From Halobacteriales archaeon YIM A00013 (lineage in GTDB: Archaea > Halobacteriota > Halobacteria > Halobacteriales > Haloarculaceae), in NCBI GenBank assembly GCA_025041195.1, contig JAKCFM010000002.1, forward strand, positions 372,001 to 436,000: a stretch of DNA of 64,000 nucleotides, read 5' to 3'. Positions 1-64,000 of this stretch are shown piece by piece. Numbering within the stretch: the first letter of the stretch is position 1; every line of letters starts with the position of its first letter. Position numbers and translations under genes: made by a program. The notes beneath the pieces were generated by a model. That model had not been told where the DNA came from, searched no databases, and was given only the letters and a program-made list of their open reading frames with translations.

Positions 1-21
1 ACTGGAGGGCGACACGATATC

Positions 22-237
22 ATGACAGAGTCGATCACACTTGATCGTGGGCGACCGAACAGTGTCCAGGGTGCGGTCGGTCATTTCGACGAGCTGTCGG
101 ACGCCGCCATGGACTGTCTGATACAGTTCTGTGCCAACGAGCGTGGCGCTGGCGTCACCGGCGAGACCGCAGCGGAGCTCTCAGCGTACGACTGCATCAA
201 ATACGTCGAGTACGTCACGATTTCGTCGCCCGGCTGA
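22..237 (+). CDS. Small hypothetical protein at window edge, possibly 5'-partial
   Basis: A 71-codon acidic reading frame begins at ATG 22. The frame is also open back to base 1 with no stop, so this may be the end of a longer gene starting outside the window. It has two cysteines in its middle (residues 32 and 37) and one near the C-terminus, and no motif I recognise. It ends about 100 nt before the amidohydrolase that follows on the same strand. The composition (Asp/Glu rich, Lys poor) fits a haloarchaeal protein, but the length alone does not prove that it is a gene. Confidence 0.4.
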   Translation: MTESITLDRGRPNSVQGAVGHFDELSDAAMDCLIQFCANERGAGVTGETAAELSAYDCIKYVEYVTISSPG

Positions 238-340
238 ATCCGAATGACTCCCACCACCACACTGCGCCAACCCGTGTGTGGCTCGTGTGTGGGCTGTTGG
301 CCGCCATCCTATTGACGGCGTTCAGTGTTGTTCCGCGATG

Positions 341-1663
341 ATGTTACTGACAGGAACGGTCATCGCGGATGCTGAAACGATCATCGCCGACGGTGGCGTA
401 GTGGTAACCGGCTCCCGGATCGAGGCGGTGGGAGAGCGCTCGGCTATGGTAGCAGAATACCCTTCCCACGATGAGCGCCAGTTCGGGATCGTGATGCCAG
501 GATTGGTTGGTGGGCACGTCCATTCGGTGCAGAGTCTCGGTCGAGGGATTGCTGACGACACTGAGCTGTTGGACTGGCTGTTCGATCACGTGTTGCCGAT
601 GGAGGCGTCGCTGTCGGCCGAAGAGATGCGCGTGGCCGCCCAGCTTGGCTATCTCGAATGTCTCGAAAGCGGCACCACTACCGTGATCGACCATCTCTCC
701 GTCTCACACGCTGAAGAAGCGTTTGAGGCGGCCGGCGAGCTCGGCATTCGCGGGCTGCTCGGAAAGGTGTTGATGGATCAGCGCTCGCCCGATGGCCTCC
801 GTGAGGACACCGAAGACGGGCTTGCCGAATCTCGCCGGCTCATCGAGCGCTATCACCGATCGTTCGACGATCGCATTCGCTACGCCGTCACCCCACGCTT
901 TGCCGTCTCTTGCTCTGAAGCCTGCCTCCGCGGCGCTCGCGAGCTCGCCGACGAGTACGAGAACGTTCGCATTCACACCCACGCCAGCGAAAACCAGGGC
1001 GAAATCGAAACCGTCCAGGACGACACCGGCCTGCGAAACGTCGAGTGGCTCCACGAGGTCGGCCTCACCGGCGAGGACGTCATCCTCGCACACTGTGTCT
1101 GGACCTCCGAAGACGAACGCCAACTCCTCGCTGAAACCAACACCAACGTCACGCACTGTCCCTCGTCAAATATGAAACTCGCCTCCGGCATTGCCCCCAT
1201 CGAAGACTATCTCGAACGCGACATCACCGTCGCCATCGGCAATGATGGCCCGCCGTGCAACAACACACTCGACGGACTCACCGAAATGAAACAGGCGAGC
1301 CTCCTCCAGAAAGTTAACGCGCTTGATCCGACCGCAACGCCAGCCCCGACGATCTTCGAAATGGCAACCATCAACGGCGCACAGGCTGCCGGCTTCGAAA
1401 AATTGGGCGCACTCATACCCGGCTGGAAGGCGGATATCATCGGCCTCGAAACTGAGCTCACCCGCGCAACCCCGCTTCATGATCCACTCTCACACGTCGT
1501 CTTCGCCGCACACGGCGATGACGTCGTATTCACTATGGTCGATGGCGAGATCTGCTATGAGGAAGGCCAGATACAGACGATCAACGGTGACCAGGTTCGT
1601 GCAGCAGCGAGCGCAATCGAGCTGCCATCGGCAGAGAGACACGAGCCACCAGCCAGCCACTGA
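341..1663 (+). CDS. TrzA/AtzA-type amidohydrolase (purine-type deaminase), copy A
   Basis: A metal-dependent amidohydrolase of the cytosine-deaminase/chlorohydrolase/MTA-SAH deaminase family (440 aa). The metal-binding H-V-H is at residues 59-61. A THCPSSNMKLASG segment and an NDGPPCNN segment carry the later His and Asp ligands. Such enzymes hydrolyse amino or chloro groups from purines, pyrimidines or triazines; with the purine permease and hydroxylase genes nearby, guanine or an oxidised purine is a reasonable substrate guess. ATG 341 aligns with the start of the second copy at 33383; ATG 338 is directly before it, and a GTG further upstream at 278 adds unconserved residues. The core is nearly identical to copy B (six amino-acid differences in about 380 residues), while the first 18 and last 35 or so residues differ. 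Its stop lies 1 nt from the convergent phnE stop. Confidence 0.85.
   Translation: MLLTGTVIADAETIIADGGVVVTGSRIEAVGERSAMVAEYPSHDERQFGIVMPGLVGGHVHSVQSLGRGIADDTELLDWLFDHVLPMEASLSAEEMRVAAQLGYLECLESGTTTVIDHLSVSHAEEAFEAAGELGIRGLLGKVLMDQRSPDGLREDTEDGLAESRRLIERYHRSFDDRIRYAVTPRFAVSCSEACLRGARELADEYENVRIHTHASENQGEIETVQDDTGLRNVEWLHEVGLTGEDVILAHCVWTSEDERQLLAETNTNVTHCPSSNMKLASGIAPIEDYLERDITVAIGNDGPPCNNTLDGLTEMKQASLLQKVNALDPTATPAPTIFEMATINGAQAAGFEKLGALIPGWKADIIGLETELTRATPLHDPLSHVVFAAHGDDVVFTMVDGEICYEEGQIQTINGDQVRAAASAIELPSAERHEPPASH
401..1548 (+). repeat. 1148-bp inverted repeat, arm A (amidohydrolase core)
   Basis: This stretch matches the reverse complement of 32176-33323, with the same length and only scattered substitutions, for example around 825-860. 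Identity begins at GTGGTAACCGG (401) and ends at GATGGCGA (1548). Outside these points the two genes diverge at once, although the reading frame continues. This pattern fits recent gene conversion between paralogues, or a duplication trimmed by recombination. Confidence 0.9.
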
Positions 1664-1664
1664 C

Positions 1665-2519
1665 TCATCCGAGTGACGCTCGAACGCGCGAGGCAAGCCA
1701 GTCGCTCAAGAGCACAAGACCGAACACCGCAATGATCGCGGTGGTTAATCGCTGATACTGGAGTCGCTGCACGGTGAGCAGGAGATGATACCCGATGCCG
1801 CCCGCACCGACGAATCCAAGCACGGCGGCCGACCGAATGGTACACTCCCACCGATACACCGTGTAGGAGGCGACCGTCGCGGTGATCTGTGGAACCATAC
1901 CGTGACAGACGGCCTGCAATCTGGAAGCGCCAACGGTGGCAACAGCTTCGGTGGTCAGTGGATCCGTCTCCTCCAAGAAATCGGCAAACAGCTTGCCGAG
2001 CACGCCGGTGTTGTGCACCGCAAGCGCGAGCACGCCCGCAAACGGCCCGAGGCCGAGCGCCGTAACGAACAACACACCCCAGACGATCGCCGGGACGGCA
2101 CGACAGAACGATAAAAGCCAGCGAACGCCAGTGTGAACCAGTCGCCCACTCACCAGCCGCCACTCACTCGCACCAACGTAGAGCGGTCCTTCGTGGGTGA
2201 CTGAACTGGCACTGAGCAGCGATGCGGGGACGGCACAACAGACTGCGAGCCCCGTTCCGACGATGCTGATCGCCAGCGTCTCGACAATTGCCCACAGCAG
2301 TCCGTCTCGAACCGTTCGACCGACGAGATACGACCGGCTGAGATCCGGTGGCAACCCGGACTGAACGAATGCCAGCAGTTGCTGGCGAGCAGTTGGCGCG
2401 ACCAGTTTCGCTGGATCAAACGAGACGATCCAGCCGGAAACAACCAGACAAACGGCCCCAACAACGAGTCGGCCCTGCCAGCGACGACGGACGGAAGGGA
2501 GCTCACCCATACCAGCCAC
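1665..2519 (-). CDS. phnE: Phosphonate-type ABC transporter permease (PhnE-like)
   Basis: Integral membrane subunit (284 aa) of a PhnCDE-type importer. A hydrophobic segment near residues 18-34 is followed by several more, with the binding-protein-dependent transport signature region in the C-terminal half (segment VGASRLQAVCHGMVPQ, near residues 195-215). It follows phnC on the same strand with a short overlap; starts at 2519 or 2510 are both possible. The phnD-phnC-phnE order is a normal operon. No phosphonate-degrading genes (C-P lyase, phosphonatase) are seen here, so the substrate may be something other than a phosphonate. Confidence 0.85.
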   Translation of the reverse strand: MAGMGELPSVRRRWQGRLVVGAVCLVVSGWIVSFDPAKLVAPTARQQLLAFVQSGLPPDLSRSYLVGRTVRDGLLWAIVETLAISIVGTGLAVCCAVPASLLSASSVTHEGPLYVGASEWRLVSGRLVHTGVRWLLSFCRAVPAIVWGVLFVTALGLGPFAGVLALAVHNTGVLGKLFADFLEETDPLTTEAVATVGASRLQAVCHGMVPQITATVASYTVYRWECTIRSAAVLGFVGAGGIGYHLLLTVQRLQYQRLTTAIIAVFGLVLLSDWLASRVRASLG

Positions 2520-3300
2520 CGCCGTGGCGTGTTGGCGACGGAGACGACGGCGCTACCGATGGGTGCGGATGGGACTCCGAATCGGCGGCGAACAGGTCGG
2601 CCATTTGTCCATCAGTTACGTTCGCCACGGGTTCATCGAATGCAATCGTTCCGTCTGCCATCCCGATGACGCGATCGAACCGGCTCGTTGCGAGCGCAAT
2701 ATCGTGTAACGCAACGAGCAATGGCCGCGACCCGACGACGGTATCGAGCAGCTCAAGGATCGACGACCGAGTCTGCGGATCGAGATTGGCGGTGGGCTCA
2801 TCTGCCAACACGATCGACCCATCGGCGAGCAACGCCCGCGCAATCGCGACGCGCTGGCGCTGGCCGGCACTCAGCTGGTCGACCCTGGTGTCAGTTTTGT
2901 CGCCGAGTCCAACCGCTCGCAGGAGCTCGGTGGCGCGGTCGGTGCCCCCACCGCCAAACGGCGCGAGCAGTCCAGCAACGCCTGACTGTGTGGCCAGCTC
3001 TCCAACGCGAACGTTGGCCAGCGCCGTTCGGTGGCCAACGAGCGTCGTTCCCTGGTAGGCTAACTGGAGCTGGTGGGGGTCGGGTGGGGTGCCATCGACC
3101 GTTATTGATCCCGCATCCGGTGTCAGCCCACCGGCGAGGAGCCTGAGAAGCGTCGTCTTGCCAACGCCGGAGGGACCGACGACGGCAATCCGCTCGCCGG
3201 GAGCAACCACAAAGGAGATTGCCGACAGCACGGTTGTCCCTGAGAGCCGCTTTGTGACACCAGAAACACGAAGGAAGGGTGAGCCAGACGGATTGCTCAC
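2503..3300 (-). CDS. phnC: Phosphonate-type ABC transporter ATP-binding protein (PhnC-like)
   Basis: ABC ATPase of 265 aa. The Walker A is GPSGVGKTT near residue 42, the signature is LSAGQRQRVAIARALL, and the Walker B is SIVLADEPTANLD, followed by an LVALHD switch-His region. It energises uptake through the PhnE permease. Its start overlaps the stop of phnD by 4 nt, indicating translational coupling, and it overlaps the start of phnE. The N-terminal MSNPSGSPFLRVSGVTKRL is the normal beginning of an ABC domain. Confidence 0.92.
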   Translation of the reverse strand: MSNPSGSPFLRVSGVTKRLSGTTVLSAISFVVAPGERIAVVGPSGVGKTTLLRLLAGGLTPDAGSITVDGTPPDPHQLQLAYQGTTLVGHRTALANVRVGELATQSGVAGLLAPFGGGGTDRATELLRAVGLGDKTDTRVDQLSAGQRQRVAIARALLADGSIVLADEPTANLDPQTRSSILELLDTVVGSRPLLVALHDIALATSRFDRVIGMADGTIAFDEPVANVTDGQMADLFAADSESHPHPSVAPSSPSPTRHGGGWYG

Positions 3301-4163
3301 AGATCGACACCCGCCATCTCGACGGCGGATTCAAGCGACGTGAACGCCTCGTGTGCGATCGGAACGTATTCATCAACGTTCTGGGTGGCGAGGATGTCCT
3401 CGTGTTCGTCCGGAGAAAGCGAGGTAAACGCCGTCTGGAGGTCTGAACGCAACGAATCTGAGACGGACGGACCAACGGCCCACGGATAGTCCACAAACCC
3501 TGGAGAGCGCCATAGCTCTCGGATCGCAGTTGCGGATCCCGTCTCGCTGAGCCGGTCGAAGATCCTTGCGTTGAGCGTTCCCACCGTGTCGTCAGTGGCA
3601 CCAACGGTTTTTGCCGTTGCGTCATGCGCACCGGTGTGGGTGACCGACGCGAAATCAGTCCCGGGGGTCAGCTCGAACGCCGTTTCGAAATAGTAGGTCG
3701 GCATCACCGTCCCGCTCGTCGAGATCGGGTCGCCAAACACCAGTTCGAGCGACGGCGCTGATTCGACAACGTCGGCCATCGATTGCTGTGGGGCATCCAC
3801 CGGAACAATAAACGAACTGTGCCAGTTCGTCGTTCCATCACGTTTTCCCACGACAAACGGCGTTGCTGATGCCCGCTCGTGCGCCAGCATATACGAGACG
3901 CCACCGAAATACGCGACAGACAGCTGGTCCGTGGCCATGGCCTGGACAAGCCCGGCGTACTCGCTCGCCGTCTGCAGCTCAATCGGTCGTCCGAGCGTCG
4001 ATTCGAGATAATCGGCAAGCGCCGTGTTCTGCGATATCGCCGTATCAGGATCCACGTCGGGAACGATACCGATTGTCAGCGCATTGGCCCCACTCGACCG
4101 GAGACAGCCGGCCAGCGATACTGTTGTCAGTCCACTGAGCATCTCGCGTCGTGACAGCGTCAT
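3297..4163 (-). CDS. phnD: Phosphonate-type ABC transporter substrate-binding lipoprotein (PhnD-like)
   Basis: Periplasmic-type binding protein of 288 aa, expected to be lipid-anchored outside the cell. The N-terminus MTLSRREMLSG with LAGC shortly after is a Tat-like signal plus lipobox. The mature part begins with a TIGIVPDVDP segment and carries a GDPISTSGTVMP segment, as in PhnD/phosphite-binding families. I chose start 4163 rather than the in-frame ATG at 4190 because the RR motif follows directly and a TATA-like box (4187-4194) lies about 27 nt upstream, consistent with a leaderless message. It heads the phnDCE operon. The family also binds phosphite and thiamine-like precursors, so the ligand is open. 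Confidence 0.85.
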   Translation of the reverse strand: MTLSRREMLSGLTTVSLAGCLRSSGANALTIGIVPDVDPDTAISQNTALADYLESTLGRPIELQTASEYAGLVQAMATDQLSVAYFGGVSYMLAHERASATPFVVGKRDGTTNWHSSFIVPVDAPQQSMADVVESAPSLELVFGDPISTSGTVMPTYYFETAFELTPGTDFASVTHTGAHDATAKTVGATDDTVGTLNARIFDRLSETGSATAIRELWRSPGFVDYPWAVGPSVSDSLRSDLQTAFTSLSPDEHEDILATQNVDEYVPIAHEAFTSLESAVEMAGVDL

Positions 4164-4186
4164 GCCGTGATCGGTTTCCTGACCCA

Positions 4187-4194
4187 TCATAAGT
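4187..4194 (-). promoter_or_regulatory. TATA-like box of phnDCE
   Basis: On the minus strand this reads CTTATGAT, centred about 27 nt before ATG 4163. That is the archaeal spacing for a transcript that starts at or next to the start codon. Confidence 0.5.
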
Positions 4195-4259
4195 ACGTTG
4201 TGGGGACACACCGACGTGTGTCGCGTGAGAGTTAGCACAGCCGACAGCAATTCGCCGGT

Positions 4260-4487
4260 ATGGAGCTCGACGTTCGAAACACGATCTGTCCACAGACGAC
4301 ACTCGTCGTTCGACGGTGTCTGATGGAACTCGAACCAGGGGAGCAACTTACCGTCCGCGGTGATTATCCACCAGCAGAACGCGCAATCAAACGTGCCTGC
4401 TACCGCCACGGATTCCGCGTCTCCGGTGGCCAAACCGGCGAGCGTGAGTTTGTGCTCACCATCACCATCCCCGAGGAAAGCGAGTGA
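4260..4487 (+). CDS. TusA/SirA-like sulfur (or selenium) carrier with CPQT motif
   Basis: A 75-aa single-domain TusA-like protein. The N-terminal strand MELDVRNTICP places the catalytic cysteine at residue 10. The usual C-P-x-P is here C-P-Q-T. A VRGDYPPAERAIKRACYRHGF segment is shared with the second TusA-like protein at 7949-8200, so the two are paralogues. TusA proteins carry a persulfide to acceptors in thiolation, molybdenum cofactor or selenium metabolism. It is divergent from phnD and convergent with the ridA that follows (8 nt between stops). Its presence in this island suggests a role in delivering sulfur or selenium to the hydroxylase. Confidence 0.8.
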   Translation: MELDVRNTICPQTTLVVRRCLMELEPGEQLTVRGDYPPAERAIKRACYRHGFRVSGGQTGEREFVLTITIPEESE

Positions 4488-4495
4488 GTATGCCG

Positions 4496-4873
4496 CTATC
4501 GTGTGGCGATCGCTTCGATTTCGATTGCAGCGCCCTTCGGAACGGCGCCGACCTCGATCGCACTCCGCGCAGGAGGCTTCGGTCCGAAGAACTCACTGTA
4601 CGTCTGGTTCATCGCCTCAAAATCATCGATATCGTCGAGAAACACCGTCACTTTCAGCAGATCCTCCATGGTGAGTCCCTCGGCGTCGAGAATGGCAGCA
4701 ACGTTCGAGAGCGCCTGTTCGGTCTGTTTACCGATAGATTCGTCGGCGAGCAACGTCCCGTCGGCTGTCATGGGCAACTGACCGGCAGTAATGAGAATAT
4801 CACCATTTGTCATCGCCTGGCTGTACGCACCAACCGCTGCGGGTGCACCGTCGGTTGCAATTCGTCGTCGCAT
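4496..4873 (-). CDS. ridA: RidA family reactive-intermediate deaminase, copy 1
   Basis: A 125-aa YjgF/YER057c/UK114 protein. It shows the APAAVGAYSQA start, the ITAGQLPM segment and the C-terminal PPARSAIEVGAVPKGAAIEIE, which holds the conserved Arg used for substrate carboxylate binding. RidA hydrolyses enamine or imine intermediates released by PLP enzymes, and related proteins act in ureide or pyrimidine degradation. ATG 4873 matches the start of the paralogue at 31474, with a TTTTA element about 27-32 nt upstream. A second RidA, similar along its whole length, lies beside the other amidohydrolase copy. Confidence 0.92.
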   Translation of the reverse strand: MRRRIATDGAPAAVGAYSQAMTNGDILITAGQLPMTADGTLLADESIGKQTEQALSNVAAILDAEGLTMEDLLKVTVFLDDIDDFEAMNQTYSEFFGPKPPARSAIEVGAVPKGAAIEIEAIATR

Positions 4874-5031
4874 CACCCGATCATCGGTGCGGTCGACCCC
4901 TAAAAGCAGGTTTTCCCACGATCGTGTGTCGGTGCCACACAGATCGTGTGCTGGACACGATTGCCACCCCACACCCAAAGTGAACGGTTGTGTACCAAAT
5001 GCTTTTGACTCATTAGGAATCTGAACAATGC

Positions 5032-6471
5032 ATGCCAGACGATGACGAGTTACAAACGGTGTCTGTCGACCACCGCTCGTTGACAGACCGGTTGTTCGAC
5101 TCCAGTCGGCTTATCGAAACGTTCGAACTACACCGTCACGGCACGACGATTCAGACGGAGATCGTCGCCGGCCTGACGACATTTCTCACGATGTCGTACA
5201 TCATCGTGGTGAATCCAGCGATCCTTTCACAGGCAATATCGATACCGGGCTACACCACCGGTCAGGTGTTTCAGATGCTTGCAATCACGACGATACTGGC
5301 GAGTGCGCTGTCGTGTCTCGTGATGGCGTTGTACGCCAATCGCCCCTTCGGCCTGGCACCAGGGATGGGGTTGAACGCGTATTTCGCGGTGACGGTCGTG
5401 AACGGCATGGGCGTGCCGTGGCAGACCGCACTGGCAGCGGTGTTCGTCGAAGGGATTCTGTTCACGGCGCTCTCCGCAGTCGGCCTTCGACGAACCGTTA
5501 TCGAGCTGTTTCCACAGCCAGTGAAATACGCCATCGGAGCGGGGATCGGACTGTATCTGTTGTTGCTCGGACTCATCGAAACACAGATCGCGGTTGGCAA
5601 TCCGGACACGCTCATTTCGCTCGGGGCCGTGGCGAGCGATCCGATTGCGCTCGTGTCGCTTGCCGGGATATGTGCGATCGTCGTGCTCTACACCCGGGGC
5701 ACCTCCGGTGCCATTCTGATCGGCATCGGTGCAACTGCGCTTGCCAGCTGGGGATTGACGTTCGCCGGAGTGGTCGAACGGGGCGTCCTCACGCCAACGT
5801 CACTGCCGGAAATGCAGTACAACGTGCTGCCGCTGGTGGGCTCGTTCATCGACGGATTCGCGGCTGTCGATCCGCAGACGTTCATCATCGTCGTGTTCAC
5901 GTTCTTTTTCGTCGACTTTTTCGATACGGCGGGAACGCTGCTCGGCGTCGCGCAGTTCGGTGGATTTCTCAACGATGACGGCAATCTCCCCGAGATGGAC
6001 CGCCCATTGCTGGCTGATGCGATTGGAACTACCTTCGGTGCGGCGGTCGGCACGTCGACGGTAACCACAGTTGTCGAGAGTTCGACTGGCGTCGAAGAAG
6101 GGGGTCGAACCGGACTGACCGCGTTCGTGGTTGGGATTGCGTTTTTGTTTTCGTTGCCAGTGGTGTGGTTGATCGCGGCAATTCCAACGTTCGCGTCGTA
6201 TCTCGGGCTGATATTCGTTGGTCTGTTGATGTTTCAGAACGTCACAGACATCGAGTGGGACAAACCCGAGTGGCTCATTCCAAGCGGACTCACGATCGTG
6301 TTGATGCCACTGACGGCTTCGATTGCGAACGGCATCGCAGCTGGACTCATTAGCTATCCGCTGGTGAAACTCGCCAACGGTGAGCGCGACGACATGCACG
6401 TTGCGCAGTTCGTGATGGCGCTGTTGTTCGTTGGCTACTTCTGGGTGACTGCCGGCGGGTACACCCATTGA
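5032..6471 (+). CDS. AzgA-type purine (guanine/hypoxanthine) permease
   Basis: A polytopic NCS2-superfamily transporter of 479 aa with about 12 hydrophobic segments. Recognition rests on AzgA signatures: an FVDFFDTAGTLLGVAQFGG segment near residue 290, then LLADAIGTTFGAAVGTSTVT and a VESSTGVEEGGRTGLTA segment. Family members import adenine, guanine or hypoxanthine with protons, which gives the island an uptake route for purines. ATG 5032 follows an out-of-frame ATG that stops after five codons. The gene stands alone, convergent with mocA. Confidence 0.9.
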   Translation: MPDDDELQTVSVDHRSLTDRLFDSSRLIETFELHRHGTTIQTEIVAGLTTFLTMSYIIVVNPAILSQAISIPGYTTGQVFQMLAITTILASALSCLVMALYANRPFGLAPGMGLNAYFAVTVVNGMGVPWQTALAAVFVEGILFTALSAVGLRRTVIELFPQPVKYAIGAGIGLYLLLLGLIETQIAVGNPDTLISLGAVASDPIALVSLAGICAIVVLYTRGTSGAILIGIGATALASWGLTFAGVVERGVLTPTSLPEMQYNVLPLVGSFIDGFAAVDPQTFIIVVFTFFFVDFFDTAGTLLGVAQFGGFLNDDGNLPEMDRPLLADAIGTTFGAAVGTSTVTTVVESSTGVEEGGRTGLTAFVVGIAFLFSLPVVWLIAAIPTFASYLGLIFVGLLMFQNVTDIEWDKPEWLIPSGLTIVLMPLTASIANGIAAGLISYPLVKLANGERDDMHVAQFVMALLFVGYFWVTAGGYTH

Positions 6472-6481
6472 GCTGCTCCCG

Positions 6482-7084
6482 TCAGTCGCAGTAGCGATCC
6501 AGATCTTGGGGGGTATCAATATCCCGAACAACCCCAGCATCGGTACACTGGACGGCCCCAATGCTGCCACACTGATCGAAGAGCTGTCGGCCGCCACGAT
6601 CTCCCTCGATCGAGACGAGCGCGTCAAACCAGCGTTCTCCAAACAGGACCGGATTCGCTCGCTGTCCGTTGTATTCGGGATAGACGATCGTCGCGTCGGT
6701 CGACTGAAACCGATCGACGAGTCGGTCAAGCGTGGCGGGGTCGACGAACGGCATATCCCCCAGACAGTAGACGAGCCCAGCCCAGCCAGCATCTCGTGCA
6801 ATTTTGGCACCGAGACGGACCGTACTCGCCTGCCCGCTTGCGTAATCCTGGTTGTACCGCACTGTAACAGGACAGGAACGAACCGCCGAAGCGACTGCAC
6901 CCCTTGCAGCACCCGTCACCGCGACAACGGGCGTTGCACTGCTTGCACACGCGATAGCGGTTGTGTGATACACGATCGGTTCCCCCTCGATCGTGGCAAG
7001 CAGTTTGTTCGGAGCACCAAACCGCTGGCTCGTGCCGGCTGCGAGAACGATCGCACCCACCGGTGTTCGTGTTTCCCCACTCAT
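6482..7084 (-). CDS. mocA: Molybdenum cofactor cytidylyltransferase (MocA-like)
   Basis: A 200-aa nucleotidyltransferase of the MobA/MocA family. It has the N-terminal LAAGTSQRFG..K loop (residues 14-27), then YNQDYASGQASTVRLG and a CLGDMPFVD metal-binding segment. MocA attaches CMP to molybdopterin, making the cytosine dinucleotide cofactor used by xanthine-dehydrogenase-family enzymes. Its ATG overlaps the yqeC stop by one base (TAATG), so the two are coupled. Its position between a purine permease and yqeC ties it to the hydroxylase encoded at 11.8-14.7 kb. Confidence 0.88.
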   Translation of the reverse strand: MSGETRTPVGAIVLAAGTSQRFGAPNKLLATIEGEPIVYHTTAIACASSATPVVAVTGAARGAVASAVRSCPVTVRYNQDYASGQASTVRLGAKIARDAGWAGLVYCLGDMPFVDPATLDRLVDRFQSTDATIVYPEYNGQRANPVLFGERWFDALVSIEGDRGGRQLFDQCGSIGAVQCTDAGVVRDIDTPQDLDRYCD

Positions 7085-7860
7085 TATCTCACCCGACTCT
7101 CGGCCTGCTCACCGCCAGTCTCGACCCGCTCAAGATGACCGGTCCGAAACGAGGTGATGAGTCCCCAGTCGAAGACGTCACTCAGCTCGATCGCCGTCCG
7201 CACCACCGATCGGGCGCGACGACACAACGCGTCCGTGTCGGCCTTGTTGACGATTGGAACTGCCGTCATTGTCGGCGTAACGTCAGCACAGCCACCCTGA
7301 GGGCTCGCAAGCAGCGTCCCCATCGCGGTGGGCGTAAGCGGCGCGTCGGTTGATAGCCCAGTGATCGCACTGATGCGTTCGGATCGGTGAATCAGTTCGC
7401 TCTGAATGGGTACGCCGACGGCACGGACCGAAGCGACGACTCCGACGTGAGTGGCCTCGTCGGGAATAACGGGTTCGTGTGGCGCCGGCGCAGTGAGTTC
7501 TTTCTGGCGCGCGCCATCTGCTTTAACAACCAACCAATCGAATCGATTGCGGATGTGATCCGCAGAGAGTGCCGACGGTGGACATCCGTTGAGCTTTGCG
7601 TCGACGCGGTCAGGATTTTCTACGCGCGCGGTAGCGAATGCAACTGGGTGCTCGATAGAATCGGGGAGCGTCGGCGGGGAGCCGACGTGGACGGGCAGTC
7701 CGGACGGAACCGGCATCTTTGTTGTCGTCGTGTATCCCACGCAGTGGCCTCGTCGGGTGCCTTCGTGCGTGAGCTGTCGCATGGCGGTTTTTTTCCCACC
7801 GGCGCCAACGAACGCCACCATCGCTGCAGGGCCGAGGCCAAGCGCAGTCGAGAGCTGCAT
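7084..7860 (-). CDS. yqeC: Selenium-dependent hydroxylase accessory protein YqeC
   Basis: A 258-aa protein of the YqeC family, genetically linked to selenium-dependent molybdenum hydroxylases. A P-loop-like GAGGKKT lies at residues 19-25, a TTTTKM segment follows (residues 44-49), and a WLVVKADGARQKELTAP segment is characteristic of the family. The biochemical activity is not established; a nucleotide-dependent maturation role is usual. It is translationally coupled to mocA and divergent from the TusA-like/selD pair, leaving an 88-nt shared upstream region. Confidence 0.85.
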   Translation of the reverse strand: MQLSTALGLGPAAMVAFVGAGGKKTAMRQLTHEGTRRGHCVGYTTTTKMPVPSGLPVHVGSPPTLPDSIEHPVAFATARVENPDRVDAKLNGCPPSALSADHIRNRFDWLVVKADGARQKELTAPAPHEPVIPDEATHVGVVASVRAVGVPIQSELIHRSERISAITGLSTDAPLTPTAMGTLLASPQGGCADVTPTMTAVPIVNKADTDALCRRARSVVRTAIELSDVFDWGLITSFRTGHLERVETGGEQAESRVR

Positions 7861-7948
7861 GATTGCGTGGAGTTCTGTCCATACTACAAAACTGTTTCGC
7901 CGACAGATTGCCCACTATCTCTTTGTGAGTCCGAAATCGACAGACGCC

Positions 7949-8200
7949 ATGGCTCGCGTAGACGTGCGCGATGAGATCTGTCCACGACCAGCGCTCCTGG
8001 TCCGCGACGCACTGGAGACAGTGACCGACGACGAATCACTCATCGTCCGCGGCGATTACCCACCCGCAAAACGGAATTTGAAACGACTCTGTTCGAACCA
8101 TGGGTTTGGCGTCACTGAGCGATCAGCCCCGGATGGAGAGTTCGAACTACGGATCGATCCCTCGGACACCGCGATGGAGGCGTCAAATGACAGCCGATGA
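7949..8200 (+). CDS. TusA/SirA-like sulfur/selenium carrier coupled to selD
   Basis: An 83-aa TusA-fold protein with catalytic Cys11 in the canonical C-P-R-P motif (residues 11-14) and an IVRGDYPPAKRNLKRLC segment shared with the paralogue at 4260. The C-terminus runs 14 nt into selD in another frame, so the two are almost certainly co-translated. Orphan selD genes are known to travel with SirA/TusA-like proteins. A likely role is to carry Se or S to or from SelD and the XdhC/YqeB proteins. Confidence 0.85.
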   Translation: MARVDVRDEICPRPALLVRDALETVTDDESLIVRGDYPPAKRNLKRLCSNHGFGVTERSAPDGEFELRIDPSDTAMEASNDSR

Positions 8201-9203
8201 CACACCGGCACTGACGGAGATGGTCGAACGCCACGGCTGCTCGTGTAAAGTTGATGAAAATTCGCTGGAGCAGCTACTCACCGAGACGTCACTTCCGGCC
8301 ACGGCTGCACACGAGCGGACGATCGGGGAAGACGCCGCGGTTCGTCGGCTCTCGAACGGCCGCTTGCTCGTCTCAACAGTGGATTTTTTCACGCCAATTC
8401 TCGACGATCCGTTCGAATTCGGCCAGATCGCCGCCTGTAATGCCGCCAGTGACGCGTTCGCGACCGGCGCAGCTGAAACAGTCGACTGTCTGGTCACACT
8501 CGGTCTCCCGGCCGACCATACGGCCATCGCACCACCAATTCTCGACGGAATGCGCGACGCACTCGCACAGATGGGCGGAGCGATCACTGGCGGCCACACG
8601 ATCGTGTCACCCTGGCCGTTTGCCGGGGGGGCAATCACGGCCACGACCACGGCGGAGCGGTTGTTACGAACCGACGGCGCACGCCCTGGAGAACAGCTCT
8701 ACTGTACGAAACCCCTGGGAATCCAGCCAGCGATGGGCGCAGCCCGGATCGAGGAGCCATCGCTCGTCGAGCAGCTCATTGGGGCCGTCGATCGCCCGAT
8801 CGAAGCGATTCGGGACGACGCCATCGCCTGGATGACAACGCCGAATGCTACTGCGGCGACCGCAATCGCATCGCTAGCAACCGCTGCCACCGACGTAACT
8901 GGGTTCGGTCTCGCCGGCGCTTGTCGATCAATCGCGACGCAGGCGGACGTCGGCATCGTGATCGAGCACCTGCCAGTGATCGAGGGCACACCTGCGCTCG
9001 CAGACCTGTTCGGAGAAGGGCTCAGCGTCGGTGAAACCGCAGAAACCAGTGGTGGACTGCTAGTTTCGGTTCGGCCCAACGATCGGGATGCTGTCGAATC
9101 GGCACTTGCGGAGGCCGGCGTGTTCTACCGAGCAATCGGTCGCGTCACCGACGGCGACGGAGTGCTGTTCGACAGCCCAACGATCGAGCAGATCAGTCAC
9201 TGA
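8187..9203 (+). CDS. selD: Selenide, water dikinase (selenophosphate synthetase)
   Basis: A 338-aa SelD. The catalytic loop HGCSCK (residues 16-21) keeps both cysteines and the lysine of the C-G-C-K motif of bacterial SelD. DFFTPILDDPFEFGQIAA, AGGHTI-like (GGHTIV), TDVTGFGLAG and the C-terminal TSGGLL motifs follow. SelD makes selenophosphate from selenide and ATP. No SelA/SelB, SelU-like or selenocysteine tRNA gene is seen here, so it appears to be an orphan SelD supplying selenium for a labile Mo-hydroxylase cofactor. The 3' end overlaps the convergent XdhC-YqeB gene by 7 nt. Confidence 0.93.
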   Translation: MTADDTPALTEMVERHGCSCKVDENSLEQLLTETSLPATAAHERTIGEDAAVRRLSNGRLLVSTVDFFTPILDDPFEFGQIAACNAASDAFATGAAETVDCLVTLGLPADHTAIAPPILDGMRDALAQMGGAITGGHTIVSPWPFAGGAITATTTAERLLRTDGARPGEQLYCTKPLGIQPAMGAARIEEPSLVEQLIGAVDRPIEAIRDDAIAWMTTPNATAATAIASLATAATDVTGFGLAGACRSIATQADVGIVIEHLPVIEGTPALADLFGEGLSVGETAETSGGLLVSVRPNDRDAVESALAEAGVFYRAIGRVTDGDGVLFDSPTIEQISH

Positions 9204-10780
9204 TCGAGCGCGAGCAGTGCGCTCAACACACCACCGCCGACACAGAGCGCCTTATCGGATATTGTGGCAGGATCGACGTCGTTTCCCCGGGGATCAACAT
9301 CACCGAGTTTCATGCCGGCGTCTACCGTTCGTCCATCTGCGAGCACCCCACGCAGGAGGCCACTGATCTGGGCTTCGACCGGCACGTCCTCGACGAAGCC
9401 AACGACCGTTCCGGCTTCAACGAGCTCGCCGATTTCGGCTGTCGGCTCCCACGCACCCGCTGTCGGCGCACGGAGCACGCGCTCGGTGGTGACGCCGCCG
9501 CGTTCGCCCGGCGTTCCATCAAATGGGTCCGTGGTCCCGTCGTAGTACACCCGACCGAGCTGGTGGCCACGATGGGTTTCGACGACGGCATCGACGTCCT
9601 CACCGGCGGAGAATCCAGGGCCGAGCCCGATCACGTTCGGGGCAGCATCTCGACGGGTTCCGGTGTCAAACCTCCCTTTCGGAAGAATCGCATCCACAAC
9701 GGCGTGCGGAGCGAGCGAGTCAACGCACGAGGCGTCAGGATCCTCTATCACCGGAATTGCACCGTCGACGAGCGTCCGTATGGCACCATCAAGTGAAGTC
9801 ACCCGACGGGCGGTAACACCCCCAACGGTGATTTTGCCCGTATCGATTGCTGTTCCGTACGCCACCAGCCGTCTGACCACCGTCGGCTGCGATTGTTCGG
9901 TGATGACAACAGGAAAGCACGCCTCGTGGAGTCGATAACAGACGCCGCTTGCGAGATCGCCGCCACCACGGACTACAACCAGCTCGTCGAGGCTACACGC
10001 CGTGGCTCGCTCGGGACTGGCGTCGTGGAGATCCATCGTCAGCTCTGCGAGAATCGAGAGCGCGACGTGTTCTGGGCCCGTTCCCCCGAGCGTGAGACCG
10101 ACGGGCGCACGAATCTGCTGGAGGGCACGAGCGGAATAGCCGTCGTCACGCAGGCCGTCCAGGATGTGGGCCGCCTTGGTTTCTGAGGCGACGACGCCAA
10201 GATACCCTGCCGCTCCATCGAGTGCGCTGGCGAGTGCCTCCCTATCGAACGTGCTAGAGCGAGTTGCCACCGCCACGGCCGTCGTTTCGGTGAGTGTCAT
10301 CGCATCCAGTGCGGTGGCGTATCCGTCCATCACGACCGTCACGTCGTCGTCGAATCGCTCGGCTGTGGCGTAGGACTCCCGGTCGTCGATCACGGTGACG
10401 TGATAGCCACACCGAACGGCGAGCGCCGAAAGCGCCACACCGATGTGACCGCCACCCGCGATGACGAGCCGTGGCGGCCGTTCGAGTGGTGTCACCGACA
10501 CCGTCATTGTCCCGCCACAGACCATGCCAGTGTTGCCACCGCGTTCGAGATCGAACGTTCGCAACCCAGGGGCTTCGCCGCCCGAGAGCACGTCACGGGC
10601 GGCCTCAATCGCCAGATGTTCGACGGTTCCCCCACCGATCGTTCCGTGTGTTGACGACTCGCTGACGACCATCGCGTCGCCGACAGACCGCGGCGTCGAG
10701 CCAGCCGTATCGACGATCTGCACCAGTATTTCGGCGCCATTCGTCCGTGATCGGTCGGCGAGTAGCTCTGTGAGCGTCAT
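9197..10780 (-). CDS. yqeB: XdhC-YqeB fusion, Mo/Se cofactor maturation protein
   Basis: A 527-aa two-part protein. Residues 1 to about 255 are XdhC-like: GSTPRSVGDAM, GTIGGGTVE, the GMVCGG loop (85-90) and a Rossmann GGGHIG (109-114). XdhC binds molybdenum cofactor and promotes its sulfuration and insertion. Residues from about 266 to the end match YqeB (EF2563 type): VVVRGGGDLASG, then VVDAILPKG and VIGLGPGF, then a biotinyl-like segment. YqeB is a marker of selenium-dependent molybdenum hydroxylases and is normally a separate protein of about 270 aa. It is the last gene of the minus-strand operon and overlaps the TusB-like gene by 4 nt. Confidence 0.88.
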   Translation of the reverse strand: MTLTELLADRSRTNGAEILVQIVDTAGSTPRSVGDAMVVSESSTHGTIGGGTVEHLAIEAARDVLSGGEAPGLRTFDLERGGNTGMVCGGTMTVSVTPLERPPRLVIAGGGHIGVALSALAVRCGYHVTVIDDRESYATAERFDDDVTVVMDGYATALDAMTLTETTAVAVATRSSTFDREALASALDGAAGYLGVVASETKAAHILDGLRDDGYSARALQQIRAPVGLTLGGTGPEHVALSILAELTMDLHDASPERATACSLDELVVVRGGGDLASGVCYRLHEACFPVVITEQSQPTVVRRLVAYGTAIDTGKITVGGVTARRVTSLDGAIRTLVDGAIPVIEDPDASCVDSLAPHAVVDAILPKGRFDTGTRRDAAPNVIGLGPGFSAGEDVDAVVETHRGHQLGRVYYDGTTDPFDGTPGERGGVTTERVLRAPTAGAWEPTAEIGELVEAGTVVGFVEDVPVEAQISGLLRGVLADGRTVDAGMKLGDVDPRGNDVDPATISDKALCVGGGVLSALLALDQ

Positions 10781-11022
10781 ACGAACGATCGCACCTCGTG
10801 TGATTCGAGCAGGTCGAGCAGCTGATCGTACGCAATAGGCGTGATTTCAGCGCCGAGCGTGACGCCTCGGGCACGAACGTCTGACTCGATGGCGTACAGT
10901 GGCGCGTCAAGATCCGGGGAGAGCTCCACGCCGTCCTGGATGAGAACGACTACCGCAGAGTCGTCCGCTCGCGCCGCTCGTTCTCCGATGGATGCCAACG
11001 GTGTGTCAATCAGGTATAACAT
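10777..11022 (-). CDS. TusB/DsrH-like small protein
   Basis: An 81-aa protein starting MLYLIDTP with an AVVVLIQDGVEL segment, as in TusB/DsrH proteins, the smallest subunits of the TusBCD/DsrEFH sulfur-transfer heterohexamer. It has no cysteine at all, so it would be structural. It lies 2 nt after the TusC-like gene and its end overlaps the XdhC-YqeB start by 4 nt. The assignment rests on size, fold-like pattern and the position in a three-gene D-C-B set. Confidence 0.65.
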   Translation of the reverse strand: MLYLIDTPLASIGERAARADDSAVVVLIQDGVELSPDLDAPLYAIESDVRARGVTLGAEITPIAYDQLLDLLESHEVRSFV

Positions 11023-11024
11023 GG

Positions 11025-11378
11025 TCAGAAATCGAGTGTGCAGTCGGCGTCGTGAATTCGATCGATCACAGCTGGGCCGGGCTCGACACGAAGATCTGGC
11101 GCGATCGAGGATGGCGGGACACCACGACGCTCCATCGCGGCGCGATCGACGATGAGCGTGCCACCAAGTTCAGTAAGCTGTGCGATCTGGTCGCCAAACC
11201 CGAGTGTGTCCCGATCTGCGCTCGAACGGGCACCGTACACGCCATCACCAGTGAAAATCACCGTCACGTCGTGGTGGTCGAAGCCGGCCGCCACACCACG
11301 CGCTCCCCGGAGTCCCTCGCCGGCGTGGATTCTGCCGTGCGGAGATCGCGTCAGCAACACAACAACGTCGCGTTTCAC
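11025..11378 (-). CDS. TusC/DsrF-like protein
   Basis: A 117-aa DsrE-superfamily protein. It has the VVVLLTRSPHGRIHAGEGLRG opening, an HDVTVIFTGDGVY strand and a long regular alpha/beta pattern typical of TusC/DsrF. The only cysteine is near the C-terminus. The start overlaps the TusD-like stop by 4 nt (ATGA). It probably forms a complex with its two neighbours. Confidence 0.7.
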   Translation of the reverse strand: MKRDVVVLLTRSPHGRIHAGEGLRGARGVAAGFDHHDVTVIFTGDGVYGARSSADRDTLGFGDQIAQLTELGGTLIVDRAAMERRGVPPSSIAPDLRVEPGPAVIDRIHDADCTLDF

Positions 11379-11746
11379 AGCGAGATCACCCGATCTGCGC
11401 TGCCGAGTAGCTCCGCAAGATCGCCGAGCAACCCAACCGTCACGCCATCAGGATACGCCGTCTCCCGGTCTATGCCCCGAATATCAACACAGAGACCACA
11501 ACAGATCACGGTCGCGCCTCGGTCTAGCAACGTGCGAAAGGCATCTGCGGGAAGCGGATCGTACGGCGATCCGGGACCGCACTCTGGCTGTGATTGTGTC
11601 TGTACCGGGACGAACGTCCCGTCGAGATACTGAAAATACGTTACCTCGTGTCCGCGGTCGAGTGCCGTGCGGCCCAGTTCGTACGCCGTGTGCCAGCGCT
11701 GGCTGTCGAACGGACCACCCGTGAGCAGTATGCCGAGTGACTCCAT
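11375..11746 (-). CDS. TusD/DsrE-like sulfurtransferase subunit
   Basis: A 123-aa DsrE/TusD-like protein: MESLGILLTGGPFDSQ at the N-terminus, then VTYFQYLDG, and an ATVICCGLCVDIRGI segment with Cys82, Cys83 and Cys86 where TusD carries its persulfide cysteine. In sulfur relay systems TusD accepts sulfur from TusA. Here the presence of two TusA-like proteins and SelD suggests delivery of S or Se to the Mo cofactor. I chose ATG 11746 because it gives the family N-terminus; upstream in-frame starts only add unrelated residues. It begins 49 nt after the hydroxylase large-subunit stop. Confidence 0.75.
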   Translation of the reverse strand: MESLGILLTGGPFDSQRWHTAYELGRTALDRGHEVTYFQYLDGTFVPVQTQSQPECGPGSPYDPLPADAFRTLLDRGATVICCGLCVDIRGIDRETAYPDGVTVGLLGDLAELLGSADRVISL

Positions 11747-11795
11747 CGCTGTGCACGGTTGGTGACGAACCACAAATACGTTGGCACCGACACAC

Positions 11796-14198
11796 TCACT
11801 CTGTGAGTTTGTCTCTGAGTGTGGCCGGTGTGATCGGCATGGAACGGATCCGAACGCCGACAGCATCTGCAATCGCATCGCTGAGTGCCGGTGGAACGGT
11901 GTTTGTCGGCACCTCCGCAACCGATTTTGCGCCGTACGGACCGGTCGGCTCGTGTGTTTCGACCAGAATGGCCTCGATCGGTGGCGTTTCGGTTGCACTC
12001 GGAAGGCCGTACTCATCGAACGACTCGACCGTCGCAGCGCCATCCGCACCGACAGCAATGCCGTCGCTGACAGCCAGCTCGTAGCTCATGTGGTTTGCAC
12101 CCTCGATCTGTCCCTCGGCCATGCCGGGGTTGATGGCAACGCCACAGTCGACGGCCACGACGAGCTGGTTGACGGTGAATTCGCCGGTTGTCGTATCGAC
12201 CGTCACGTCGGCGAACTGTGCAGCAAACGGCGGCGGACTCTCGTCCGTACTGTGAGAGCCCGTAGCCATGATATGCTCACGGTCGTCTTCGCCATACATC
12301 GATTCGTAGCCGATATCCTCGAATGTGACAGACTCGCCGGTGGTCTCATGGTGGATGCGGTCGTCCGCAGCGATGAGCGACCCAATCGGCGCATCAAGCA
12401 TGCGCGAGGCCCACTCGAACAGTCGTTCACGAACCTTAGCGGCGGCCTTTCGAACCGCCATGCCGCTGATATACGTGGTCGACGAGGCGTACGCACCGTA
12501 ATCGAACGGCGTCACGTCCGTATCGGAGCTCTTGATGACGATCTTCTCGGGCGAACAGCCAAGCGTTTCGGCGGCGATCTGGACGAACGCCGTATCTGCT
12601 CCCGTCCCGATGTCGACGCCTCCAACGTGGAGGTGGAACGAGCCGTCCTCGTTGAGCATCAGCTGTGCACCGCCGAGTTCATCGCCAGCGACACCAGTGC
12701 CCTGTGCAGAGAGCGCCATCCCAACGCCACGATGGCAGTCCGGATCGTCAGGCTGTTCGATCTCATCCCACCCGATTGCCGCTTTACCGCGCTCGATACA
12801 TTCGTCGAGTCCACACGATCGGATCCGACGTTCTGCGCCCTCACCACCCATCATCCCGGCGATTTCGTCAAGATCACCGACCTCCATGTAGTGGGCTTGT
12901 CTGAACGCGATCGGATCCAGATCGAGATCGCGCGCAACCACATCGAGATGGCCTTCGAGCGCAAGCGTTCCCTGTGGCGCGCCGTAGCCACGCATCGCTC
13001 CCGTCTGGGGGGTGTTTGTGTGGACGATGTCGGCCTCGAACCGCACGTTGGGAACCTTCGAGTAGAGCGGCAGTGGCTTGCTACCAACGTTGCCAGCGAC
13101 CGTCATGCCGTGGCTGCCGTACGCGCCGGTATTCGACAGCGCGTACAGCTCGAGGGCCTCGATAGAGCCATCTTCTGTCACCGCAGACCGAGCACGAACG
13201 CGCATTGGGTGGCGCGATCGCATTGCGCCGAACTCCTCGCTGCGAGACGCTTCATAGAGGACTGGCCGATCAACCGCAAGCGAGCAGGCAAGCGCAATGG
13301 GTTCGATCACCATCGCCTGTTTCCCACCGAATCCACCGCCAACGCGTGGCTTTTTCACGCGAATGTCGCGGATCGGAATGTCGAACAGATGGGCGAGCTG
13401 TCGGCGCGTGTGGTGTGGCACCTGCGTGCTCGTGATGAGAACGTGTCGGTCGTCCTCGTCAGCGTAGGCAAGCGCCGTGTGTTTTTCCACGTTGGCGTGA
13501 GACTGTCTGATCGTCTCCCACTCCGTCTCGTGTACCACACAGTCGTCGCGCTCGAACGCCGATGAAACCGAGCCGAGTTCGCCCTCGATGTGTGCCATCC
13601 GATTGCGATCGTAGTCGTGACCGACGATCTCATTGGCAACCTCGTCGGGCTCGAACAACTGCGGGGCGTCGCTCGAAAACGCGGCGTCTGGATCAACTAC
13701 GTGATCGTACTCCTCGTACGACACGTCGATCGTTTCGGCCGCCCGGTCTGCCGTCGGTTGATCGGCTGCCACGACCGCACAAACGGGGTCGCCGACGTAT
13801 CTGACGTGTTCGTGCAGAACGTGCATATCCCACGGGCTTGGTTCGGGATAGGACTGTCCGGCGCTGGTGTACAGCGACTCCGGAACGACGTCGGAGTCCG
13901 GCGTCAGAACGGCCCAGACGCCGTCAATCGACTCTGCTGTGCTCCGATCGATGTCGAGAACGCGACCGTGGGGGATCTCGCTTCGAACCACCGACACCCG
14001 ACCCACGGATCGAAAGTCGTGGACGAAATCCGCGGTGTAGCGAGCTTCGCCGGTGACCAGCTTTGTGTCGTCGACCTTCTCAACGCGGTTGGAAACCGAA
14101 CTGCGATCTTCGGGCGGCTTTCGGTTGTCTTCGGGTTCGTCCCACTCCAGTGGATGCACCTCCGCGGCCTCCGCCGAACTGTCGGCCGAATTATTCAT
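11796..14198 (-). CDS. Xanthine dehydrogenase family, molybdopterin-binding subunit (XdhD-like)
   Basis: An 800-aa catalytic subunit. The a/b hammerhead domain is in residues 40-170. Mo-cofactor motifs are GGGFGGKQ (287-294), AMRGYGAPQ (401-409), GGVDIGTGADT, the VAVDCGVAINPGMAEGQIEG segment, and near the C-terminus GPYGAKSVAEVP, whose Glu corresponds to the catalytic base. The Q after GGFGGK resembles E. coli XdhD-type enzymes rather than classical XdhA/B. Expected role: hydroxylation of purines, with selenium-dependent maturation predicted from neighbours. It overlaps the [2Fe-2S] subunit gene by 8 nt. No FAD-domain gene adjoins it. Confidence 0.88.
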   Translation of the reverse strand: MNNSADSSAEAAEVHPLEWDEPEDNRKPPEDRSSVSNRVEKVDDTKLVTGEARYTADFVHDFRSVGRVSVVRSEIPHGRVLDIDRSTAESIDGVWAVLTPDSDVVPESLYTSAGQSYPEPSPWDMHVLHEHVRYVGDPVCAVVAADQPTADRAAETIDVSYEEYDHVVDPDAAFSSDAPQLFEPDEVANEIVGHDYDRNRMAHIEGELGSVSSAFERDDCVVHETEWETIRQSHANVEKHTALAYADEDDRHVLITSTQVPHHTRRQLAHLFDIPIRDIRVKKPRVGGGFGGKQAMVIEPIALACSLAVDRPVLYEASRSEEFGAMRSRHPMRVRARSAVTEDGSIEALELYALSNTGAYGSHGMTVAGNVGSKPLPLYSKVPNVRFEADIVHTNTPQTGAMRGYGAPQGTLALEGHLDVVARDLDLDPIAFRQAHYMEVGDLDEIAGMMGGEGAERRIRSCGLDECIERGKAAIGWDEIEQPDDPDCHRGVGMALSAQGTGVAGDELGGAQLMLNEDGSFHLHVGGVDIGTGADTAFVQIAAETLGCSPEKIVIKSSDTDVTPFDYGAYASSTTYISGMAVRKAAAKVRERLFEWASRMLDAPIGSLIAADDRIHHETTGESVTFEDIGYESMYGEDDREHIMATGSHSTDESPPPFAAQFADVTVDTTTGEFTVNQLVVAVDCGVAINPGMAEGQIEGANHMSYELAVSDGIAVGADGAATVESFDEYGLPSATETPPIEAILVETHEPTGPYGAKSVAEVPTNTVPPALSDAIADAVGVRIRSMPITPATLRDKLTE

Positions 14199-14688
14199 CA
14201 GCGATCACTCCATCGGCAGCCTCTGGCTGCGTTCGCAGTCGTTCTGCTGCGTCCAGAATGGCCCGAACGGGCTTTTGATACCCGGTACACCGACAGAGCG
14301 TGTCGTCGATCGCCGCCCGAACGGTTTCAGGCGATGGATCGGGATTCTCCGCAAGCAGTGCGGCGGCCTCGATGATCATTCCGGGAATACAAAACCCACA
14401 CTGGACGGCGTGGTGATCGACAAACGCCTGCTGAATCGGATGCAACGCACCCTGTGTACCGAGCGACTGGACGGTCCGAATCGTGGATCCATCAGCTTCC
14501 AGGGCGTCCATTCCACACGCCATCCGTACCTCATCATCCACGAACACTTTCGAGACACCACAGGTTCCACCGTCACACCCACAGAGGACTTCGGTGTGAC
14601 CGGCTCGTCTGAGTGCTGTTGCCAGCGACTCCGATTCGTCTACGAAAAGCGCTCTCGGGCTGTCATTAATTGTTAGCTCCACATGCAT
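14191..14688 (-). CDS. Xanthine dehydrogenase family [2Fe-2S] subunit with altered N-terminal cluster
   Basis: A 165-aa two-cluster iron-sulfur subunit. The C-terminal cluster is canonical: C97-G-F-C100 and C132-R-C134-T-G-Y. The N-terminal plant-ferredoxin-like cluster normally has C-x4-C-x2-C-x11-C; here it is C38-x4-C43-x2-Ser46-x11-C58, so the third ligand is serine. An extra cysteine, C36, lies two residues upstream. It heads the operon hydroxylase small subunit, large subunit, TusD-, C-, B-like, XdhC-YqeB. The divergent F420 reductase gene starts 176 nt away. Confidence 0.9.
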   Translation of the reverse strand: MHVELTINDSPRALFVDESESLATALRRAGHTEVLCGCDGGTCGVSKVFVDDEVRMACGMDALEADGSTIRTVQSLGTQGALHPIQQAFVDHHAVQCGFCIPGMIIEAAALLAENPDPSPETVRAAIDDTLCRCTGYQKPVRAILDAAERLRTQPEAADGVIADE

Positions 14689-14864
14689 GCAGTATCACCC
14701 ATACCGGCTCCAAACGGCGCGGGTGTGTCCGACTGGGTTGACAGTGGCCAAATAGGTTTCCGGAGACACACTGATCTGTGGCTTGTGCCACGATTTTTTG
14801 TGCGCAACCGACCGATCTCGCCGGCGTCGGAAGTTTTTCGGTGGCCGACTCCGACGATCGTTTC

Positions 14865-15527
14865 ATGGAGATTGCACTCCTCGGCGGCACGGGTGACATT
14901 GGAGAAGGGCTAGCGCTTCGCTTCATACGAGACACTGACCACACGATTCACATCGGGTCACGAACGCCCGAAAAGGCAACTGCAAGCGCCGATGCGTACG
15001 CCACCAGACTCGGCGACGACGCCGGTGAGATCACTGGTTCGAGCAACGAAACCGCAGCCGAGCGCGCGTCGGTGATCGTCTGTAGCGTTCCACCGGAGTA
15101 TGTCGTCTCGACGATCGAATCGATCGAGTCATCGCTCACTCCGGGTGATGTGCTCGTCAGCCCAGCCGTCAGCATGAATCGCGGGCCCGGCGGATTCGTC
15201 TACGAGCCGCCGTCCGCTGGGAGTGTCGCCCAGGCAGCTGCACAGAGTGCTCCCGACGGCGTTCCGGTGGTTGGTGCATTCCAGAATCTGGCGGCCGGCG
15301 CGCTGGCGTCGCTCGAAAACGAGATCACAGCCGACGTGGTTGTCACCGGCGACGACGAAGCGGCAACGGCCACCGTCACCGAGCTCGCAAACGAGCTTGC
15401 TGGCATTCGCGCGATCGATGGCGGCGGATTAGCTGCCACCGCAAGCGTTGAAGCACTCACGCCGCTGCTCATCAATCTCGCCATGAACAACGACGGAATG
15501 CACGATCTGGGCGTTCGCTTCGAGTAA
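14865..15527 (+). CDS. npdG: NADPH-dependent F420 reductase (F420:NADP oxidoreductase)
   Basis: A 220-aa Fno/NpdG-family protein. It opens with MEIALLGGTGDIGEGLALR, a Rossmann dinucleotide site, followed by HIGSRTPEKA, in which the Arg fits NADP phosphate binding. VPPEYV and VVGAFQNLAA segments are family-like. It transfers hydride between F420H2 and NADP+. ATG 14865 is used because the Rossmann strand starts there; the longer frame from 14778 adds residues with no match. It is divergent from the hydroxylase operon and may balance F420 for the LLM oxidoreductase at 18624. Confidence 0.85.
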   Translation: MEIALLGGTGDIGEGLALRFIRDTDHTIHIGSRTPEKATASADAYATRLGDDAGEITGSSNETAAERASVIVCSVPPEYVVSTIESIESSLTPGDVLVSPAVSMNRGPGGFVYEPPSAGSVAQAAAQSAPDGVPVVGAFQNLAAGALASLENEITADVVVTGDDEAATATVTELANELAGIRAIDGGGLAATASVEALTPLLINLAMNNDGMHDLGVRFE

Positions 15528-15531
15528 GCGC

Positions 15532-16764
15532 TCACTCGGTGGCACGCTGTCTGATGGTTTCTGCCAGCACGTTCGTTCCGGTGACGACATCCGACCACTC
15601 GGTGAACTCCGATTCACGGTGGCTGACGCCATCGACGCTGGGAACGAAGATCATGCTCGTGGGCGCGACGGTGTTGAGATAGTTGGCGTCGTGGCCCGCC
15701 CCACTCACGAGCGTGGTGTACGCACAGTCCAGGCGCTCCATCGCGTTCGTCACGGTATCGATACACGACTGATCGAACGGATCGGCGTTGACGCGCATTA
15801 TCTCCTCGGTGGTGAACTCAACATCCTCTCGATTGGCGGCGTGTGCTATCTCATCGTGGAGCTGTGCGACGGCGTCGTCAACAACAGCATCGTCGTACGA
15901 ACGGAGATCGACGGTGAACTCGACGGTTTCTGGTATCACGTTGATTGCGTCCGGCCAGACGTCAACGCTGCCAACCGTGGCAACGAGATCGGAGCCAGTC
16001 GTTGCGGTAATCGACCGGAGCCGGTCGGTTATCGACGCGAAGGCAGCCAGTGGATCGCGACGCATCGTCATCGGCGTCGGGCCGGCGTGGTTCGCCTGGC
16101 CCGTCAGCGTAACCGTGAGCCAGGAAAAGCCGAACACGCCTGTCACCGCCGCGACTGAGCGATCCTCGCGTTCGAGATACGGTCCTTGCTCAACGTGGAG
16201 CTCGAAGTAGCTGTGAAGGTCATCCGCGGAACACGGCGCATCTCCATCGTAGCCGATCGCCGAAAGCGCATCACCAAACGCCACGCCGTCGTCGTCGGTT
16301 CGGGCGTACGCGTAGTCCTCGTCGAACACGTCACAGTAGACGCCACTCCCGAGCATATCCGGCTGGAACCGAACACCCTCCTCGTTCGACCATGCCACCA
16401 CCTCGATCGGTCGTTTGTGGTCGATATTTTCATCTCGTACCGTTTCGAGCACTTCGAGCCCACCGAGTACGCCGACGACGCCGTCGTATCGACCGCCGTT
16501 GTACTGACTGTCGATGTGTGAGCCAGTCATCACCGCCGGTGCATCAGGATCGGTCCCAGCGCGGCGACCAAAGATGTTTCCCATCGTGTCGATCCGGACG
16601 GCAAGCCCGGCCGACTGGAACCACTCGATAAGTGTGTCGCGAGCGCGTTTGTTGGCTGGCGACAGGGCTGGTCGGTTTACGCCACCGTCGTCGGTGGCGC
16701 CGATTTCACTGAACTCCTCGAAACGCGTTGCAAAACGGTCGGTGTCAATCGAAAGACAACCCAT
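15532..16764 (-). CDS. M20-family N-carbamoyl amino acid hydrolase / allantoate amidohydrolase-like
   Basis: A 410-aa zinc amidase of the hydantoinase/carbamoylase branch of M20. A TGSHIDSQYNGGRYDGVVG segment holds the His and Asp metal ligands, an AWSNEEGVRF segment the general-base Glu, and GVFGFSWLTVTLTGQANHAGPTPM begins the dimerisation lid. DANYLNTVAPTSMIFVPS carries the C-terminal region. These enzymes cleave ureido groups from allantoate, ureidoglycolate or carbamoyl amino acids. ATG 16764 gives the family start; upstream in-frame residues look non-coding. It is convergent with the F420 reductase (4 nt between stops) and divergent from the D-aminoacylase-like gene. Confidence 0.85.
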   Translation of the reverse strand: MGCLSIDTDRFATRFEEFSEIGATDDGGVNRPALSPANKRARDTLIEWFQSAGLAVRIDTMGNIFGRRAGTDPDAPAVMTGSHIDSQYNGGRYDGVVGVLGGLEVLETVRDENIDHKRPIEVVAWSNEEGVRFQPDMLGSGVYCDVFDEDYAYARTDDDGVAFGDALSAIGYDGDAPCSADDLHSYFELHVEQGPYLEREDRSVAAVTGVFGFSWLTVTLTGQANHAGPTPMTMRRDPLAAFASITDRLRSITATTGSDLVATVGSVDVWPDAINVIPETVEFTVDLRSYDDAVVDDAVAQLHDEIAHAANREDVEFTTEEIMRVNADPFDQSCIDTVTNAMERLDCAYTTLVSGAGHDANYLNTVAPTSMIFVPSVDGVSHRESEFTEWSDVVTGTNVLAETIRQRATE

Positions 16765-16871
16765 GCGGAGTGGGTTCAGCCAATCGTCACATAACGATGG
16801 CGGCCAACGAAACACAGACACACGCCACACACCGGCGAAAAAGCAATACATCGATCCATCGCAGAGCCACC

Positions 16872-18509
16872 ATGTCTCGTTCAGATGACACCAGTATCGA
16901 GTTTCAGAACGCAACCGTTTGTGATGGAACTGGCAGCCCGCGGTTTTCGGCGACCGTAACGGTCGCAGATGGGATCATTCAGCGGATTGGAGCCGACACA
17001 GGCAACGGAGACCGAGTCATCGACCTGGATGGTCGGGTTCTCGCGCCTGGATTCATCGACATGCACGCCCATTCGGATCTCAGATTGTTCGAGCATCCGG
17101 AGGCAACCGAGAAGCTCACCCAGGGAATCACCACCGAGGTGCTGGGACAGGACGGCGTAAGCGTTGCGCCAGCGCCAGCCCCACTCCGTTCGGAGTGGGC
17201 AGAGCGGGTGCAGTCACTCGATGGAACGCTCGATACGGAGTGGTCCTGGACAACTATCGAAGCGTATCTCGATCGGCTCGAAGCAGCGACACCAGCGGTG
17301 AACGTGGCCTACTACGCTCCACACGGCAATCTTCGCTCACACGTGGCTGGATTCGAAGATCGGCCGCTAGACGATGCCGAACTCTCAGAGGTTGAGTCGC
17401 TGGTAAACGTCGCACTGGACGAGGGGGCGTTCGGGCTCTCAACAGGGATGATCTATCCGCCATCGTCGTACGGTCGTGACGACGAGCTTGCGGCACTCGG
17501 CAGGGTGCTCGCAGACCGCGACTCGTTTATGATATCACACGTCTGGAACGAAACTGATCGAGTGGTCGAGTCGATTGATCGGTATCTCTCGCTCTGTGAC
17601 CGAGCGGGCTGTCACGCGCATATCTCTCATCTCAAAGTGGGCGGCCAGCAGAACTGGGGGGCGGCTACGAAAATCATCGAGCTGATCGATACCGCCGTCG
17701 AGAACGGCCAGCGCGTCACGTTCGATCAGTACCCCTACACCGCCGGCTCAACGACACTCACCGCGGTGTTGCCGCCGTGGGCACGACAGGGTGAAACGCC
17801 CGAAATTCTCGAACGGCTCCAATCGTCGACAACGCGAGCTCGAATCGCCGAATCGATCAACGGCGACGGTGACTGGGAGAATCTTGCGCGCGCTGCCGGG
17901 AGTTGGGAGAACATACTGATCACCGATACAAAGAGCGGCCAGTTCCAGGGGACCACCATCGAAGCGATGGCCACAACAATGGATCGTGAGCCAGTAGACG
18001 CGCTCTGTGAACTGCTCCTCCAGGAGGAGCTTGACGTAACGATGGCCGATTTCATCATGGATGAGGGTGACATCGAGCAGTTCATCCAGGATATGCGCGG
18101 AACGTTCTGCACGGATGGAATTTTTGGTGGCAATCCACATCCGCGTGCGATCGGAACGGTTGGGCGACTCATAGATCGCTACGTCACCGAACGAGAAACG
18201 CTCTCGCTCGAAGCGTTCGTCGCCAAAGCGGCCGGCACGCCAGCAGACATTCTTGGGCTCCAGGACCGGGGCTTCGTCCGCGAGGGCTACGTTGCTGATC
18301 TCGTCGTGTTCGATCCGGACGCCGTCCAGACGAGTGCAACGTTCGAGAAACCACGGCAGCTGACGGAGGGATTCGACTATGTCGTGGTTGGTGGCACAGT
18401 TGTTCTCGAAGACGAAACACCGACTGGCGAACGGACCGGCACCGTGTTGCGCTCACCGACGGAGTGGGATGGACGCAGCCGTCCGACCCTCCATCGAACG
18501 AACGGCTAG
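16872..18509 (+). CDS. N-acyl-D-amino-acid deacylase family amidohydrolase
   Basis: A 545-aa amidohydrolase of the D-aminoacylase/dihydroorotase-like group. DMHAHSD (near residue 64) carries the first metal ligands, followed by TQGITTEVLGQDGVS. HISHLKVGG is near residue 250, and FGGNPHPRAIGTVGR in the C-terminal part is typical of the family. The enzymes hydrolyse N-acyl, or occasionally N-carbamoyl, D-amino acids. ATG 16872 is preceded by AGAGCCACC but shows no strong ribosome site. In a purine island it could open or deacylate a ring-cleavage product; that is inference. Confidence 0.85.
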   Translation: MSRSDDTSIEFQNATVCDGTGSPRFSATVTVADGIIQRIGADTGNGDRVIDLDGRVLAPGFIDMHAHSDLRLFEHPEATEKLTQGITTEVLGQDGVSVAPAPAPLRSEWAERVQSLDGTLDTEWSWTTIEAYLDRLEAATPAVNVAYYAPHGNLRSHVAGFEDRPLDDAELSEVESLVNVALDEGAFGLSTGMIYPPSSYGRDDELAALGRVLADRDSFMISHVWNETDRVVESIDRYLSLCDRAGCHAHISHLKVGGQQNWGAATKIIELIDTAVENGQRVTFDQYPYTAGSTTLTAVLPPWARQGETPEILERLQSSTTRARIAESINGDGDWENLARAAGSWENILITDTKSGQFQGTTIEAMATTMDREPVDALCELLLQEELDVTMADFIMDEGDIEQFIQDMRGTFCTDGIFGGNPHPRAIGTVGRLIDRYVTERETLSLEAFVAKAAGTPADILGLQDRGFVREGYVADLVVFDPDAVQTSATFEKPRQLTEGFDYVVVGGTVVLEDETPTGERTGTVLRSPTEWDGRSRPTLHRTNG

Positions 18510-18623
18510 CGTCTGCGTCCGAAACAGACGACACCTGTCAGCCACAGCGGCCACAGATTCAGTGTGTGAACTATCATTTCCCAAACTGTTAAGTCCGTTT
18601 TCAAAAAACCGTGCGTTCGACTC

Positions 18624-19655
18624 ATGGCAGAACAGGTCTTCGACCGCGGTGACCGCATTGGAATCTATCTGCAAGACAAACGATCGCTGCAAGCGAACCT
18701 TGAACTGGTTCAGTACGCAGAATCCCAGGGGATCGACGAGATATGGCAGGCTGAATCCCGGCTTGCGCGCGATGGGATCAGTCCGCTCGGCGCGTACGGA
18801 GCAGTCACCGAGGAGATCAGACTCGGCACTGGTGTGATCAACAACTGGACGCGCAACACGGCGCTCATCGCCCAGTCGATGAGCACGCTCGAAGAGCTCG
18901 CCGGCCCTGACAGGATCCTCTGTGGGATCGGTGCCTGGTGGGATCCGCTGGCAGAGAAGGTCGGCATCGACCGCAGCGGCGCGCTACGGGCAATGCGCGA
19001 GTGTGTGGAGGTGACTCAGCGCCTCCTCGATATGGAGAACGTCACCTACGACGGTGAGTACGTCCAACTGCGTGACGTCGAGCTCGATATTGTCCACGGA
19101 GACGACGGCCCCCGGACGGTGCCGGTGTACGTGGGTGGGACTGGATTCTCGATGCTCACGCTCACGGGACATTTCGCCGATGGTGCGTTGCTCAACTATC
19201 TCGTCAGTCCGGAGTACAACCAAAAAGCGCTCGACGCGCTCGAAAAGGGCGCAAAACGAGGCGGACGAACGCTTGAGGATATCGATCGGCCACAGCTCGT
19301 GGTCTGTTCGATGGACCACGACGCAGACATTGCGCTCGACAACGCGCGCGAGTTGATCACGCAGTATCTCGGCCAACAGCCCCACATCATGAAAGCAAGC
19401 GGCGTGAGCCAGGAGCTGATCGATTCGGTTGGGGAGGCAATTGGTGGTTGGCCGGCCGATACGGCCGACATCGAGACCGGCATGGAGCTCATTCCCGACG
19501 AGGTGGTTCATAAGCTCACTGCGAGTGGCACGCCAGAGCAGTGTCGGAAAAAAGTTCGCGAGTACGCCGACAGCGGCTGTGATTGCCCGATACTCTACCC
19601 ACTCGGCGACGATCGCCAGCTCATGATCGACGAGTTCGCAGACGGCTATCTGTGA
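18624..19655 (+). CDS. LLM-class F420-dependent oxidoreductase (Mer-like)
   Basis: A 343-aa luciferase-like oxidoreductase. FDRGDRIGIYLQDKR opens the barrel, QYAESQGIDEIWQAES is the second segment, LGTGVINNWTRN follows, and VPVYVGGTGFSMLTLTGHFADG is characteristic of F420-dependent LLM enzymes such as methylenetetrahydromethanopterin reductase homologues. Such enzymes use F420 instead of FMN for hydride transfer. Its location between amidohydrolases and near npdG suggests a redox step of heterocycle breakdown in this island. The start has TTAAGTCCG about 30 nt upstream. Confidence 0.85.
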   Translation: MAEQVFDRGDRIGIYLQDKRSLQANLELVQYAESQGIDEIWQAESRLARDGISPLGAYGAVTEEIRLGTGVINNWTRNTALIAQSMSTLEELAGPDRILCGIGAWWDPLAEKVGIDRSGALRAMRECVEVTQRLLDMENVTYDGEYVQLRDVELDIVHGDDGPRTVPVYVGGTGFSMLTLTGHFADGALLNYLVSPEYNQKALDALEKGAKRGGRTLEDIDRPQLVVCSMDHDADIALDNARELITQYLGQQPHIMKASGVSQELIDSVGEAIGGWPADTADIETGMELIPDEVVHKLTASGTPEQCRKKVREYADSGCDCPILYPLGDDRQLMIDEFADGYL

Positions 19656-19656
19656 G

Positions 19657-20898
19657 TTAGGATTCGTCGCCGTAGCGCTTCTCGACGTCCTCGATCGACG
19701 GTGAAATCCGTTCGACACTCCCCGCCGCCTGCTGTGCGCTTTCTGCGTCTTTCAATCCAAAGCCGGTGGTGACGACCACGACGGTTTCGTCGGCGTCGAT
19801 GATCCCTTGTTCGCGAGCAGTGCGGACGCCAGCCACCGGCGCAGCGCCAGCGGGTTCGGCATAGACGCCCTCCGTCCGACCGAGCAACGCCTCGGCGTCG
19901 AGAATTGCCGCATCAGAGACGAGAACCGACGCACCCCCGCTCTGTTCGAGCGCTCGACACGCCTTGAGGGTGTTCCGAGGACGACCCACCGCAATGGAGT
20001 CAGCCAGGGTTTCTGCCACATCGTCGACAGTATCGTGGTCGTAGAACGTGTCGTGAATCGCTGCCGCCCCTTTTGCCTGGACGCCGAGCATTTTCGGCGT
20101 CGTTTCGATGAAATCCAGCTCGTAAAACTCTCGCAACCCCTTCCACGCCCCAGCGATCGTACAGCCATCTCCCATCGAGAAGACGACCCAGTCGGGAACC
20201 GCCCCACGAGCGACCGCCTGATCCGCGAGCTCGTGTCCAACGGTCCGTTTGCCCTCGATCTGGAACGGGTTGATCGCCGCATTCCGGTTGTACCAGCCGT
20301 ACTGGTCAGTCACCGCGACGCTCAGATCATACGCCTCGTCGTAGCTGCCGTCCACCGCGAGGACGTCTGCGTCGTAGACGAGGGGCTGGGCAAGCTTTCC
20401 AGCCGGCGCATCACCAGGGACGAAAATGCGACAGTCGAGGCCGCCACGGGCTGCGTATCCGGAGAGTGACGCGGCCGCGTTTCCTGTTGAGGCGCAGGTG
20501 ATGATCTCTCGACCGGCGTGTTTTGCTTTCGTCACTGCAATCGAGCTCGCACGGTCTTTGAAACAGCCGGTTGGATTGCGCCCGTCATCTTTTATCAACG
20601 TTCGGACGCCGAGCGCATCACTCAATCTGGGGGCGTCAAACAGCTCCGTTCCACCCTCGTTCAGCGTGACGATCTCTGCCGTTTCATCGACCGGCAAAAA
20701 CGCCTCGTATTTCCACTGGTTCGGAATCGGCCCACCCACAGACGCCTCGAATCGGTCGTGAATGACGTCGTAATCGTAAACGACCTCCAGAATCCCCGCC
20801 ACGCCGTCGTGTTCGTCACAGGTGTACACCACCTGTTCGGGATCGAACTGTTTACCACACAGCGTACAGGCTACCGTTTTGACATGCTTCATACCCAT
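19657..20898 (-). CDS. Threonine synthase-like PLP enzyme with N-terminal zinc ribbon
   Basis: A fold-type II PLP enzyme of about 413 aa. The N-terminal CTLCG...YTC pair suggests a partial zinc ribbon, as in archaeal threonine synthases. GCFKDRAS contains the PLP lysine, followed by ITCASTGNAAASLSGYAARGG. The conventional call is threonine synthase. However, an island of this type in E. coli carries the related fold-II enzyme diaminopropionate ammonia-lyase (YgeX), so a beta/gamma-elimination on a purine-derived amino acid is possible. ATG 20898 (MGMKH) or 20892 are equally good starts. The stop is 1 nt from the convergent LLM gene. Confidence 0.75.
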   Translation of the reverse strand: MGMKHVKTVACTLCGKQFDPEQVVYTCDEHDGVAGILEVVYDYDVIHDRFEASVGGPIPNQWKYEAFLPVDETAEIVTLNEGGTELFDAPRLSDALGVRTLIKDDGRNPTGCFKDRASSIAVTKAKHAGREIITCASTGNAAASLSGYAARGGLDCRIFVPGDAPAGKLAQPLVYDADVLAVDGSYDEAYDLSVAVTDQYGWYNRNAAINPFQIEGKRTVGHELADQAVARGAVPDWVVFSMGDGCTIAGAWKGLREFYELDFIETTPKMLGVQAKGAAAIHDTFYDHDTVDDVAETLADSIAVGRPRNTLKACRALEQSGGASVLVSDAAILDAEALLGRTEGVYAEPAGAAPVAGVRTAREQGIIDADETVVVVTTGFGLKDAESAQQAAGSVERISPSIEDVEKRYGDES

Positions 20899-21170
20899 AC
20901 ACCCACCCAAAGAAAGACGATTACTTAACTATCCCGACGAGTGTCAGTTGTGGGAGTGAGGTGGATGCAGCGTGTACGGGTCGGCTACGGGCTGTTAACG
21001 GACACGCCCCCGGGCTCGCCGTGGCGACAGCAACTGCCCAGCTGGCACATCGACAACCTGTCGTGTGAGCCGTAGCTATTTACGAAACTGATTTGATTAC
21101 TCCACCGCTGGGTTAGACCAACGCACTGTGACTGCTGTCACTCGTGTCGGGAGTCCCCAGCAGGCCAACA

Positions 21171-22871
21171 ATGTATGGAAGACGATTAGCAACGGTCGAG
21201 CGGATTATCGCACTGGTCAGTCCGAACAGCGACGACGCCCAATCCGTGGTACAGGCGTGGGCATCCGAGAACGATCTCCCCGTCGAGATGGTGCCGGTCG
21301 GTGACACAATCGATTCTGTGTATGAACCGGACGGCGAAACGCTCGGTGTGACGCTCGGAGGCGATGGAACGTATCTCGAAGGCGTTAGACAGTTCAGCCC
21401 GTATGGGATTCCGATACTGGGCGTAAACGCCGGTTCGCTCGCGTTTCTGGCAGGGGTGTCACCAGACGATCTACCAGCAGCATTGACAGAAACGGTGACG
21501 GGGGCAGCGACGATCGATCGACGCCAGCAGCTCCACGTTCGTGCGCCCGGAGTTGATTGTACAGGGATTAACGACGTGATGATCGAGCACGAGCCCCCCG
21601 AGAACCCTGTCGATCGGAAGATCAGCAGGCTCCAGGTGTTCATCGACGAGGAGTATATCGGCGAGTACGAGGGGAGCGGCGTCGCGGTGTCAACGCCCAC
21701 TGGTTCGACCGGCGTGTCGCTCTCTGCTGGTGGGCCGGTCCATCTCCCGATGAACAACGACACACTCCAACTTTTGGGGTTGCACACGCACTCAATGGGA
21801 GTTCGACCGGTCGTGTTCGACAGCGATTCGACGGTCGAAATCGTCGCCACAGGCGGTGGCTCATTGCTCGTCGATGGGGGTAGAGCGCACACAACGCTCG
21901 ATGACAACGCGGTAATTCGGATATCGGGTGCGGACACGCAGGCGTTCGTGGTCTCAACGAGTTACGACGACGATTTTTTCACTTCAATTGCCGAAAAACT
22001 CGGTTGGGCACCACGAACCGACCGTCACGACAGTGGCCCAGAAGCGCTCCTCACGGACCGCCCCACGCAGTCGTCTGATCTGCGCTCTCGGGCCAGACGC
22101 GTCGCGTCCGAGGCCGCTCGGGCAGCCGGCGAAACCTTGCGCGAAACCCATGGCACGATCGAAGACGTCACCATCAAATCCGATACATCCGACATCGTGA
22201 CGGCAGCTGACTACCGATCGAACGATATCATCACGACGGTCCTCAAAGAGGAGTTTCCCGAGTTTGGGATACGCTCCGAAGAGAGCGATCCCGTGGCTGG
22301 CAGTTCGAAGTTCACGTGGCTGATCGATCCGCTGGACGGAACCGGAAACTACGCCCACCACAATCCGAACTACTCGATCTCGATTGCGCTGCTCGAAGAC
22401 GAGACGCCCGTGATGGGTGTCGTTTACGCGCCCGAAACCGATGAGCTGTTCAGCGCGATCGAGGGAGCCGGTGCGACGGTGAACGGGACGCCACTCTCGA
22501 CGACCGACCGATCGTCGCTTGCGGAGTGCATGTTGCTCTCGGGTTACGATCCGAACGGCGAGTTCATCGCACACTGCTATGAATCGACGCGAGGTGTTCG
22601 GAGCCTTGGCTCCTCAGCGCTGAATCTCTGTTATCTGGCGCGTGGCAGCGCAGACGCCGTCTGGGAGTACGACACGTATCCCTGGGACGTAGCTGCCGGC
22701 GTCGTTATCGCCCGCGAGGCCGGCGCAACGGTCACCACTGCGGACGGAGCGCGCTACTCGCTCGGGCAGGAACCCGCCGAGCGCAACGAACTGCTCGGAT
22801 CGAACGGCCCGATCCATCAGGCGCTCGTCGCGCATCTCGAAGCCAAACAGTCGCTACAGCTCGCAGATTGA
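21171..22871 (+). CDS. NAD kinase - inositol monophosphatase family fusion
   Basis: A 566-aa fusion. Residues 1 to about 270 form an NAD kinase: GVTLGGDGTYLEG, GVNAGSLAFLA, GINDVMIEH and STPTGSTGVSLSAGGP. Residues from about 300 on form an IMPase/FBPase/NADP-phosphatase domain: IRSEESDP and LIDPLDGTGNYAHHNPNYS (metal-binding Asp residues), and WDVAAGVVIAREAGA. It likely sets the NAD/NADP balance. Methanococcal NADK-NADP phosphatase fusions have the phosphatase first; here the kinase is first. ATG 21171 gives the shorter, conserved start. The gene is isolated, with about 270 nt of upstream non-coding sequence. Confidence 0.9.
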   Translation: MYGRRLATVERIIALVSPNSDDAQSVVQAWASENDLPVEMVPVGDTIDSVYEPDGETLGVTLGGDGTYLEGVRQFSPYGIPILGVNAGSLAFLAGVSPDDLPAALTETVTGAATIDRRQQLHVRAPGVDCTGINDVMIEHEPPENPVDRKISRLQVFIDEEYIGEYEGSGVAVSTPTGSTGVSLSAGGPVHLPMNNDTLQLLGLHTHSMGVRPVVFDSDSTVEIVATGGGSLLVDGGRAHTTLDDNAVIRISGADTQAFVVSTSYDDDFFTSIAEKLGWAPRTDRHDSGPEALLTDRPTQSSDLRSRARRVASEAARAAGETLRETHGTIEDVTIKSDTSDIVTAADYRSNDIITTVLKEEFPEFGIRSEESDPVAGSSKFTWLIDPLDGTGNYAHHNPNYSISIALLEDETPVMGVVYAPETDELFSAIEGAGATVNGTPLSTTDRSSLAECMLLSGYDPNGEFIAHCYESTRGVRSLGSSALNLCYLARGSADAVWEYDTYPWDVAAGVVIAREAGATVTTADGARYSLGQEPAERNELLGSNGPIHQALVAHLEAKQSLQLAD

Positions 22872-22889
22872 ACGGGGTGGTCACGACGG

Positions 22890-24218
22890 CTATCTCGGGA
22901 GAAACTGTCCACGTCCCGGATCGGAGTGGACCGTGTGATCGGTTGCGACGATCTCGCCGCCGGCGATAACAGTCGCCACGCGAGCGGTCCACTCTCGGCC
23001 CGAAAACGGCGTCCAGTCGCCAACAAACGCGTACTGCTCCGGGGCAACGGTGTGTGTCGTTCGATCGATGAGAACGAGATCCGCGTCCGTGCCGACTCGG
23101 AGCGATCCTTTCCGTGGATAGAGTCCGGCCCTCCGCGCTGGATTCGCACAGACAAGTTCACACGCTCGTTCCCAACTAATTCGACCGTCGTGGACGCCCT
23201 CGCTGATGAGCCATTCGAGGAGCGTTTCGACGCCTGGCAGCCCAGCCGGTGGTTCCCAGATGTCGTCCCAGCCGGACTGTCGATCGGCTCGATACGACGG
23301 GAAATGGTCAGTGGCAATGCAATCGATCGACCCATCCTGAACGAACTCCCAGAGTCGATCGCGTTCATCACTCGTGCGCAGTGGCGGATTTACCTTACAG
23401 TATGGGCCCTTCGCCGCGAGTGCATCCCGGGTGAACGCCAGATACTGGGGGCAGGTTTCGAGCGTCACCGGCGCGTCGTTTCGTTCAGCTATCCGGTTGC
23501 CTAGCGCAACTCCCTTCGCGCTCGAAATGTGCACAATGTGAACTGGGCAGTCAGTGTACGACGCAAGTCGACCAACGCGTTCGATGGCAGCAAGTTCGGC
23601 CTCGACCGGCCTCGAATCAGGATACACTACGGGATCCGAGCCGGAAACTGAATCCCGCGCGTGATCGAGAATCGGCTGATATTCGCAGTGTACGCGCACG
23701 GTCGTGCCGTTTTCGGCAACGTTCGTGAACAGCTCCAGCAGCGTTTCCTCGGATGCCCGATACGGATCGGCGGTGAACGCTTTGAGCTCAGGAACGCCGA
23801 TCGACTGGAGGCCTGCCACGTCAACGGCTGAGTCCTGGACGTTTCCGGCCACCAGTCCGAAATCGACATGCGCGCGTGCGCTACAACGTCGAATTTTTCG
23901 GTGGACTGCGGCTGGCGTTGTAATCGGAGTCTGTGTGGGGAGCTCGACGACGGTCGTGACACCACCGGCGATGGCGGCTGCGGTCTCGCTCTGGAAGTCG
24001 ATTCCCGGTGGGAAGACCGCAGGATCGTGCATGTGCGTGTGGAGATCCACCGCCCCGGGGAGTGCGACCATCCCTGACGCGTCGATCGTCCGGCGAGCTG
24101 GTGTGTCAGCTATGGTGTCTCCAACCGATTCGATCGTTCCATCGGCAATTGCAATAGAACCACGGGTGATGTGAGTCGGCGAAACGATGCGTGCATTCTC
24201 GATGAGCAGGTCGATCAT
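22890..24218 (-). CDS. Allantoinase/dihydropyrimidinase-like cyclic amidohydrolase (HyuA-like)
   Basis: A 442-aa dihydroorotase-superfamily enzyme. H60-T-H62 with D65 follows VALPGAVD. ELKAFTADPYRAS probably contains the carboxylated lysine near residue 150. VHIVHISSAKG holds a metal His, and IATDHFPSY the catalytic Asp. It hydrolyses cyclic amides such as allantoin, hydantoins or dihydropyrimidines. It corresponds to HyuA in the E. coli xdhD-ssnA island. ATG 24218 begins the first strand; the longer frame adds unconserved residues. It is convergent with the NAD kinase fusion and divergent from the SsnA-like gene. Confidence 0.85.
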   Translation of the reverse strand: MIDLLIENARIVSPTHITRGSIAIADGTIESVGDTIADTPARRTIDASGMVALPGAVDLHTHMHDPAVFPPGIDFQSETAAAIAGGVTTVVELPTQTPITTPAAVHRKIRRCSARAHVDFGLVAGNVQDSAVDVAGLQSIGVPELKAFTADPYRASEETLLELFTNVAENGTTVRVHCEYQPILDHARDSVSGSDPVVYPDSRPVEAELAAIERVGRLASYTDCPVHIVHISSAKGVALGNRIAERNDAPVTLETCPQYLAFTRDALAAKGPYCKVNPPLRTSDERDRLWEFVQDGSIDCIATDHFPSYRADRQSGWDDIWEPPAGLPGVETLLEWLISEGVHDGRISWERACELVCANPARRAGLYPRKGSLRVGTDADLVLIDRTTHTVAPEQYAFVGDWTPFSGREWTARVATVIAGGEIVATDHTVHSDPGRGQFLPR

Positions 24219-24351
24219 CGGTGCTTGTGGCCACGCCAGCACCAAAACTGACCGGCCGCACAGCCACACACCGACTGTGCCACCAGCTCGTGCGCACCAC
24301 TCGAATGTGTCCGTCTCAACAGTTTAGTGCGTACCCAGTAATTCCGATGCT

Positions 24352-25650
24352 GTGATACTGAACGCAGGCACACTCGTGACGATGGACGACGACCGCACGG
24401 TCCGAGAGGAAGTCCATATCATCACCGAGGACGGTGCGATCGTTGATATCGAGGACGGGTTCGTGACAGGGGCCGACGTGATTGACGCGAGCGAATCGGT
24501 CGTGATTCCGGGACTCGTTGATTGTCACACACACCAGTATGCGCTCGGGCTACGGGGGGCGCCAATCGAGGCGAGTCCACGAAGCTTCTATGAGGCACTC
24601 ACCGACATCTGGTGGGAAGTCGATGTGGCGTTCACCGAACGTGACGCAGAGCTCACCGCGCTCGGATCCTGTATCGAGATGCTCGAAAGCGGTGTCACCA
24701 CGTTCTGTGACAACTTTTCGGGGCCAAACACGATTGATGGGGGGCTCTCTGGGGTCGCAGCCGGCGTCGGTGCAACACCAATCAGGGGAACGATCTCGTT
24801 CGAGGCAACGGCACGCGACACCGTCGAAGATGGAATGGCAGGCGTTGGCGAAAATCGACGATTCATCCGGGAAGAAGAAGGCCAGTACGAGCACGTGACG
24901 GGCCATTACTGTCTGCACACCCTGTTTACGAACACGCCCGCGATCATTGACGAGTGTGTGTCGAGCGCGCTCGAAGATGATCGACCCATCCAGCTCCACC
25001 TCTCGGAAGGGCTCGTTGATGTGCACGATGCGATCGGCGAGTATGGCTGTCGTCCAGTGGAGGCACTGGCCGAACTGGGCCTGTTTGATGCTCGTGTCAT
25101 CGGTGCGCACTGCGTCCACGTTACCCCCGAGGAACTGGACGTGCTCGCGGAGAACGACGTTGGCATTGCGCACAATCCCTACTCGAACACCAACAATGCG
25201 GTCGGTATTGCCGATGTTGAATCGATGCGTGAGCGCGATATGACGATCGGACTCGGAACGGACGGCTGGGACCCAGATCTCTTCGAGACGATGCGGACGG
25301 CCGCCGGGATTCACCGATTGAAGGACAACGATCCAAGCGGCTTCGATCCAGCACTCGCGCTCGAATGGGCCACCATTGGAAGCGCAGCCGTTCTCGGAAT
25401 GGACGATATCATTGGCTCGATCGAACCCGGTAAGCGGGCCGATTTCGTCACCCTCGATCTCGGACCAACACCGGTTCGGCCCGACTCTGCGCCCGGATAC
25501 GTCGTCAGTGCTGGGAGCACAGCCGTTGTCGAACGAACGATTCGGGAGGGACAGGTGGTGTATGACGAGAGCGATGGCGTTCGAGGCGTTACACCCGCGG
25601 ACAACAACCGAATTACTGCGGGCACCAGGGATCTCTGGGAACGATTGTAG
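24352..25650 (+). CDS. ssnA: SsnA-like amidohydrolase
   Basis: A 432-aa metal-dependent hydrolase starting with GTG 24352. H59-T-H61 binds metal. LTDIWWEVDVAF, SGVTTFCDNFSGPNTIDGGL, IQLHLSEG, NPYSNTNNAVG and LGTDGWDPDLFETMR correspond segment by segment to E. coli SsnA (from memory), including the WW and the GTDG..xDMFE-type segment. SsnA is one of the genes for anaerobic purine/urate breakdown in gut bacteria. Here it closes the island at its right end. An upstream ATG at 24346 is out of frame and stops at once. Confidence 0.8.
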   Translation: MILNAGTLVTMDDDRTVREEVHIITEDGAIVDIEDGFVTGADVIDASESVVIPGLVDCHTHQYALGLRGAPIEASPRSFYEALTDIWWEVDVAFTERDAELTALGSCIEMLESGVTTFCDNFSGPNTIDGGLSGVAAGVGATPIRGTISFEATARDTVEDGMAGVGENRRFIREEEGQYEHVTGHYCLHTLFTNTPAIIDECVSSALEDDRPIQLHLSEGLVDVHDAIGEYGCRPVEALAELGLFDARVIGAHCVHVTPEELDVLAENDVGIAHNPYSNTNNAVGIADVESMRERDMTIGLGTDGWDPDLFETMRTAAGIHRLKDNDPSGFDPALALEWATIGSAAVLGMDDIIGSIEPGKRADFVTLDLGPTPVRPDSAPGYVVSAGSTAVVERTIREGQVVYDESDGVRGVTPADNNRITAGTRDLWERL

Positions 25651-25787
25651 GCCACAGCAGCACACACCGGAAACGCGAATTTGTGCGTCCTAATTAACAT
25701 CCTTAGGGTGTTAAACACAGTATATTGCATGCCAATGTCACACAGGATTGTGACTGTGCACACGGTGAGTACACACACCGTCTGAAG

Positions 25788-25795
25788 TTTTATCA
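25788..25795 (+). promoter_or_regulatory. TATA-like box of rdfA-sph operon
   Basis: TTTTATCA, centred 28 nt before ATG 25820; it supports a leaderless rdfA transcript. Confidence 0.5.
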
Positions 25796-25819
25796 TGTAT
25801 CAGCAACGACCTGACAGTC

Positions 25820-26461
25820 ATGGAAGCAACCACCGGCTGCAAGGTGGACCGGATCGTTGCGGAGTACGGGCTGTCCGATGCTGATCCGCAGTTCGATTCG
25901 CTCGACGAGGGATTGCTCGCGCGCTGGGAAGGGAGCTCGGGACGGTCCCCGCAGGGATATCGTCCGCTGACGGACTGGTTCAACAAGCGCCTTCTCAGAA
26001 CGGTCTACACGGAACACGGTCGTGAAACGCTCTCTGGACGACTTGACGCGGCCTACGAGACGCTCCAGTCAGAGGATACCCTGGACACTGCTGAGTTGGT
26101 TGAGAGTCTCGCCGTGGACGGGATCGACGGCGAGCAGCTCCAGTCGGATTTCGTCTCCTGGGGAACGATGCGAACCCATCTTACGGAGTGTCTCGGTGGA
26201 GAAAAAACGCGCCAGTCCTCTTCTGGGAACTGGGAGCGCGAGAGCGTCGACCATGCCCGACAGATTGCCCACGAGACGGTCGAAGAGGCACTCTCTTCGC
26301 TGACTGGCAAAGACGTGCTCGCAGACGGCACAACGGCCGCCATCGACGTGCAGATTCAGCTTCGCTGTGGGTCCTGTCCAACCCAGGTCCCGTTCGGGGT
26401 GGCGATCGACCAGGGCTACGTCTGTGCAACCCATGGTGAGGGTCTGGAGGACGGAGAATGA
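25820..26461 (+). CDS. rdfA: Rod-determining factor RdfA family protein
   Basis: A 213-aa protein of the haloarchaeal RdfA family. The N-terminal GCKVDRIVAEYGLSD, the RWEGSSGRSPQGYRPLTDWFNKRLLR segment and a C-terminal CGSC...YVCATHG likely zinc site are family features. RdfA is required for the rod cell shape in Haloferax. The stop overlaps the ATG of the next gene by 4 nt, the same rdfA-SMC-like pairing known from other haloarchaea. ATG 25820 fits the TATA spacing. Confidence 0.8.
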   Translation: MEATTGCKVDRIVAEYGLSDADPQFDSLDEGLLARWEGSSGRSPQGYRPLTDWFNKRLLRTVYTEHGRETLSGRLDAAYETLQSEDTLDTAELVESLAVDGIDGEQLQSDFVSWGTMRTHLTECLGGEKTRQSSSGNWERESVDHARQIAHETVEEALSSLTGKDVLADGTTAAIDVQIQLRCGSCPTQVPFGVAIDQGYVCATHGEGLEDGE

Positions 26462-28236
26462 CCTGGGAAGTCGAGATCGATAGCATTGCGGGTATTGTCC
26501 ACGGAACGGCCACAATTGAGCCGGGACTCAACGCCGTTCAGGCGTCGAACTGGCAGGGGAAATCGAGTTTCATCACGGCGCTCAAGACGGCACTCGGAAC
26601 GACTGCGGAACTGACCGAGGGACACGCTCACGGGGGTGTGTCGGTCTCGTATCCCGACGGGCAGTTGCGGGTGGATCTCGCTCGCAACAACGGCACCATA
26701 ACCACGACCGGATCGCCGTATCTCACTGGCGAGCATGAACTGGCGTGTGCAGAGCTGTTCGCCTGTCTCGACGAAGCAAATCCAATTCGACGCGCCATCA
26801 GAGCGGAGTCATCGCTGGAATCAGTGTTGTTGAGGCCGCTCGATTTCGAAAACATCGACGAACAAATCGCAGAGCTCACTCGCGAACGCGAGCGCATCGA
26901 AACAGAGCTCTCACAGGCTCAGGGCGCACAGCGCCGACTCGATGATGTTGCCAGTACGATTGAGCGGCTTGAGCGCGAAATCGAGCAGCTAACCAGCCAA
27001 CGGGATGCGATCGACGGGGAGCCACCCAGCACGGACGACACGGCAGCCGGCCCTCACGAAGAGCTCGCACAGGCGCGGAGCAAACTCCAGTCTGCAGAAT
27101 CACGCGTTCGTCGCCTGGAAGGGTCGATCGAACGGATCGAAAACCGACGCAGCGATCGCCAGGAAAAACGAGCGTCGTTGACAGTTCCGGATCGGGGATC
27201 GGTCGTTGACGATCTTGAAGCCGCCCGAGAGACCCTGGAACGACACAAGCGGGACACGGAGCTGTTACAGTCGGTGTATACGGCAAACGAGCGGCTACTC
27301 CACGAGGGTCGACTGGACGTCATCACGGACGTAACGCGTGCACTGTCGGGAGACACCGTCGAATGCTGGGTCTGTGGCGGCGAGCAGTCGACTGACGCGT
27401 TCGAACGTCGACTCGATGAGCTCGCAGAGACGCTCTCGACACTTCGAGCACGGACCGACCGACACCGCGAGCAGGTTGACGACCTCGAGGCCAAACGAGA
27501 GGAGATCACACAGCTCGAACGGCACAAATCCGATCTCGACGAGGAAATTGACGAGCTCGAAGCCCGCCTCGAAGATCACTCCCAGGAGCTCGAAACGGCC
27601 ACTGAACGGGTCAAAACTGCACAGCAACGCGTTGACGAACTCACCGATGCGATCGACGGCGCGCTCGAAAAGCGCTCTGACATCGATAGTGAGATCAAAT
27701 ATCGCCAGGCCGAACTCACCGAAACCAGGACAGAGTTGCAGACACTCGAAAACCGAGCCGAGCGAGTTGAGCTGTTGCAAAACGAGCGCAAATCCACGAC
27801 GGCAGCGATCACACAGCTCAGAGAGCGCAAAGACACCATCAAGCGAGAGACGCGGGCGGCGTTCGACGAGGCAATTGACGACCTGCTTGCGCGGTTCGAA
27901 ACCGGGTTCGAAACCGCCAGACTCACCGATTCGTTCGAGCTGGTCGTGGCTCGCGATGGCAGACGCGCTAGCCTCTCGGCACTCAGTGAGGGCGAACGAG
28001 AACTGCTCGGCTTCGTCACCGCGCTTGCCGGCCGAGCAGCGTTTGACGTCGCCGAAACGGTCCCGCTATTGCTCGTCGACGGAATCGGCGGGCTCGCGGC
28101 CGACAATCTCCGGACACTCGTCGAATATCTCCATGAACGGACGGAGTATCTCGTGTTTACGGCGTATCCAGAACACACGATGGTTGCGCCTACCGTCGTC
28201 GACCCCACGGAGTGGACAATAGCCAACGCCACCTGA
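26458..28236 (+). CDS. sph: Archaea-specific SMC-related protein (Sph-type)
   Basis: A 592-aa Rad50/SMC-like ATPase. A minimal Walker A, NWQGKSS (31-37), lacks the usual preceding glycine pattern, which is common in this family. Two long coiled coils run from about 135 to 300 and from 320 to 490, joined by a zinc-hook-like C303-W-V-C306. The signature LSALSEGERELL is near residue 505 and Walker B LLLVDGI near 540. Sph proteins are linked to chromosome or cell-shape biology. It is co-translated with rdfA. Confidence 0.85.
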   Translation: MTWEVEIDSIAGIVHGTATIEPGLNAVQASNWQGKSSFITALKTALGTTAELTEGHAHGGVSVSYPDGQLRVDLARNNGTITTTGSPYLTGEHELACAELFACLDEANPIRRAIRAESSLESVLLRPLDFENIDEQIAELTRERERIETELSQAQGAQRRLDDVASTIERLEREIEQLTSQRDAIDGEPPSTDDTAAGPHEELAQARSKLQSAESRVRRLEGSIERIENRRSDRQEKRASLTVPDRGSVVDDLEAARETLERHKRDTELLQSVYTANERLLHEGRLDVITDVTRALSGDTVECWVCGGEQSTDAFERRLDELAETLSTLRARTDRHREQVDDLEAKREEITQLERHKSDLDEEIDELEARLEDHSQELETATERVKTAQQRVDELTDAIDGALEKRSDIDSEIKYRQAELTETRTELQTLENRAERVELLQNERKSTTAAITQLRERKDTIKRETRAAFDEAIDDLLARFETGFETARLTDSFELVVARDGRRASLSALSEGERELLGFVTALAGRAAFDVAETVPLLLVDGIGGLAADNLRTLVEYLHERTEYLVFTAYPEHTMVAPTVVDPTEWTIANAT

Positions 28237-28362
28237 ACCCCGTCCCATCCACCAGTCGTTCGACGAACCACTATCTCGGACAACACGATGATTTGTGATA
28301 ATCAGGACAATATTTCCTGAACCAATACATAATTGCACTGACCGAGAAAGTATGCTGATACG

Positions 28363-29256
28363 ATGGTTAGCGGTACCTTCGAGCAGTTCACCGAGCTTTT
28401 GAAACGCATCGAGCTGTCGGATGTCGAGATCGGCAACGTCACGATGCCAGAACGGATCACCGACCGGGACGCAGAGCTCGCGGCCGAGCTTTCACTTGAG
28501 ATCCCAATGGTGCAGGCGGTGGCCGATGATTCGACCGTTACTGTGCAGCCGACGGAGCTCTCAATGGACGAAGACCGACTGCAGGTTGGCCTCTCGGTCT
28601 CGCTCCCCGTAACTGACGGGCCATCGGCCAGGCAGTCACCACAGCCCACCATAGCAAGACAGTTACAAGATGCACACCGAATTCCAGCGTACAAAGATCC
28701 CAAGGCGCTCGCAGCCGTCTACCACGAGTACGACACGTTCCCGGAGATGACCGAGGCACTCGGCGTGGACGTGACATCCGAGACCGTCAGACGCTACATG
28801 GTCGAGTACGAAATCCACGATCCGACCGACCACTCACCGCAGCAACTTCGTGCGGCCGCACTCGGTGACGACGCCCCAGAGACGGCGAGCTCGAAGGAGC
28901 CCCCCTCCATCACGCCGACCTCGGTTGAGCGATCCAGCGAGCCATCGAATGCGTCACCGTACGCCGACGAATCCGTCGCAGAACTGCTCGAACGGGCCGA
29001 CGGTGACGAATCAATTGCAGCGGATGGGCTTGGCATTCCACGGGAGCTAACGCTCGCTGAGTTCGCTGACATCATCAACGACGCCAGTTCGATCACGGAG
29101 GTGAGCAACCGACTCGATCTTGCCGTCTCGACCGTTCGCCAGCTGCTCGAAAAGCTCAATCTAATTCACATCGTGACAAACCAACTGGCAGCCGGCCAGA
29201 TCACGGTCTCGGAAACGGCACTCTACCGACGGATCGATCCGGACGCACTCGAGTGA
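28363..29256 (+). CDS. Haloarchaeal HTH-containing hypothetical protein
   Basis: A 297-aa acidic protein of unknown function. Residues 1-90 form an all-beta-looking region beginning MVSGTFEQFTELLKRIE. Residues 108-145 (KALAAVYHEYDTFPEMTEAL...SETVRRYMVEY) look like a helix-turn-helix, a low-complexity Glu/Ser/Pro linker follows, and residues 225-265 (LAEFADIINDASSITEVSNRL...STVRQLL) look like a second HTH. A DNA-binding or regulatory role is likely. It follows the sph gene after 126 nt with its own AT-rich upstream region. Confidence 0.7.
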   Translation: MVSGTFEQFTELLKRIELSDVEIGNVTMPERITDRDAELAAELSLEIPMVQAVADDSTVTVQPTELSMDEDRLQVGLSVSLPVTDGPSARQSPQPTIARQLQDAHRIPAYKDPKALAAVYHEYDTFPEMTEALGVDVTSETVRRYMVEYEIHDPTDHSPQQLRAAALGDDAPETASSKEPPSITPTSVERSSEPSNASPYADESVAELLERADGDESIAADGLGIPRELTLAEFADIINDASSITEVSNRLDLAVSTVRQLLEKLNLIHIVTNQLAAGQITVSETALYRRIDPDALE

Positions 29257-29347
29257 TTCCAGCCATCGATCGACAGCCACATCGTAGCCTCGGACACAGT
29301 TCAATCGGGAAGAACTATTAGTATGCCCTGTCCGAATCGTGTGTGTA

Positions 29348-30151
29348 ATGGCAACAATCAGGGTGCGGGAGTGGACAAAACAGCAACTGGACCGGATCCG
29401 ATCCGACGAATCACACTCCTCTCACGATTCCGTTATCAAATCACTGCTCCGTGACCGCGAGCTGGCACAGCTCGTCGCCGCGCAGGAGTCGACACCCACA
29501 GCAGCCTCCTCTGGAGAGCCCGAACCCAAACGGGATGGTGAATTTGAGACGCTCACCGTCCTCGCAGAACTCACACAGCCACAGAACGGTGTGTTATTTC
29601 TGTGGTGTCCCAACTGTGGGAACGAAGTCGTCCATCTCACAACCAAGAGCACAATGGACATTTCCGTGCTCGAAATCGACTGTCAGAGCTGTCTGTCGCC
29701 GCTTGATCACCACAGCATCGTTGCGATAGACGTTGCGTACCCGCTCGAACAAAAGACAGTGGACGGATCGCTCGAAGACGACCTGCAGCGCTGTGTTATC
29801 GATTACTGGGACCGAACGCTTTCACGGATCGATAGCCTATCGGAGTCCGGCACCAGCACACCAGAGGAGTTAGTATGGAAATTCGATAACTATCACAAAA
29901 TGTTGTTGATAGAATGGCCCGAAAGCGTTCCAGTCGTCAGTTTCGAGCCAGACACAGTCTATCGAGATCTCGTGACAGATCAGCTGATACAAGTGGATAG
30001 ATCAGTTACTGAGAACCGGAATCGCCTCGATTCGTTCGAGGTTCGTCGGTACGATCCCAGTGGGAATCCAGCAGCAACGACGCCGGAGATCATTGATAGT
30101 GCTGAGGTGACGAATTTACTGTTAGAACGACGACTAGTAATCGAATCATAA
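29348..30151 (+). CDS. Hypothetical zinc-ribbon protein with RHH-like N-terminus
   Basis: A 267-aa protein. The first 45 residues (MATIRVREWTKQQLDRI...DSVIKSLLRD) look like a ribbon-helix-helix or CopG-type motif. LWCPNCGNEV and DCQSCLSPL form a probable four-Cys zinc ribbon near residues 80-120. The C-terminal part has no match that I recognise. ATG 29348 is preferred to the GTG at 29339 because a TATA-like ACTATTA (29314-29320) is about 30 nt upstream. It may be a regulator; function unknown. Confidence 0.7.
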   Translation: MATIRVREWTKQQLDRIRSDESHSSHDSVIKSLLRDRELAQLVAAQESTPTAASSGEPEPKRDGEFETLTVLAELTQPQNGVLFLWCPNCGNEVVHLTTKSTMDISVLEIDCQSCLSPLDHHSIVAIDVAYPLEQKTVDGSLEDDLQRCVIDYWDRTLSRIDSLSESGTSTPEELVWKFDNYHKMLLIEWPESVPVVSFEPDTVYRDLVTDQLIQVDRSVTENRNRLDSFEVRRYDPSGNPAATTPEIIDSAEVTNLLLERRLVIES

Positions 30152-30324
30152 TCAACGCCTGTGGGTCGGACAGTGGGCGCACTCGTGGAGGGAGCGAACT
30201 GTCGGCCACCAAGATTTTGTGACAGCCCATCCAGAAACTTTCATCCACTTGGTCGATGCACTGTGTTGCGAATTGGTGCGAGAATGGCGTTCGCGATCGT
30301 CAACGAACTGGTTCGATCCAGTGC

Positions 30325-30332
30325 GTTTATTC
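30325..30332 (+). promoter_or_regulatory. TATA-like box of htrA-like gene
   Basis: GTTTATTC, centred about 27 nt before ATG 30356. Confidence 0.45.
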
Positions 30333-30355
30333 CCCTCACAAACAAGGAGTACGCA

Positions 30356-31405
30356 ATGGGACGAACCGGGCGCACGCGGCGATCGTATCTGGCAGGTGTA
30401 GTTGGAACGGCGGTAACGCTCACTGGCTGTCAGGGGCTGACCGATCGATTTCCGTCTGATTCGACGCCGACCGAGAATCAAACGCCCGACAGCGCTGGTG
30501 GATCGTCGGAGTTTACGCGCGTCTACGACCAGACGATTGATTCGATTGTGATGCTCTCGGTGACCGCACGCAGTGGCCAGCAGGGCCAGGGCTCGGGCTT
30601 TCTCATCGATGGGAACACGATCGTCACCAACGCACACGTCGTCTCGCGCGCGGAATCGATCGAGATGCAGTTTTCGCGTGGAGAATGGCGCTCAGCCACG
30701 GTGCTTGGTTCCGATCCCTACAGCGATCTGGCCGCAATCGAACCCGCTGCCGTCCCGGATTATGTCACGCCGTTGTCGATCGATGCCAGAGAGCCAGCCA
30801 TCGGTACCACCGTAGTCGCCATTGGGACGCCGTTCGGCCTCGACGGAACGATGACCACTGGTATCGTCAGTGGATTGAATCGATCGATGCCAGCACCGAA
30901 CAACTACACCATTCCGGACGCCGTACAGACCAGCGCGCCGGTCAACCCCGGCAACTCCGGCGGGCCGTTGCTTACTGTCGATGGGTCAGTTATTGGGGTG
31001 ATCTCCGCGGGTGGTGGGGAGAATTTGGCGTTTGCGATCTCTGCGCCGCTCGTAGAGCGGGTGGTTCCCTCGCTCGTTGATTCGGGCAGTTATCGCCATC
31101 CAAAGCTGGGCATCAACGCGGCGACCGTGACACCGTCCGAGGCCCAGGAGCGTGGAATGGGTCGGCCCCGCGGTGTCGTCGTCACTGAGGTGAGCGATCC
31201 AGCACGCGGGACGATCGAGGTCGATGACGTAATCGTGCGGGCAAACGACACCCAGATCGATTCTCAACCCCAGCTGAGTTCATTCATCGCGCTGCATACC
31301 TCGCCGGGCGAGGCCGTCTCCATCACGCTGTTACGAGATGGCTCCGAACAGACAGTCGAGGTGACACTCGGCCGGCGTGAACCGGCTCCTAGCCCGGAGC
31401 AATAG
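30356..31405 (+). CDS. HtrA/DegP-like secreted serine protease with PDZ domain
   Basis: A 349-aa trypsin-like protease. A twin-arginine (TRRSYLAG) signal is followed by LTGC, a lipobox, so it is probably a lipid-anchored extracellular protein. The catalytic triad is visible: His in VTNAHVV, Asp in YSDLAAIE and Ser in NPGNSGGP. A PDZ-like domain occupies the last 100 or so residues (RPRGVVVTEVSDPARGTIEVDDVIV). HtrA proteins degrade or refold damaged exported proteins. ATG 30356 is chosen for the TATA spacing and signal peptide. Confidence 0.9.
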   Translation: MGRTGRTRRSYLAGVVGTAVTLTGCQGLTDRFPSDSTPTENQTPDSAGGSSEFTRVYDQTIDSIVMLSVTARSGQQGQGSGFLIDGNTIVTNAHVVSRAESIEMQFSRGEWRSATVLGSDPYSDLAAIEPAAVPDYVTPLSIDAREPAIGTTVVAIGTPFGLDGTMTTGIVSGLNRSMPAPNNYTIPDAVQTSAPVNPGNSGGPLLTVDGSVIGVISAGGGENLAFAISAPLVERVVPSLVDSGSYRHPKLGINAATVTPSEAQERGMGRPRGVVVTEVSDPARGTIEVDDVIVRANDTQIDSQPQLSSFIALHTSPGEAVSITLLRDGSEQTVEVTLGRREPAPSPEQ

Positions 31406-31442
31406 GGTGACAGACTCACCCACAGTATCGCCTGGTCAGGAA

Positions 31443-31449
31443 CTTTATC
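31443..31449 (+). promoter_or_regulatory. TATA-like box of ridA copy 2
   Basis: CTTTATC, about 28 nt before ATG 31474. Confidence 0.45.
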
Positions 31450-31473
31450 CCTTGGTGCCCGAGTCATAGGAGT

Positions 31474-31851
31474 ATGAAACGGACGATCAGCACTGACGAA
31501 GCCCCCGCAGCGGTGGGCGCATACAGCCAGGCGACGACGAACGACGACATCCTCTTTACGGCCGGCCAGCTGCCGATGACGCCGGATGGGACGTTACTCG
31601 ATGGCGCCTCAGTCGCCGAACAGACCGAGCAGGCGCTCTCGAACGTGGCTGCAGTTCTCGATTCCGAGGGACTCACCATGAACGACGTGCTGAAGGTGAC
31701 CGTGTTTCTCGATGATATCGACGATTTCGACGAGATGAATGAAACGTACAGCGAGTTCTTCGTCGAAGAGCCCCCTGCCCGCAGCGCTATCGAGGTGGCC
31801 GCGGTGCCAAAGGGTGCTGCGCTCGAAATCGAAGCGATCGCCTCGAAGTGA
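31474..31851 (+). CDS. ridA: RidA family reactive-intermediate deaminase, copy 2
   Basis: A 125-aa paralogue of the protein at 4496-4873, with the same length and motifs: APAAVGAYSQAT, FTAGQLPM and the C-terminal PPARSAIEVAAVPKGAALEIE with the substrate-binding Arg. Roughly three quarters of the residues match. It is convergent with the second amidohydrolase copy about 200 nt away, so each amidohydrolase has a RidA in its vicinity. Possible role: removal of imine intermediates from nitrogen catabolism. Confidence 0.92.
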   Translation: MKRTISTDEAPAAVGAYSQATTNDDILFTAGQLPMTPDGTLLDGASVAEQTEQALSNVAAVLDSEGLTMNDVLKVTVFLDDIDDFDEMNETYSEFFVEEPPARSAIEVAAVPKGAALEIEAIASK

Positions 31852-32054
31852 GCGAATCCTCACAGGAGAGCAGTCTCTCCGAAAAAGACGTTTGGCGGGG
31901 AACGGGACACGGTTCCTCGTACTCGGTTCTGTTTCGCAGTTCGTATAACCACGTCAGTAGCCCTCCCGTCAATCCAGACAGAACACGCAGGCAACCGAAA
32001 TCTGACCCGTTGATATGCACCTAAACGTAGCAGTTGCCAGTTGTGCGCTCCGAG

Positions 32055-33383
32055 TTAGCTCTGTGCGTTCTGTGCGGTGGTGTGTACGCCATCAAGATCG
32101 AGCTCGATCGAACGGGCCTGCTCTCTGATCGTTGTAGCATCTGCCGTGGTGAGCTCGCCGTCATCCAGCACGACGTCGCCATCGACCATAGTGAATACGA
32201 CATCATCGCCGTGTGCGGCGAAGACGACGTGTGAGAGTGGATCATGAAGTGGGGTGGCGCGCGTGAGCTCGGTTTCGAGGCCGATGATATCCGCTTTCCA
32301 GCCGGGTCTGAGTGCGCCCAATTTTTCGAAGCCGGCAGCCTGTGCGCCGTTGATGGTTGCCATTTCGAAGATCGTCGGGGCTGGCGTTGCGGTCGGATCA
32401 AGCGCGTCAACTTTCTGGAGGAGGCTCGCCTGTTTCATTTCGGTGAGTCCGTCGAGTGTGTTGTTGCACGGCGGGCCATCATTGCCGAGTGCGACGGTGA
32501 TGTCACGTTGGAGATAGTCTTCGATGGGGGCAATGCCGGAGGCGAGTTTCATATTTGACGAGGGACAGTGCGTGACGTTGGTGTTGGTTTCAGCGAGGAG
32601 CTGGCGTTCGTCTTCGGAGGTCCAGACACAGTGTGCGAGGATGACGTCCTCGCCGGTGAGACCAACTTCGTGGAGCCACTCGACGTTTCGCAGGCCGGTG
32701 TCGTCCTGGACGGTTTCGATTTCGCCCTGGTTTTCGCTGGCGTGGGTGTGAATGCGAACGTTCTCGTACTCGTCGGCGAGCTCGCGAGCGCCGCGGAGGC
32801 AGGCTTCAGAGCAAGAGACGGCAAAGCGTGGAGTGACGGCGTAGCGAATGCGATCGTCGAACGATCGGTGATAGCGCTCAATGAGTCGTCGTGATTCTGC
32901 GAGGCCGGCCTCGGTGTCCTCACGGAGGCCATCGGGCGAGCGCTGATCCATCAACACCTTTCCGAGCAGCCCGCGAATGCCGAGCTCGCCGGCCGCCTCA
33001 AACGCTTCTTCGGCGTGTGAGACGGAGAGATGGTCGATCACGGTAGTGGTGCCGCTCTCAAGACATTCGAGATAGCCGAGCTTGGCGGCCACGCGCATCT
33101 CTTCGGCCGACAGCGACGCCTCCATCGGCAACACGTGATCGAACAGCCAGTCCAACAGCTCAGTGTCGTCGGCTATTCCCCGACCGAGACTCTGCACCGA
33201 ATGGACGTGCCCACCAACCAATCCTGGCATCACGATCCCGAACTGGCGCTCATCGTGGGAAGGGTATTCTGCTACCATAGCCGAGCGCTCTCCCACCGCC
33301 TCGATCCGGGAGCCGGTTACCACAACTCCCCCATCGTCGATTACTGTCGTCGAATCGACGATCACAGTCCCCGAAAGTATCAT
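32055..33383 (-). CDS. TrzA/AtzA-type amidohydrolase (purine-type deaminase), copy B
   Basis: A 442-aa paralogue of 341-1663. It has the same H59-V-H61 and NDGPPCNN features, but different N-terminal 18 residues (MILSGTVIVDSTTVIDDGG) and a different C-terminus (VDGDVVLDDGELTTAD). The shared core differs by only six amino acids. A TATA-like CTTTAT on the minus strand (33411-33416) lies about 30 nt before ATG 33383, supporting this start. The preceding gene on the same strand is a Bat-type HTH regulator, 59 nt upstream, which could control it. Confidence 0.88.
   Translation of the reverse strand: MILSGTVIVDSTTVIDDGGVVVTGSRIEAVGERSAMVAEYPSHDERQFGIVMPGLVGGHVHSVQSLGRGIADDTELLDWLFDHVLPMEASLSAEEMRVAAKLGYLECLESGTTTVIDHLSVSHAEEAFEAAGELGIRGLLGKVLMDQRSPDGLREDTEAGLAESRRLIERYHRSFDDRIRYAVTPRFAVSCSEACLRGARELADEYENVRIHTHASENQGEIETVQDDTGLRNVEWLHEVGLTGEDVILAHCVWTSEDERQLLAETNTNVTHCPSSNMKLASGIAPIEDYLQRDITVALGNDGPPCNNTLDGLTEMKQASLLQKVDALDPTATPAPTIFEMATINGAQAAGFEKLGALRPGWKADIIGLETELTRATPLHDPLSHVVFAAHGDDVVFTMVDGDVVLDDGELTTADATTIREQARSIELDLDGVHTTAQNAQS
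32176..33323 (-). repeat. 1148-bp inverted repeat, arm B (amidohydrolase core)
   Basis: Inverted partner of 401-1548. The boundaries coincide with the point where the two paralogues stop resembling each other at the DNA level. Recombination between the arms would invert about 31 kb that include the whole hydroxylase island. Confidence 0.9.
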
Positions 33384-33442
33384 GCCAGGCTGAGTACGCC
33401 AATGAGCCTGATAAAGGCTCGTATTGCCCGTCGGGACGTGCT

Positions 33443-34144
33443 TTACTCTAGCTCTTCGAGCACGTCAACGACTCGCTGGATTACCTTGCGCTGACTCCGT
33501 CGAAGGTTCTTCGAAACCGCGGGTTTCGAGACGTCGAACTCCTCAGCCAGACTCCCGAGTGTCGCTGACCGCGGGCTCTGAAAATACCCGCCCTGGACGG
33601 CCCGCTCCAGGGTCTCCCGTTCGACTGTCGACAGTCCACGACAGCCCTCGATCAACGTCATTGCCGCACCGGCGTTCTGAACGAAGCCCTGCAGCTCGGG
33701 ATACTCGGGCTCCTGGCGGTCCAGTACCGAAAAATCGTTCGTATCATCGAGTGCGTAGAGCGCACTGTCTGCTCGATCCCGTTCATCGAATCCAATGTGC
33801 CACAGCTCTGACCCTTCCTCAATGTGAAAGGGCCCCGTAATGTAGCCATCATTCTCCCGAACGGCCGCCATCGCTGTCGTCTGTGTGATCGTCGTCCGGA
33901 TATGGGCGACGTTCTGCCGCTTCGAAAGGAGGGTGTACGAAACCATCTCAGGATGCGCACCAAGTGCGTCGAGCCCCTGTGAAAGGGCCGATCGGTCGGT
34001 CGCTTCGACGACCATTCGGGTTTCAAGCTGCTCGGTGGCCGTGTCGAACTCCCAGTGGACGGCCGAGAACGTCACGTCGGTGTCGTCTGTGACGTCGATG
34101 AACGGGCAGTCGTACTGCTCCATGTCCATCGTGATGTCTATCAT
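33443..34144 (-). CDS. Bat-type HTH transcriptional regulator
   Basis: A 233-aa member of the haloarchaeal bacterioopsin-activator (HTH_10) family. The N-terminal half is a variable sensor-like domain. The C-terminal GLSTVERETLERAVQGGYFQSPRSATLGSLAEEFDVSKPAVSKNLRRSQRKV is the typical HTH_10 arrangement (split here by function: a leading helix, then the GxFxxPR turn, then the recognition helix). It is encoded upstream of amidohydrolase copy B on the same strand. Ligand and targets are unknown. A TATA-like TTTTATAG lies near 34190-34197, about 50 nt before the start, so a short leader is possible. Confidence 0.85.
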   Translation of the reverse strand: MIDITMDMEQYDCPFIDVTDDTDVTFSAVHWEFDTATEQLETRMVVEATDRSALSQGLDALGAHPEMVSYTLLSKRQNVAHIRTTITQTTAMAAVRENDGYITGPFHIEEGSELWHIGFDERDRADSALYALDDTNDFSVLDRQEPEYPELQGFVQNAGAAMTLIEGCRGLSTVERETLERAVQGGYFQSPRSATLGSLAEEFDVSKPAVSKNLRRSQRKVIQRVVDVLEELE

Positions 34145-34221
34145 ATGATGCCATCTCCGTTCGTGATCGCTACCTGGTAGTTGTAATACAGCTATAAAAT
34201 TCTTTCCCCAGATCTGATGAA

Positions 34222-35703
34222 TCAGCAGCTGGAAACGATCTCGAAATATCCATCGCTCGTCTCCTTCAGTCTGGTGGTGTAAAAGCTGTTGTAGAGTCCC
34301 ATTGCTGTCTCTGAACCGATGGCGTACGCATACCCGCCCTCGGTGTATGCCCGCCCGGCCTGAACGTGCTCGTAGTTCGACGCCACCCCACAGTAGCCGT
34401 CGAACGAATCCGATTCTACAGTGACCGTCACCACATCCGTTGCTGTCGCTCCATCATCATCGGTAACGGTGAGCGTTACCGTGCGTTCGCCAGTGGTTGC
34501 AAAGCTGTGTGTGACGCTCACACCGGTGGCCGTGGTGTCGTCCGGAAAGGTCCATTCGTGAGACAATATCGATCCATCAGCATCCGCCGAGGCCGATCCG
34601 TCGAACGTGATGATTTCATCCGGCGCTGCGGTGGTTCTGTCAGCGGTGGCCGAAGCCGTGGGTGCCGAGTTGGTTGGATCGTCGGAATCATCCGGTGCTG
34701 TCGCCGCAAAGAACGCCCAGATGAGTGCCGACGCACCAGGGCCACCGGGTGCGGTGTACGTGCCCGCCGCGTCGCCACCCGACCACGCGTGGTCCATCCC
34801 GGAAACTGTCCACTGTTCGACGACAATCTCACCGGCGCTGTCGGTGTATCGAGCGCCCTCAGCACAGAGCGAGTTCGAACAGTCGGTCAGCTGTTCGTCC
34901 GGCGAGCCACCAACCGAGTTGTTATCAGTGCCAGTATCGAGCAGATCGTTCGTCTGCAACGCCTGTTCGAGCGCCTGGTCGCCGTTACAGGGAATCACGG
35001 TGCCATCATCCGTTCCATGAATCACGATCGTCGGCAACCGGTCATCCACACCCAGTGCGGAAAGCCGGTCGTACGCCGCCCTCCCAGCCGTCTGCGGGTC
35101 TTTCCCGGTACACTGTGTCATTGCCAGCGTCCCTTCGAGCTGGCTTTCGACAACGTCGTATTCAAAGCCCGAGTGGATCGCACCACCAGCAAACACGTCA
35201 CCGTACTCGACGATCAGATTCGGTACCATTCCTGCACCAGCGGAGAAACCCACCGCGTACACGCGTCCTTCATCGATCGAATGAGCGGATTGTACCGCCC
35301 CAACCATCCCAGCAATCGTGGCGAGCTCTCCGTTGGAACGGGTCGTGTTCGCGTCGTTGAACCACTGCCAACAGCGGTTCGCGTGACGGCTGGTCGATTG
35401 CTCGGGATAGATAACGATGAAATCGTTGGCTGTGGCGACCTCGTTCATCCGTGTGCCCGTTCTGAAATCGTCTGCCGTCTGCGTACAGCCATGGAGCATA
35501 ACAACCAGCGGGGCCGGCGACGCACTGTCGAGCCCTTCGGGAACGAATTTGGTGTAGCCGAGCCCACCGTGACTGTGGCGGGTGTACGTTCCACTCGCCG
35601 CACGGGCACCCACAGAAACGGCCGTCATTCCCACAACACCACCACTGATTGCGCGTAACACCTCCCGTCGTCGGACGCCAGAGACGGTTGTAGATTCCAT
35701 CAT
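34222..35703 (-). CDS. Secreted PHB-depolymerase-family esterase with PKD domain
   Basis: A 493-aa exported alpha/beta hydrolase. The N-terminus has a Tat motif (GVRRREVLRA) and a hydrophobic segment. The esterase domain has HGCTQTADDF (oxyanion region), the nucleophile in VGFSAGAGM, Asp in HGTDDGTVIP and His in GMDHAWSGGD. A PKD domain (about 345-430, TFDGSASADADGSILSHEWTF) and a C-terminal domain with Cys pairs (YCGVASNYEHVQAG) follow. The family cleaves poly(3-hydroxybutyrate) or acetylated and feruloylated polysaccharides. With the nearby pectin locus, a polysaccharide esterase is an alternative. Two adjacent starts (35703, 35700) cannot be separated. Confidence 0.85.
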   Translation of the reverse strand: MMESTTVSGVRRREVLRAISGGVVGMTAVSVGARAASGTYTRHSHGGLGYTKFVPEGLDSASPAPLVVMLHGCTQTADDFRTGTRMNEVATANDFIVIYPEQSTSRHANRCWQWFNDANTTRSNGELATIAGMVGAVQSAHSIDEGRVYAVGFSAGAGMVPNLIVEYGDVFAGGAIHSGFEYDVVESQLEGTLAMTQCTGKDPQTAGRAAYDRLSALGVDDRLPTIVIHGTDDGTVIPCNGDQALEQALQTNDLLDTGTDNNSVGGSPDEQLTDCSNSLCAEGARYTDSAGEIVVEQWTVSGMDHAWSGGDAAGTYTAPGGPGASALIWAFFAATAPDDSDDPTNSAPTASATADRTTAAPDEIITFDGSASADADGSILSHEWTFPDDTTATGVSVTHSFATTGERTVTLTVTDDDGATATDVVTVTVESDSFDGYCGVASNYEHVQAGRAYTEGGYAYAIGSETAMGLYNSFYTTRLKETSDGYFEIVSSC

Positions 35704-35851
35704 CCCATTAGTTACAATATTAATTTCAAATCTAGTAAATTACTGGGCTAATATGTGAACCCATCCCACCGAATCCTCGATGTAGCCCAAAGTAATTATT
35801 TAGTTATATTTTCAGCAATGAGTATATGGCTGGGAGCTGTGAATCGGACCG

Positions 35852-36895
35852 ATGGACCGACGCACGGCGCTGCAGGCTGGGGTCATGCTGGTGTGTAGTT
35901 CGACGGCGGGTTGTCTCGGATCGATGTTTGAAACACGGTCGGTGTACGCACCGCCACCACTGCTTGCGGACCGACCGAACGCAGTGTACGTGCCGACACA
36001 CCAGGAGGGGATGCAACGGATCGACACGATTTCGAATGGCGGGCTCACACTCTCGCTGTTGTACAGCTATCCCCACCGATTCTGGACGGTGACCGATACG
36101 TACACCAAAAAAATACCGTACGATGAATCTGAGACGATCCATCTGATGACGACGCTCACGGACGGTGATGAGACGGTTGGGCTGCCGGCATCGAATCTGC
36201 AGATAACGATCTCGAACGAGCGCGAGACGGTCGTGACAAAGCGCCTCTGGTCGATGCTCTCGCAGAATATGGGTGTCCATTTTGGAGACAACGTTACGCT
36301 CGCGGGGGCCGGACGGTACACAGTTGACGTGACGATGGATCCCATCACGGTACGGCTTGCTGGTGGGCTGTCCGAGCTGGATCCATCGAGTCGGACGTTT
36401 TCGACGACGTTCGAGTACGATCCAAACGAACGAGATGGCATCTCATTTCAAACGCTCTCCGAGCGGGCAGGTGATCGTGACGCCCTGGCGCCAATGGGAG
36501 CCGCACAGAACGAACAGCTCCCAAAGCCCGAATCACTTGCGGGTACCACGATGACGACGCTCACCAGTGGCGACGCCCGGTTCGTAGTCCAACGCCTCGA
36601 CACGCCACCGCGCGGGATCGACGGCGACGATCCATATATAGCCGTCTCCGCACGGACGGCGTACAATCGCTATCCGCTTGTCAACATGCGGCTTGCAGCA
36701 ACGGTGGCGACGGGCGACGGCGACCGAACGAAGACGACTCTTACGCCGACGATCACGCCGGCGCTTGGCTATCATTACGGCGCGACGGTCGGGACAGATG
36801 AGATAACGCTACAGATCGAGCAACCGCCACAGATCGCCCGACACGAGGGCTATGAGACTGCATTCCTCGAAATGGAACAGCCAACCACCCGATAG
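35852..36895 (+). CDS. Haloarchaeal lipoprotein, possibly iron-transport associated
   Basis: A 347-aa exported protein. MDRRTALQAGVMLVCSSTAGC gives a short twin-arginine-like signal and a lipobox cysteine. The mature protein has beta-rich repeats (about residues 80-160 and 240-340) and a GYHYGATVG segment. It resembles a family of haloarchaeal lipoproteins related to P19/Tp34-type Fe2+ binding proteins, but I am not sure of that link. Two in-frame-looking ATGs before it (35818, 35826) are in other frames. It is divergent from the esterase gene. Confidence 0.65.
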   Translation: MDRRTALQAGVMLVCSSTAGCLGSMFETRSVYAPPPLLADRPNAVYVPTHQEGMQRIDTISNGGLTLSLLYSYPHRFWTVTDTYTKKIPYDESETIHLMTTLTDGDETVGLPASNLQITISNERETVVTKRLWSMLSQNMGVHFGDNVTLAGAGRYTVDVTMDPITVRLAGGLSELDPSSRTFSTTFEYDPNERDGISFQTLSERAGDRDALAPMGAAQNEQLPKPESLAGTTMTTLTSGDARFVVQRLDTPPRGIDGDDPYIAVSARTAYNRYPLVNMRLAATVATGDGDRTKTTLTPTITPALGYHYGATVGTDEITLQIEQPPQIARHEGYETAFLEMEQPTTR

Positions 36896-37043
36896 CATTG
36901 TGCGTCGGTTTCGGGACGGGAAGCGCTCGAAAGTGCCTCGTGCTACGTGGGGCGCTCAGAGCGCGTCGACGGATCGGTGCCCCGTGGAGGAGGTGCTCAC
37001 CACCCACGCTTATGGCTATCCGGGCCTGACGGCTTCGACAGCC

Positions 37044-37460
37044 ATGCCCACCCGATATGACACCGCGATTGACGACGAAACGCTGTTCATTGACCTGGAC
37101 GACGACCGACTTGAGATCGGTTCGCTCGGGGAGATCATCGAAATCATCGGTGGCGATTCCTACACGCTCGAATACTCGGACGAACAGGGGACTGCGCCGT
37201 GGCTTCAGACAGACGGCGACAGCACGGTAACGTTCGACGTTCGATCGGTGCTCGCAGAGATGGATTACACCGCCGAAGTGGTTGACACACTCAGCAGTGC
37301 CCCGACCGACGAAACCACCACAAATGGTCACCCGTTCAGAACGGAACTGTTCGCCCGGCTCATGATGACCATCTGGCAGTCAAAAGGGAATCTTCCCGAG
37401 GACTCCGTTACGGACACCATCGAATCGATCGCTGTCGAGCTGACGCCAGACTCGCAATGA
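37044..37460 (+). CDS. Haloarchaeal hypothetical protein
   Basis: A 138-aa very acidic protein of unknown function: FIDLDDDRLEIGSLGEIIEIIGGDSYTLEYSDE near the N-terminus, then a beta-alpha pattern. No membrane segment, cysteine pair or catalytic motif is visible. I chose ATG 37044 since the longer frame from 36852 overlaps the upstream lipoprotein gene and has a basic, shadow-like composition. Confidence 0.6.
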   Translation: MPTRYDTAIDDETLFIDLDDDRLEIGSLGEIIEIIGGDSYTLEYSDEQGTAPWLQTDGDSTVTFDVRSVLAEMDYTAEVVDTLSSAPTDETTTNGHPFRTELFARLMMTIWQSKGNLPEDSVTDTIESIAVELTPDSQ

Positions 37461-37794
37461 AACGACAGTAACATAGAAAGACGGAGAACAGCTACTAATT
37501 CATAGTATTACAGTATGGGAATGGCTCACTGTAGTCGAGTATATTTTAGTAGAGAATCAATATTTTATCGCTATTCCCGTAGATTCAGAAGTATATTTCC
37601 GATATCGTTTGAAAATACGATACGTTATTCGAGTGACGATCACATCACGACTGCCCTATGAAATTCCCCTCCGAACAAATTCATATAGAGAAATATGATA
37701 GATTATCGAATCGCCCCCGAAACGCTCACCAGCGCACAGGACTGACAGTGGGAAGTGTGTCAGCTATCACGCTGTAGCTGACGAAATGGTCCCG
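37461..37794. other. AT-rich intergenic region
   Basis: A 334-nt stretch with clearly lower GC than its surroundings (runs such as TATATTTTAG and ATATTTTATCG near 37540-37570). I see no reading frame with haloarchaeal composition and no structured RNA. It lies between the ends of two convergent genes, so it is not obviously a promoter region. Possibly a degenerate insertion or a former gene. Confidence 0.5.
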
Positions 37795-38193
37795 TTAGTG
37801 GAGTGTTTCGGAGGGCGTATCCGTCCCGTATATGTCCCGGAACTCCTGTATGAGCTGTCCAGTGTCGGCGTACCACTGGTTGAGCATTCGCTGGAGCGCA
37901 TCTGCAATCTCGTCGGGGTCGGCAAGTCGATAGACGTGGTGATAGCCACCGTTCGGACAGCTTTCTTGGTCCTGAACCGCGACGCCAGCAGCTTCAAGCC
38001 GTTTGACCGAACGGTACGCAGTCGTCCGTTCTTTTCCGATGACCTTCGCAATGTGATCGACGGTCAGCGGTTCAGAGGACTCCGCCAGGAGTCTAAACAC
38101 ACCCCGGTCGAGCGTATTGAGTCCGAGCATACAGTCTAGAAGCCGCTCCCACTCGCGGTCATTTTGGAGCTGTTTGTGTATGGCGTCTGGCAT
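37795..38193 (-). CDS. HTH transcriptional regulator (TrmB/MarR-like)
   Basis: A 132-aa winged-HTH protein. LGLNTLDRGVFRLL, then DHIAKVIGKERTTAYRSVKRLEAAGVA is a clear winged helix (about 35-80), and NGGYHHVYRLADPDEIADAL is a beta-wing followed by an alpha-helix. It contains a single Cys (CPNGG). ATG 38193 is preferred because the longer frame contributes an unrelated segment. It is divergent from the small ORF and methyltransferase pair, and a candidate operator lies between them. The regulated process is unknown. Confidence 0.8.
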   Translation of the reverse strand: MPDAIHKQLQNDREWERLLDCMLGLNTLDRGVFRLLAESSEPLTVDHIAKVIGKERTTAYRSVKRLEAAGVAVQDQESCPNGGYHHVYRLADPDEIADALQRMLNQWYADTGQLIQEFRDIYGTDTPSETLH

Positions 38194-38228
38194 TGGTATC
38201 GATGATTGGTACTGCACCACCTTAATAT

Positions 38229-38245
38229 TTGCACTACTGTTGCAA
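38229..38245. promoter_or_regulatory. Candidate operator, inverted repeat TTGCA-N7-TGCAA
   Basis: TTGCACTACTGTTGCAA is a perfect 5-bp inverted repeat with a 7-bp spacer. It lies 36 nt upstream of the HTH gene start and overlaps a TATA-like AATATT (38224-38229), an expected place for autoregulation. Confidence 0.45.
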
Positions 38246-38413
38246 TTAGGAGCTTCGAGAACTGCCGAGGGAGATAGCACCGACAGAGCGGCGGTCCACT
38301 GCAGTTAGTGGATAACGGGCGGTATACTCTATTAGAGCAGAGATCTCCCCAATTGTTCGTTGCCCGACTCCGAGAGCGGCAGCCTTATCGCTGTAGTCCC
38401 CATTGCACCTTCT

Positions 38414-38587
38414 ATGCAAGATTCTGATGACTGTGATGCTGAGTGTGACGTGCACGGTGTTGGGAGCGGGCAAACTGGCCAGCAATGGGGTGTGTCGTCC
38501 ATCGCATCCGTTGGAGTCAATGAATACGATGGCACGACCGGGACTGACGCGCATACGGAAGCGGCGTTTGAAAGGGGGCCACAGTAA
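38414..38587 (+). CDS. Small cysteine-containing protein coupled to methyltransferase
   Basis: A 57-aa reading frame starting MQDSDDCDAECDVHG, with Cys7 and Cys11 followed by His14. Its TAA overlaps the methyltransferase ATG (TAATG) by one base, so translation is likely coupled. It has no recognisable family. The Cys-Cys-His cluster could bind a metal or be modified by the adjacent enzyme; both are speculation. Composition is acidic and haloarchaeal. Confidence 0.55.
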   Translation: MQDSDDCDAECDVHGVGSGQTGQQWGVSSIASVGVNEYDGTTGTDAHTEAAFERGPQ

Positions 38588-39240
38588 TGAACGACGACCT
38601 GCAGGAGCTCGGCGAGCGCTTCTCGCAGATTGCCGACCAGTACGACGATATACACACCAGCGACGAAAAGCCGATCTACAACGCGTGCGCCACACGCGTT
38701 ATTGAAGGGGCCAACCCGATCCCCGACGATGTCGTCCTTGATCTGGGAACGGGGACGGGACTGATTGCGCTTGCGCTGGCCGAGGATGCTGGAGTAGTCC
38801 TCGGACGTGATATCAGCGATGGCATGCTAGCAACGGCAGCAGCGAAAGCGGCCGATAACGGGTTCGAAAACGTAGAATTTGGATACGGCGAGTTTCACGA
38901 CCCCAATATTGACGAAGACATAGATATCGTCGTCTCGAATTTCGCCCTGCACCATCTCCCTGACGAGCAAAAGCGCGAGGCCATTGCAACCATTGGAGCA
39001 CTCACACCACAGCGGTTCGTCCTCGGTGATGCCATGTTCTTTGGATCGCCAACCCCCGACGAACCACTCTTTGACCATGGAGTGGATGCAGCAACCGTCG
39101 GCACCCTCGTTGACGTGCTCACTGACGAAGGGTTCGTCATCACGGCTGTCGAGCGCGTGCATGATCAAGTGGGCGTTCTGATTGCGGAACATCGTGGTGA
39201 CACACCGAGCGGAACGCGGAACGCCCCATTCGACAAGTAG
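38587..39240 (+). CDS. Class I SAM-dependent methyltransferase
   Basis: A 217-aa Rossmann-fold methyltransferase. Motif I is VLDLGTGTGLIAL (near residue 50), motif II/III lies in the VLGRDISDGMLATAA segment, and motif IV is DIDIVVSNFALHHLPDEQK. The UbiE/MenG-like layout lacks a specific substrate signature. Coupled to the small upstream ORF and probably controlled by the divergent HTH regulator. Confidence 0.85.
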   Translation: MNDDLQELGERFSQIADQYDDIHTSDEKPIYNACATRVIEGANPIPDDVVLDLGTGTGLIALALAEDAGVVLGRDISDGMLATAAAKAADNGFENVEFGYGEFHDPNIDEDIDIVVSNFALHHLPDEQKREAIATIGALTPQRFVLGDAMFFGSPTPDEPLFDHGVDAATVGTLVDVLTDEGFVITAVERVHDQVGVLIAEHRGDTPSGTRNAPFDK

Positions 39241-39512
39241 TAGCGCGGTCACACGAAGTCATACATCCGACGGTCAGCGGGGCGCGAACGAACCATCCGT
39301 TCTGCCACTGGTCGAACGAACATTACAACCGTACACGTGTAACAGCAATCCACCCTCGCTCCCTGCTTCGTTCGGCAGCTCAAAACGACTCGCGCAAATC
39401 CACCCTGCCACGATTGGGTATCGCACTGCCATACCACCGTTCATGGACAATCCACGCCGTTGTGTCGGTACCGGACCCAGCGATCGTTTGGCACGGGGGA
39501 ACAGCCAGGGAG

Positions 39513-40643
39513 TCACCCCGCAGTTGAGAACAACTCCAGGGCATCCTCGTCCACATCGATCCCGAGTCCAGGGTCTTGCGGAACTGACAGCGTTCCGCCG
39601 GACGGATCGAACGGCGTCGACAGGATCTCCGAACGAAGCGGGTTCGGACTTCGGTCGAACTCAAACAACGCGGGTTCGGGCTCGAACTGCGTGTGAGGAT
39701 ATGCGGGAACGGCCGCGGCAAACTGGACTGCGGCGGCCATGCCGACCCCACTGTTCCAGACGTGCGGTGTCACTCCGACGTTTTCGGTTGTCGCAAGCGT
39801 CGCAATCCGTCGCGCCTCTGTGAGGCCACCACACCGGGCAAGATTGGGTTGGACAACGTCCACGAGTCGGTCATCGATGAGGCGCTTGAACGCAAACCGA
39901 CCGACGAGTGCCTCACCGGCGGCGATCGGCGTTGCTATCGACGATCGGAGGGCCCGATAGCCGCTGAGATTCTCCGGCGGAACCGGCTCTTCGATCCACG
40001 TCAGATCGAACTCAGCCAGCCGTTGTGCGCTCAAACGCGCCTGATCGGGCCGGTAGTTGCCGTTCATATCTGCCATGATGAGCGCATCCTCACCCAAAAT
40101 TTCCCGAGCGGTCCGGACGCGTCGCCGGTCATCGGCCGGGCCAGCACCGATCTTGACCTTCACTGCCGTGAAGCCCTCCGCATGGGCGGCTTCGATCGGC
40201 GTTTCGATCGGTCGGTCTGAATCAGCAAAATACATCGTTGAGGCATACGGCGTCAGTGTCGTGCGCTCACCACTCCCGAGGAGTCGATGGATTGGCGAGC
40301 CGACCGTCTTGCCAATGATATCCCAGCAGGCCACGTCGATTGCAGAACAGATCGCCTGCACGAAGACGCTGCGTCCATAATGATACGGATCAGTAAACCA
40401 CCGTTCAGTTATGGATTCGACTGCGAACGGATCCATGCCAATAACCCGGTCTTCGAACAGTGTCGCAACGGTGGCACTCGCAATCTCACCCGGTATGAAC
40501 GCTTCACCCCAGCCAACCGTCCCGTCGTCAGTGACGAGCTTGAGAACCGCCGTCGATCGGGTCCGACCCCCACCGCGGGCGTCACCGAGTCGCTCCGAAA
40601 CCGTCACTGAGAGGGGATACACCGTTACATTCGTTATCTGCAT
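39513..40643 (-). CDS. Enolase-superfamily dehydratase, probably galactarate dehydratase
   Basis: A 376-aa mandelate racemase/muconate-lactonising-type enzyme. Key residues seen: the K-x-K motif in AVKVKIG (near residue 164), metal ligands Asp in MADMNGNY, Glu in WIEEPVP and Glu in AAGEALVG, and the catalytic His in TPHVWNSG. Such pairs dehydrate acid sugars. In this locus, with a uronate dehydrogenase and a DHDPS-family enzyme, dehydration of galactarate to a 5-dehydro-4-deoxy sugar acid is the natural role. ATG 40643 starts at the capping-domain MQITNVTVYPL. It is divergent from the DHDPS-family gene (97 nt). Confidence 0.85.
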   Translation of the reverse strand: MQITNVTVYPLSVTVSERLGDARGGGRTRSTAVLKLVTDDGTVGWGEAFIPGEIASATVATLFEDRVIGMDPFAVESITERWFTDPYHYGRSVFVQAICSAIDVACWDIIGKTVGSPIHRLLGSGERTTLTPYASTMYFADSDRPIETPIEAAHAEGFTAVKVKIGAGPADDRRRVRTAREILGEDALIMADMNGNYRPDQARLSAQRLAEFDLTWIEEPVPPENLSGYRALRSSIATPIAAGEALVGRFAFKRLIDDRLVDVVQPNLARCGGLTEARRIATLATTENVGVTPHVWNSGVGMAAAVQFAAAVPAYPHTQFEPEPALFEFDRSPNPLRSEILSTPFDPSGGTLSVPQDPGLGIDVDEDALELFSTAG

Positions 40644-40709
40644 GACCGGAGGCTCGAACCGTGTTCTGATAATCCTTGCGCTGAGCCGAGCAGTGTGAGT
40701 TGTCGATGG

Positions 40710-40716
40710 TTTTATC
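40710..40716 (+). promoter_or_regulatory. TATA-like box of the DHDPS-family gene
   Basis: TTTTATC, about 28 nt before ATG 40741. Confidence 0.45.
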
Positions 40717-40740
40717 ATTGGGTGCATGTATACTGAACGT

Positions 40741-41676
40741 ATGTCGTTGGTAGCTGAAACTGTCCAGGAGCGGCTCAGCGGCGTTGCAGTCGGTCTGTTA
40801 ACGCCGTTCGACGATGCCCTCCAGATCGAGCACGACAAACTCGGAGAGAACGCGCAGACGCTGTATGGGGAGGGAATTCGAACGTTTCTCGCCACCGCCA
40901 ACATCAGCGAGTATCACTCGCTGAGCCACGAAGAACGGATTGCAGCCGTCAAAACCAGCGTTACTGCACTCCCGGGCGACGCGTGTGTGCTCGCCGGCGT
41001 CGGCGGGAGCGTTCGCGGTGCTCGGTCGCTGATCGAGGCGTACGACGGCGTCGGCGTCGATGCGATGATGATCATGCCCCCCGACCACACGTATCTCCAC
41101 GAATCGGGGCTGCTTGAATACTACCGAAAGCTCGACACTGCAACAGAGACACCCCTGGTGCCGTACGTTCGTGGAATCGATCCATCGGTCGACTATCTGG
41201 CTGCGCTGAGTCACATCGACGGTGTGGTGGGAATCAAATACGCGATTCCCGATGCAGTCAAACTGGGTGCAGCGATCGAAGCAGGCAGTGATGACATAGC
41301 GTGGGTCGACGGACTCGCCGAGCCGTATGCCGTTTCATTCTGGGCGGAGGGAATCGATGGCTTTTCCGCCGGCGTCAGTAACTTCAGACCCGAAGTGGGG
41401 CTTGCACTCTACGACGCCCTTGAAGCCGGCGAGTGGAGGAGAGCACGCGCGCTGAAAAACGCCTGTCTGCCCTACCAGCAGTTTCGTGAACAGACGGGCG
41501 AGGACAATGATATCAGCGGCGGCAGCAGCGTTGCTGCCGTCAAAGCAGCCCTTGAACTCCGAGGCCTGCACGGCGGTGCGGTCAGAATTCCATGTCAACC
41601 ACTGACACAATCGCAACAGCAACGGGCAAAAGCGCTCTACGACCGTCTCGATGCGGATATCGAACGGCTCATCTGA
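40741..41676 (+). CDS. DHDPS-family aldolase/dehydratase (5-dehydro-4-deoxyglucarate dehydratase-like)
   Basis: A 311-aa class I aldolase-fold enzyme. LLTPFDD opens the barrel, YGEGIRTFLATANISEYHSLSHEER is the segment containing the phosphate/carboxylate loop, Tyr is in VPYVRG, and the Schiff-base Lys is in VGIKYAIPD. The family includes DapA, KDG aldolase and KdgD. KdgD (decarboxylating dehydratase giving 2-oxoglutarate semialdehyde) is favoured because the neighbouring genes encode the preceding and following steps. ATG 40741 fits the TATA spacing; an in-frame ATG at 40726 lies too close to the box. Confidence 0.8.
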   Translation: MSLVAETVQERLSGVAVGLLTPFDDALQIEHDKLGENAQTLYGEGIRTFLATANISEYHSLSHEERIAAVKTSVTALPGDACVLAGVGGSVRGARSLIEAYDGVGVDAMMIMPPDHTYLHESGLLEYYRKLDTATETPLVPYVRGIDPSVDYLAALSHIDGVVGIKYAIPDAVKLGAAIEAGSDDIAWVDGLAEPYAVSFWAEGIDGFSAGVSNFRPEVGLALYDALEAGEWRRARALKNACLPYQQFREQTGEDNDISGGSSVAAVKAALELRGLHGGAVRIPCQPLTQSQQQRAKALYDRLDADIERLI

Positions 41677-41751
41677 GCGAGTCGACCACCGAACGACAGG
41701 GGGTCGACGGCGTCCCAAAGAGTTACGGTCGATCGGTGAGCGACGTGATGT

Positions 41752-42474
41752 ATGACGGTCCAGGTAACCGTGTGGAACGAACATGTACATGAACGCGAAA
41801 CCGAGTCGGTGCGAGAGCGCTATCCCGATGGCATCCACGGAGCGATCGCTGCGGGGCTACGAACCGATGGCTACGCAGTCAGAACGAGAACGCTTGGAGA
41901 CCCTGAGTGCGGACTCGATCCGACGACGATCGAAGAAACCGACGTTCTGGTGTGGTGGTCCCATTGTGCCAACGACGCTATCGACGACGAAGTGGCCGAT
42001 CGCGTGGTCGAGGCTGTCCACGACGGGATGGGATTCATCCCACTTCACTCTGGAAAAAACTCCAAGCCGTTCGTTCGACTGATGGGAACGTCCTGTTCGA
42101 TTAAATATCGACACGGTGGCGAGCGCGAACGAGTGTGGGTTGCAGATCCTGGCCATCCGATCGCCGACGGACTCGACGAACAGTTTATCGTCCCCGCAAC
42201 GGAGATGTATGGTGAACCGTACGACGTTCCCGAGCCCGACCGGACGGTGTTTATCTCCTGGTTCGAGGGGGGAGAGGTGTTTCGATCGGGGCTCTGTTAC
42301 AGACGGGGGGCGGGGAGAATCTTCGCGTTTCGACCCGGACACGAGGCGTATCCGATCTATCATCAGCCAGAGATCAAGCGCGTGCTCTCGAACGCGGTGG
42401 CGTGGGCACAGCCAACTTCCGGCGCCAGCGTAACTACTGGCGAGGTAGACGCGGTCGAATCGTTTGACGCCTGA
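41752..42474 (+). CDS. ThuA domain protein
   Basis: A 240-aa ThuA-like (trehalose utilisation) protein of the class I glutamine amidotransferase-like fold. VTVWNEHVHE, then DVLVWWSHCANDAIDDEVADRV and GFIPLHSGKNSKPFVRLMGTSC, and the C-terminal GRIFAFRPGHEAYPIYHQPEIKRVL are family traits. ThuA proteins take part in sugar utilisation, probably 3-keto sugars, but the activity is not clear. It lies in the sugar acid/pectin locus between a dehydratase and a large hydrolase. Confidence 0.85.
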   Translation: MTVQVTVWNEHVHERETESVRERYPDGIHGAIAAGLRTDGYAVRTRTLGDPECGLDPTTIEETDVLVWWSHCANDAIDDEVADRVVEAVHDGMGFIPLHSGKNSKPFVRLMGTSCSIKYRHGGERERVWVADPGHPIADGLDEQFIVPATEMYGEPYDVPEPDRTVFISWFEGGEVFRSGLCYRRGAGRIFAFRPGHEAYPIYHQPEIKRVLSNAVAWAQPTSGASVTTGEVDAVESFDA

Positions 42475-42569
42475 CTCAGCGCCGTTCGACTTCGCTGTTC
42501 GCTATGGGAGCAGTCTCACTCACAGCCACCACCCGAATATTCATTAGTATTGAGAGAAGGAACAGACGT

Positions 42570-44456
42570 ATGGCCGAATTCGAAGCTGAGACGGCGCTCT
42601 GTGAGCCACCGGAATGGGTGACACTCCAGCGAGCGCTCTTTGCTCTGAGTACGTCTGCAGTCGATCGATTCGTCGAGTTGTATATGACCGACAACGGCGC
42701 GCCAGTCTGGCCACCGGATGGCCACGAAGGGATCGACGGATTCGACGATCTCATCGAGGGAATCTACAACTGGCCGCTACTCTACGCGATGGGAGGTGAC
42801 CGAGGGCTGCTTGAGCAGGCCTGCACCGTCTACGAGGGAGCAGTTGAGAGGGCATCGCGAACGCCGACCCCGTTCGGTCACGCCATGGTCGAAGCCGAGT
42901 TCGAGGCCTGCCGTGACTGGTTCCATCTCGGTGAGGGAAACCTGTTCACCTACAATATGGGGCTGGCGATGCCAGACGATGCAGACGTTCGAGAACGGGC
43001 GACGCGGTTTGCCGACATGTACCGTCCGGACCACCCAGCTGCCAACTACGACGGCGAACGGCGATTGGTTCGTGGACCGATGAACGGCTCAATGGGGCCA
43101 GAGTACACGGATTTTTCGGCGTACGAGCATCATCCCTACGGCGCCGATTATCGCTGGGCTCGCCACGGGCTACCGTGGCGCGACGGCCCCTTCGATTCGA
43201 CGGAAGAGCTGCTCGATCCGGCGAACGAATCGACGCTGTTCGAGCTCATGGACAAACGGTGTTCCACCGGCGACATCCCGTTGAATCTGAACATCACCTC
43301 GTTGATGACGAACGCGTATCTGCACACGGGCGAAGCCGCCTACCGCGAGTGGGTGTTCGACTATCTTGCGGCGTGGCGAGAGCGAACGGCGGCGAATGAC
43401 GGAATCATCCCTGACAACGTCGGTCGATCGGGAGCGATCGGGGAATCGAACGACGGTTCGTGGTACGGTGGCTACTACGGCTGGTCCTGGGGCGGATGGC
43501 ATTACGTGGGGATCGGTCCGACCGTGGCCGCTGAAAACGCCGTCCTGCTGGGTGGGGAGACAGCACCGCTGGACTTTCCACGAGCGCAACTGGACCGACT
43601 GATCGACAACGCCATCGCCGTCCCGGACGGGGCCGGAAACGAAACCCTCTATCTCCCCCACAAATACGGCGATCCGGGGCCGTATCAGTATGACGAGGGC
43701 GGCGTCCTCACCGACGATGATGGATCGGTGCTGTATCGCGACGGCTTCTATGCGTTTCAACCGCACTCGGATCCGCCGTACGCCATCCACCTCTGGTATA
43801 TGTCACTTGATGACGATGATCGCGAGCGCGTTCGTCGACTTCGAAACCACGACAGCAAGCCGTGGAGCCGTGTCGATCCGACACCGAGCACCAAACACGG
43901 TGCCGGGGAGGAGTACGCCTGGCTTTCGTATCTTGACGGAGCGTATCCCGACTATCCTGTGGCAGCCCTCCAGGCCGCCCGATCACGACTGTATCACCAG
44001 TGTCGTCGAATGGACAAAGAGGGTGGGCCACCGGAATCGCCGTCGGAGGACTACTGCAGAGACCGCAATCCTGTGTTCCACCGCGCACTGTTACAACTCA
44101 CGATGGGGGCACCCCAGCCGATCTACTACGGCGGCCTGGTGATGGCACAGCTTCGCCATTTTGACCCGGACCGAGGGCGGCCAGGACTGCCACCGGGCGT
44201 TGGAGCGCTGGTTTCGCGCGTGAACGATGACGGCGTCACCGTCCAGTTCGTCAACGCGGGCGTCACCGCCAGAACGGTGTGCACACAGGCGGGTGCGTAC
44301 GGTGAACATCGCATTACAGGCCTCGAACACGGAGACGAATCGGTCGATCTCGATACGAAAACGATCAGGGTCGGATTACCAAGTGCCTCGACGATCACGC
44401 TTGACATCGACCTCGATCGGTTCGTGAATGATCCCAGCTACGAGCAGTCTCTGTGA
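42570..44456 (+). CDS. Uncharacterised alpha/alpha-barrel protein, possible GH154-like glycosidase
   Basis: A 628-aa cytoplasmic protein (no signal peptide). YNWPLLYAMGGDRGLLEQA, EFEACRDWFHLGEGNLFTYNMGLA, a YDGERRLVRGPMNGSMGPE segment, WYGGYYGWSWGGWHYVGIG and a C-terminal beta domain suggest an (alpha/alpha)6 barrel with a beta-sandwich tail. The DWFHxGEG segment recalls the beta-glucuronidase family GH154, but I cannot verify this. It is followed 56 nt later by a GH28 gene, so it probably acts on an oligogalacturonide or pectic side chain inside the cell. Confidence 0.6.
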   Translation: MAEFEAETALCEPPEWVTLQRALFALSTSAVDRFVELYMTDNGAPVWPPDGHEGIDGFDDLIEGIYNWPLLYAMGGDRGLLEQACTVYEGAVERASRTPTPFGHAMVEAEFEACRDWFHLGEGNLFTYNMGLAMPDDADVRERATRFADMYRPDHPAANYDGERRLVRGPMNGSMGPEYTDFSAYEHHPYGADYRWARHGLPWRDGPFDSTEELLDPANESTLFELMDKRCSTGDIPLNLNITSLMTNAYLHTGEAAYREWVFDYLAAWRERTAANDGIIPDNVGRSGAIGESNDGSWYGGYYGWSWGGWHYVGIGPTVAAENAVLLGGETAPLDFPRAQLDRLIDNAIAVPDGAGNETLYLPHKYGDPGPYQYDEGGVLTDDDGSVLYRDGFYAFQPHSDPPYAIHLWYMSLDDDDRERVRRLRNHDSKPWSRVDPTPSTKHGAGEEYAWLSYLDGAYPDYPVAALQAARSRLYHQCRRMDKEGGPPESPSEDYCRDRNPVFHRALLQLTMGAPQPIYYGGLVMAQLRHFDPDRGRPGLPPGVGALVSRVNDDGVTVQFVNAGVTARTVCTQAGAYGEHRITGLEHGDESVDLDTKTIRVGLPSASTITLDIDLDRFVNDPSYEQSL

Positions 44457-44482
44457 GATAGGCAGTCACTGACTGGACAATA

Positions 44483-44493
44483 TTTATTATTTA
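44483..44493 (+). promoter_or_regulatory. TATA-like box of GH28 gene
   Basis: TTTATTATTTA, centred about 26 nt before ATG 44513; fits a leaderless GH28 transcript. Confidence 0.5.
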
Positions 44494-44512
44494 TCCCGTC
44501 ATCGTTCATACG

Positions 44513-46045
44513 ATGGAGTCATCCCCAGAGACGGCGCGGTCTATCGCGGCGTACGGTGTCAGTGGCGACGGGACCACAGTGGAGACAGATAAGATTCAAT
44601 CAGCGCTCACAGAGTGTGCAGAATCGGGCGGCGTCCTCAGATTTCCGCCAGGGGAGTATCTGACCGGCCCGCTCACCGTTGGGTCCAATACGACCATCGA
44701 AATACAGTCCGGAGCCACGCTCCGGTTCGTTCGAGATCTGACGGCGTTTCCGTCAGTCGAAAGCCGATGGGAGGGATGGGAGCAGACCGGCTTTCATCCC
44801 TGTGTATGGATCGATACCGCCTCGAATGTGACAATTCGAGGTGGTGGCGTTATCGATGGACAGGGATCGTACTGGTGGCAGTACACCGATATGGCCCCCG
44901 AAACCCGCCCGACCACACTGACGGATCGGCTGGACGAGTTTTCGCAGGCAAATGAACACGCCGACGATGTGAGCTCGTTCACACTCAGACCGCCACTCTG
45001 TCAGATTCACCGCTCCGAAGACGTGAGCATTAGCGGTGTCACGCTCCGAAACTCGCCGTTCTGGAACACGCACGTGGTGTATTCCGACGACGTTGTGCTC
45101 ACGGACCTCCGGATCGAAAATCCTGCGGACGCTCCGAACGGCGATGGTATCGACATCGATTCGTCCACCCACGTTCACGTCAGCGATTCGTTCATCGATG
45201 CCGGCGACGATGCGATCTGCATCAAATCCGGAAAAGACAAGGCGGGTCGCCAGATCGGTCGTGCAGCGGAGAAGATCACTGTCACAAACTGCACCGTTGA
45301 AGCCGGTCACGGCGGCGTCGTGATTGGCTCGGAGATGTCTGGTGACGTGCGTGATGTCGTGGTCAGCAACTGTACGTTTACGGACACCGATCGCGGCATC
45401 CGCATCAAGACACAGCGCGGCCGTGGCGGCTGTGTCGAGGATTGTCGCTTCTCGACGATCGTCATGCGACGTGTTGCCTGTCCGTTTGTGATCAACGGCT
45501 ACTACTTCACGGATATCGACGCCGACCCACAGCCGGTGGATGGAACCACGCCGATCGTCAGGCGAATCCATTTCACAGACATCACGGCCACGAACGTCGA
45601 ATCGGCCGGCTTTCTGGCTGGACTCCCAGAGCAACCGTTTGGTCCCATCACGCTCACCAACGTGGATATCAGCGCCACGCGGTCGCTCGATGCTAGCGAA
45701 CTGAGCCCGGCGATGGCCGCGGGATACGAACAGCAACACGGACTGTTCGCTAAATCACTGTCTGAACTCGCCGTTCGTAACGTTCGGCTGCAAGTTGCCG
45801 ATGGCCCACTGCTAACGCTGCAGGCCACCGAAACCGTCACGATCGATGGACTGGACGTTCCAGAAGGGGCGACCGATATCGAGCTTGCGGATGTCGAACG
45901 GACGACCCTCCGGAACGCACGACTGCCAACGACGACCCGAATCAGTCACCGTGGCGAGTCCGCGGCGCAGTTACGGGTCGACGAGGACATTGAGACAGCC
46001 ATTGACGCTGCGGACTCGGAAAAATTGACCGTCAAACGGTCCTGA
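44513..46045 (+). CDS. GH28 polygalacturonase-like glycoside hydrolase
   Basis: A 510-aa parallel beta-helix enzyme. VSGDGTTVETDKIQSAL at the N-terminus is typical of GH28. The catalytic region shows NGDGIDIDSSTHVHVSDS, then GDDAICIKSG, then GHGGVVIGSE and GIRIKTQRG, carrying the three Asp, the His and the Arg-Ile-Lys of the family. No signal peptide is visible, so it probably acts on imported oligogalacturonides as an exo-type enzyme. The start is supported by the TATA-like element at 44483. Confidence 0.9.
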   Translation: MESSPETARSIAAYGVSGDGTTVETDKIQSALTECAESGGVLRFPPGEYLTGPLTVGSNTTIEIQSGATLRFVRDLTAFPSVESRWEGWEQTGFHPCVWIDTASNVTIRGGGVIDGQGSYWWQYTDMAPETRPTTLTDRLDEFSQANEHADDVSSFTLRPPLCQIHRSEDVSISGVTLRNSPFWNTHVVYSDDVVLTDLRIENPADAPNGDGIDIDSSTHVHVSDSFIDAGDDAICIKSGKDKAGRQIGRAAEKITVTNCTVEAGHGGVVIGSEMSGDVRDVVVSNCTFTDTDRGIRIKTQRGRGGCVEDCRFSTIVMRRVACPFVINGYYFTDIDADPQPVDGTTPIVRRIHFTDITATNVESAGFLAGLPEQPFGPITLTNVDISATRSLDASELSPAMAAGYEQQHGLFAKSLSELAVRNVRLQVADGPLLTLQATETVTIDGLDVPEGATDIELADVERTTLRNARLPTTTRISHRGESAAQLRVDEDIETAIDAADSEKLTVKRS

Positions 46046-46238
46046 ACTGCGTTCCGCATAGGCGAACGATTCATCGTTGGGTGTGGATGTACCACTGTAC
46101 CCTCAGTGGCCAAATCACCCACCGACACGCCCAGCGTGATCCACCCTCCTGGACGGTTTCGATTTCGCCAGCAGCGAACGACAAACGGCAATCTGGCGTC
46201 TGGGGAAACAGTTACGGTTCTGTCACCATGAGTGTGCG

Positions 46239-47291
46239 ATGGACATGCAAACACAGGACAGATCCATTGCAGTTGGTGTAGTCGGGATTGGGAGTCTTGG
46301 ACGCCGACTCGCAGAGCAGTTCTCGCGGCTGGAAGACGCCGAATTACGCGCGATCGCGGAGGTATCTGCAGAACGGCTGGCGACGATCGGCGACAGACTC
46401 GGTGTGCCTGCCGGATTCCGGTATGAAACGCTTGCGGAGATGCTCGATTCAGAAGCGCTCGACGCCGTTGGAATCGCGACACCAAATGGGCTGCATTACG
46501 AGCAGGTCACCGCCGCACTGGAGGCAGGCTGTCACGTCCTTTGCGAAAAGCCCCTCGCTACGGACGCCCGTAACGCGTGCGACCTGCTTGAGCAAGCGTC
46601 GTCCTCTGATCGGACGGTGATGGTAGGCTACCAGCGCCACCTGAATCCGGCGTTCGAACTCGCCCGCGAGCGCTGGGCAACCGGCGACCAGACGCCCAGA
46701 TTCATCACCGGAGAGATCACTCAGGACTGGCGCGAGCATTTCGAAACGATGGAGAACTGGCGGATGGATCCGACGCTCAGCGGCGGTGGCCATCTCCTCA
46801 ACGTCGGAACCCACGTGATCGACGCAATTCTCTGGACGACCGGCCTCACTCCGACACACGTGACCGCCCAAATGGAGTTTGCAGACGACGAGCAGCGGTT
46901 CGATCAGCAATCAGCAATCATTCTGGAGTTCGAGGAGGGTGGATTTGCAACGATCCACGACACCGGGATGGTCGCCCGAACCCGTGAGCACATTCATATC
47001 TGGGACGATGCTGGTGCAGTGTATCTCGAAGGTGTCGAATGGGATGAGAGAACCGGCTACCTGATCGATGCGGACGGCACCGAGCACGAACCGTATCAAT
47101 CATACACGCGCGATCTTGCCAAAGGGCAAGCATTTCTCAACGCCGTCACCGACGGATCCGAGCCACCAGCGACCGTCGAAGACGGCTGTCTGGCGACGAT
47201 CGTTACCATGGGTGCCTACGAATCCGCTCGGCGGGGCGAGCGAATCGAACTCGTCGAAGAATTTCCGTTCGCCGAATTCCTGCTCGACTGA
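46239..47291 (+). CDS. Gfo/Idh/MocA-family oxidoreductase
   Basis: A 350-aa NAD(P)-dependent sugar dehydrogenase. The N-terminal VGIGSLGRR Rossmann loop, GIATPNGLHYEQVTAALEAG, then CEKPLATDARNA with the conserved E-K-P, and GGGHLLNVGTHVIDAILW in the substrate domain are clear. Substrate unknown; the neighbours suggest a uronic acid or 3-keto sugar, perhaps together with the ThuA protein. The start ATG 46239 or 46245 are both possible. Confidence 0.87.
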   Translation: MDMQTQDRSIAVGVVGIGSLGRRLAEQFSRLEDAELRAIAEVSAERLATIGDRLGVPAGFRYETLAEMLDSEALDAVGIATPNGLHYEQVTAALEAGCHVLCEKPLATDARNACDLLEQASSSDRTVMVGYQRHLNPAFELARERWATGDQTPRFITGEITQDWREHFETMENWRMDPTLSGGGHLLNVGTHVIDAILWTTGLTPTHVTAQMEFADDEQRFDQQSAIILEFEEGGFATIHDTGMVARTREHIHIWDDAGAVYLEGVEWDERTGYLIDADGTEHEPYQSYTRDLAKGQAFLNAVTDGSEPPATVEDGCLATIVTMGAYESARRGERIELVEEFPFAEFLLD

Positions 47292-47361
47292 GAGGGAAGA
47301 ATCAGCAGTTGTCGATCCAGACAATTATTTTGTGTATCCATTTTGCGAACATATTAGTTAA

Positions 47362-47369
47362 TTATAAAT
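47362..47369 (+). promoter_or_regulatory. TATA-like box of the solute-binding protein gene
   Basis: TTATAAAT, centred about 27 nt before ATG 47393. The stretch 47330-47370 is AT-rich, typical of a strong haloarchaeal promoter. Confidence 0.6.
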
Positions 47370-47392
47370 ACCAGTAACTGAAACAGGGTTCC

Positions 47393-49258
47393 ATGGTCAG
47401 CAGTACCAAAGACCACCGTAGCGCCAGCACGAGACGGCAGTTTCTCAGACTCGGTGCTGTGAGTGGAACGTTGCTCGTTGCGGGTTGTATGAGTGGGACG
47501 GATGACAGTGGTGGCTCCAACGGCGGCGGTGATGGACGGACGTTCCGTGTGTTCGATCCGCTGACGAGCAAGGCCACGCCGACGGATCGACACCTCAATC
47601 CCTGGAACGGGGAGAAGACCGGCTGTTGGCACCCGGGAGCGGCCATCATGGACCGGCTCGCAGTGTACGCCCCAACGGTGAACGAGGCATACCCCCTGAT
47701 GGCGAAATCCTGGGAGAAATCGGACGACACGACGCTCTCGGTGACGCTAGATGACCGGTGGACGTGGCACAACGGCGATCAGTTCGTGGCCGACGATTAC
47801 GTGATGGAACAGCAGATCGAGCTGGAGATCTTACAATACACGGCCGAAGAAGAGGGTCGTGAACGCCCGCATCAGGTGATGGAATCGATCGAAGCCGTCG
47901 ATGACACCCACTTCGAGATCACCCTCCACGATCCGCTCGACCCGGTGTTTGCAGTGCAGAACACCATCGGTTCGTACCACGGAAATCTCGGTCGTGGTGT
48001 GTTCACCAAACACACTGACGAGAAATGGCAGGAGTGGCACGAACGGCTCCAGAACACGAGCGGTGATGAGAAAGGAGAGGTGGTCGCGGAGATCACCGGC
48101 GCCGCGTATCCGAAGATTAACTCGGACAACGCGATCGGACACGGCCCGTTCAAGATAGCCGACGTGGGTGATGACATCATCACGATGGAGATATACGAGG
48201 ATCACCCGAACGCAGCCAACATCGAGATCGACGAGTTCCAGCTCAAGCTCTTCTCACAGGATCAACCCACCCAGCCATACTCACAGAATAAGGTTGACGC
48301 CTCGCACAAGGGCTTTCCCGTTCCGGAGGACCAGCGGAGTTCGCTTCCAGACGAGCACACGCTGTTCCGTGAAGGACGGTCAAGCAACAAGCTGTTCGCG
48401 TTCAACTGTGGTCACGGCGTCGACGACTACGACACGCCATTTGAGAGTCCAAACGTCCGCAAAGCGGTGGCGCACATTTTCGACAAAAAGCAGGTCGAAA
48501 CGCTGCTCAAAGGCGTCAACCGTGTGTTCGAGTGGCCGGCCTGTCGGCTCCCAGGGAAGGTGTTGCGCGAAGACAGCCACGAGTCGACGTCGCTCGTGAA
48601 AGACAACTTCACCACCTACGGAACGAACGACACCGAACGAGCAGCCGAGTTGCTTCGCATGGAAGATTACAGCCAGAATGGCGATGGCCAGTGGATGACG
48701 CCGGACGGAAGTCCGTTCGAGATCACCATCATGAATGGGGCCGAACGGCCGGATATTACGCTTCTCAGTGAGAATCTGAAGCAGTTCGGCATCCAGGCAA
48801 CCATCGAGCAGGTTGATGATGCGACGATGGACCAGAACCGCATAGACGGCCATTACGATCTGATGCCCGACGGGTCGAGTGCCAACGGCGTCACCGCGCT
48901 CTGGGCGCTTGGCCTCGTCCCTGACTGGATTCAGTCGATCACGCACTTCCAGCCAACCCGAGAGATTCCAATGCCGATCGGCGACCCCGAGGGCAACAGT
49001 GGCACAAAAGAGATCAACATCGAAGAGCACATTCGACAGTGGCAGGTCACTGGTGAGTCGAAATACCACCACGAACTGATGTGGTGGTGGAACCAGACGC
49101 TCCCCGAAGTGGAGATGATGTATCAGCCCGATGCTGGGGGCTACAACTCTGCCAACTGGGAACTGGACGTGAAAGACGAGATCAGAAACGGTGTGGACGA
49201 CGCTCTCTACATCGCCACGAAGGTCGAAGACGGCTCGCTGAAATACGTCGGTGACTGA
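47393..49258 (+). CDS. Family-5 ABC transporter solute-binding lipoprotein
   Basis: A 621-aa extracellular binding protein (SBP_bac_5, DppA/OppA type). A twin-arginine motif (STRRQFLRLG) is followed by VAGC, and then a Ser/Gly-rich linker. LTVTLDDRWTWHNG-type and GHGPFKI segments are family-like. With two permeases and a fused ATPase downstream it forms a complete importer. Family-5 importers take peptides, but many archaeal ones take oligosaccharides; oligogalacturonides are the likely cargo here. Confidence 0.9.
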   Translation: MVSSTKDHRSASTRRQFLRLGAVSGTLLVAGCMSGTDDSGGSNGGGDGRTFRVFDPLTSKATPTDRHLNPWNGEKTGCWHPGAAIMDRLAVYAPTVNEAYPLMAKSWEKSDDTTLSVTLDDRWTWHNGDQFVADDYVMEQQIELEILQYTAEEEGRERPHQVMESIEAVDDTHFEITLHDPLDPVFAVQNTIGSYHGNLGRGVFTKHTDEKWQEWHERLQNTSGDEKGEVVAEITGAAYPKINSDNAIGHGPFKIADVGDDIITMEIYEDHPNAANIEIDEFQLKLFSQDQPTQPYSQNKVDASHKGFPVPEDQRSSLPDEHTLFREGRSSNKLFAFNCGHGVDDYDTPFESPNVRKAVAHIFDKKQVETLLKGVNRVFEWPACRLPGKVLREDSHESTSLVKDNFTTYGTNDTERAAELLRMEDYSQNGDGQWMTPDGSPFEITIMNGAERPDITLLSENLKQFGIQATIEQVDDATMDQNRIDGHYDLMPDGSSANGVTALWALGLVPDWIQSITHFQPTREIPMPIGDPEGNSGTKEINIEEHIRQWQVTGESKYHHELMWWWNQTLPEVEMMYQPDAGGYNSANWELDVKDEIRNGVDDALYIATKVEDGSLKYVGD

Positions 49259-49304
49259 TCGCCCCGAACGTATATGGTGAACGAGAACACACGACAGCAC
49301 ACAG

Positions 49305-49499
49305 ATGGGCATCGTACAATCAATGGCGCGGGTGTGTATTGGAATTGATGTGTTGTTGCTGGTGTTGCTTGGCTACTCGTTTGCCTTTCTGGAGCCTGCG
49401 TCAGCGTCGTTCGTAATCGCCACCATCACCCTCATCCCAATAGCCATCACGCTCGTTGGGGGCCTTGCTGTGTTTCATTTCGACTGGGATCCGCTGTAG
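49305..49499 (+). CDS. Small two-TM membrane protein within ABC operon
   Basis: A 64-aa hydrophobic protein with two transmembrane segments (about 8-28 and 33-56) and a short C-terminal FHFDWDPL. It sits between the binding protein and the first permease, in the direction of the operon. No family recognised. It may be an accessory or a spacer product; a chance reading frame is less likely given the clean two-helix pattern. Confidence 0.6.
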   Translation: MGIVQSMARVCIGIDVLLLVLLGYSFAFLEPASASFVIATITLIPIAITLVGGLAVFHFDWDPL

Positions 49500-49582
49500 G
49501 TGGTGGATTTATATCATTGTCAATTCCTTACAGATGGGAACTTTGATTAGGGTACCAGAAATATGTAGCGTGTACTCATACC

Positions 49583-50587
49583 ATGGTTTTCAACAACTGG
49601 CGCATCCGTCGCGTCGGACAGGCAGTGTTTACTGTGTGGGCGGTCCTCACACTGTCGTTCGCACTGGTGCGGCTAATGCCCGGGAATCCGATGGGCGCAA
49701 TGCTCGTCCAGCTCGAACAGTCGGGGATGAATCCGGCACGAGCACGTGAGCTGGTCGAAGCCAGACTGAGCGTTCGGCCGGACGAACCCATACCGATCGC
49801 GTACGTGAACTATCTGACGTCGACGGTACAGGGAGATCTCGGCCAGTCGATCGCGAGTGGTGAGCCGGTGGCAAACGAGATCGCCCAGGCGCTGCCGTGG
49901 ACACTGTTCGTGATGAGCTGGTCGCTCTGTATCACGTTCATCCTGGGAGTGGTGGTTGGCGCGTTGATGGCCTACTGGGAGGGCGGTCGGCTCGACGTGG
50001 GACTCACCTCGTGGGCCATTCTAATGGGCTCGATCCCGTTCTACGTGCTGGCGTTTCTCCTGTTGATTTTTCTGTCGTACCGGTTTGGCTGGTTTCCAGC
50101 AGGTGGCAAATACGTGGCCGGTACCGAGCCAGGATTCAACCTCCCATTCATTTCAGGCGTGGTGTATCACGCGATATTACCGGTGATATCGATGCTCGTT
50201 GCCTCCGGGGTGGCGTCGCTGGGAATGCGTGGCAACTCGATTCGCGTGCTCGGCTCGGATTATCTCCGGGTTGCCAGGCTGCGTGGGCTCTCCGATCTGA
50301 CGATCTCTAGCCAGTACGTCGCCCGCAACGCCATCCTTCCGATGTACACCACCCTGTTGATCAGCATCGGCGAGATGTTCGGCGGATCGGTCGTGCTTGA
50401 GCAGGTGTTTCAGTACAAGGGGCTTGGCTACTACCTGTATCGGGCGGTGAACATCAGGGACTATCCACGGATGATGGGTGGATTCATGGTGATCACCATC
50501 GCCGTTGTCATTGCGCTGTTCATCGCCGATATGACCTACTCCATGATCGACCCACGGGCAGGAGGATCGAGCAATGAATCGTACTGA
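49583..50587 (+). CDS. ABC transporter permease (DppB/OppB-like)
   Basis: A 334-aa integral membrane protein with about six hydrophobic segments. The N-terminal FNNWRIRRVGQAVFTVWAVLTLSF and RLMPGNPMGA are typical of DppB, as are the DYLRVARLRGLSD coupling loop and the FQYKGLGYYLYRAVNIRDYPRMMG C-terminal stretch. It forms the channel with the permease at 50635. Confidence 0.92.
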   Translation: MVFNNWRIRRVGQAVFTVWAVLTLSFALVRLMPGNPMGAMLVQLEQSGMNPARARELVEARLSVRPDEPIPIAYVNYLTSTVQGDLGQSIASGEPVANEIAQALPWTLFVMSWSLCITFILGVVVGALMAYWEGGRLDVGLTSWAILMGSIPFYVLAFLLLIFLSYRFGWFPAGGKYVAGTEPGFNLPFISGVVYHAILPVISMLVASGVASLGMRGNSIRVLGSDYLRVARLRGLSDLTISSQYVARNAILPMYTTLLISIGEMFGGSVVLEQVFQYKGLGYYLYRAVNIRDYPRMMGGFMVITIAVVIALFIADMTYSMIDPRAGGSSNESY

Positions 50588-50634
50588 TCGACCGCACGTT
50601 CGACTGGCACCACAGCAGCGACCACACCACAACG

Positions 50635-51675
50635 ATGACTGATAGAGACCACAGAGAGACACTCACTGATGCACTGGATGGAACTTGCACCGACGGTGGA
50701 ACGCCAACGCCGTTCGAAACCGTCTCACAGGTTACGGAGACCCGAGAGGACAAGTTCCGAAACGTCTACGACACGTACGTCAGAGCGCCGTTATCGATCG
50801 TCTGGGGCGACTGGCGGGCACGAATCGGATTCGCGATCATCCTCTGTTATCTCCTGATGGGAACGGTTGGAACCGTGGTGATCGAGCCAACCGCACCGGC
50901 CGAGGGCCCAGCCCTTGCACAACCGTTCGAAACGATGGACTATCCGCTGGGAACGACCGATATGGGCCGGGATCTGTTCAGCCAGGTGGTCCATTCGACC
51001 CAGGAGATGCTGAAGATGATCACCGCCGGCGCACTGTTTTCAGTAACGCTTGGCACGGTTGTCGGCGCGGTTGCGGGATATAAAGGTGGCTGGGTTGACA
51101 CCGTGCTGAGCGCTATCACGGACGTGTTCATCAACATTCCCGGCTTTCCGCTGGTGATGGTGCTCGTGGCAATTTTCGAGATGGGGGAAAATCCCTACAT
51201 GATCGGGATCCTTCTCTCGGTTGCGTCCTGGAGTGGGCTGGCACGAGCGATCAGATCACAGGTGTTGACGCTTCGCCATGAATCGTTCGTCGAGTCCGCC
51301 CGAACGATGGGGCTGCCAACCCATGTGATCGTCTCAAAAGAGATCGTTCCTCCGCTGTTGCCGTACATCGTGATCAATCTCACGAACGCCGCACGGCGAG
51401 TGATCTTCGAGGCCGCCGCGCTGTACTATCTCGGCATTCTACCGTTCGAAGATCTCAACTGGGGAGTCACACTCCAGCTTGCCTATGAGGCCGAGGCACA
51501 CGCGCGACCCCAGGCACTGCACTGGTTTCTCGTCCCGATGGCCGCGATCACCGGCATTTCGATCGGCCTGATCCTGCTCGGCCAATCGCTCGACCGGGTG
51601 TTCAATCCCCGCGTTCGGGCCCGTCACGAGAAAACGACCGCTGACGACGACACGCTTGAGGCAACCACACACTGA
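50635..51675 (+). CDS. ABC transporter permease (DppC/OppC-like)
   Basis: A 346-aa permease with the DppC pattern: a cytoplasmic N-terminus, FAIILCYLLMG as first membrane segment, PLGTTDMGRDLFSQVV, and ESARTMGLPTHVIVSKEIVPP as the EAA coupling loop. The last codon overlaps the ATG of the ATPase gene by one base. Confidence 0.92.
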   Translation: MTDRDHRETLTDALDGTCTDGGTPTPFETVSQVTETREDKFRNVYDTYVRAPLSIVWGDWRARIGFAIILCYLLMGTVGTVVIEPTAPAEGPALAQPFETMDYPLGTTDMGRDLFSQVVHSTQEMLKMITAGALFSVTLGTVVGAVAGYKGGWVDTVLSAITDVFINIPGFPLVMVLVAIFEMGENPYMIGILLSVASWSGLARAIRSQVLTLRHESFVESARTMGLPTHVIVSKEIVPPLLPYIVINLTNAARRVIFEAAALYYLGILPFEDLNWGVTLQLAYEAEAHARPQALHWFLVPMAAITGISIGLILLGQSLDRVFNPRVRARHEKTTADDDTLEATTH

Positions 51676-53828
51676 TGACGACGACACAATCACACCGAGT
51701 ACAGACGCACGAACCGATTCTTGAACTGAACGACGTTTCCGTGACGTTCTCGATGGATCGCGGGGATTCGCGAGTTGTCGACGAGGTAACACTCGACATC
51801 GAGCGCAATGAAGTGCTCGGCATCGTCGGCGAGAGCGGGAGTGGGAAGTCCATGCTGGCGTCTGCACTCCTGGATGCCGTCGTCGAACCAGGAACCGTTT
51901 CCGGAGAGATCACCTTCAATCCACAGGACGAGCCGTCAGTGTCCGTGCTTGCGCTCTCGAAGGGCGACCGCCAGCGGTTTCGCTGGGAACAGATCGCCAT
52001 GGTGTTTCAGGGCGCGATGAGCTCATTCAACCCCGTGCGGACGATTCGAACGCATTTCGTCGAGACGTTATCGGCACACGACGAGGACATCGAAACGGGG
52101 ATGGAACGGGCAGCAGGAATTCTCGAAGATCTGTATCTCGATCCAGAACGCGTGCTGGATAGCTATCCGCACGAGCTTTCCGGTGGGATGAAACAACGCG
52201 CGCTGATCGCCCTCTCGCTCGTGCTCGAACCAGAGGTTCTCGTGATGGACGAGCCGACGGCGGCGCTGGATCTGCTCATGCAGCGCTCGATCATCGGGCT
52301 TCTTGAGGAGATCAAAACCCAGTACGACCTCACGATCGTGTTCATCACGCACGATCTGCCGCTCGTGGCTGATATCGCGGATCGGGTGGCCGTGCTGTAT
52401 GCGTTCGAAATCGCCGAGCTCGGGCCAACTGAGGAGATTCTCAGCGAACCGGCTCATCCGTACACGCGGCTGTTGCTCAAATCGACGCCGAACCTGCAGG
52501 CACCGATCGAGTCGATGCAGCCAGTCGACGGCGCTGCGCCGGATCCGGTGAACGTGCCCGATGGCTGTTCGTTCCACCCACGCTGTCCGCTTGCCGATGA
52601 GACCTGCCGGGCGAGCGATCCAGACCCCGCGGCGGTGTCAGCTCGACACACCGCTGACTGTCACCACTACGAGGCGGCACCCGGCGCAATCCCCATAGAG
52701 CCACCGGAGATGGACGAAATACAGCGGACACCCAGCCACCACGACGCTGCTGACGAGCCATTACTGAGCCTCGACGAGTTAGAAGTGCATTTCGAGACCG
52801 AACAGAAGGGACTCGGACTCTTTAGCGATCCAGAGACCGTCAACGCAGTCGATGGCGTCTCACTTGACATCTACGAGAACGACGTGGTCGTACTGGTTGG
52901 CGAAAGCGGCTGTGGCAAGACCACGCTCGGAAAGGCCGCAATCGGACTCCAGGAGCCAACCGGCGGAGCCGTCCAGTACCGTGGTCAAGACATCTACGGC
53001 GACGGCAGCGATGTGGATGCGACCGACCGGTTCACTGCGGACGAAATCCGCCGCGCATTGCAGATCGTCCATCAGGACCCCGGAAGCTCGCTCAATCCAC
53101 ACCACCGCATCAGCGCAATTCTCGAAGCACCGCTCAAACAATGGTACGATGACCTCGACGGTAATGACCGGCAGAGTCGGATTCTTGGGCTGCTAGAGCA
53201 CGTCGGGATGACCCCCGCAGACGATTACATCGATCGGTATCCTCACCAGCTTTCCGGCGGCGAACAACAGCGTGTGGCGCTGATCCGAGCAATGTTGTTG
53301 AATCCGGAGCTGATTCTCGCAGACGAGCCGATCAGTGCGCTCGACGTGTCGCTCCGGGTCGAGATGATGGACCTATTGATTCAGCTCCAGGAGACGTTCA
53401 ACACGTCGTATCTGTTCGTCTCACACGATCTATCGAACGCTCGGTATATCGCTGAGAAGACGGGTGGGCGAATCGGTGTGGTGTATCTCGGTGAGCTCGT
53501 CGAGATTGGCCCACCCGAACAGATCATCCACGATCCACAGCACCCCTACACCCGAGCATTACGGTGGGCAACGCCCCAGCTCACCTATCGTGACGACCGG
53601 GCACAAACGCCACCAATTCGGACGATCGACATTCCGGATCCGACGGATCCACCGTCGGGCTGTCGGTATCACACACGGTGTCCACAGGCGCGTGCGGTGT
53701 GTGCAGAGTCAGTTCCCGAAACGAAGCCAGGATCAGACGCAGTTGGTCACGACGTCGCCTGCTACCGGGTGCAAGACGACCACGACTACTGGGAAGACGA
53801 CCCGATTGACGACGCGGACCTGGACTGA
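51675..53828 (+). CDS. Fused double ABC ATPase (DppD-DppF type)
   Basis: A 717-aa protein with two nucleotide-binding domains. First: VGESGSGKSML, LSGGMKQRALIALSL, VLVMDEPTAALDL. Second, from about residue 360: VGESGCGKTTLGKA, LSGGEQQRVALIRAMLL, LILADEPISALDVS. Both domains end with Cys-rich oligopeptide-transporter tails (CSFHPRCP..., CRYHTRCPQ...), which may bind an Fe-S cluster. Usually two genes; here one polypeptide powers the importer. Confidence 0.92.
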   Translation: MTTTQSHRVQTHEPILELNDVSVTFSMDRGDSRVVDEVTLDIERNEVLGIVGESGSGKSMLASALLDAVVEPGTVSGEITFNPQDEPSVSVLALSKGDRQRFRWEQIAMVFQGAMSSFNPVRTIRTHFVETLSAHDEDIETGMERAAGILEDLYLDPERVLDSYPHELSGGMKQRALIALSLVLEPEVLVMDEPTAALDLLMQRSIIGLLEEIKTQYDLTIVFITHDLPLVADIADRVAVLYAFEIAELGPTEEILSEPAHPYTRLLLKSTPNLQAPIESMQPVDGAAPDPVNVPDGCSFHPRCPLADETCRASDPDPAAVSARHTADCHHYEAAPGAIPIEPPEMDEIQRTPSHHDAADEPLLSLDELEVHFETEQKGLGLFSDPETVNAVDGVSLDIYENDVVVLVGESGCGKTTLGKAAIGLQEPTGGAVQYRGQDIYGDGSDVDATDRFTADEIRRALQIVHQDPGSSLNPHHRISAILEAPLKQWYDDLDGNDRQSRILGLLEHVGMTPADDYIDRYPHQLSGGEQQRVALIRAMLLNPELILADEPISALDVSLRVEMMDLLIQLQETFNTSYLFVSHDLSNARYIAEKTGGRIGVVYLGELVEIGPPEQIIHDPQHPYTRALRWATPQLTYRDDRAQTPPIRTIDIPDPTDPPSGCRYHTRCPQARAVCAESVPETKPGSDAVGHDVACYRVQDDHDYWEDDPIDDADLD

Positions 53829-53893
53829 CCGTCACCGTTTGTCGTGGTGAGACGAACTGTTATGTGCACCCGGTTCGTGCCGTCAGATGGTCA

Positions 53894-54328
53894 ATGGAGC
53901 ACTTTTCAGCAGACGACGGAACGGTTGTCGTCAGACTCGACAGGGGCGAACCGATTCTCGAATCCCTCCGAGAGGTGTGTTCTGCACACGGAATTGAGAC
54001 CGGCGCCGTCCTCACTGGCATCGCGACCGTTCAGTCGCTACCAATACATTACGTTGCACAGACCACACTCACAGCAGACCGCACAGACAGAACCACGACT
54101 GTCACCTACGAGGGAGCCTGGGAAATCAACAGCATCGGTGGTGTCATCGCCGATGGTGAGCCACATCTTCACATCACTGGCTTCAACGGCGAGCAAACGG
54201 TGGCCGGTCACCTGGAAGACGGTTGTTTGATCAACGTTCTTGGTGAGTTCACTCTCACGGCGTTCGGTGGGCTCGAACTCACTCGAACGCCGGACGAAAA
54301 CGGTATAGCGAAACTCACTGACGAGTAG
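53894..54328 (+). CDS. PPC/DUF296 domain protein
   Basis: A 144-aa plant-and-prokaryote-conserved domain protein. VVRLDRGEPILESLREVC, ETGAVLTGIATVQS, and the GEPHLHITGFNGEQTVAGHLEDG segment with paired His are typical, the His forming a potential metal site in trimers. In other archaea this domain appears alone as a putative DNA-binding or metal-binding protein. ATG 53894 gives a standard domain length. Confidence 0.85.
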   Translation: MEHFSADDGTVVVRLDRGEPILESLREVCSAHGIETGAVLTGIATVQSLPIHYVAQTTLTADRTDRTTTVTYEGAWEINSIGGVIADGEPHLHITGFNGEQTVAGHLEDGCLINVLGEFTLTAFGGLELTRTPDENGIAKLTDE

Positions 54329-54352
54329 CTGCTCGCTCGGTCAGGTCGGCGT

Positions 54353-54601
54353 TCAGTGGCGAACCCACCAGAGCGCACTGTAGCCGACGAACCCGGTCAG
54401 AATCAGCGCACCCCCCCATACGGGGAGAATCGCCGCCCAGATCCCCCACGTTTCGGTCGTCGCGGGGGTTACCAGCATCGTGTCGATGATAGCCGCGAGC
54501 ACGACGAGCCCCAACCCGCCGAGAACGAGCTGCAACAGTCGAGAGTGCAACAGCTGTTCACCAATCGATTCGACTGTACTGTGGCCAGTCGCCTGTGACA
54601 T
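54353..54601 (-). CDS. Small membrane protein
   Basis: An 82-aa protein with two hydrophobic segments (about 23-42 and 53-78) and a WWVRH end. Not recognised. It is convergent with the PPC-domain gene and divergent from the aldehyde dehydrogenase, whose start is 87 nt away. Confidence 0.65.
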   Translation of the reverse strand: MSQATGHSTVESIGEQLLHSRLLQLVLGGLGLVVLAAIIDTMLVTPATTETWGIWAAILPVWGGALILTGFVGYSALWWVRH

Positions 54602-54688
54602 GTGTACTGAGACCTATCCGTTCAATCACAATAGCCCTTTGGGAGACAACCAAAACACTCGTAATCATCGCGATATAATTACGGATCG

Positions 54689-56137
54689 ATGACGCCAGTG
54701 ACTGACAACTACGTCGACGGAGCGTGGTGTGGCGCCGAGCACAGCGAGACATTTTCGGTCACCAACCCCGCAACGGGAGCGGTGGTCGGTGAGTACCAAT
54801 CCTCAACCGAGAATGACGTTGAACGGGCAATACAAGCGGCAGCGAGCGCACAGGACTCCTGGGCAACGACGCCGGGGACACAGCGTGGAGCAATTCTCCG
54901 ACGCGCCGCGGGCGAACTCGATGCGCGCGCAGAGGAGCTCACTGAACTACTGGTGACAGAAGAGGGAAAAACGTGGACTGAAGCCGCCGGAGAAGTCGGT
55001 CGTGCGGTGGATATCTTTTATTACTATGCCGAGAAGGCACGCGATCTTGGTGGCCAGGTGAAAAGTTCCTCGGCCGAGCAGACACAGCTGTACACCGTTT
55101 CGGAACCGCTCGGCGTGGCCGCAATTATCACGCCATGGAACTACCCGATCGCCATTCCGGCCTGGAAGCTCGCACCGGCGCTGGCAACTGGGAACACCGT
55201 CGTGTTCAAACCGGCATCCGCCGCACCCGGCGTCGGTGTTGCCATTGTGGAGTGTCTCGAAGCGGCTGGACTCCCCGAGGGCGTCTGTAACTGCATCACC
55301 GGGTCGGGAAGCGTGGTGGTCACGCCGTTGCTTGCGCACGAAGCTATTTCTGCAGTTTCATTTACTGGGTCGACGAGCGTTGGGAAAACCGTTGCCCAGA
55401 CGGCCGCCGATGATCTGAAACGGGTGCAGTGTGAGATGGGTGGGAAAAATCCGACGGTCGTCATGCCCAGTGCAGATCTCACACTGGCTGCCGAAATCGT
55501 GGCTAGCGGTGGCTTTGGCACGACTGGCCAGTCATGTACCGCCACCTCGCGGGCGATCGTCCACAGCGACGTTGTCGATGCATTCACCGACGAGCTCGTC
55601 GAAGGGGCAACATCGTACGCGGTTGGCCCGGGAATTGACGATCCGGATATGGGGCCACAGATCTCAAAAGCAGAACTCGACGCGACGCTTTCGGCGATTG
55701 CGGACGGAACGAGTGAGGGTGCAACGCTCGAAACGGGTGGCAGCCAACTCGAAGGCGACCAGTACGACGACGGCCACTTTGTCGAGCCAACAGTGTTCTC
55801 CGGGGTGGAGCCGTCAATGTCGATCGCGCGCGAAGAGATATTCGGCCCAGTGGTCAGCGTCATCGAAGCGACGGGATTCGAGGCAGCCATCGAGCTGGCA
55901 AACGACTCCCGGTATGGCCTCGCTGCAAGCATCGTCACTGATGACCACACCGAAGCGACCCAATTTATCAACGAGGTAGAAGCCGGCGTTGTGAAGGTCA
56001 ACCAGAAGACGACCGGCCTTGAGCTCCACGTCCCGTTCGGTGGAATGAAAGATTCCTCGACAAACACGTATCGCGAGCAGGGTGACGCTGGCCTCGAATT
56101 CTTCACGACGACGAAAACGGTGTACGACGCGTACTAA
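54689..56137 (+). CDS. Aldehyde dehydrogenase, probably 2-oxoglutarate semialdehyde dehydrogenase
   Basis: A 482-aa ALDH. AIITPWNYPIAIPAWKLAPALATGN is the cofactor region, SFTGSTSVGK binds NAD(P), MGGKNPTVVM carries the Glu region, GQSCTATSR contains the catalytic Cys, and AREEIFGPVVSV the late Glu. In haloarchaeal pentose and sugar-acid routes this enzyme converts 2-oxoglutarate semialdehyde to 2-oxoglutarate, which fits the last step expected of this locus. It ends overlapping the convergent uronate dehydrogenase gene by 4 nt. Confidence 0.88.
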   Translation: MTPVTDNYVDGAWCGAEHSETFSVTNPATGAVVGEYQSSTENDVERAIQAAASAQDSWATTPGTQRGAILRRAAGELDARAEELTELLVTEEGKTWTEAAGEVGRAVDIFYYYAEKARDLGGQVKSSSAEQTQLYTVSEPLGVAAIITPWNYPIAIPAWKLAPALATGNTVVFKPASAAPGVGVAIVECLEAAGLPEGVCNCITGSGSVVVTPLLAHEAISAVSFTGSTSVGKTVAQTAADDLKRVQCEMGGKNPTVVMPSADLTLAAEIVASGGFGTTGQSCTATSRAIVHSDVVDAFTDELVEGATSYAVGPGIDDPDMGPQISKAELDATLSAIADGTSEGATLETGGSQLEGDQYDDGHFVEPTVFSGVEPSMSIAREEIFGPVVSVIEATGFEAAIELANDSRYGLAASIVTDDHTEATQFINEVEAGVVKVNQKTTGLELHVPFGGMKDSSTNTYREQGDAGLEFFTTTKTVYDAY

Positions 56138-56973
56138 CCATCTGCGGGCGGCCCATCCCATCGGTGGCCACCGTCCTGGGGATCGTAGCCGATGCCCTCG
56201 CGAGCATGGTCAATATCCAACCAGCGCCCGGCGTTGTCGCTGACGCCGTAGAACACGTCGAACGAGACGGTCGCATCACGCAAACAGCAATCCACCTGGT
56301 GGGCGAAATCACGACGAGACTGCCACAACGCCTTCATTCGCGCCACTGCACGCTGATACTCGTCCGAATCCCGGTCGAATTCTCCGTTCTCGACGCCGTG
56401 TTCTGCGTCACCATAGGGATGGTCGTACGCCGCTCCGTTGACCGTCCCAACTCGAAGTGAGTAGAATCGGCGAGGATACTCGTGACACTCGGTGTAGTAG
56501 CGCCCGAGCGCCTCGCCGAAGCATTTTGTAACACCGTAGAACGAATCCGGGCGAACTGGATCAGTGTGATCAACGGTGAGGTCATGCCCTGGCGCGTACA
56601 CGTCAGGTGCATGCTCTAGCTCGTACATCCCAACGGCGTGGTTCGAGGAGATGAACACGAACCGTTCAATAGTATTTCGTCGAGCCGCCTCAAGAGCGTT
56701 GTACATGCCGATGATATTGGGTTCGAGAACGGTTTCGAAGTCACCATCAGTGTAGGGATAGGCCGCCATATGCACCATCGCGTCGTGACCGCTTGCAGCC
56801 CCCATCAGTGCTTCCCTGTCGGCCACGTCAGCCACGACCGTGTCGTAACCGCCGTACGGATGGTCTGTCGGCCGGTCAGACCGATTGAGATACGTCCAGT
56901 CGTAGGCGTCATCGAGATGGTCGATCAGGGCAGTGCCACACCGGCCGTACGCACCAGTCAGCAACACATCCAT
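56134..56973 (-). CDS. Uronate dehydrogenase-like SDR
   Basis: A 279-aa extended SDR. VLLTGAYGRCG is the NAD loop, NIIGMYNALEAARR, then FISSNHAVG contains the active-site Ser, and YGVTKCFGEALGRYY has the Y-x3-K catalytic pair. The S-S-N-H and the YG(V/I)(S/T)KCFGE context match uronate dehydrogenase, which oxidises galacturonate to a galactarolactone. The related haloarchaeal Azf (glucose-6-phosphate dehydrogenase) is an alternative, but the surrounding pectin genes favour uronate. Confidence 0.82.
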   Translation of the reverse strand: MDVLLTGAYGRCGTALIDHLDDAYDWTYLNRSDRPTDHPYGGYDTVVADVADREALMGAASGHDAMVHMAAYPYTDGDFETVLEPNIIGMYNALEAARRNTIERFVFISSNHAVGMYELEHAPDVYAPGHDLTVDHTDPVRPDSFYGVTKCFGEALGRYYTECHEYPRRFYSLRVGTVNGAAYDHPYGDAEHGVENGEFDRDSDEYQRAVARMKALWQSRRDFAHQVDCCLRDATVSFDVFYGVSDNAGRWLDIDHAREGIGYDPQDGGHRWDGPPADG

Positions 56974-57022
56974 ACGGAGTGATTCCCACAGGAGCTATTA
57001 AATTGATGGGGAGATGCGAGAG

Positions 57023-57820
57023 TCAGTCGAACTCGCTGACTCCCGTGGACGAAAACTTGGTGTTGAGCTCGATAACGTTCGCCGCCCGCTTGACGTGGTC
57101 GGAAAACTCCCCGTGAATCCGGTCATCAGAGAACCGACTCGATGGACCGGTGATCGATATTGCACCCAGAACGGTCTCCTCGTGTCGGACGGGTGCCGAG
57201 ACACACCGCAATCCCTGGATGTTTTCTTCGTCGTCGACGCCGTACCCCTGTGATTCGATGCGGTCAAGTTCTGCGCGGAGTGCGTCGGGCTCCGTGATCG
57301 TGTTCGGCGTGTTGGCTTCGTAGGCGGCGTTCGAGACGATCGTCGCCGTTCGATCCGCGGGCATGAACGCCAGAATCGTTTTCCCGAGCGATGTGGAGTA
57401 CATGGGCTGTTGGATGCCCACTCGTGAGCGGGTTTCGACCGCCTGATCGCCCGACGCCTTGTAGAGATAGCTCACCATGCCGTGCTCTTCGATGCCGAAC
57501 TGAACGATCTCACCAGTCGTTGCTGCCAGCTCGTCAACCTCCTTTGTGATCACGTCGTAGTTACCCACCTGCTCTCTGACACGATTGGCGATATCGAGTA
57601 CGCGGAGGCTCAACCGGTAGCCCTCCGGCTCTTGCACCAGATAGTTGCGCTCGGTGAGCGTCTGTAGATGGCTGTAGATCGTGCTCTTTGAGTGTCCTAG
57701 CTCGGTTGCAAGCTCAGTTATCCCAACGTGTTTTCGCTCCTGCAACACCTCGATGATGTTGAACGCGATCATCACCGAACGAATCGTCCGCCCGGAATAG
57801 TCATCTTCGGACACTGTCAT
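57023..57820 (-). CDS. IclR-family transcriptional regulator
   Basis: A 265-aa IclR protein. The N-terminal winged HTH is IIEVLQERKHVGITELATELGHSKSTIYSHLQTL (about 23-57); the effector domain includes GKTILAFMPADR and the GAISITGPSSRF segment. ATG 57820 is preferred over 57841 since a TATA box (57843-57850) is about 26 nt before it. IclR-type repressors often control sugar-acid degradation, so this is the best local candidate to govern the pectin/galacturonate genes. Confidence 0.88.
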   Translation of the reverse strand: MTVSEDDYSGRTIRSVMIAFNIIEVLQERKHVGITELATELGHSKSTIYSHLQTLTERNYLVQEPEGYRLSLRVLDIANRVREQVGNYDVITKEVDELAATTGEIVQFGIEEHGMVSYLYKASGDQAVETRSRVGIQQPMYSTSLGKTILAFMPADRTATIVSNAAYEANTPNTITEPDALRAELDRIESQGYGVDDEENIQGLRCVSAPVRHEETVLGAISITGPSSRFSDDRIHGEFSDHVKRAANVIELNTKFSSTGVSEFD

Positions 57821-58235
57821 TGGTTTCCACATGTTTTCCACCTATATAATTCTGTTCCCGCTTGGCGAAAGGCAGCCGACCCACCCGGCAGTTCGAGTCG
57901 GTAGTGGACGACTCAGCCAGCACACGAGCGATTCACCCCTAGAAAATGCACCGAATCAGTGTGGCTGTTCCGTATCCTGTGTGCGTACTGCGTTCGGCTG
58001 GCGGGAACGTATTGGCGACCGGTTCTGTCTGTCGACTGGTGTGTCGACGTCATTTGCCAGCACTCACACCCCCTATTTACAGCTGTACATCTGTAATTGT
58101 TCGTGAGTCGGGAAAGAAGTCAGGTGAACAATCTCAAACAGTTCGCAAAATAATCGATCAAATATCTTATTGTATAATAAATCTTCAGATATTTTTTAAT
58201 ACTATACTGAAATAGTAGCATAATGGTGTCAATGT
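57821..58235. other. Intergenic region between iclR and the pectate lyase gene
   Basis: A 415-nt divergent control region. The right half (58130-58235) is AT-rich, with TATTTTTTAATACTATACTG before the lyase start. Next to the IclR start, TTTCCAC occurs twice in the same direction (57825-57841), a possible binding element. I see no convincing reading frame. Confidence 0.5.
57843..57850 (-). promoter_or_regulatory. TATA box of iclR
   Basis: On the minus strand ATTATATA, centred about 26 nt before ATG 57820, which supports the shorter start for IclR. Confidence 0.65.
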
Positions 58236-60360
58236 ATGACACAAGATAGGCGCACGTTTCTTCGTGCGTTAACAGCGGGGAGTATTGCGACAGGACTGTT
58301 CAGTGGCTTGAGTGTGGGGGCAACACCCATATCGGTTTCGGGCGGGGGCACCGACATCTGGAACTACCGACGCATTTCATTACTACTACAGGGAGCTCAC
58401 CGGTGATTTCGACGTGAGCGTGCATACGGGCTCCATCCCGAATACGGACAGCTGGGCAAAGGCCGGGCTGATGGTTCGCCAGACGCTGAACGCAGACGCT
58501 GAAAACGCCATGGTCCGCCGGCGACCGAACGGGGAGGTATCCTTCCAGTGGCGGGGAGACAACGGTAACGACACAGTGAGTACAACCTCGGACGGCGGGA
58601 GCGGTGAATCCGACGTTCCTAACGGATACATCAGCGCGGATTGGTTGCGGTTGACCCGGAGTGGTGATACGATCACGGCGTACAGATCGACCAACGGCAC
58701 CGACTGGACACAGATCAGTTCGATAGCGCCGAGCACGATCGACTTCGCCGAGGACGCCTACGTTGGGCTTGCAGTAACGAGTCACAACGGGGGAACGCTC
58801 TGTTCCGTTCCGTTCGACAGTCTCTCCGGAGTGAGTCCGACGGCGAATCGAGACATCGGCGACGTTTCGGTTGCGGGAAGCGTCTCTGGTGGTGGCGGAA
58901 CCGACGGGGATCCGATCGTTTCGACCGGTGCAGTCACCGACGTGGGAAGCAGTTCATTGCGCGTCGCCGGGAGTCTCAACGATCTCGGCGATGCAGCCTC
59001 GGCGACGGTGGGCTTCGAGTATCGACAACCGGGCGAAACCTGGACACAAACTCCAACCGAGACACTGGGGTCGACTGGATCGTTTTCTCGATCGATCGAT
59101 GGACTCGCTTCATCGACCACCTACGAGATTCGGGCATTCGCTACGGCAAGCGAGGGCGATACCGCAACCGGAACGACGGTGACCACGGAGACAACCGACG
59201 GTGGCGGTGGCTCCCAGCCCGGCGGCGCCGCGTTCGATCCTGAGGATGGATTCGCCACGACCGACTGGTTCGACGACTCGGTAACTGTCCACCGGGTAAC
59301 CGAAGCGACGGTGAGTGCGGTGCGATCGGCGTTCGAGGCAAGCGGTCCACGGCTGGTCGTCTTTGAAACCAGTGGTGTGATCGATCTTCAGACAACCGAT
59401 CTTGAGATCACGAATCCGTACTGCTGGGTCGCCGGACAGACTGCCCCATCACCCGGGATCACGTTCATCAACGGCATGGTCCAGGTAGCGGCCGACAACT
59501 GCGTTGTCCAGCATCTCCGCATCTTCCGGGGTGAAGATGGGGGCGCAGCGGAGGGGGCTGATCCGATGAACAACGCCGATGAAACGTCGAACGTGATCTT
59601 CGATCATTGTTCGGCGTTCTGGGGCCGTGACGAGAATCTCTCGGTTGGATACGACAGCACGAACACGACGATCACGAACTCGTTGATCGCTGAGGGGTTA
59701 GACGAACCCGAGGAGAACTCGAACGGCTCGCTCGTTGGCAATGGTGCCTCGAACGTCGCCATTCTCGGATCGGTGTATGCGGCCAACAACGACCGGAATC
59801 CACGGTTGAAAGACAACACCCAGAGTGTGATTGCCAACTCGCTGGTGTATTACTTCGATAAGGCAATCATGATCTCCGGTGGTGCCCAGGCGTCCGTCGT
59901 CAACAACCAGTATCTGGGGCGATTCGACTGGTCAGACGCCGTCATCAAAGGAGATGGAAGCGTCTACATCGAGACCAACAACGTTGCCGACCCACCACTG
60001 AACGGTCGGCCCTTCTGCAGCACCAGCCAGCTCAACAGTCGACCACTCTGGCCATCGGGGCTCTCGGTGATGAACACGAACGAGGTCGAGAACCACAATC
60101 TGGCTTACGCTGGCGCACGGCCCGCGGATCGGATCAGTCATGAACAACGCGTAATCGACGACATCGCCTCGCGCGCACACGAGACGAACGTTTCCGACCC
60201 GGGGAACGCACCAGGAATTCCAGGCACCGAAGACGAGGTTGGCGGCTATCCCGATCACGGCAGCTCAACGCATTCGTTGTTTGTTCCAGAGCATGATCTG
60301 CGCGGCTGGATCGACGCGTGGGCGCTTGCTGTCGAAGAGCCTGACGCGAATCCGCCGTGA
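58236..60360 (+). pseudogene. Secreted pectate-lyase-like protein, frameshifted after the signal peptide
   Basis: A Tat signal peptide (DRRTFLRALTAGSIATGLF) is encoded from ATG 58236, but this frame stops near 58392. The rest of the protein continues in the +1 frame to 60360. The two frames meet within a domain: one gives GGGTDIW and the other GTTDAFHYYY, and restoring two G bases after TGG 58359-58361 joins them. Domains: a laminin-like sandwich (about 35-190), a fibronectin-III-like segment (about 225-310), then a PL1-type beta-helix (about 330-690) with NPYCWVAGQTAPSPG, FDHCSAFWGRDENLS and NPRLKDNTQ. It would act outside the cell on pectate. Either a recent null mutation, programmed slippage, or an assembly error. 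Confidence 0.8.
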
Positions 60361-60363
60361 CCC

Positions 60364-61704
60364 TTACGCCTGATCTGGCGCTTCGATGACGACAACCCGG
60401 AGATCGTTCACGTTGGTATTGGTCTGACCAGTGTAGATGCGGGCGTCCGCCTGATCGAGGAAGGTGCCGGCGTCGTTCGCATCGAGGGCTGACTGTGCCT
60501 CGGTCTCTGGCGTGGCCGTTTCCGTCGTCGTGATCCCACCGGCCGCCTCGACACCATCGATGCCGTCGGTATCGACGCTGGCGACGGTTATTTCGGGCGC
60601 AGTACTTTCGATGGCCGCGCTGAGGGCGAACTCCTGATTCGGACCGCCCTCGCCGTCACCAGTGACGGTGACCGTCGTCTCACCACCAGATAGCAAGACG
60701 GCTGGCGGTTCGACCGGCTGTTCAGTGTACAGACACTGTTTGGCTATTGCCACGATCGTTTTGGCGGCCTCGCGGGCTTCACCACGAACGTGGCCGCTCA
60801 ACACCAGCGGCGTGTATCCGGCCTCGCGTGCGGTTGTAGCGGCTGCCTGGAGTGCCGTCGTGTTGTCGGCGATGACGTGCTGAGTGACCTGCTCGAACAC
60901 TGGATCGTCGCTATCGGGTGTTTCAGCGATCGCGCCGTCGACGCCGGATTCAAGATGGCTGCTGACAGATGTGGGGGCTGAAACGTCGAATCGGTCGAGC
61001 ACGTCCAGTGCGTCAGCGTACGTCGATTCGTCGGGTGTACAGACGCCGCTTGCGATCACGTCCAGCCGATCGTCGACTACGTCGCTAAAGACCAGGCCGA
61101 CGGTCGTCGCTGGCGCACAGGCTTTGGCGAGCTGACCCCCCTTGATCGAAGAGCAGTGTTTTCGAACCGCGTTGATCGCTTCGATCGGCGCACCGCTTTC
61201 GAGCAGCGCACTCGTGGTCGATTGCAGCGCATCCAGCGTGATTCCTGCCGCCGGTGCTGCGAGTAACGCGCTCGCTCCTCCGGTGACGATCGCGATCACA
61301 AGATCCGACGCCGTCGCCTCTTTTGCCAGCTCCAGCACGGAGCGCGTGTTCTCAACGCCCCGCTCCGATGGAATCGGATGGTCGCCAGCCCTCACGCTGA
61401 TTCGATCACTCGACACTGTTTTATCCGTTACAACGACGCCGTCATCGATTCGATTGCCGAGCAGCGTTTCGAGCGCGCTTGCCGCGATGCCAGCCGCGTT
61501 GCCACCGCCAACGACGAGTACCCGCTCATACGCGTCCAAATCGTACCGATCCCCGCCGATCGAGAGCGTTGCGCCCGCAAGCGCAACGTTCGAATCGATC
61601 ACCGCTGTTGGATCCGCTGCGTTGATTCCCGCCTCGATGCAGTCGAGCGCGACTTCGTGTCTTGGGGCGAGCGACGTGCGATTGTTGATCATGCCTCCAG
61701 CCAT
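60364..61704 (-). CDS. Glycerate 2-kinase (MOFRL/DUF4147 family)
   Basis: A GckA-type glycerate kinase of about 446 aa. VLVVGGGNAAGIAASALE is the N-terminal loop, VRAGDHPIPSERGVENTRSVLELAKEA the next segment, and VTGGASALLAAPAAGITL, NAVRKHCSSIKGGQLAKA and LLSGGETTVTVTGDGEGGPNQEFAL are family motifs. It phosphorylates glycerate at C2, feeding lower glycolysis. Its location after the lyase suggests a link with sugar-acid or glyoxylate metabolism. ATG 61704 or 61692 are both plausible. It is convergent with the lyase gene. Confidence 0.88.
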   Translation of the reverse strand: MAGGMINNRTSLAPRHEVALDCIEAGINAADPTAVIDSNVALAGATLSIGGDRYDLDAYERVLVVGGGNAAGIAASALETLLGNRIDDGVVVTDKTVSSDRISVRAGDHPIPSERGVENTRSVLELAKEATASDLVIAIVTGGASALLAAPAAGITLDALQSTTSALLESGAPIEAINAVRKHCSSIKGGQLAKACAPATTVGLVFSDVVDDRLDVIASGVCTPDESTYADALDVLDRFDVSAPTSVSSHLESGVDGAIAETPDSDDPVFEQVTQHVIADNTTALQAAATTAREAGYTPLVLSGHVRGEAREAAKTIVAIAKQCLYTEQPVEPPAVLLSGGETTVTVTGDGEGGPNQEFALSAAIESTAPEITVASVDTDGIDGVEAAGGITTTETATPETEAQSALDANDAGTFLDQADARIYTGQTNTNVNDLRVVVIEAPDQA

Positions 61705-62276
61705 GGACCACGTCACCATAGCTGTCCCGGAACCAACCAATACCACGGGGAACCGTTGGGGTCGGACCGGACCCCGAACGATCGCCAGGCTGGGCCGTTT
61801 GAAAAGCAGGAATCAGTACACGTACCCGGAGCGAAAAATACAGATATTAATCTTCAAGTAGTCGCTCCATAATCGAACAGGGGGAATCCAGCAGTATCTG
61901 CAGTGTTCGGAGTGCTACGGGACATATAGGGACATTTCGAACCACGGCGTCGTCCACTGATCAGATATTCGGAAATAATAGGTTGAACGACAAAATAGCG
62001 CGGAAATCCGCTAAATACCGTTATTACCCCATAATAACCCCTTCTGTGTACTGATGGTATGATCTGTCACCCCAGTATATGCGACCAGGGAAGATATAAA
62101 TGAGTAGATTTTTGAGCACACTCAACCAGGTGAGCACCTGCCAGAGACGGCTGCGGTTCACGACTGACGGAGCAATCGTATTCGAACGCAACCAACACGG
62201 CAGAGTTGTTCGGATTTGAGAACGTCGCGGAATACTAGCAACAATACTTAACCGTCTTGAGTGGCCATTGCTACCA
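61705..62276. other. AT-rich intergenic region
   Basis: A 572-nt region, partly low in GC (61840-62120, with AAATAATAGG and TACCCCATAATAACCCC). It probably carries the promoters of the glycerate kinase and CBS genes. A minus-strand frame near 62024-62305 is hydrophobic at the end but its composition is not haloarchaeal; I do not call it a gene. Confidence 0.5.
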
Positions 62277-62702
62277 ATGGACGACGTATTCGTTGGCAGC
62301 CTCATGTCATCTCCAGTACATACTGCGCAGCCAGACAGTTCGTTACAGACGGCCGCAAATCAGATGCTCGCGCACGGTATTAGCTCGGTGATCATTGTTG
62401 ACGACGAGGGGCATCTCGAAGGGATACTGACGACGACGGATTTCATCGATCGGTTCGCGGTTGGATCGACTGATCCGAACACACCCGTCGCAGCTGCGAT
62501 GAGTACCGAGGTGATCACAACAACAGTTCACGAGCCGATCCAGGACATCGCAGAGTTGATGGTCGAAGAAGGGTTCCACCACGTGCCAGTGCTTGACGAC
62601 GAGTCGGTGGTTGGCGTGATCACCACGATCGATCTCGCGGTGTTCCTTTCCGGGAAATCGTCGGTGAGCTCACCAGAACTGATGGATACCTTCTCGTTCT
62701 AG
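62277..62702 (+). CDS. CBS-pair protein
   Basis: A 141-aa protein made of two CBS domains. First: FVGSLMSSPVHTAQPDSSLQTAANQMLAHGISSVIIVDDEGHLEGILTTTDF (in pieces), second: MSTEVITTTVHEPIQDIAELMVEEGFHHVPVLDDE. CBS pairs bind adenosine nucleotides and act as sensors. The stop overlaps the convergent stress-protein stop (CTAG at 62699-62702). ATG 62277 is chosen; an upstream TTG adds three residues. Confidence 0.9.
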   Translation: MDDVFVGSLMSSPVHTAQPDSSLQTAANQMLAHGISSVIIVDDEGHLEGILTTTDFIDRFAVGSTDPNTPVAAAMSTEVITTTVHEPIQDIAELMVEEGFHHVPVLDDESVVGVITTIDLAVFLSGKSSVSSPELMDTFSF

Positions 62703-63604
62703 CCAGTTGATTCGATCGGTTCGGAGACTGTGAGTACGGGCACCGCAACCGAACGGATGGTTCGTGCAACCACGCCACCGATTGCCCCTCGTTTGAGACC
62801 GCTTTGGCCACGTGCTCCCATCACGAGACAGTCGGCACCGATTTCGTTCGCGTGGGTGTTGATTTCGGCTTCAGGAATCCCAACTCTCATCGCTTCTGTG
62901 AGCGCGACGTCGTGTGTGTCAGCGAGTGACTCTGCGTAATCGAGCGCCGTTCGGCCGTCGCGTTCGAGGCGACGTCGATACGTTTTCCAGCTCCGATTGG
63001 GCGGCGGATGTGTCGTGTATGCGAGTTCGTTAATGACGAACAGCGCATGAACCGTCGCATCGAGTTGCTCCGCAAGCGTTATGGCCGTTCTAACACCCGC
63101 TTTTGCACTCTCACTCCCATCAGTTGCCACCAGAATCGTCTCGTAATCGACCGTTCGCACCGACTCAGGAGACAGTTCAAGCGGCGGCCCGCTTCGAGTG
63201 ATGATCGGACTGGATGCCTCCCGGATGAGTTGGAGCGCGACGCTTCCCAACACGTACTGAATGAGTGCCCCACGGCCGCGACTGCCGAGAACAAGACAAT
63301 CAATCGACTTCTCGTCGGCGTATTCGAGTAGTTGGTCTCCCGGCGGCCCATCAAGCACAGCTTCGACTGTTTGGACACCACTCTCAGCAGCTACTGCTAC
63401 GAGACGGTCAATCGCTTCGCGACTGGCCGTCTGTTGTGCGCGAAGCGTTCCCGGTCCAACCGGGAGCCGATCGCGAAGCCCGGTATCGACGACCGACACG
63501 ACGTGCGCCGTCGCATCTAGCCGGTGAGCGAGTGCCAATCCGTGAATACACGCTGCCTCACTCGTCTCGCCCCCGTCGGTCGCGAGTAACACCGACTCGA
63601 ACAT
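62699..63604 (-). CDS. Tandem universal stress protein (UspA x2)
   Basis: A 301-aa protein with two Usp domains. First (1-150): MFESVLLATDGGETSEAA and VLGSRGRGALIQYVLGSVALQLI. Second (about 160-300): YETILVATDGSESAKAGVR and VMGARGQSGLKRGAIGGVVARTIR. The G-x2-G-x9-G-S/T ATP-binding pattern is present in the first; the second reads GARGQSGLKRGAIGG. Likely role in stress resistance. ATG 63604 sits at the start of the first strand. Confidence 0.92.
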   Translation of the reverse strand: MFESVLLATDGGETSEAACIHGLALAHRLDATAHVVSVVDTGLRDRLPVGPGTLRAQQTASREAIDRLVAVAAESGVQTVEAVLDGPPGDQLLEYADEKSIDCLVLGSRGRGALIQYVLGSVALQLIREASSPIITRSGPPLELSPESVRTVDYETILVATDGSESAKAGVRTAITLAEQLDATVHALFVINELAYTTHPPPNRSWKTYRRRLERDGRTALDYAESLADTHDVALTEAMRVGIPEAEINTHANEIGADCLVMGARGQSGLKRGAIGGVVARTIRSVAVPVLTVSEPIESTG

Positions 63605-63676
63605 ATATCGATTTCTTTCGATAGCTGTAGTCATAAATTCGATGTCGGTGGAAAATTGCTAACAAAAGGTGTAAAC

Positions 63677-63702
63677 AGCCGCGTATCGGGTGACCGGCGG
63701 CT
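63677..63702 (-). repeat. Hairpin at the putative right end of the TnpB element
   Basis: AGCCGC (63677-63682) and GCGGCT (63697-63702) form a perfect 6-bp stem with a 14-nt loop, 12 nt downstream of the tnpB stop. IS200/IS605-group elements carry such subterminal hairpins and produce the guide RNA at this end. The exact boundary cannot be set from one end. Confidence 0.5.
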
Positions 63703-63714
63703 TTTGTAATTCCC

Positions 63715-64000
63715 TCAGTTCAACACTCCGCGCGCCGCAAGTTGCGCGGATGAGGTCGGGCGGCTTACGTCTCGCCCCGACCCGCACAGGCTCACCAACC
63801 TCACCGACGGTTGGGTTTTGCGAGTGCGGTAATTATCGTCCTGTTCGTCACCATTCGATATACGGCGGACACCGCGCCACGCGACGTTCACGCTCGCGTT
63901 CCGGTCGGCGTGGTCCTGCTTCACCGAACAGTCGTCGTTCGTACAGACGAACCGATGGCCTGTCCGGTAACTCCGTTCGCCGCAACAGGAACAGGTCTTT
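63715..64000 (-). CDS. tnpB: TnpB (IS605/IS1341-type RNA-guided nuclease), C-terminal part
   Basis: The frame is open to the window edge, so the gene continues beyond 64000. The visible 95 or so residues contain the C-terminal zinc ribbon (CSCC...VCTNDDC), then KQDHADRNASVNVA, whose Asp is the last RuvC catalytic residue, and a short Arg-rich tail. TnpB is the guide-RNA-directed nuclease of IS200/IS605-group transposons and a relative of Cas12. No tnpA is in the window. Whether the gene is intact cannot be told. Confidence 0.9.
   Translation of the reverse strand, partial: KTCSCCGERSYRTGHRFVCTNDDCSVKQDHADRNASVNVAWRGVRRISNGDEQDDNYRTRKTQPSVRLVSLCGSGRDVSRPTSSAQLAARGVLN

Follow-up and report, generated by a model that had tools for sequence, protein, structure and literature searches.

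Selenium-dependent molybdenum (Mo) hydroxylases have labile selenium on their Mo cofactor. Of all the routes by which selenium is incorporated, its entry into these enzymes has been described as the least understood, with even selenophosphate uncertain as its source (PMC11448449). The closest described locus is the orphan-SelD locus on Haloarcula marismortui pNG700, published in 2008 (Haft and Self, PMC2276186; Zhang et al., PMC2432076), which has the same SelD, TusA-like protein (pNG7238), XdhC-YqeB fusion (pNG7241), YqeC, YgfJ and Mo hydroxylases as the locus reported here. The three genes between YqeB and the hydroxylase, a TusD/TusC/TusB-like trio, go unmentioned in those accounts. The 2008 papers did list the TusA-like neighbor of selD (PMC2276186, PMC2432076), and only the trio appears to be undescribed. 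New beyond those descriptions are the co-occurrence across haloarchaea and the identity of the trio's subunits. In bacteria, YedF (TIGR03527) is found beside selD and combines the same domain types, TusA and DsrE, with CPxP and CGxC motifs; in E. faecalis it lies beside yqeC and yqeB, in a selenium-cofactor operon that has YedF and DUF3343 and no TusBCD set alongside. Unlike the genes studied here, where these domains are on separate genes, YedF is one fused protein without TusC or TusB partners, and it has been reported absent from archaea (PMC5322559).

The stretch of DNA analyzed (the window, 64,000 nucleotides) comes from Halobacteriales archaeon YIM A00013. The gene order in it was confirmed, with hydroxylase genes, TusD-, TusC- and TusB-like genes and XdhC-YqeB on the minus strand, facing the TusA-like gene and SelD on the plus strand. 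As the earlier note had described, the gene for the TusA-like carrier (7949..8200, plus strand; CPRP motif, Pfam TusA 56.9 bits) overlaps that for SelD (8187..9203, plus strand), by 14 nt, and three DsrE-superfamily genes following the hydroxylase genes are coupled to XdhC-YqeB (9197..10780, minus strand). These encode the TusD/DsrE-like subunit (11375..11746; Pfam DsrE 58.8 bits), the TusC/DsrF-like subunit (11025..11378; Pfam DsrE 37.7 bits) and the TusB/DsrH-like subunit (10777..11022; Pfam DsrH 27.5 bits, cut-off 24.4), all on the minus strand, with spacings of -4 nt (TusD/TusC), +2 nt (TusC/TusB) and -4 nt (TusB/XdhC-YqeB). The TusA match, both DsrE matches and the DsrH match exceed their Pfam cut-offs. 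This arrangement of genes is not due to chance because 22 other genomes show it too, with identical order and overlaps. A sigma-70 promoter scan found none, the sigma-70 model being uninformative for archaea.

The selenium proteins of the locus are firmly assigned, as SelD (TIGR00476, 244 bits, cut-off 125), the YqeB part of the fusion (TIGR03309, 331 bits, cut-off 220) and the selenium-cofactor protein YqeC (7084..7860, minus strand; TIGR03172, 164 bits, cut-off 73) all score over their curated NCBIfam cut-offs. SelD is the Cys form of selenophosphate synthetase, with a GCSCK motif, and 26 of the 27 sequences aligned have its Cys18; XdhC-YqeB joins the selenium-cofactor protein to a Mo-cofactor chaperone (XdhC_C, 114 bits). 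Next to yqeC lies a YgfJ/MocA-like Mo cofactor cytidylyltransferase (6482..7084, minus strand; TIGR03310 138.6 bits, cut-off 186; NTP_transf_3 120 bits). The large subunit of the hydroxylase (11796..14198, minus strand) is of the xanthine dehydrogenase type (MoCoBD_1 229 bits, MoCoBD_2 219 bits; XdhA model 649 bits, below the equivalog cut-off) and is probably the selenium-cofactor enzyme; its 2Fe-2S subunit (14191..14688, minus strand) was assigned from its sequence and from H. marismortui homologues annotated as (2Fe-2S)-binding protein. In the TusA-like carrier, C11, P12, P14 and C48 are invariant among 10 homologues, and the best NCBIfam match is the YedF N-domain model TIGR03527, below cut-off (37.6 bits vs 110). 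By family search, the sole other TusA in this genome is a protein with CPQT rather than CPxP, encoded beside a PhnDCE-type transporter (4260..4487, plus strand; Pfam TusA 50.6 bits).

Each subunit of the trio matches its own DsrE/F/H (TusD/C/B) counterpart, which supports its assignment as a TusBCD/DsrEFH-type set. The TusD-like protein matches DsrE (2hy5_A) and YchN (1jx7), the TusC-like profile matches DsrF (2hy5_B) over approximately its full length (E 7.6e-7), and the TusB-like profile matches TM0979 (E 5.6e-8). For the TusB-like protein, a predicted model with a pLDDT of 89 has TM0979, TusB (2d1p_C, TM 0.77) and DsrH (2hy5_C) as its best structure matches. The single-chain model of the TusD-like protein was dropped as evidence of fold, its pLDDT of 54 making a fold search meaningless.

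The only invariant cysteines of the trio are those of Cys83-Gly-Leu-Cys86 in the TusD-like subunit, a CGLC motif shared without change by 16 homologues, the most distant at 55% identity. Three clustered cysteines (82, 83 and 86) had been pointed out previously, but wider sampling of homologues narrowed the cluster to CGLC, since Cys82 is replaced by Ser or Val in two loci (L100 and L107). The TusC-like and TusB-like families have no conserved cysteine, and the TusB-like protein of the window has none at all. The motif aligns with the persulfide site of DsrE/TusD and with the CGxC of YedF, Cys83 being aligned with what we take to be the active Cys78 of E. coli TusD. CGLC would be the single active site per trimer of the proposed heterocomplex, the typical assembly in the TusBCD/DsrEFH superfamily being an alpha2-beta2-gamma2 hexamer.

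The trio resembles E. coli TusBCD (2d1p) in having three DsrE-superfamily subunits in D-C-B order, a TusA partner and the active cysteine on TusD, and differs from it in having a CxxC instead of the single Cys78. With Allochromatium DsrEFH of type I (2hy5) it shares similarity subunit by subunit, a TusA partner and the persulfide site on DsrE; unlike that complex, it lacks the conserved DsrH Cys20 and DsrC, and is linked to selD/yqeB. The type II DsrEFH of cable bacteria also has a TusA partner and the DsrE persulfide site (PMC13293266), our subunit comparison being limited to type I. Type II is characterized by synteny with tusA and yeeE/yedE and by reductive dsrAB elsewhere in the genome; here, tusA is in synteny with the trio, and no yeeE/yedE is annotated in the H. 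marismortui stretch. No sulfur-oxidation genes are annotated in that stretch either.

Family resemblance to TusB, TusC and TusD might suggest that the trio serves tRNA 2-thiouridine formation and is in this locus incidentally, which we consider extremely improbable. The subunits score far under the TusB, TusC and TusD equivalog cut-offs (29.6 vs 49.2, 24.5 vs 94.2 and 20.7 vs 89.3 bits, respectively), and family searches of this genome revealed no MnmA over cut-off and no TusE/DsrC. In Haloferax, moreover, s2U34 is made by NcsA/SAMP2/UbaA (PMC5372739). By searches for SelB (selenocysteine) and YbbB (selenouridine), SelD was confirmed as an orphan in this genome, where the best SelB match is below cut-off (176 vs 242 bits) and YbbB was not found. 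Together, these searches make both tRNA thiolation and other uses of selenium unlikely, and tRNA thiolation was rejected.

How widespread is the association? True SelD, true YqeB and the TusD-like protein occur in the identical 23 of 292 Halobacteria genomes, i.e., the TusD-like protein is present in 23/23 genomes with SelD and YqeB and in 0/269 others, as counted per genome with p-values that ignore phylogeny. The TusA-, TusD-, TusC- and TusB-like proteins are inherited with SelD and YqeB with no exception among the sampled haloarchaea. Among plasmids, SelD and the TusD-, TusC- and TusB-like proteins are all encoded on the same 15 haloarchaeal records. The distribution is patchy, six genera being involved, each of which also has members lacking SelD, YqeB and the TusD-like protein. 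Natronococcus jeotgali has a 34-residue TusD stump and neither true SelD nor YqeB, which suggests joint decay. The co-occurrence check that the earlier note had called for, selD/yqeB versus MnmA or sulfur oxidation, thus came out in favor of selD/yqeB inside Halobacteria, supporting that the trio is tied to these genes rather than to tRNA thiolation.

A further 97 Halobacteria genomes have Mo hydroxylases and lack SelD, YqeB and the TusD-like protein, so the set follows selenium and not Mo hydroxylases as such. This bears on the possibility that the trio is a sulfur relay, making the sulfurated (Mo=S) cofactor, or stripping that sulfur, ahead of selenium replacement. The XdhC family handles sulfurated Mo cofactor, and the DsrEFH/TusBCD complexes studied biochemically carry sulfur (PMC3397948, PMC13293266), but absence of the trio from those 97 genomes makes such a role unlikely.

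Dedication to selD/yqeB holds for the trio inside Halobacteria but not for its family across the phylum. The nearest relatives found are DsrEFH sets of CxxC type from elsewhere in Halobacteriota (L121, L124 and L130), which are alike in D, C and B (E 3e-22, 1.5e-7 and 2.6e-7, respectively) and have CARC or CPRC in place of CGLC, but unlike in having no true SelD. True SelD was found in 0/35 DsrH-bearing genomes elsewhere in Halobacteriota, and the trio family is therefore not selenium-specific in itself.

The likeness to YedF is likewise limited. Matches to YedF link the TusA-like protein with its N-domain (E 1e-10) and the TusD-like protein with its DsrE domain (E 2e-6), with no match for the cross pairs. 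However, the latter domain is matched better still by haloarchaeal DsrE paralogues of the single-gene CGTC kind (E 9e-8), and CGxC is common among DsrE proteins. A split YedF was rejected since this DsrE match is unspecific, which limits the claim to similar composition. No profile match was detected between the TusB-like protein and DUF3343, both small and encoded beside selD genes. YedF has been proposed as a selenium redox/detoxification protein (PMC5322559) and CGxC is a redox-type motif, so CGLC could reduce selenium intermediates or bind toxic selenide with no cofactor hand-over. This seems quite unlikely, as three subunits strictly coupled to XdhC-YqeB exceed the needs of a redox protein and haloarchaea already have the single-gene CGTC DsrE.

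What, then, might the trio do? That it forms, with the TusA-like protein, a chalcogen relay within selenium-cofactor synthesis, feeding the Mo cofactor on XdhC-YqeB, is a proposal we hold to be evenly balanced; on the negative side, the selenium cofactor is made in bacteria with no TusBCD set nearby, and related CxxC-type sets are present in archaea that lack true SelD. The trio would most likely pass selenium (or sulfur) to that cofactor, with a chemistry and direction that we infer. SelD would produce selenophosphate, and selenium would become a protein-bound selenopersulfide on the CPxP cysteine of the TusA-like protein and/or on Cys83 of the TusD-like subunit, with Cys86 as a possible resolving cysteine. 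From a TusD/C/B-like complex, selenium would then reach the Mo cofactor bound to XdhC-YqeB, which would mature the hydroxylase encoded upstream. TusA has been shown to transfer sulfur to DsrEFH in vitro, on the equivalent cysteine (PMC13293266), TusAD transcripts rise by ~4.5 log2 upon selenium depletion in Methanococcus maripaludis (PMC11097638), and a DsrE-like selenoprotein with UxxC is known (PMC9312934). We propose more tentatively that a TusBCD/DsrEFH-type complex was converted in haloarchaea to a dedicated selenium relay, in which the TusD-like subunit would pass a selenopersulfide from its CGLC to the Mo cofactor on XdhC-YqeB directly. If true, no carrier for selenium insertion into Mo hydroxylases would have been identified before this one, and a sulfur relay would here have been redirected to selenium. 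The trio is, judging from its genes, a strong candidate for this missing delivery step, and the single invariant CxxC site makes that candidate concrete and mutable, in genera that include Haloarcula.

The relay could instead act upstream of SelD, collecting selenium in reduced form (with a transporter, glutathione or a desulfurase/selenocysteine lyase as its source) and bringing it to SelD, which would then supply YqeB. In the loci measured, the TusA-like gene adjoins selD or overlaps it, the second TusA-like gene lies beside a PhnDCE-type transporter whose H. marismortui homologue has been proposed as a selenate carrier (PMC2276186), and the H. marismortui locus, unlike that of E. faecalis, has no annotated selenocysteine lyase. 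We nevertheless find this order doubtful because the trio is translationally coupled not to selD but to XdhC-YqeB, which lies on the other strand: in 24/24 loci measured, the TusB gene shares 4 nt with that of XdhC-YqeB. The TusD/TusC overlap is likewise 4 nt in all of them.

Finally, many loci are on plasmids or secondary replicons. The trio might thus be a passenger, kept via shared plasmid or island inheritance with no part in selenium use. We think this very unlikely, since the neighbors YgfJ, Rid, PhnDCE, NCS2 and a deaminase vary among loci and the trio is never lost, being kept in L107 even though it has been relocated there away from XdhC-YqeB.

An earlier note had read this locus as a candidate sulfur or selenium relay to the molybdenum (Mo) cofactor, and every gene it named is in place in the window. 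On the forward strand, a TusA-like gene (7949-8200) shares 14 bases with the gene for the selenophosphate synthetase SelD (8187-9203). On the reverse strand, the genes for the 2Fe-2S subunit (14191-14688) and large subunit (11796-14198) of a Mo hydroxylase lie upstream of a trio of TusD-like (11375-11746), TusC-like (11025-11378), and TusB-like (10777-11022) genes, coupled to a gene for an XdhC-YqeB fusion (9197-10780). SelD and YqeB score over their curated cut-offs, as does the YqeC of this genome, and the TusA-like protein and the trio give Pfam matches over cut-off to TusA, DsrE, DsrE, and DsrH. The haloarchaeal genome comprises 3.7 Mb in three contigs, the window lying on contig C2, and among named organisms the closest relative found was Actinarchaeum halophilum (chromosome 2), whose TusD-like protein is 94% identical. 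A genome search found only two TusA proteins, both within the selenium locus. The second (4260-4487, forward strand), in which CPQT replaces CPxP, is divergent from a PhnDCE-type transporter, and only the sister species (L090/L091) was found to carry a corresponding gene there; a further TusA-like copy was seen in locus L096. The third DsrE protein of the genome (L003; G000:C2:133983-134321) is encoded by a single gene, has CACG at the cysteine site, and lies near genes for a permease-like and a CDGSH-type protein.

The window locus is the archaeal orphan-SelD locus known since 2008, when it was published from Haloarcula marismortui plasmid pNG700 (PMC2276186, PMC2432076). That plasmid has the same genes, and its annotation describes the trio as no more than two DsrE family proteins and one hypothetical protein. 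Searching the text of PMC2276186 for the words DsrE, TusD, pNG7242, and pNG7243 gave no match; the TusA-like pNG7238 appears in a table. No description of the trio was found in the open-access literature on DsrE/TusBCD with selenium, SelD, or haloarchaea.

Searches of the window genome make a role of the trio in tRNA thiolation unlikely, with no MnmA over cut-off and no DsrC/TusE found. Haloferax makes s2U34 via NcsA, SAMP2, and UbaA (PMC5372739). Other uses of selenium are likewise unlikely, with no SelB over cut-off and no YbbB found in the genome.

Co-occurrence was counted across 292 genomes of Halobacteria. A SelD over cut-off, a YqeB over cut-off, and a TusD-like protein (E < 1e-48) are each present in 23 genomes, and the 23 are identical for all three; the TusD-like match that comes next (E 1e-10) is a remnant. 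The 23 genomes span six genera in four families, and every one of these genera is also represented in the sample by genomes that lack the set. Of the 292 genomes, 120 have Mo hydroxylases (MoCoBD_1), all 23 included, and Fisher's test over the 120 gives 4e-25, phylogeny not being corrected for. In a plasmid collection, SelD and the TusD-, TusC-, and TusB-like proteins are all found in the same 15 haloarchaeal records. Two records labeled as plasmids, NZ_CP149720.1 and NZ_CP154629.1, have the appearance of chromosomes (rpsF-ssb-rpsR; 2.6 Mb). Scanning 84,980 species returned 20 loci, exclusively in Halobacteria; for 19 of them, the stretch retrieved contains the trio together with SelD and XdhC-YqeB. 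In the 20th, from Natronococcus jeotgali (L110, contig_102, about 10001-10130), only 34 TusD-like residues remain and run into an XdhC-like GTIGGGT stretch, which is consistent with an internal deletion. Genome G130, which contains the same contig, lacks both true SelD and true YqeB, so that the locus decayed here as one unit. In Haloarcula sp. CBA1115 (NZ_CP010530.1, 285345-286345), the selD match is split in two pieces with no gene annotated, possibly through a frameshift or sequencing error.

Gene order is conserved: TusA>SelD faces XdhC-YqeB<TusB<TusC<TusD both in the window and in 22 further genomes, one of which (L089) has an extra gene between SelD and XdhC-YqeB. In all 24 measured loci (22 genomes, the window, and the H. 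marismortui record, a duplicate of one genome), TusD/TusC and TusB/XdhC-YqeB both overlap by 4 nt (-4); the TusA/SelD gap and the remaining neighbors vary. The trio is displaced from XdhC-YqeB only in L107 (a 9180-bp locus of a Halodesulfurarchaeum MAG), where trio, XdhC-YqeB, and SelD are still together within 9 kb. Its more divergent TusD-like protein keeps CGLC and lacks Cys56 and Cys82.

In profile searches, the TusC-like protein matches DsrF (2hy5_B, E 7.6e-7), the TusD-like protein DsrE (2hy5_A) and YchN, and the TusB-like protein TM0979. The predicted TusB-like structure (pLDDT 89) has as its first matches TM0979, TusB (2d1p_C), and DsrH (2hy5_C). When 16 members are compared, the most distant at 55% identity, the sole invariant cysteines of the trio are TusD-like Cys83 and Cys86, in a CGLC motif; Cys56 and Cys82 are not constant. 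Cys83 aligns with the active cysteine of Escherichia coli TusD. In DsrEFH, sulfur is bound at DsrE-Cys78 and DsrH-Cys20 is required in vivo (PMC3397948); the haloarchaeal trio has no equivalent of that DsrH cysteine.

Our best reading is that a selenium relay from the TusA-like and TusD-like proteins to XdhC-YqeB is a candidate route for cofactor selenium. SelD would supply selenophosphate, selenium would ride on the TusA-like cysteine and/or TusD-like Cys83 and be handed to the Mo cofactor on XdhC-YqeB, and the selenium cofactor would then be inserted into the Mo hydroxylase. Transfer toward XdhC-YqeB is favored because the trio is coupled to that gene. There are precedents for such a relay: TusA-DsrEFH sulfur transfer, which occurs on one cysteine and is reversible in vitro (PMC13293266), the increase in TusAD transcripts in Methanococcus maripaludis upon selenium depletion (PMC11097638), and a DsrE-like selenoprotein with UxxC (PMC9312934, PMC13188914). 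Of the routes by which selenium is incorporated, the one into Mo hydroxylases is described as the least well understood (PMC11448449).

Elsewhere in the phylum, DsrH-like proteins are found in 35 further genomes, none with SelD over cut-off. In each of the three loci read in SelD-less Halobacteriota (L121, L124, and L130), D-C-B genes form a trio, and CARC or CPRC stands where the haloarchaeal TusD-like protein has CGLC. Profile comparison pairs the haloarchaeal D, C, and B with theirs (E 3e-22, 1.5e-7, and 2.6e-7, respectively), off-diagonal pairs being far weaker. By sequence, therefore, the haloarchaeal trio belongs to a broader archaeal CxxC-DsrEFH family, of which it forms one branch. No SelD link was seen in this family outside haloarchaea, and the selenium linkage belongs to the haloarchaeal branch. 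In L124 and L130, the CxxC-type set is preceded by a gene whose product has a cysteine-rich, iron-sulfur-like end.

The selenium-cofactor operon on an Enterococcus faecalis plasmid consists of xdhC, xdh, mocA, sclA, selD, yedF, DUF3343, yqeC, and yqeB. Since YedF, a TusA domain (CPxP) joined to a DsrE domain with CGxC, is encoded beside selD, both lineages have CPxP and CGxC proteins adjoining selD, a likeness backed by profile matches. However, haloarchaeal single-gene DsrE paralogs match the DsrE domain of YedF equally or better, and we therefore do not claim common descent for this pairing. On the 21-kb Terrisporobacter glycolicus plasmid pTG1 (L114), selD is found with selA, selB, a selenium LysR regulator, a class V aminotransferase, and DUF3343, which together make up a compact and possibly portable selenocysteine set.
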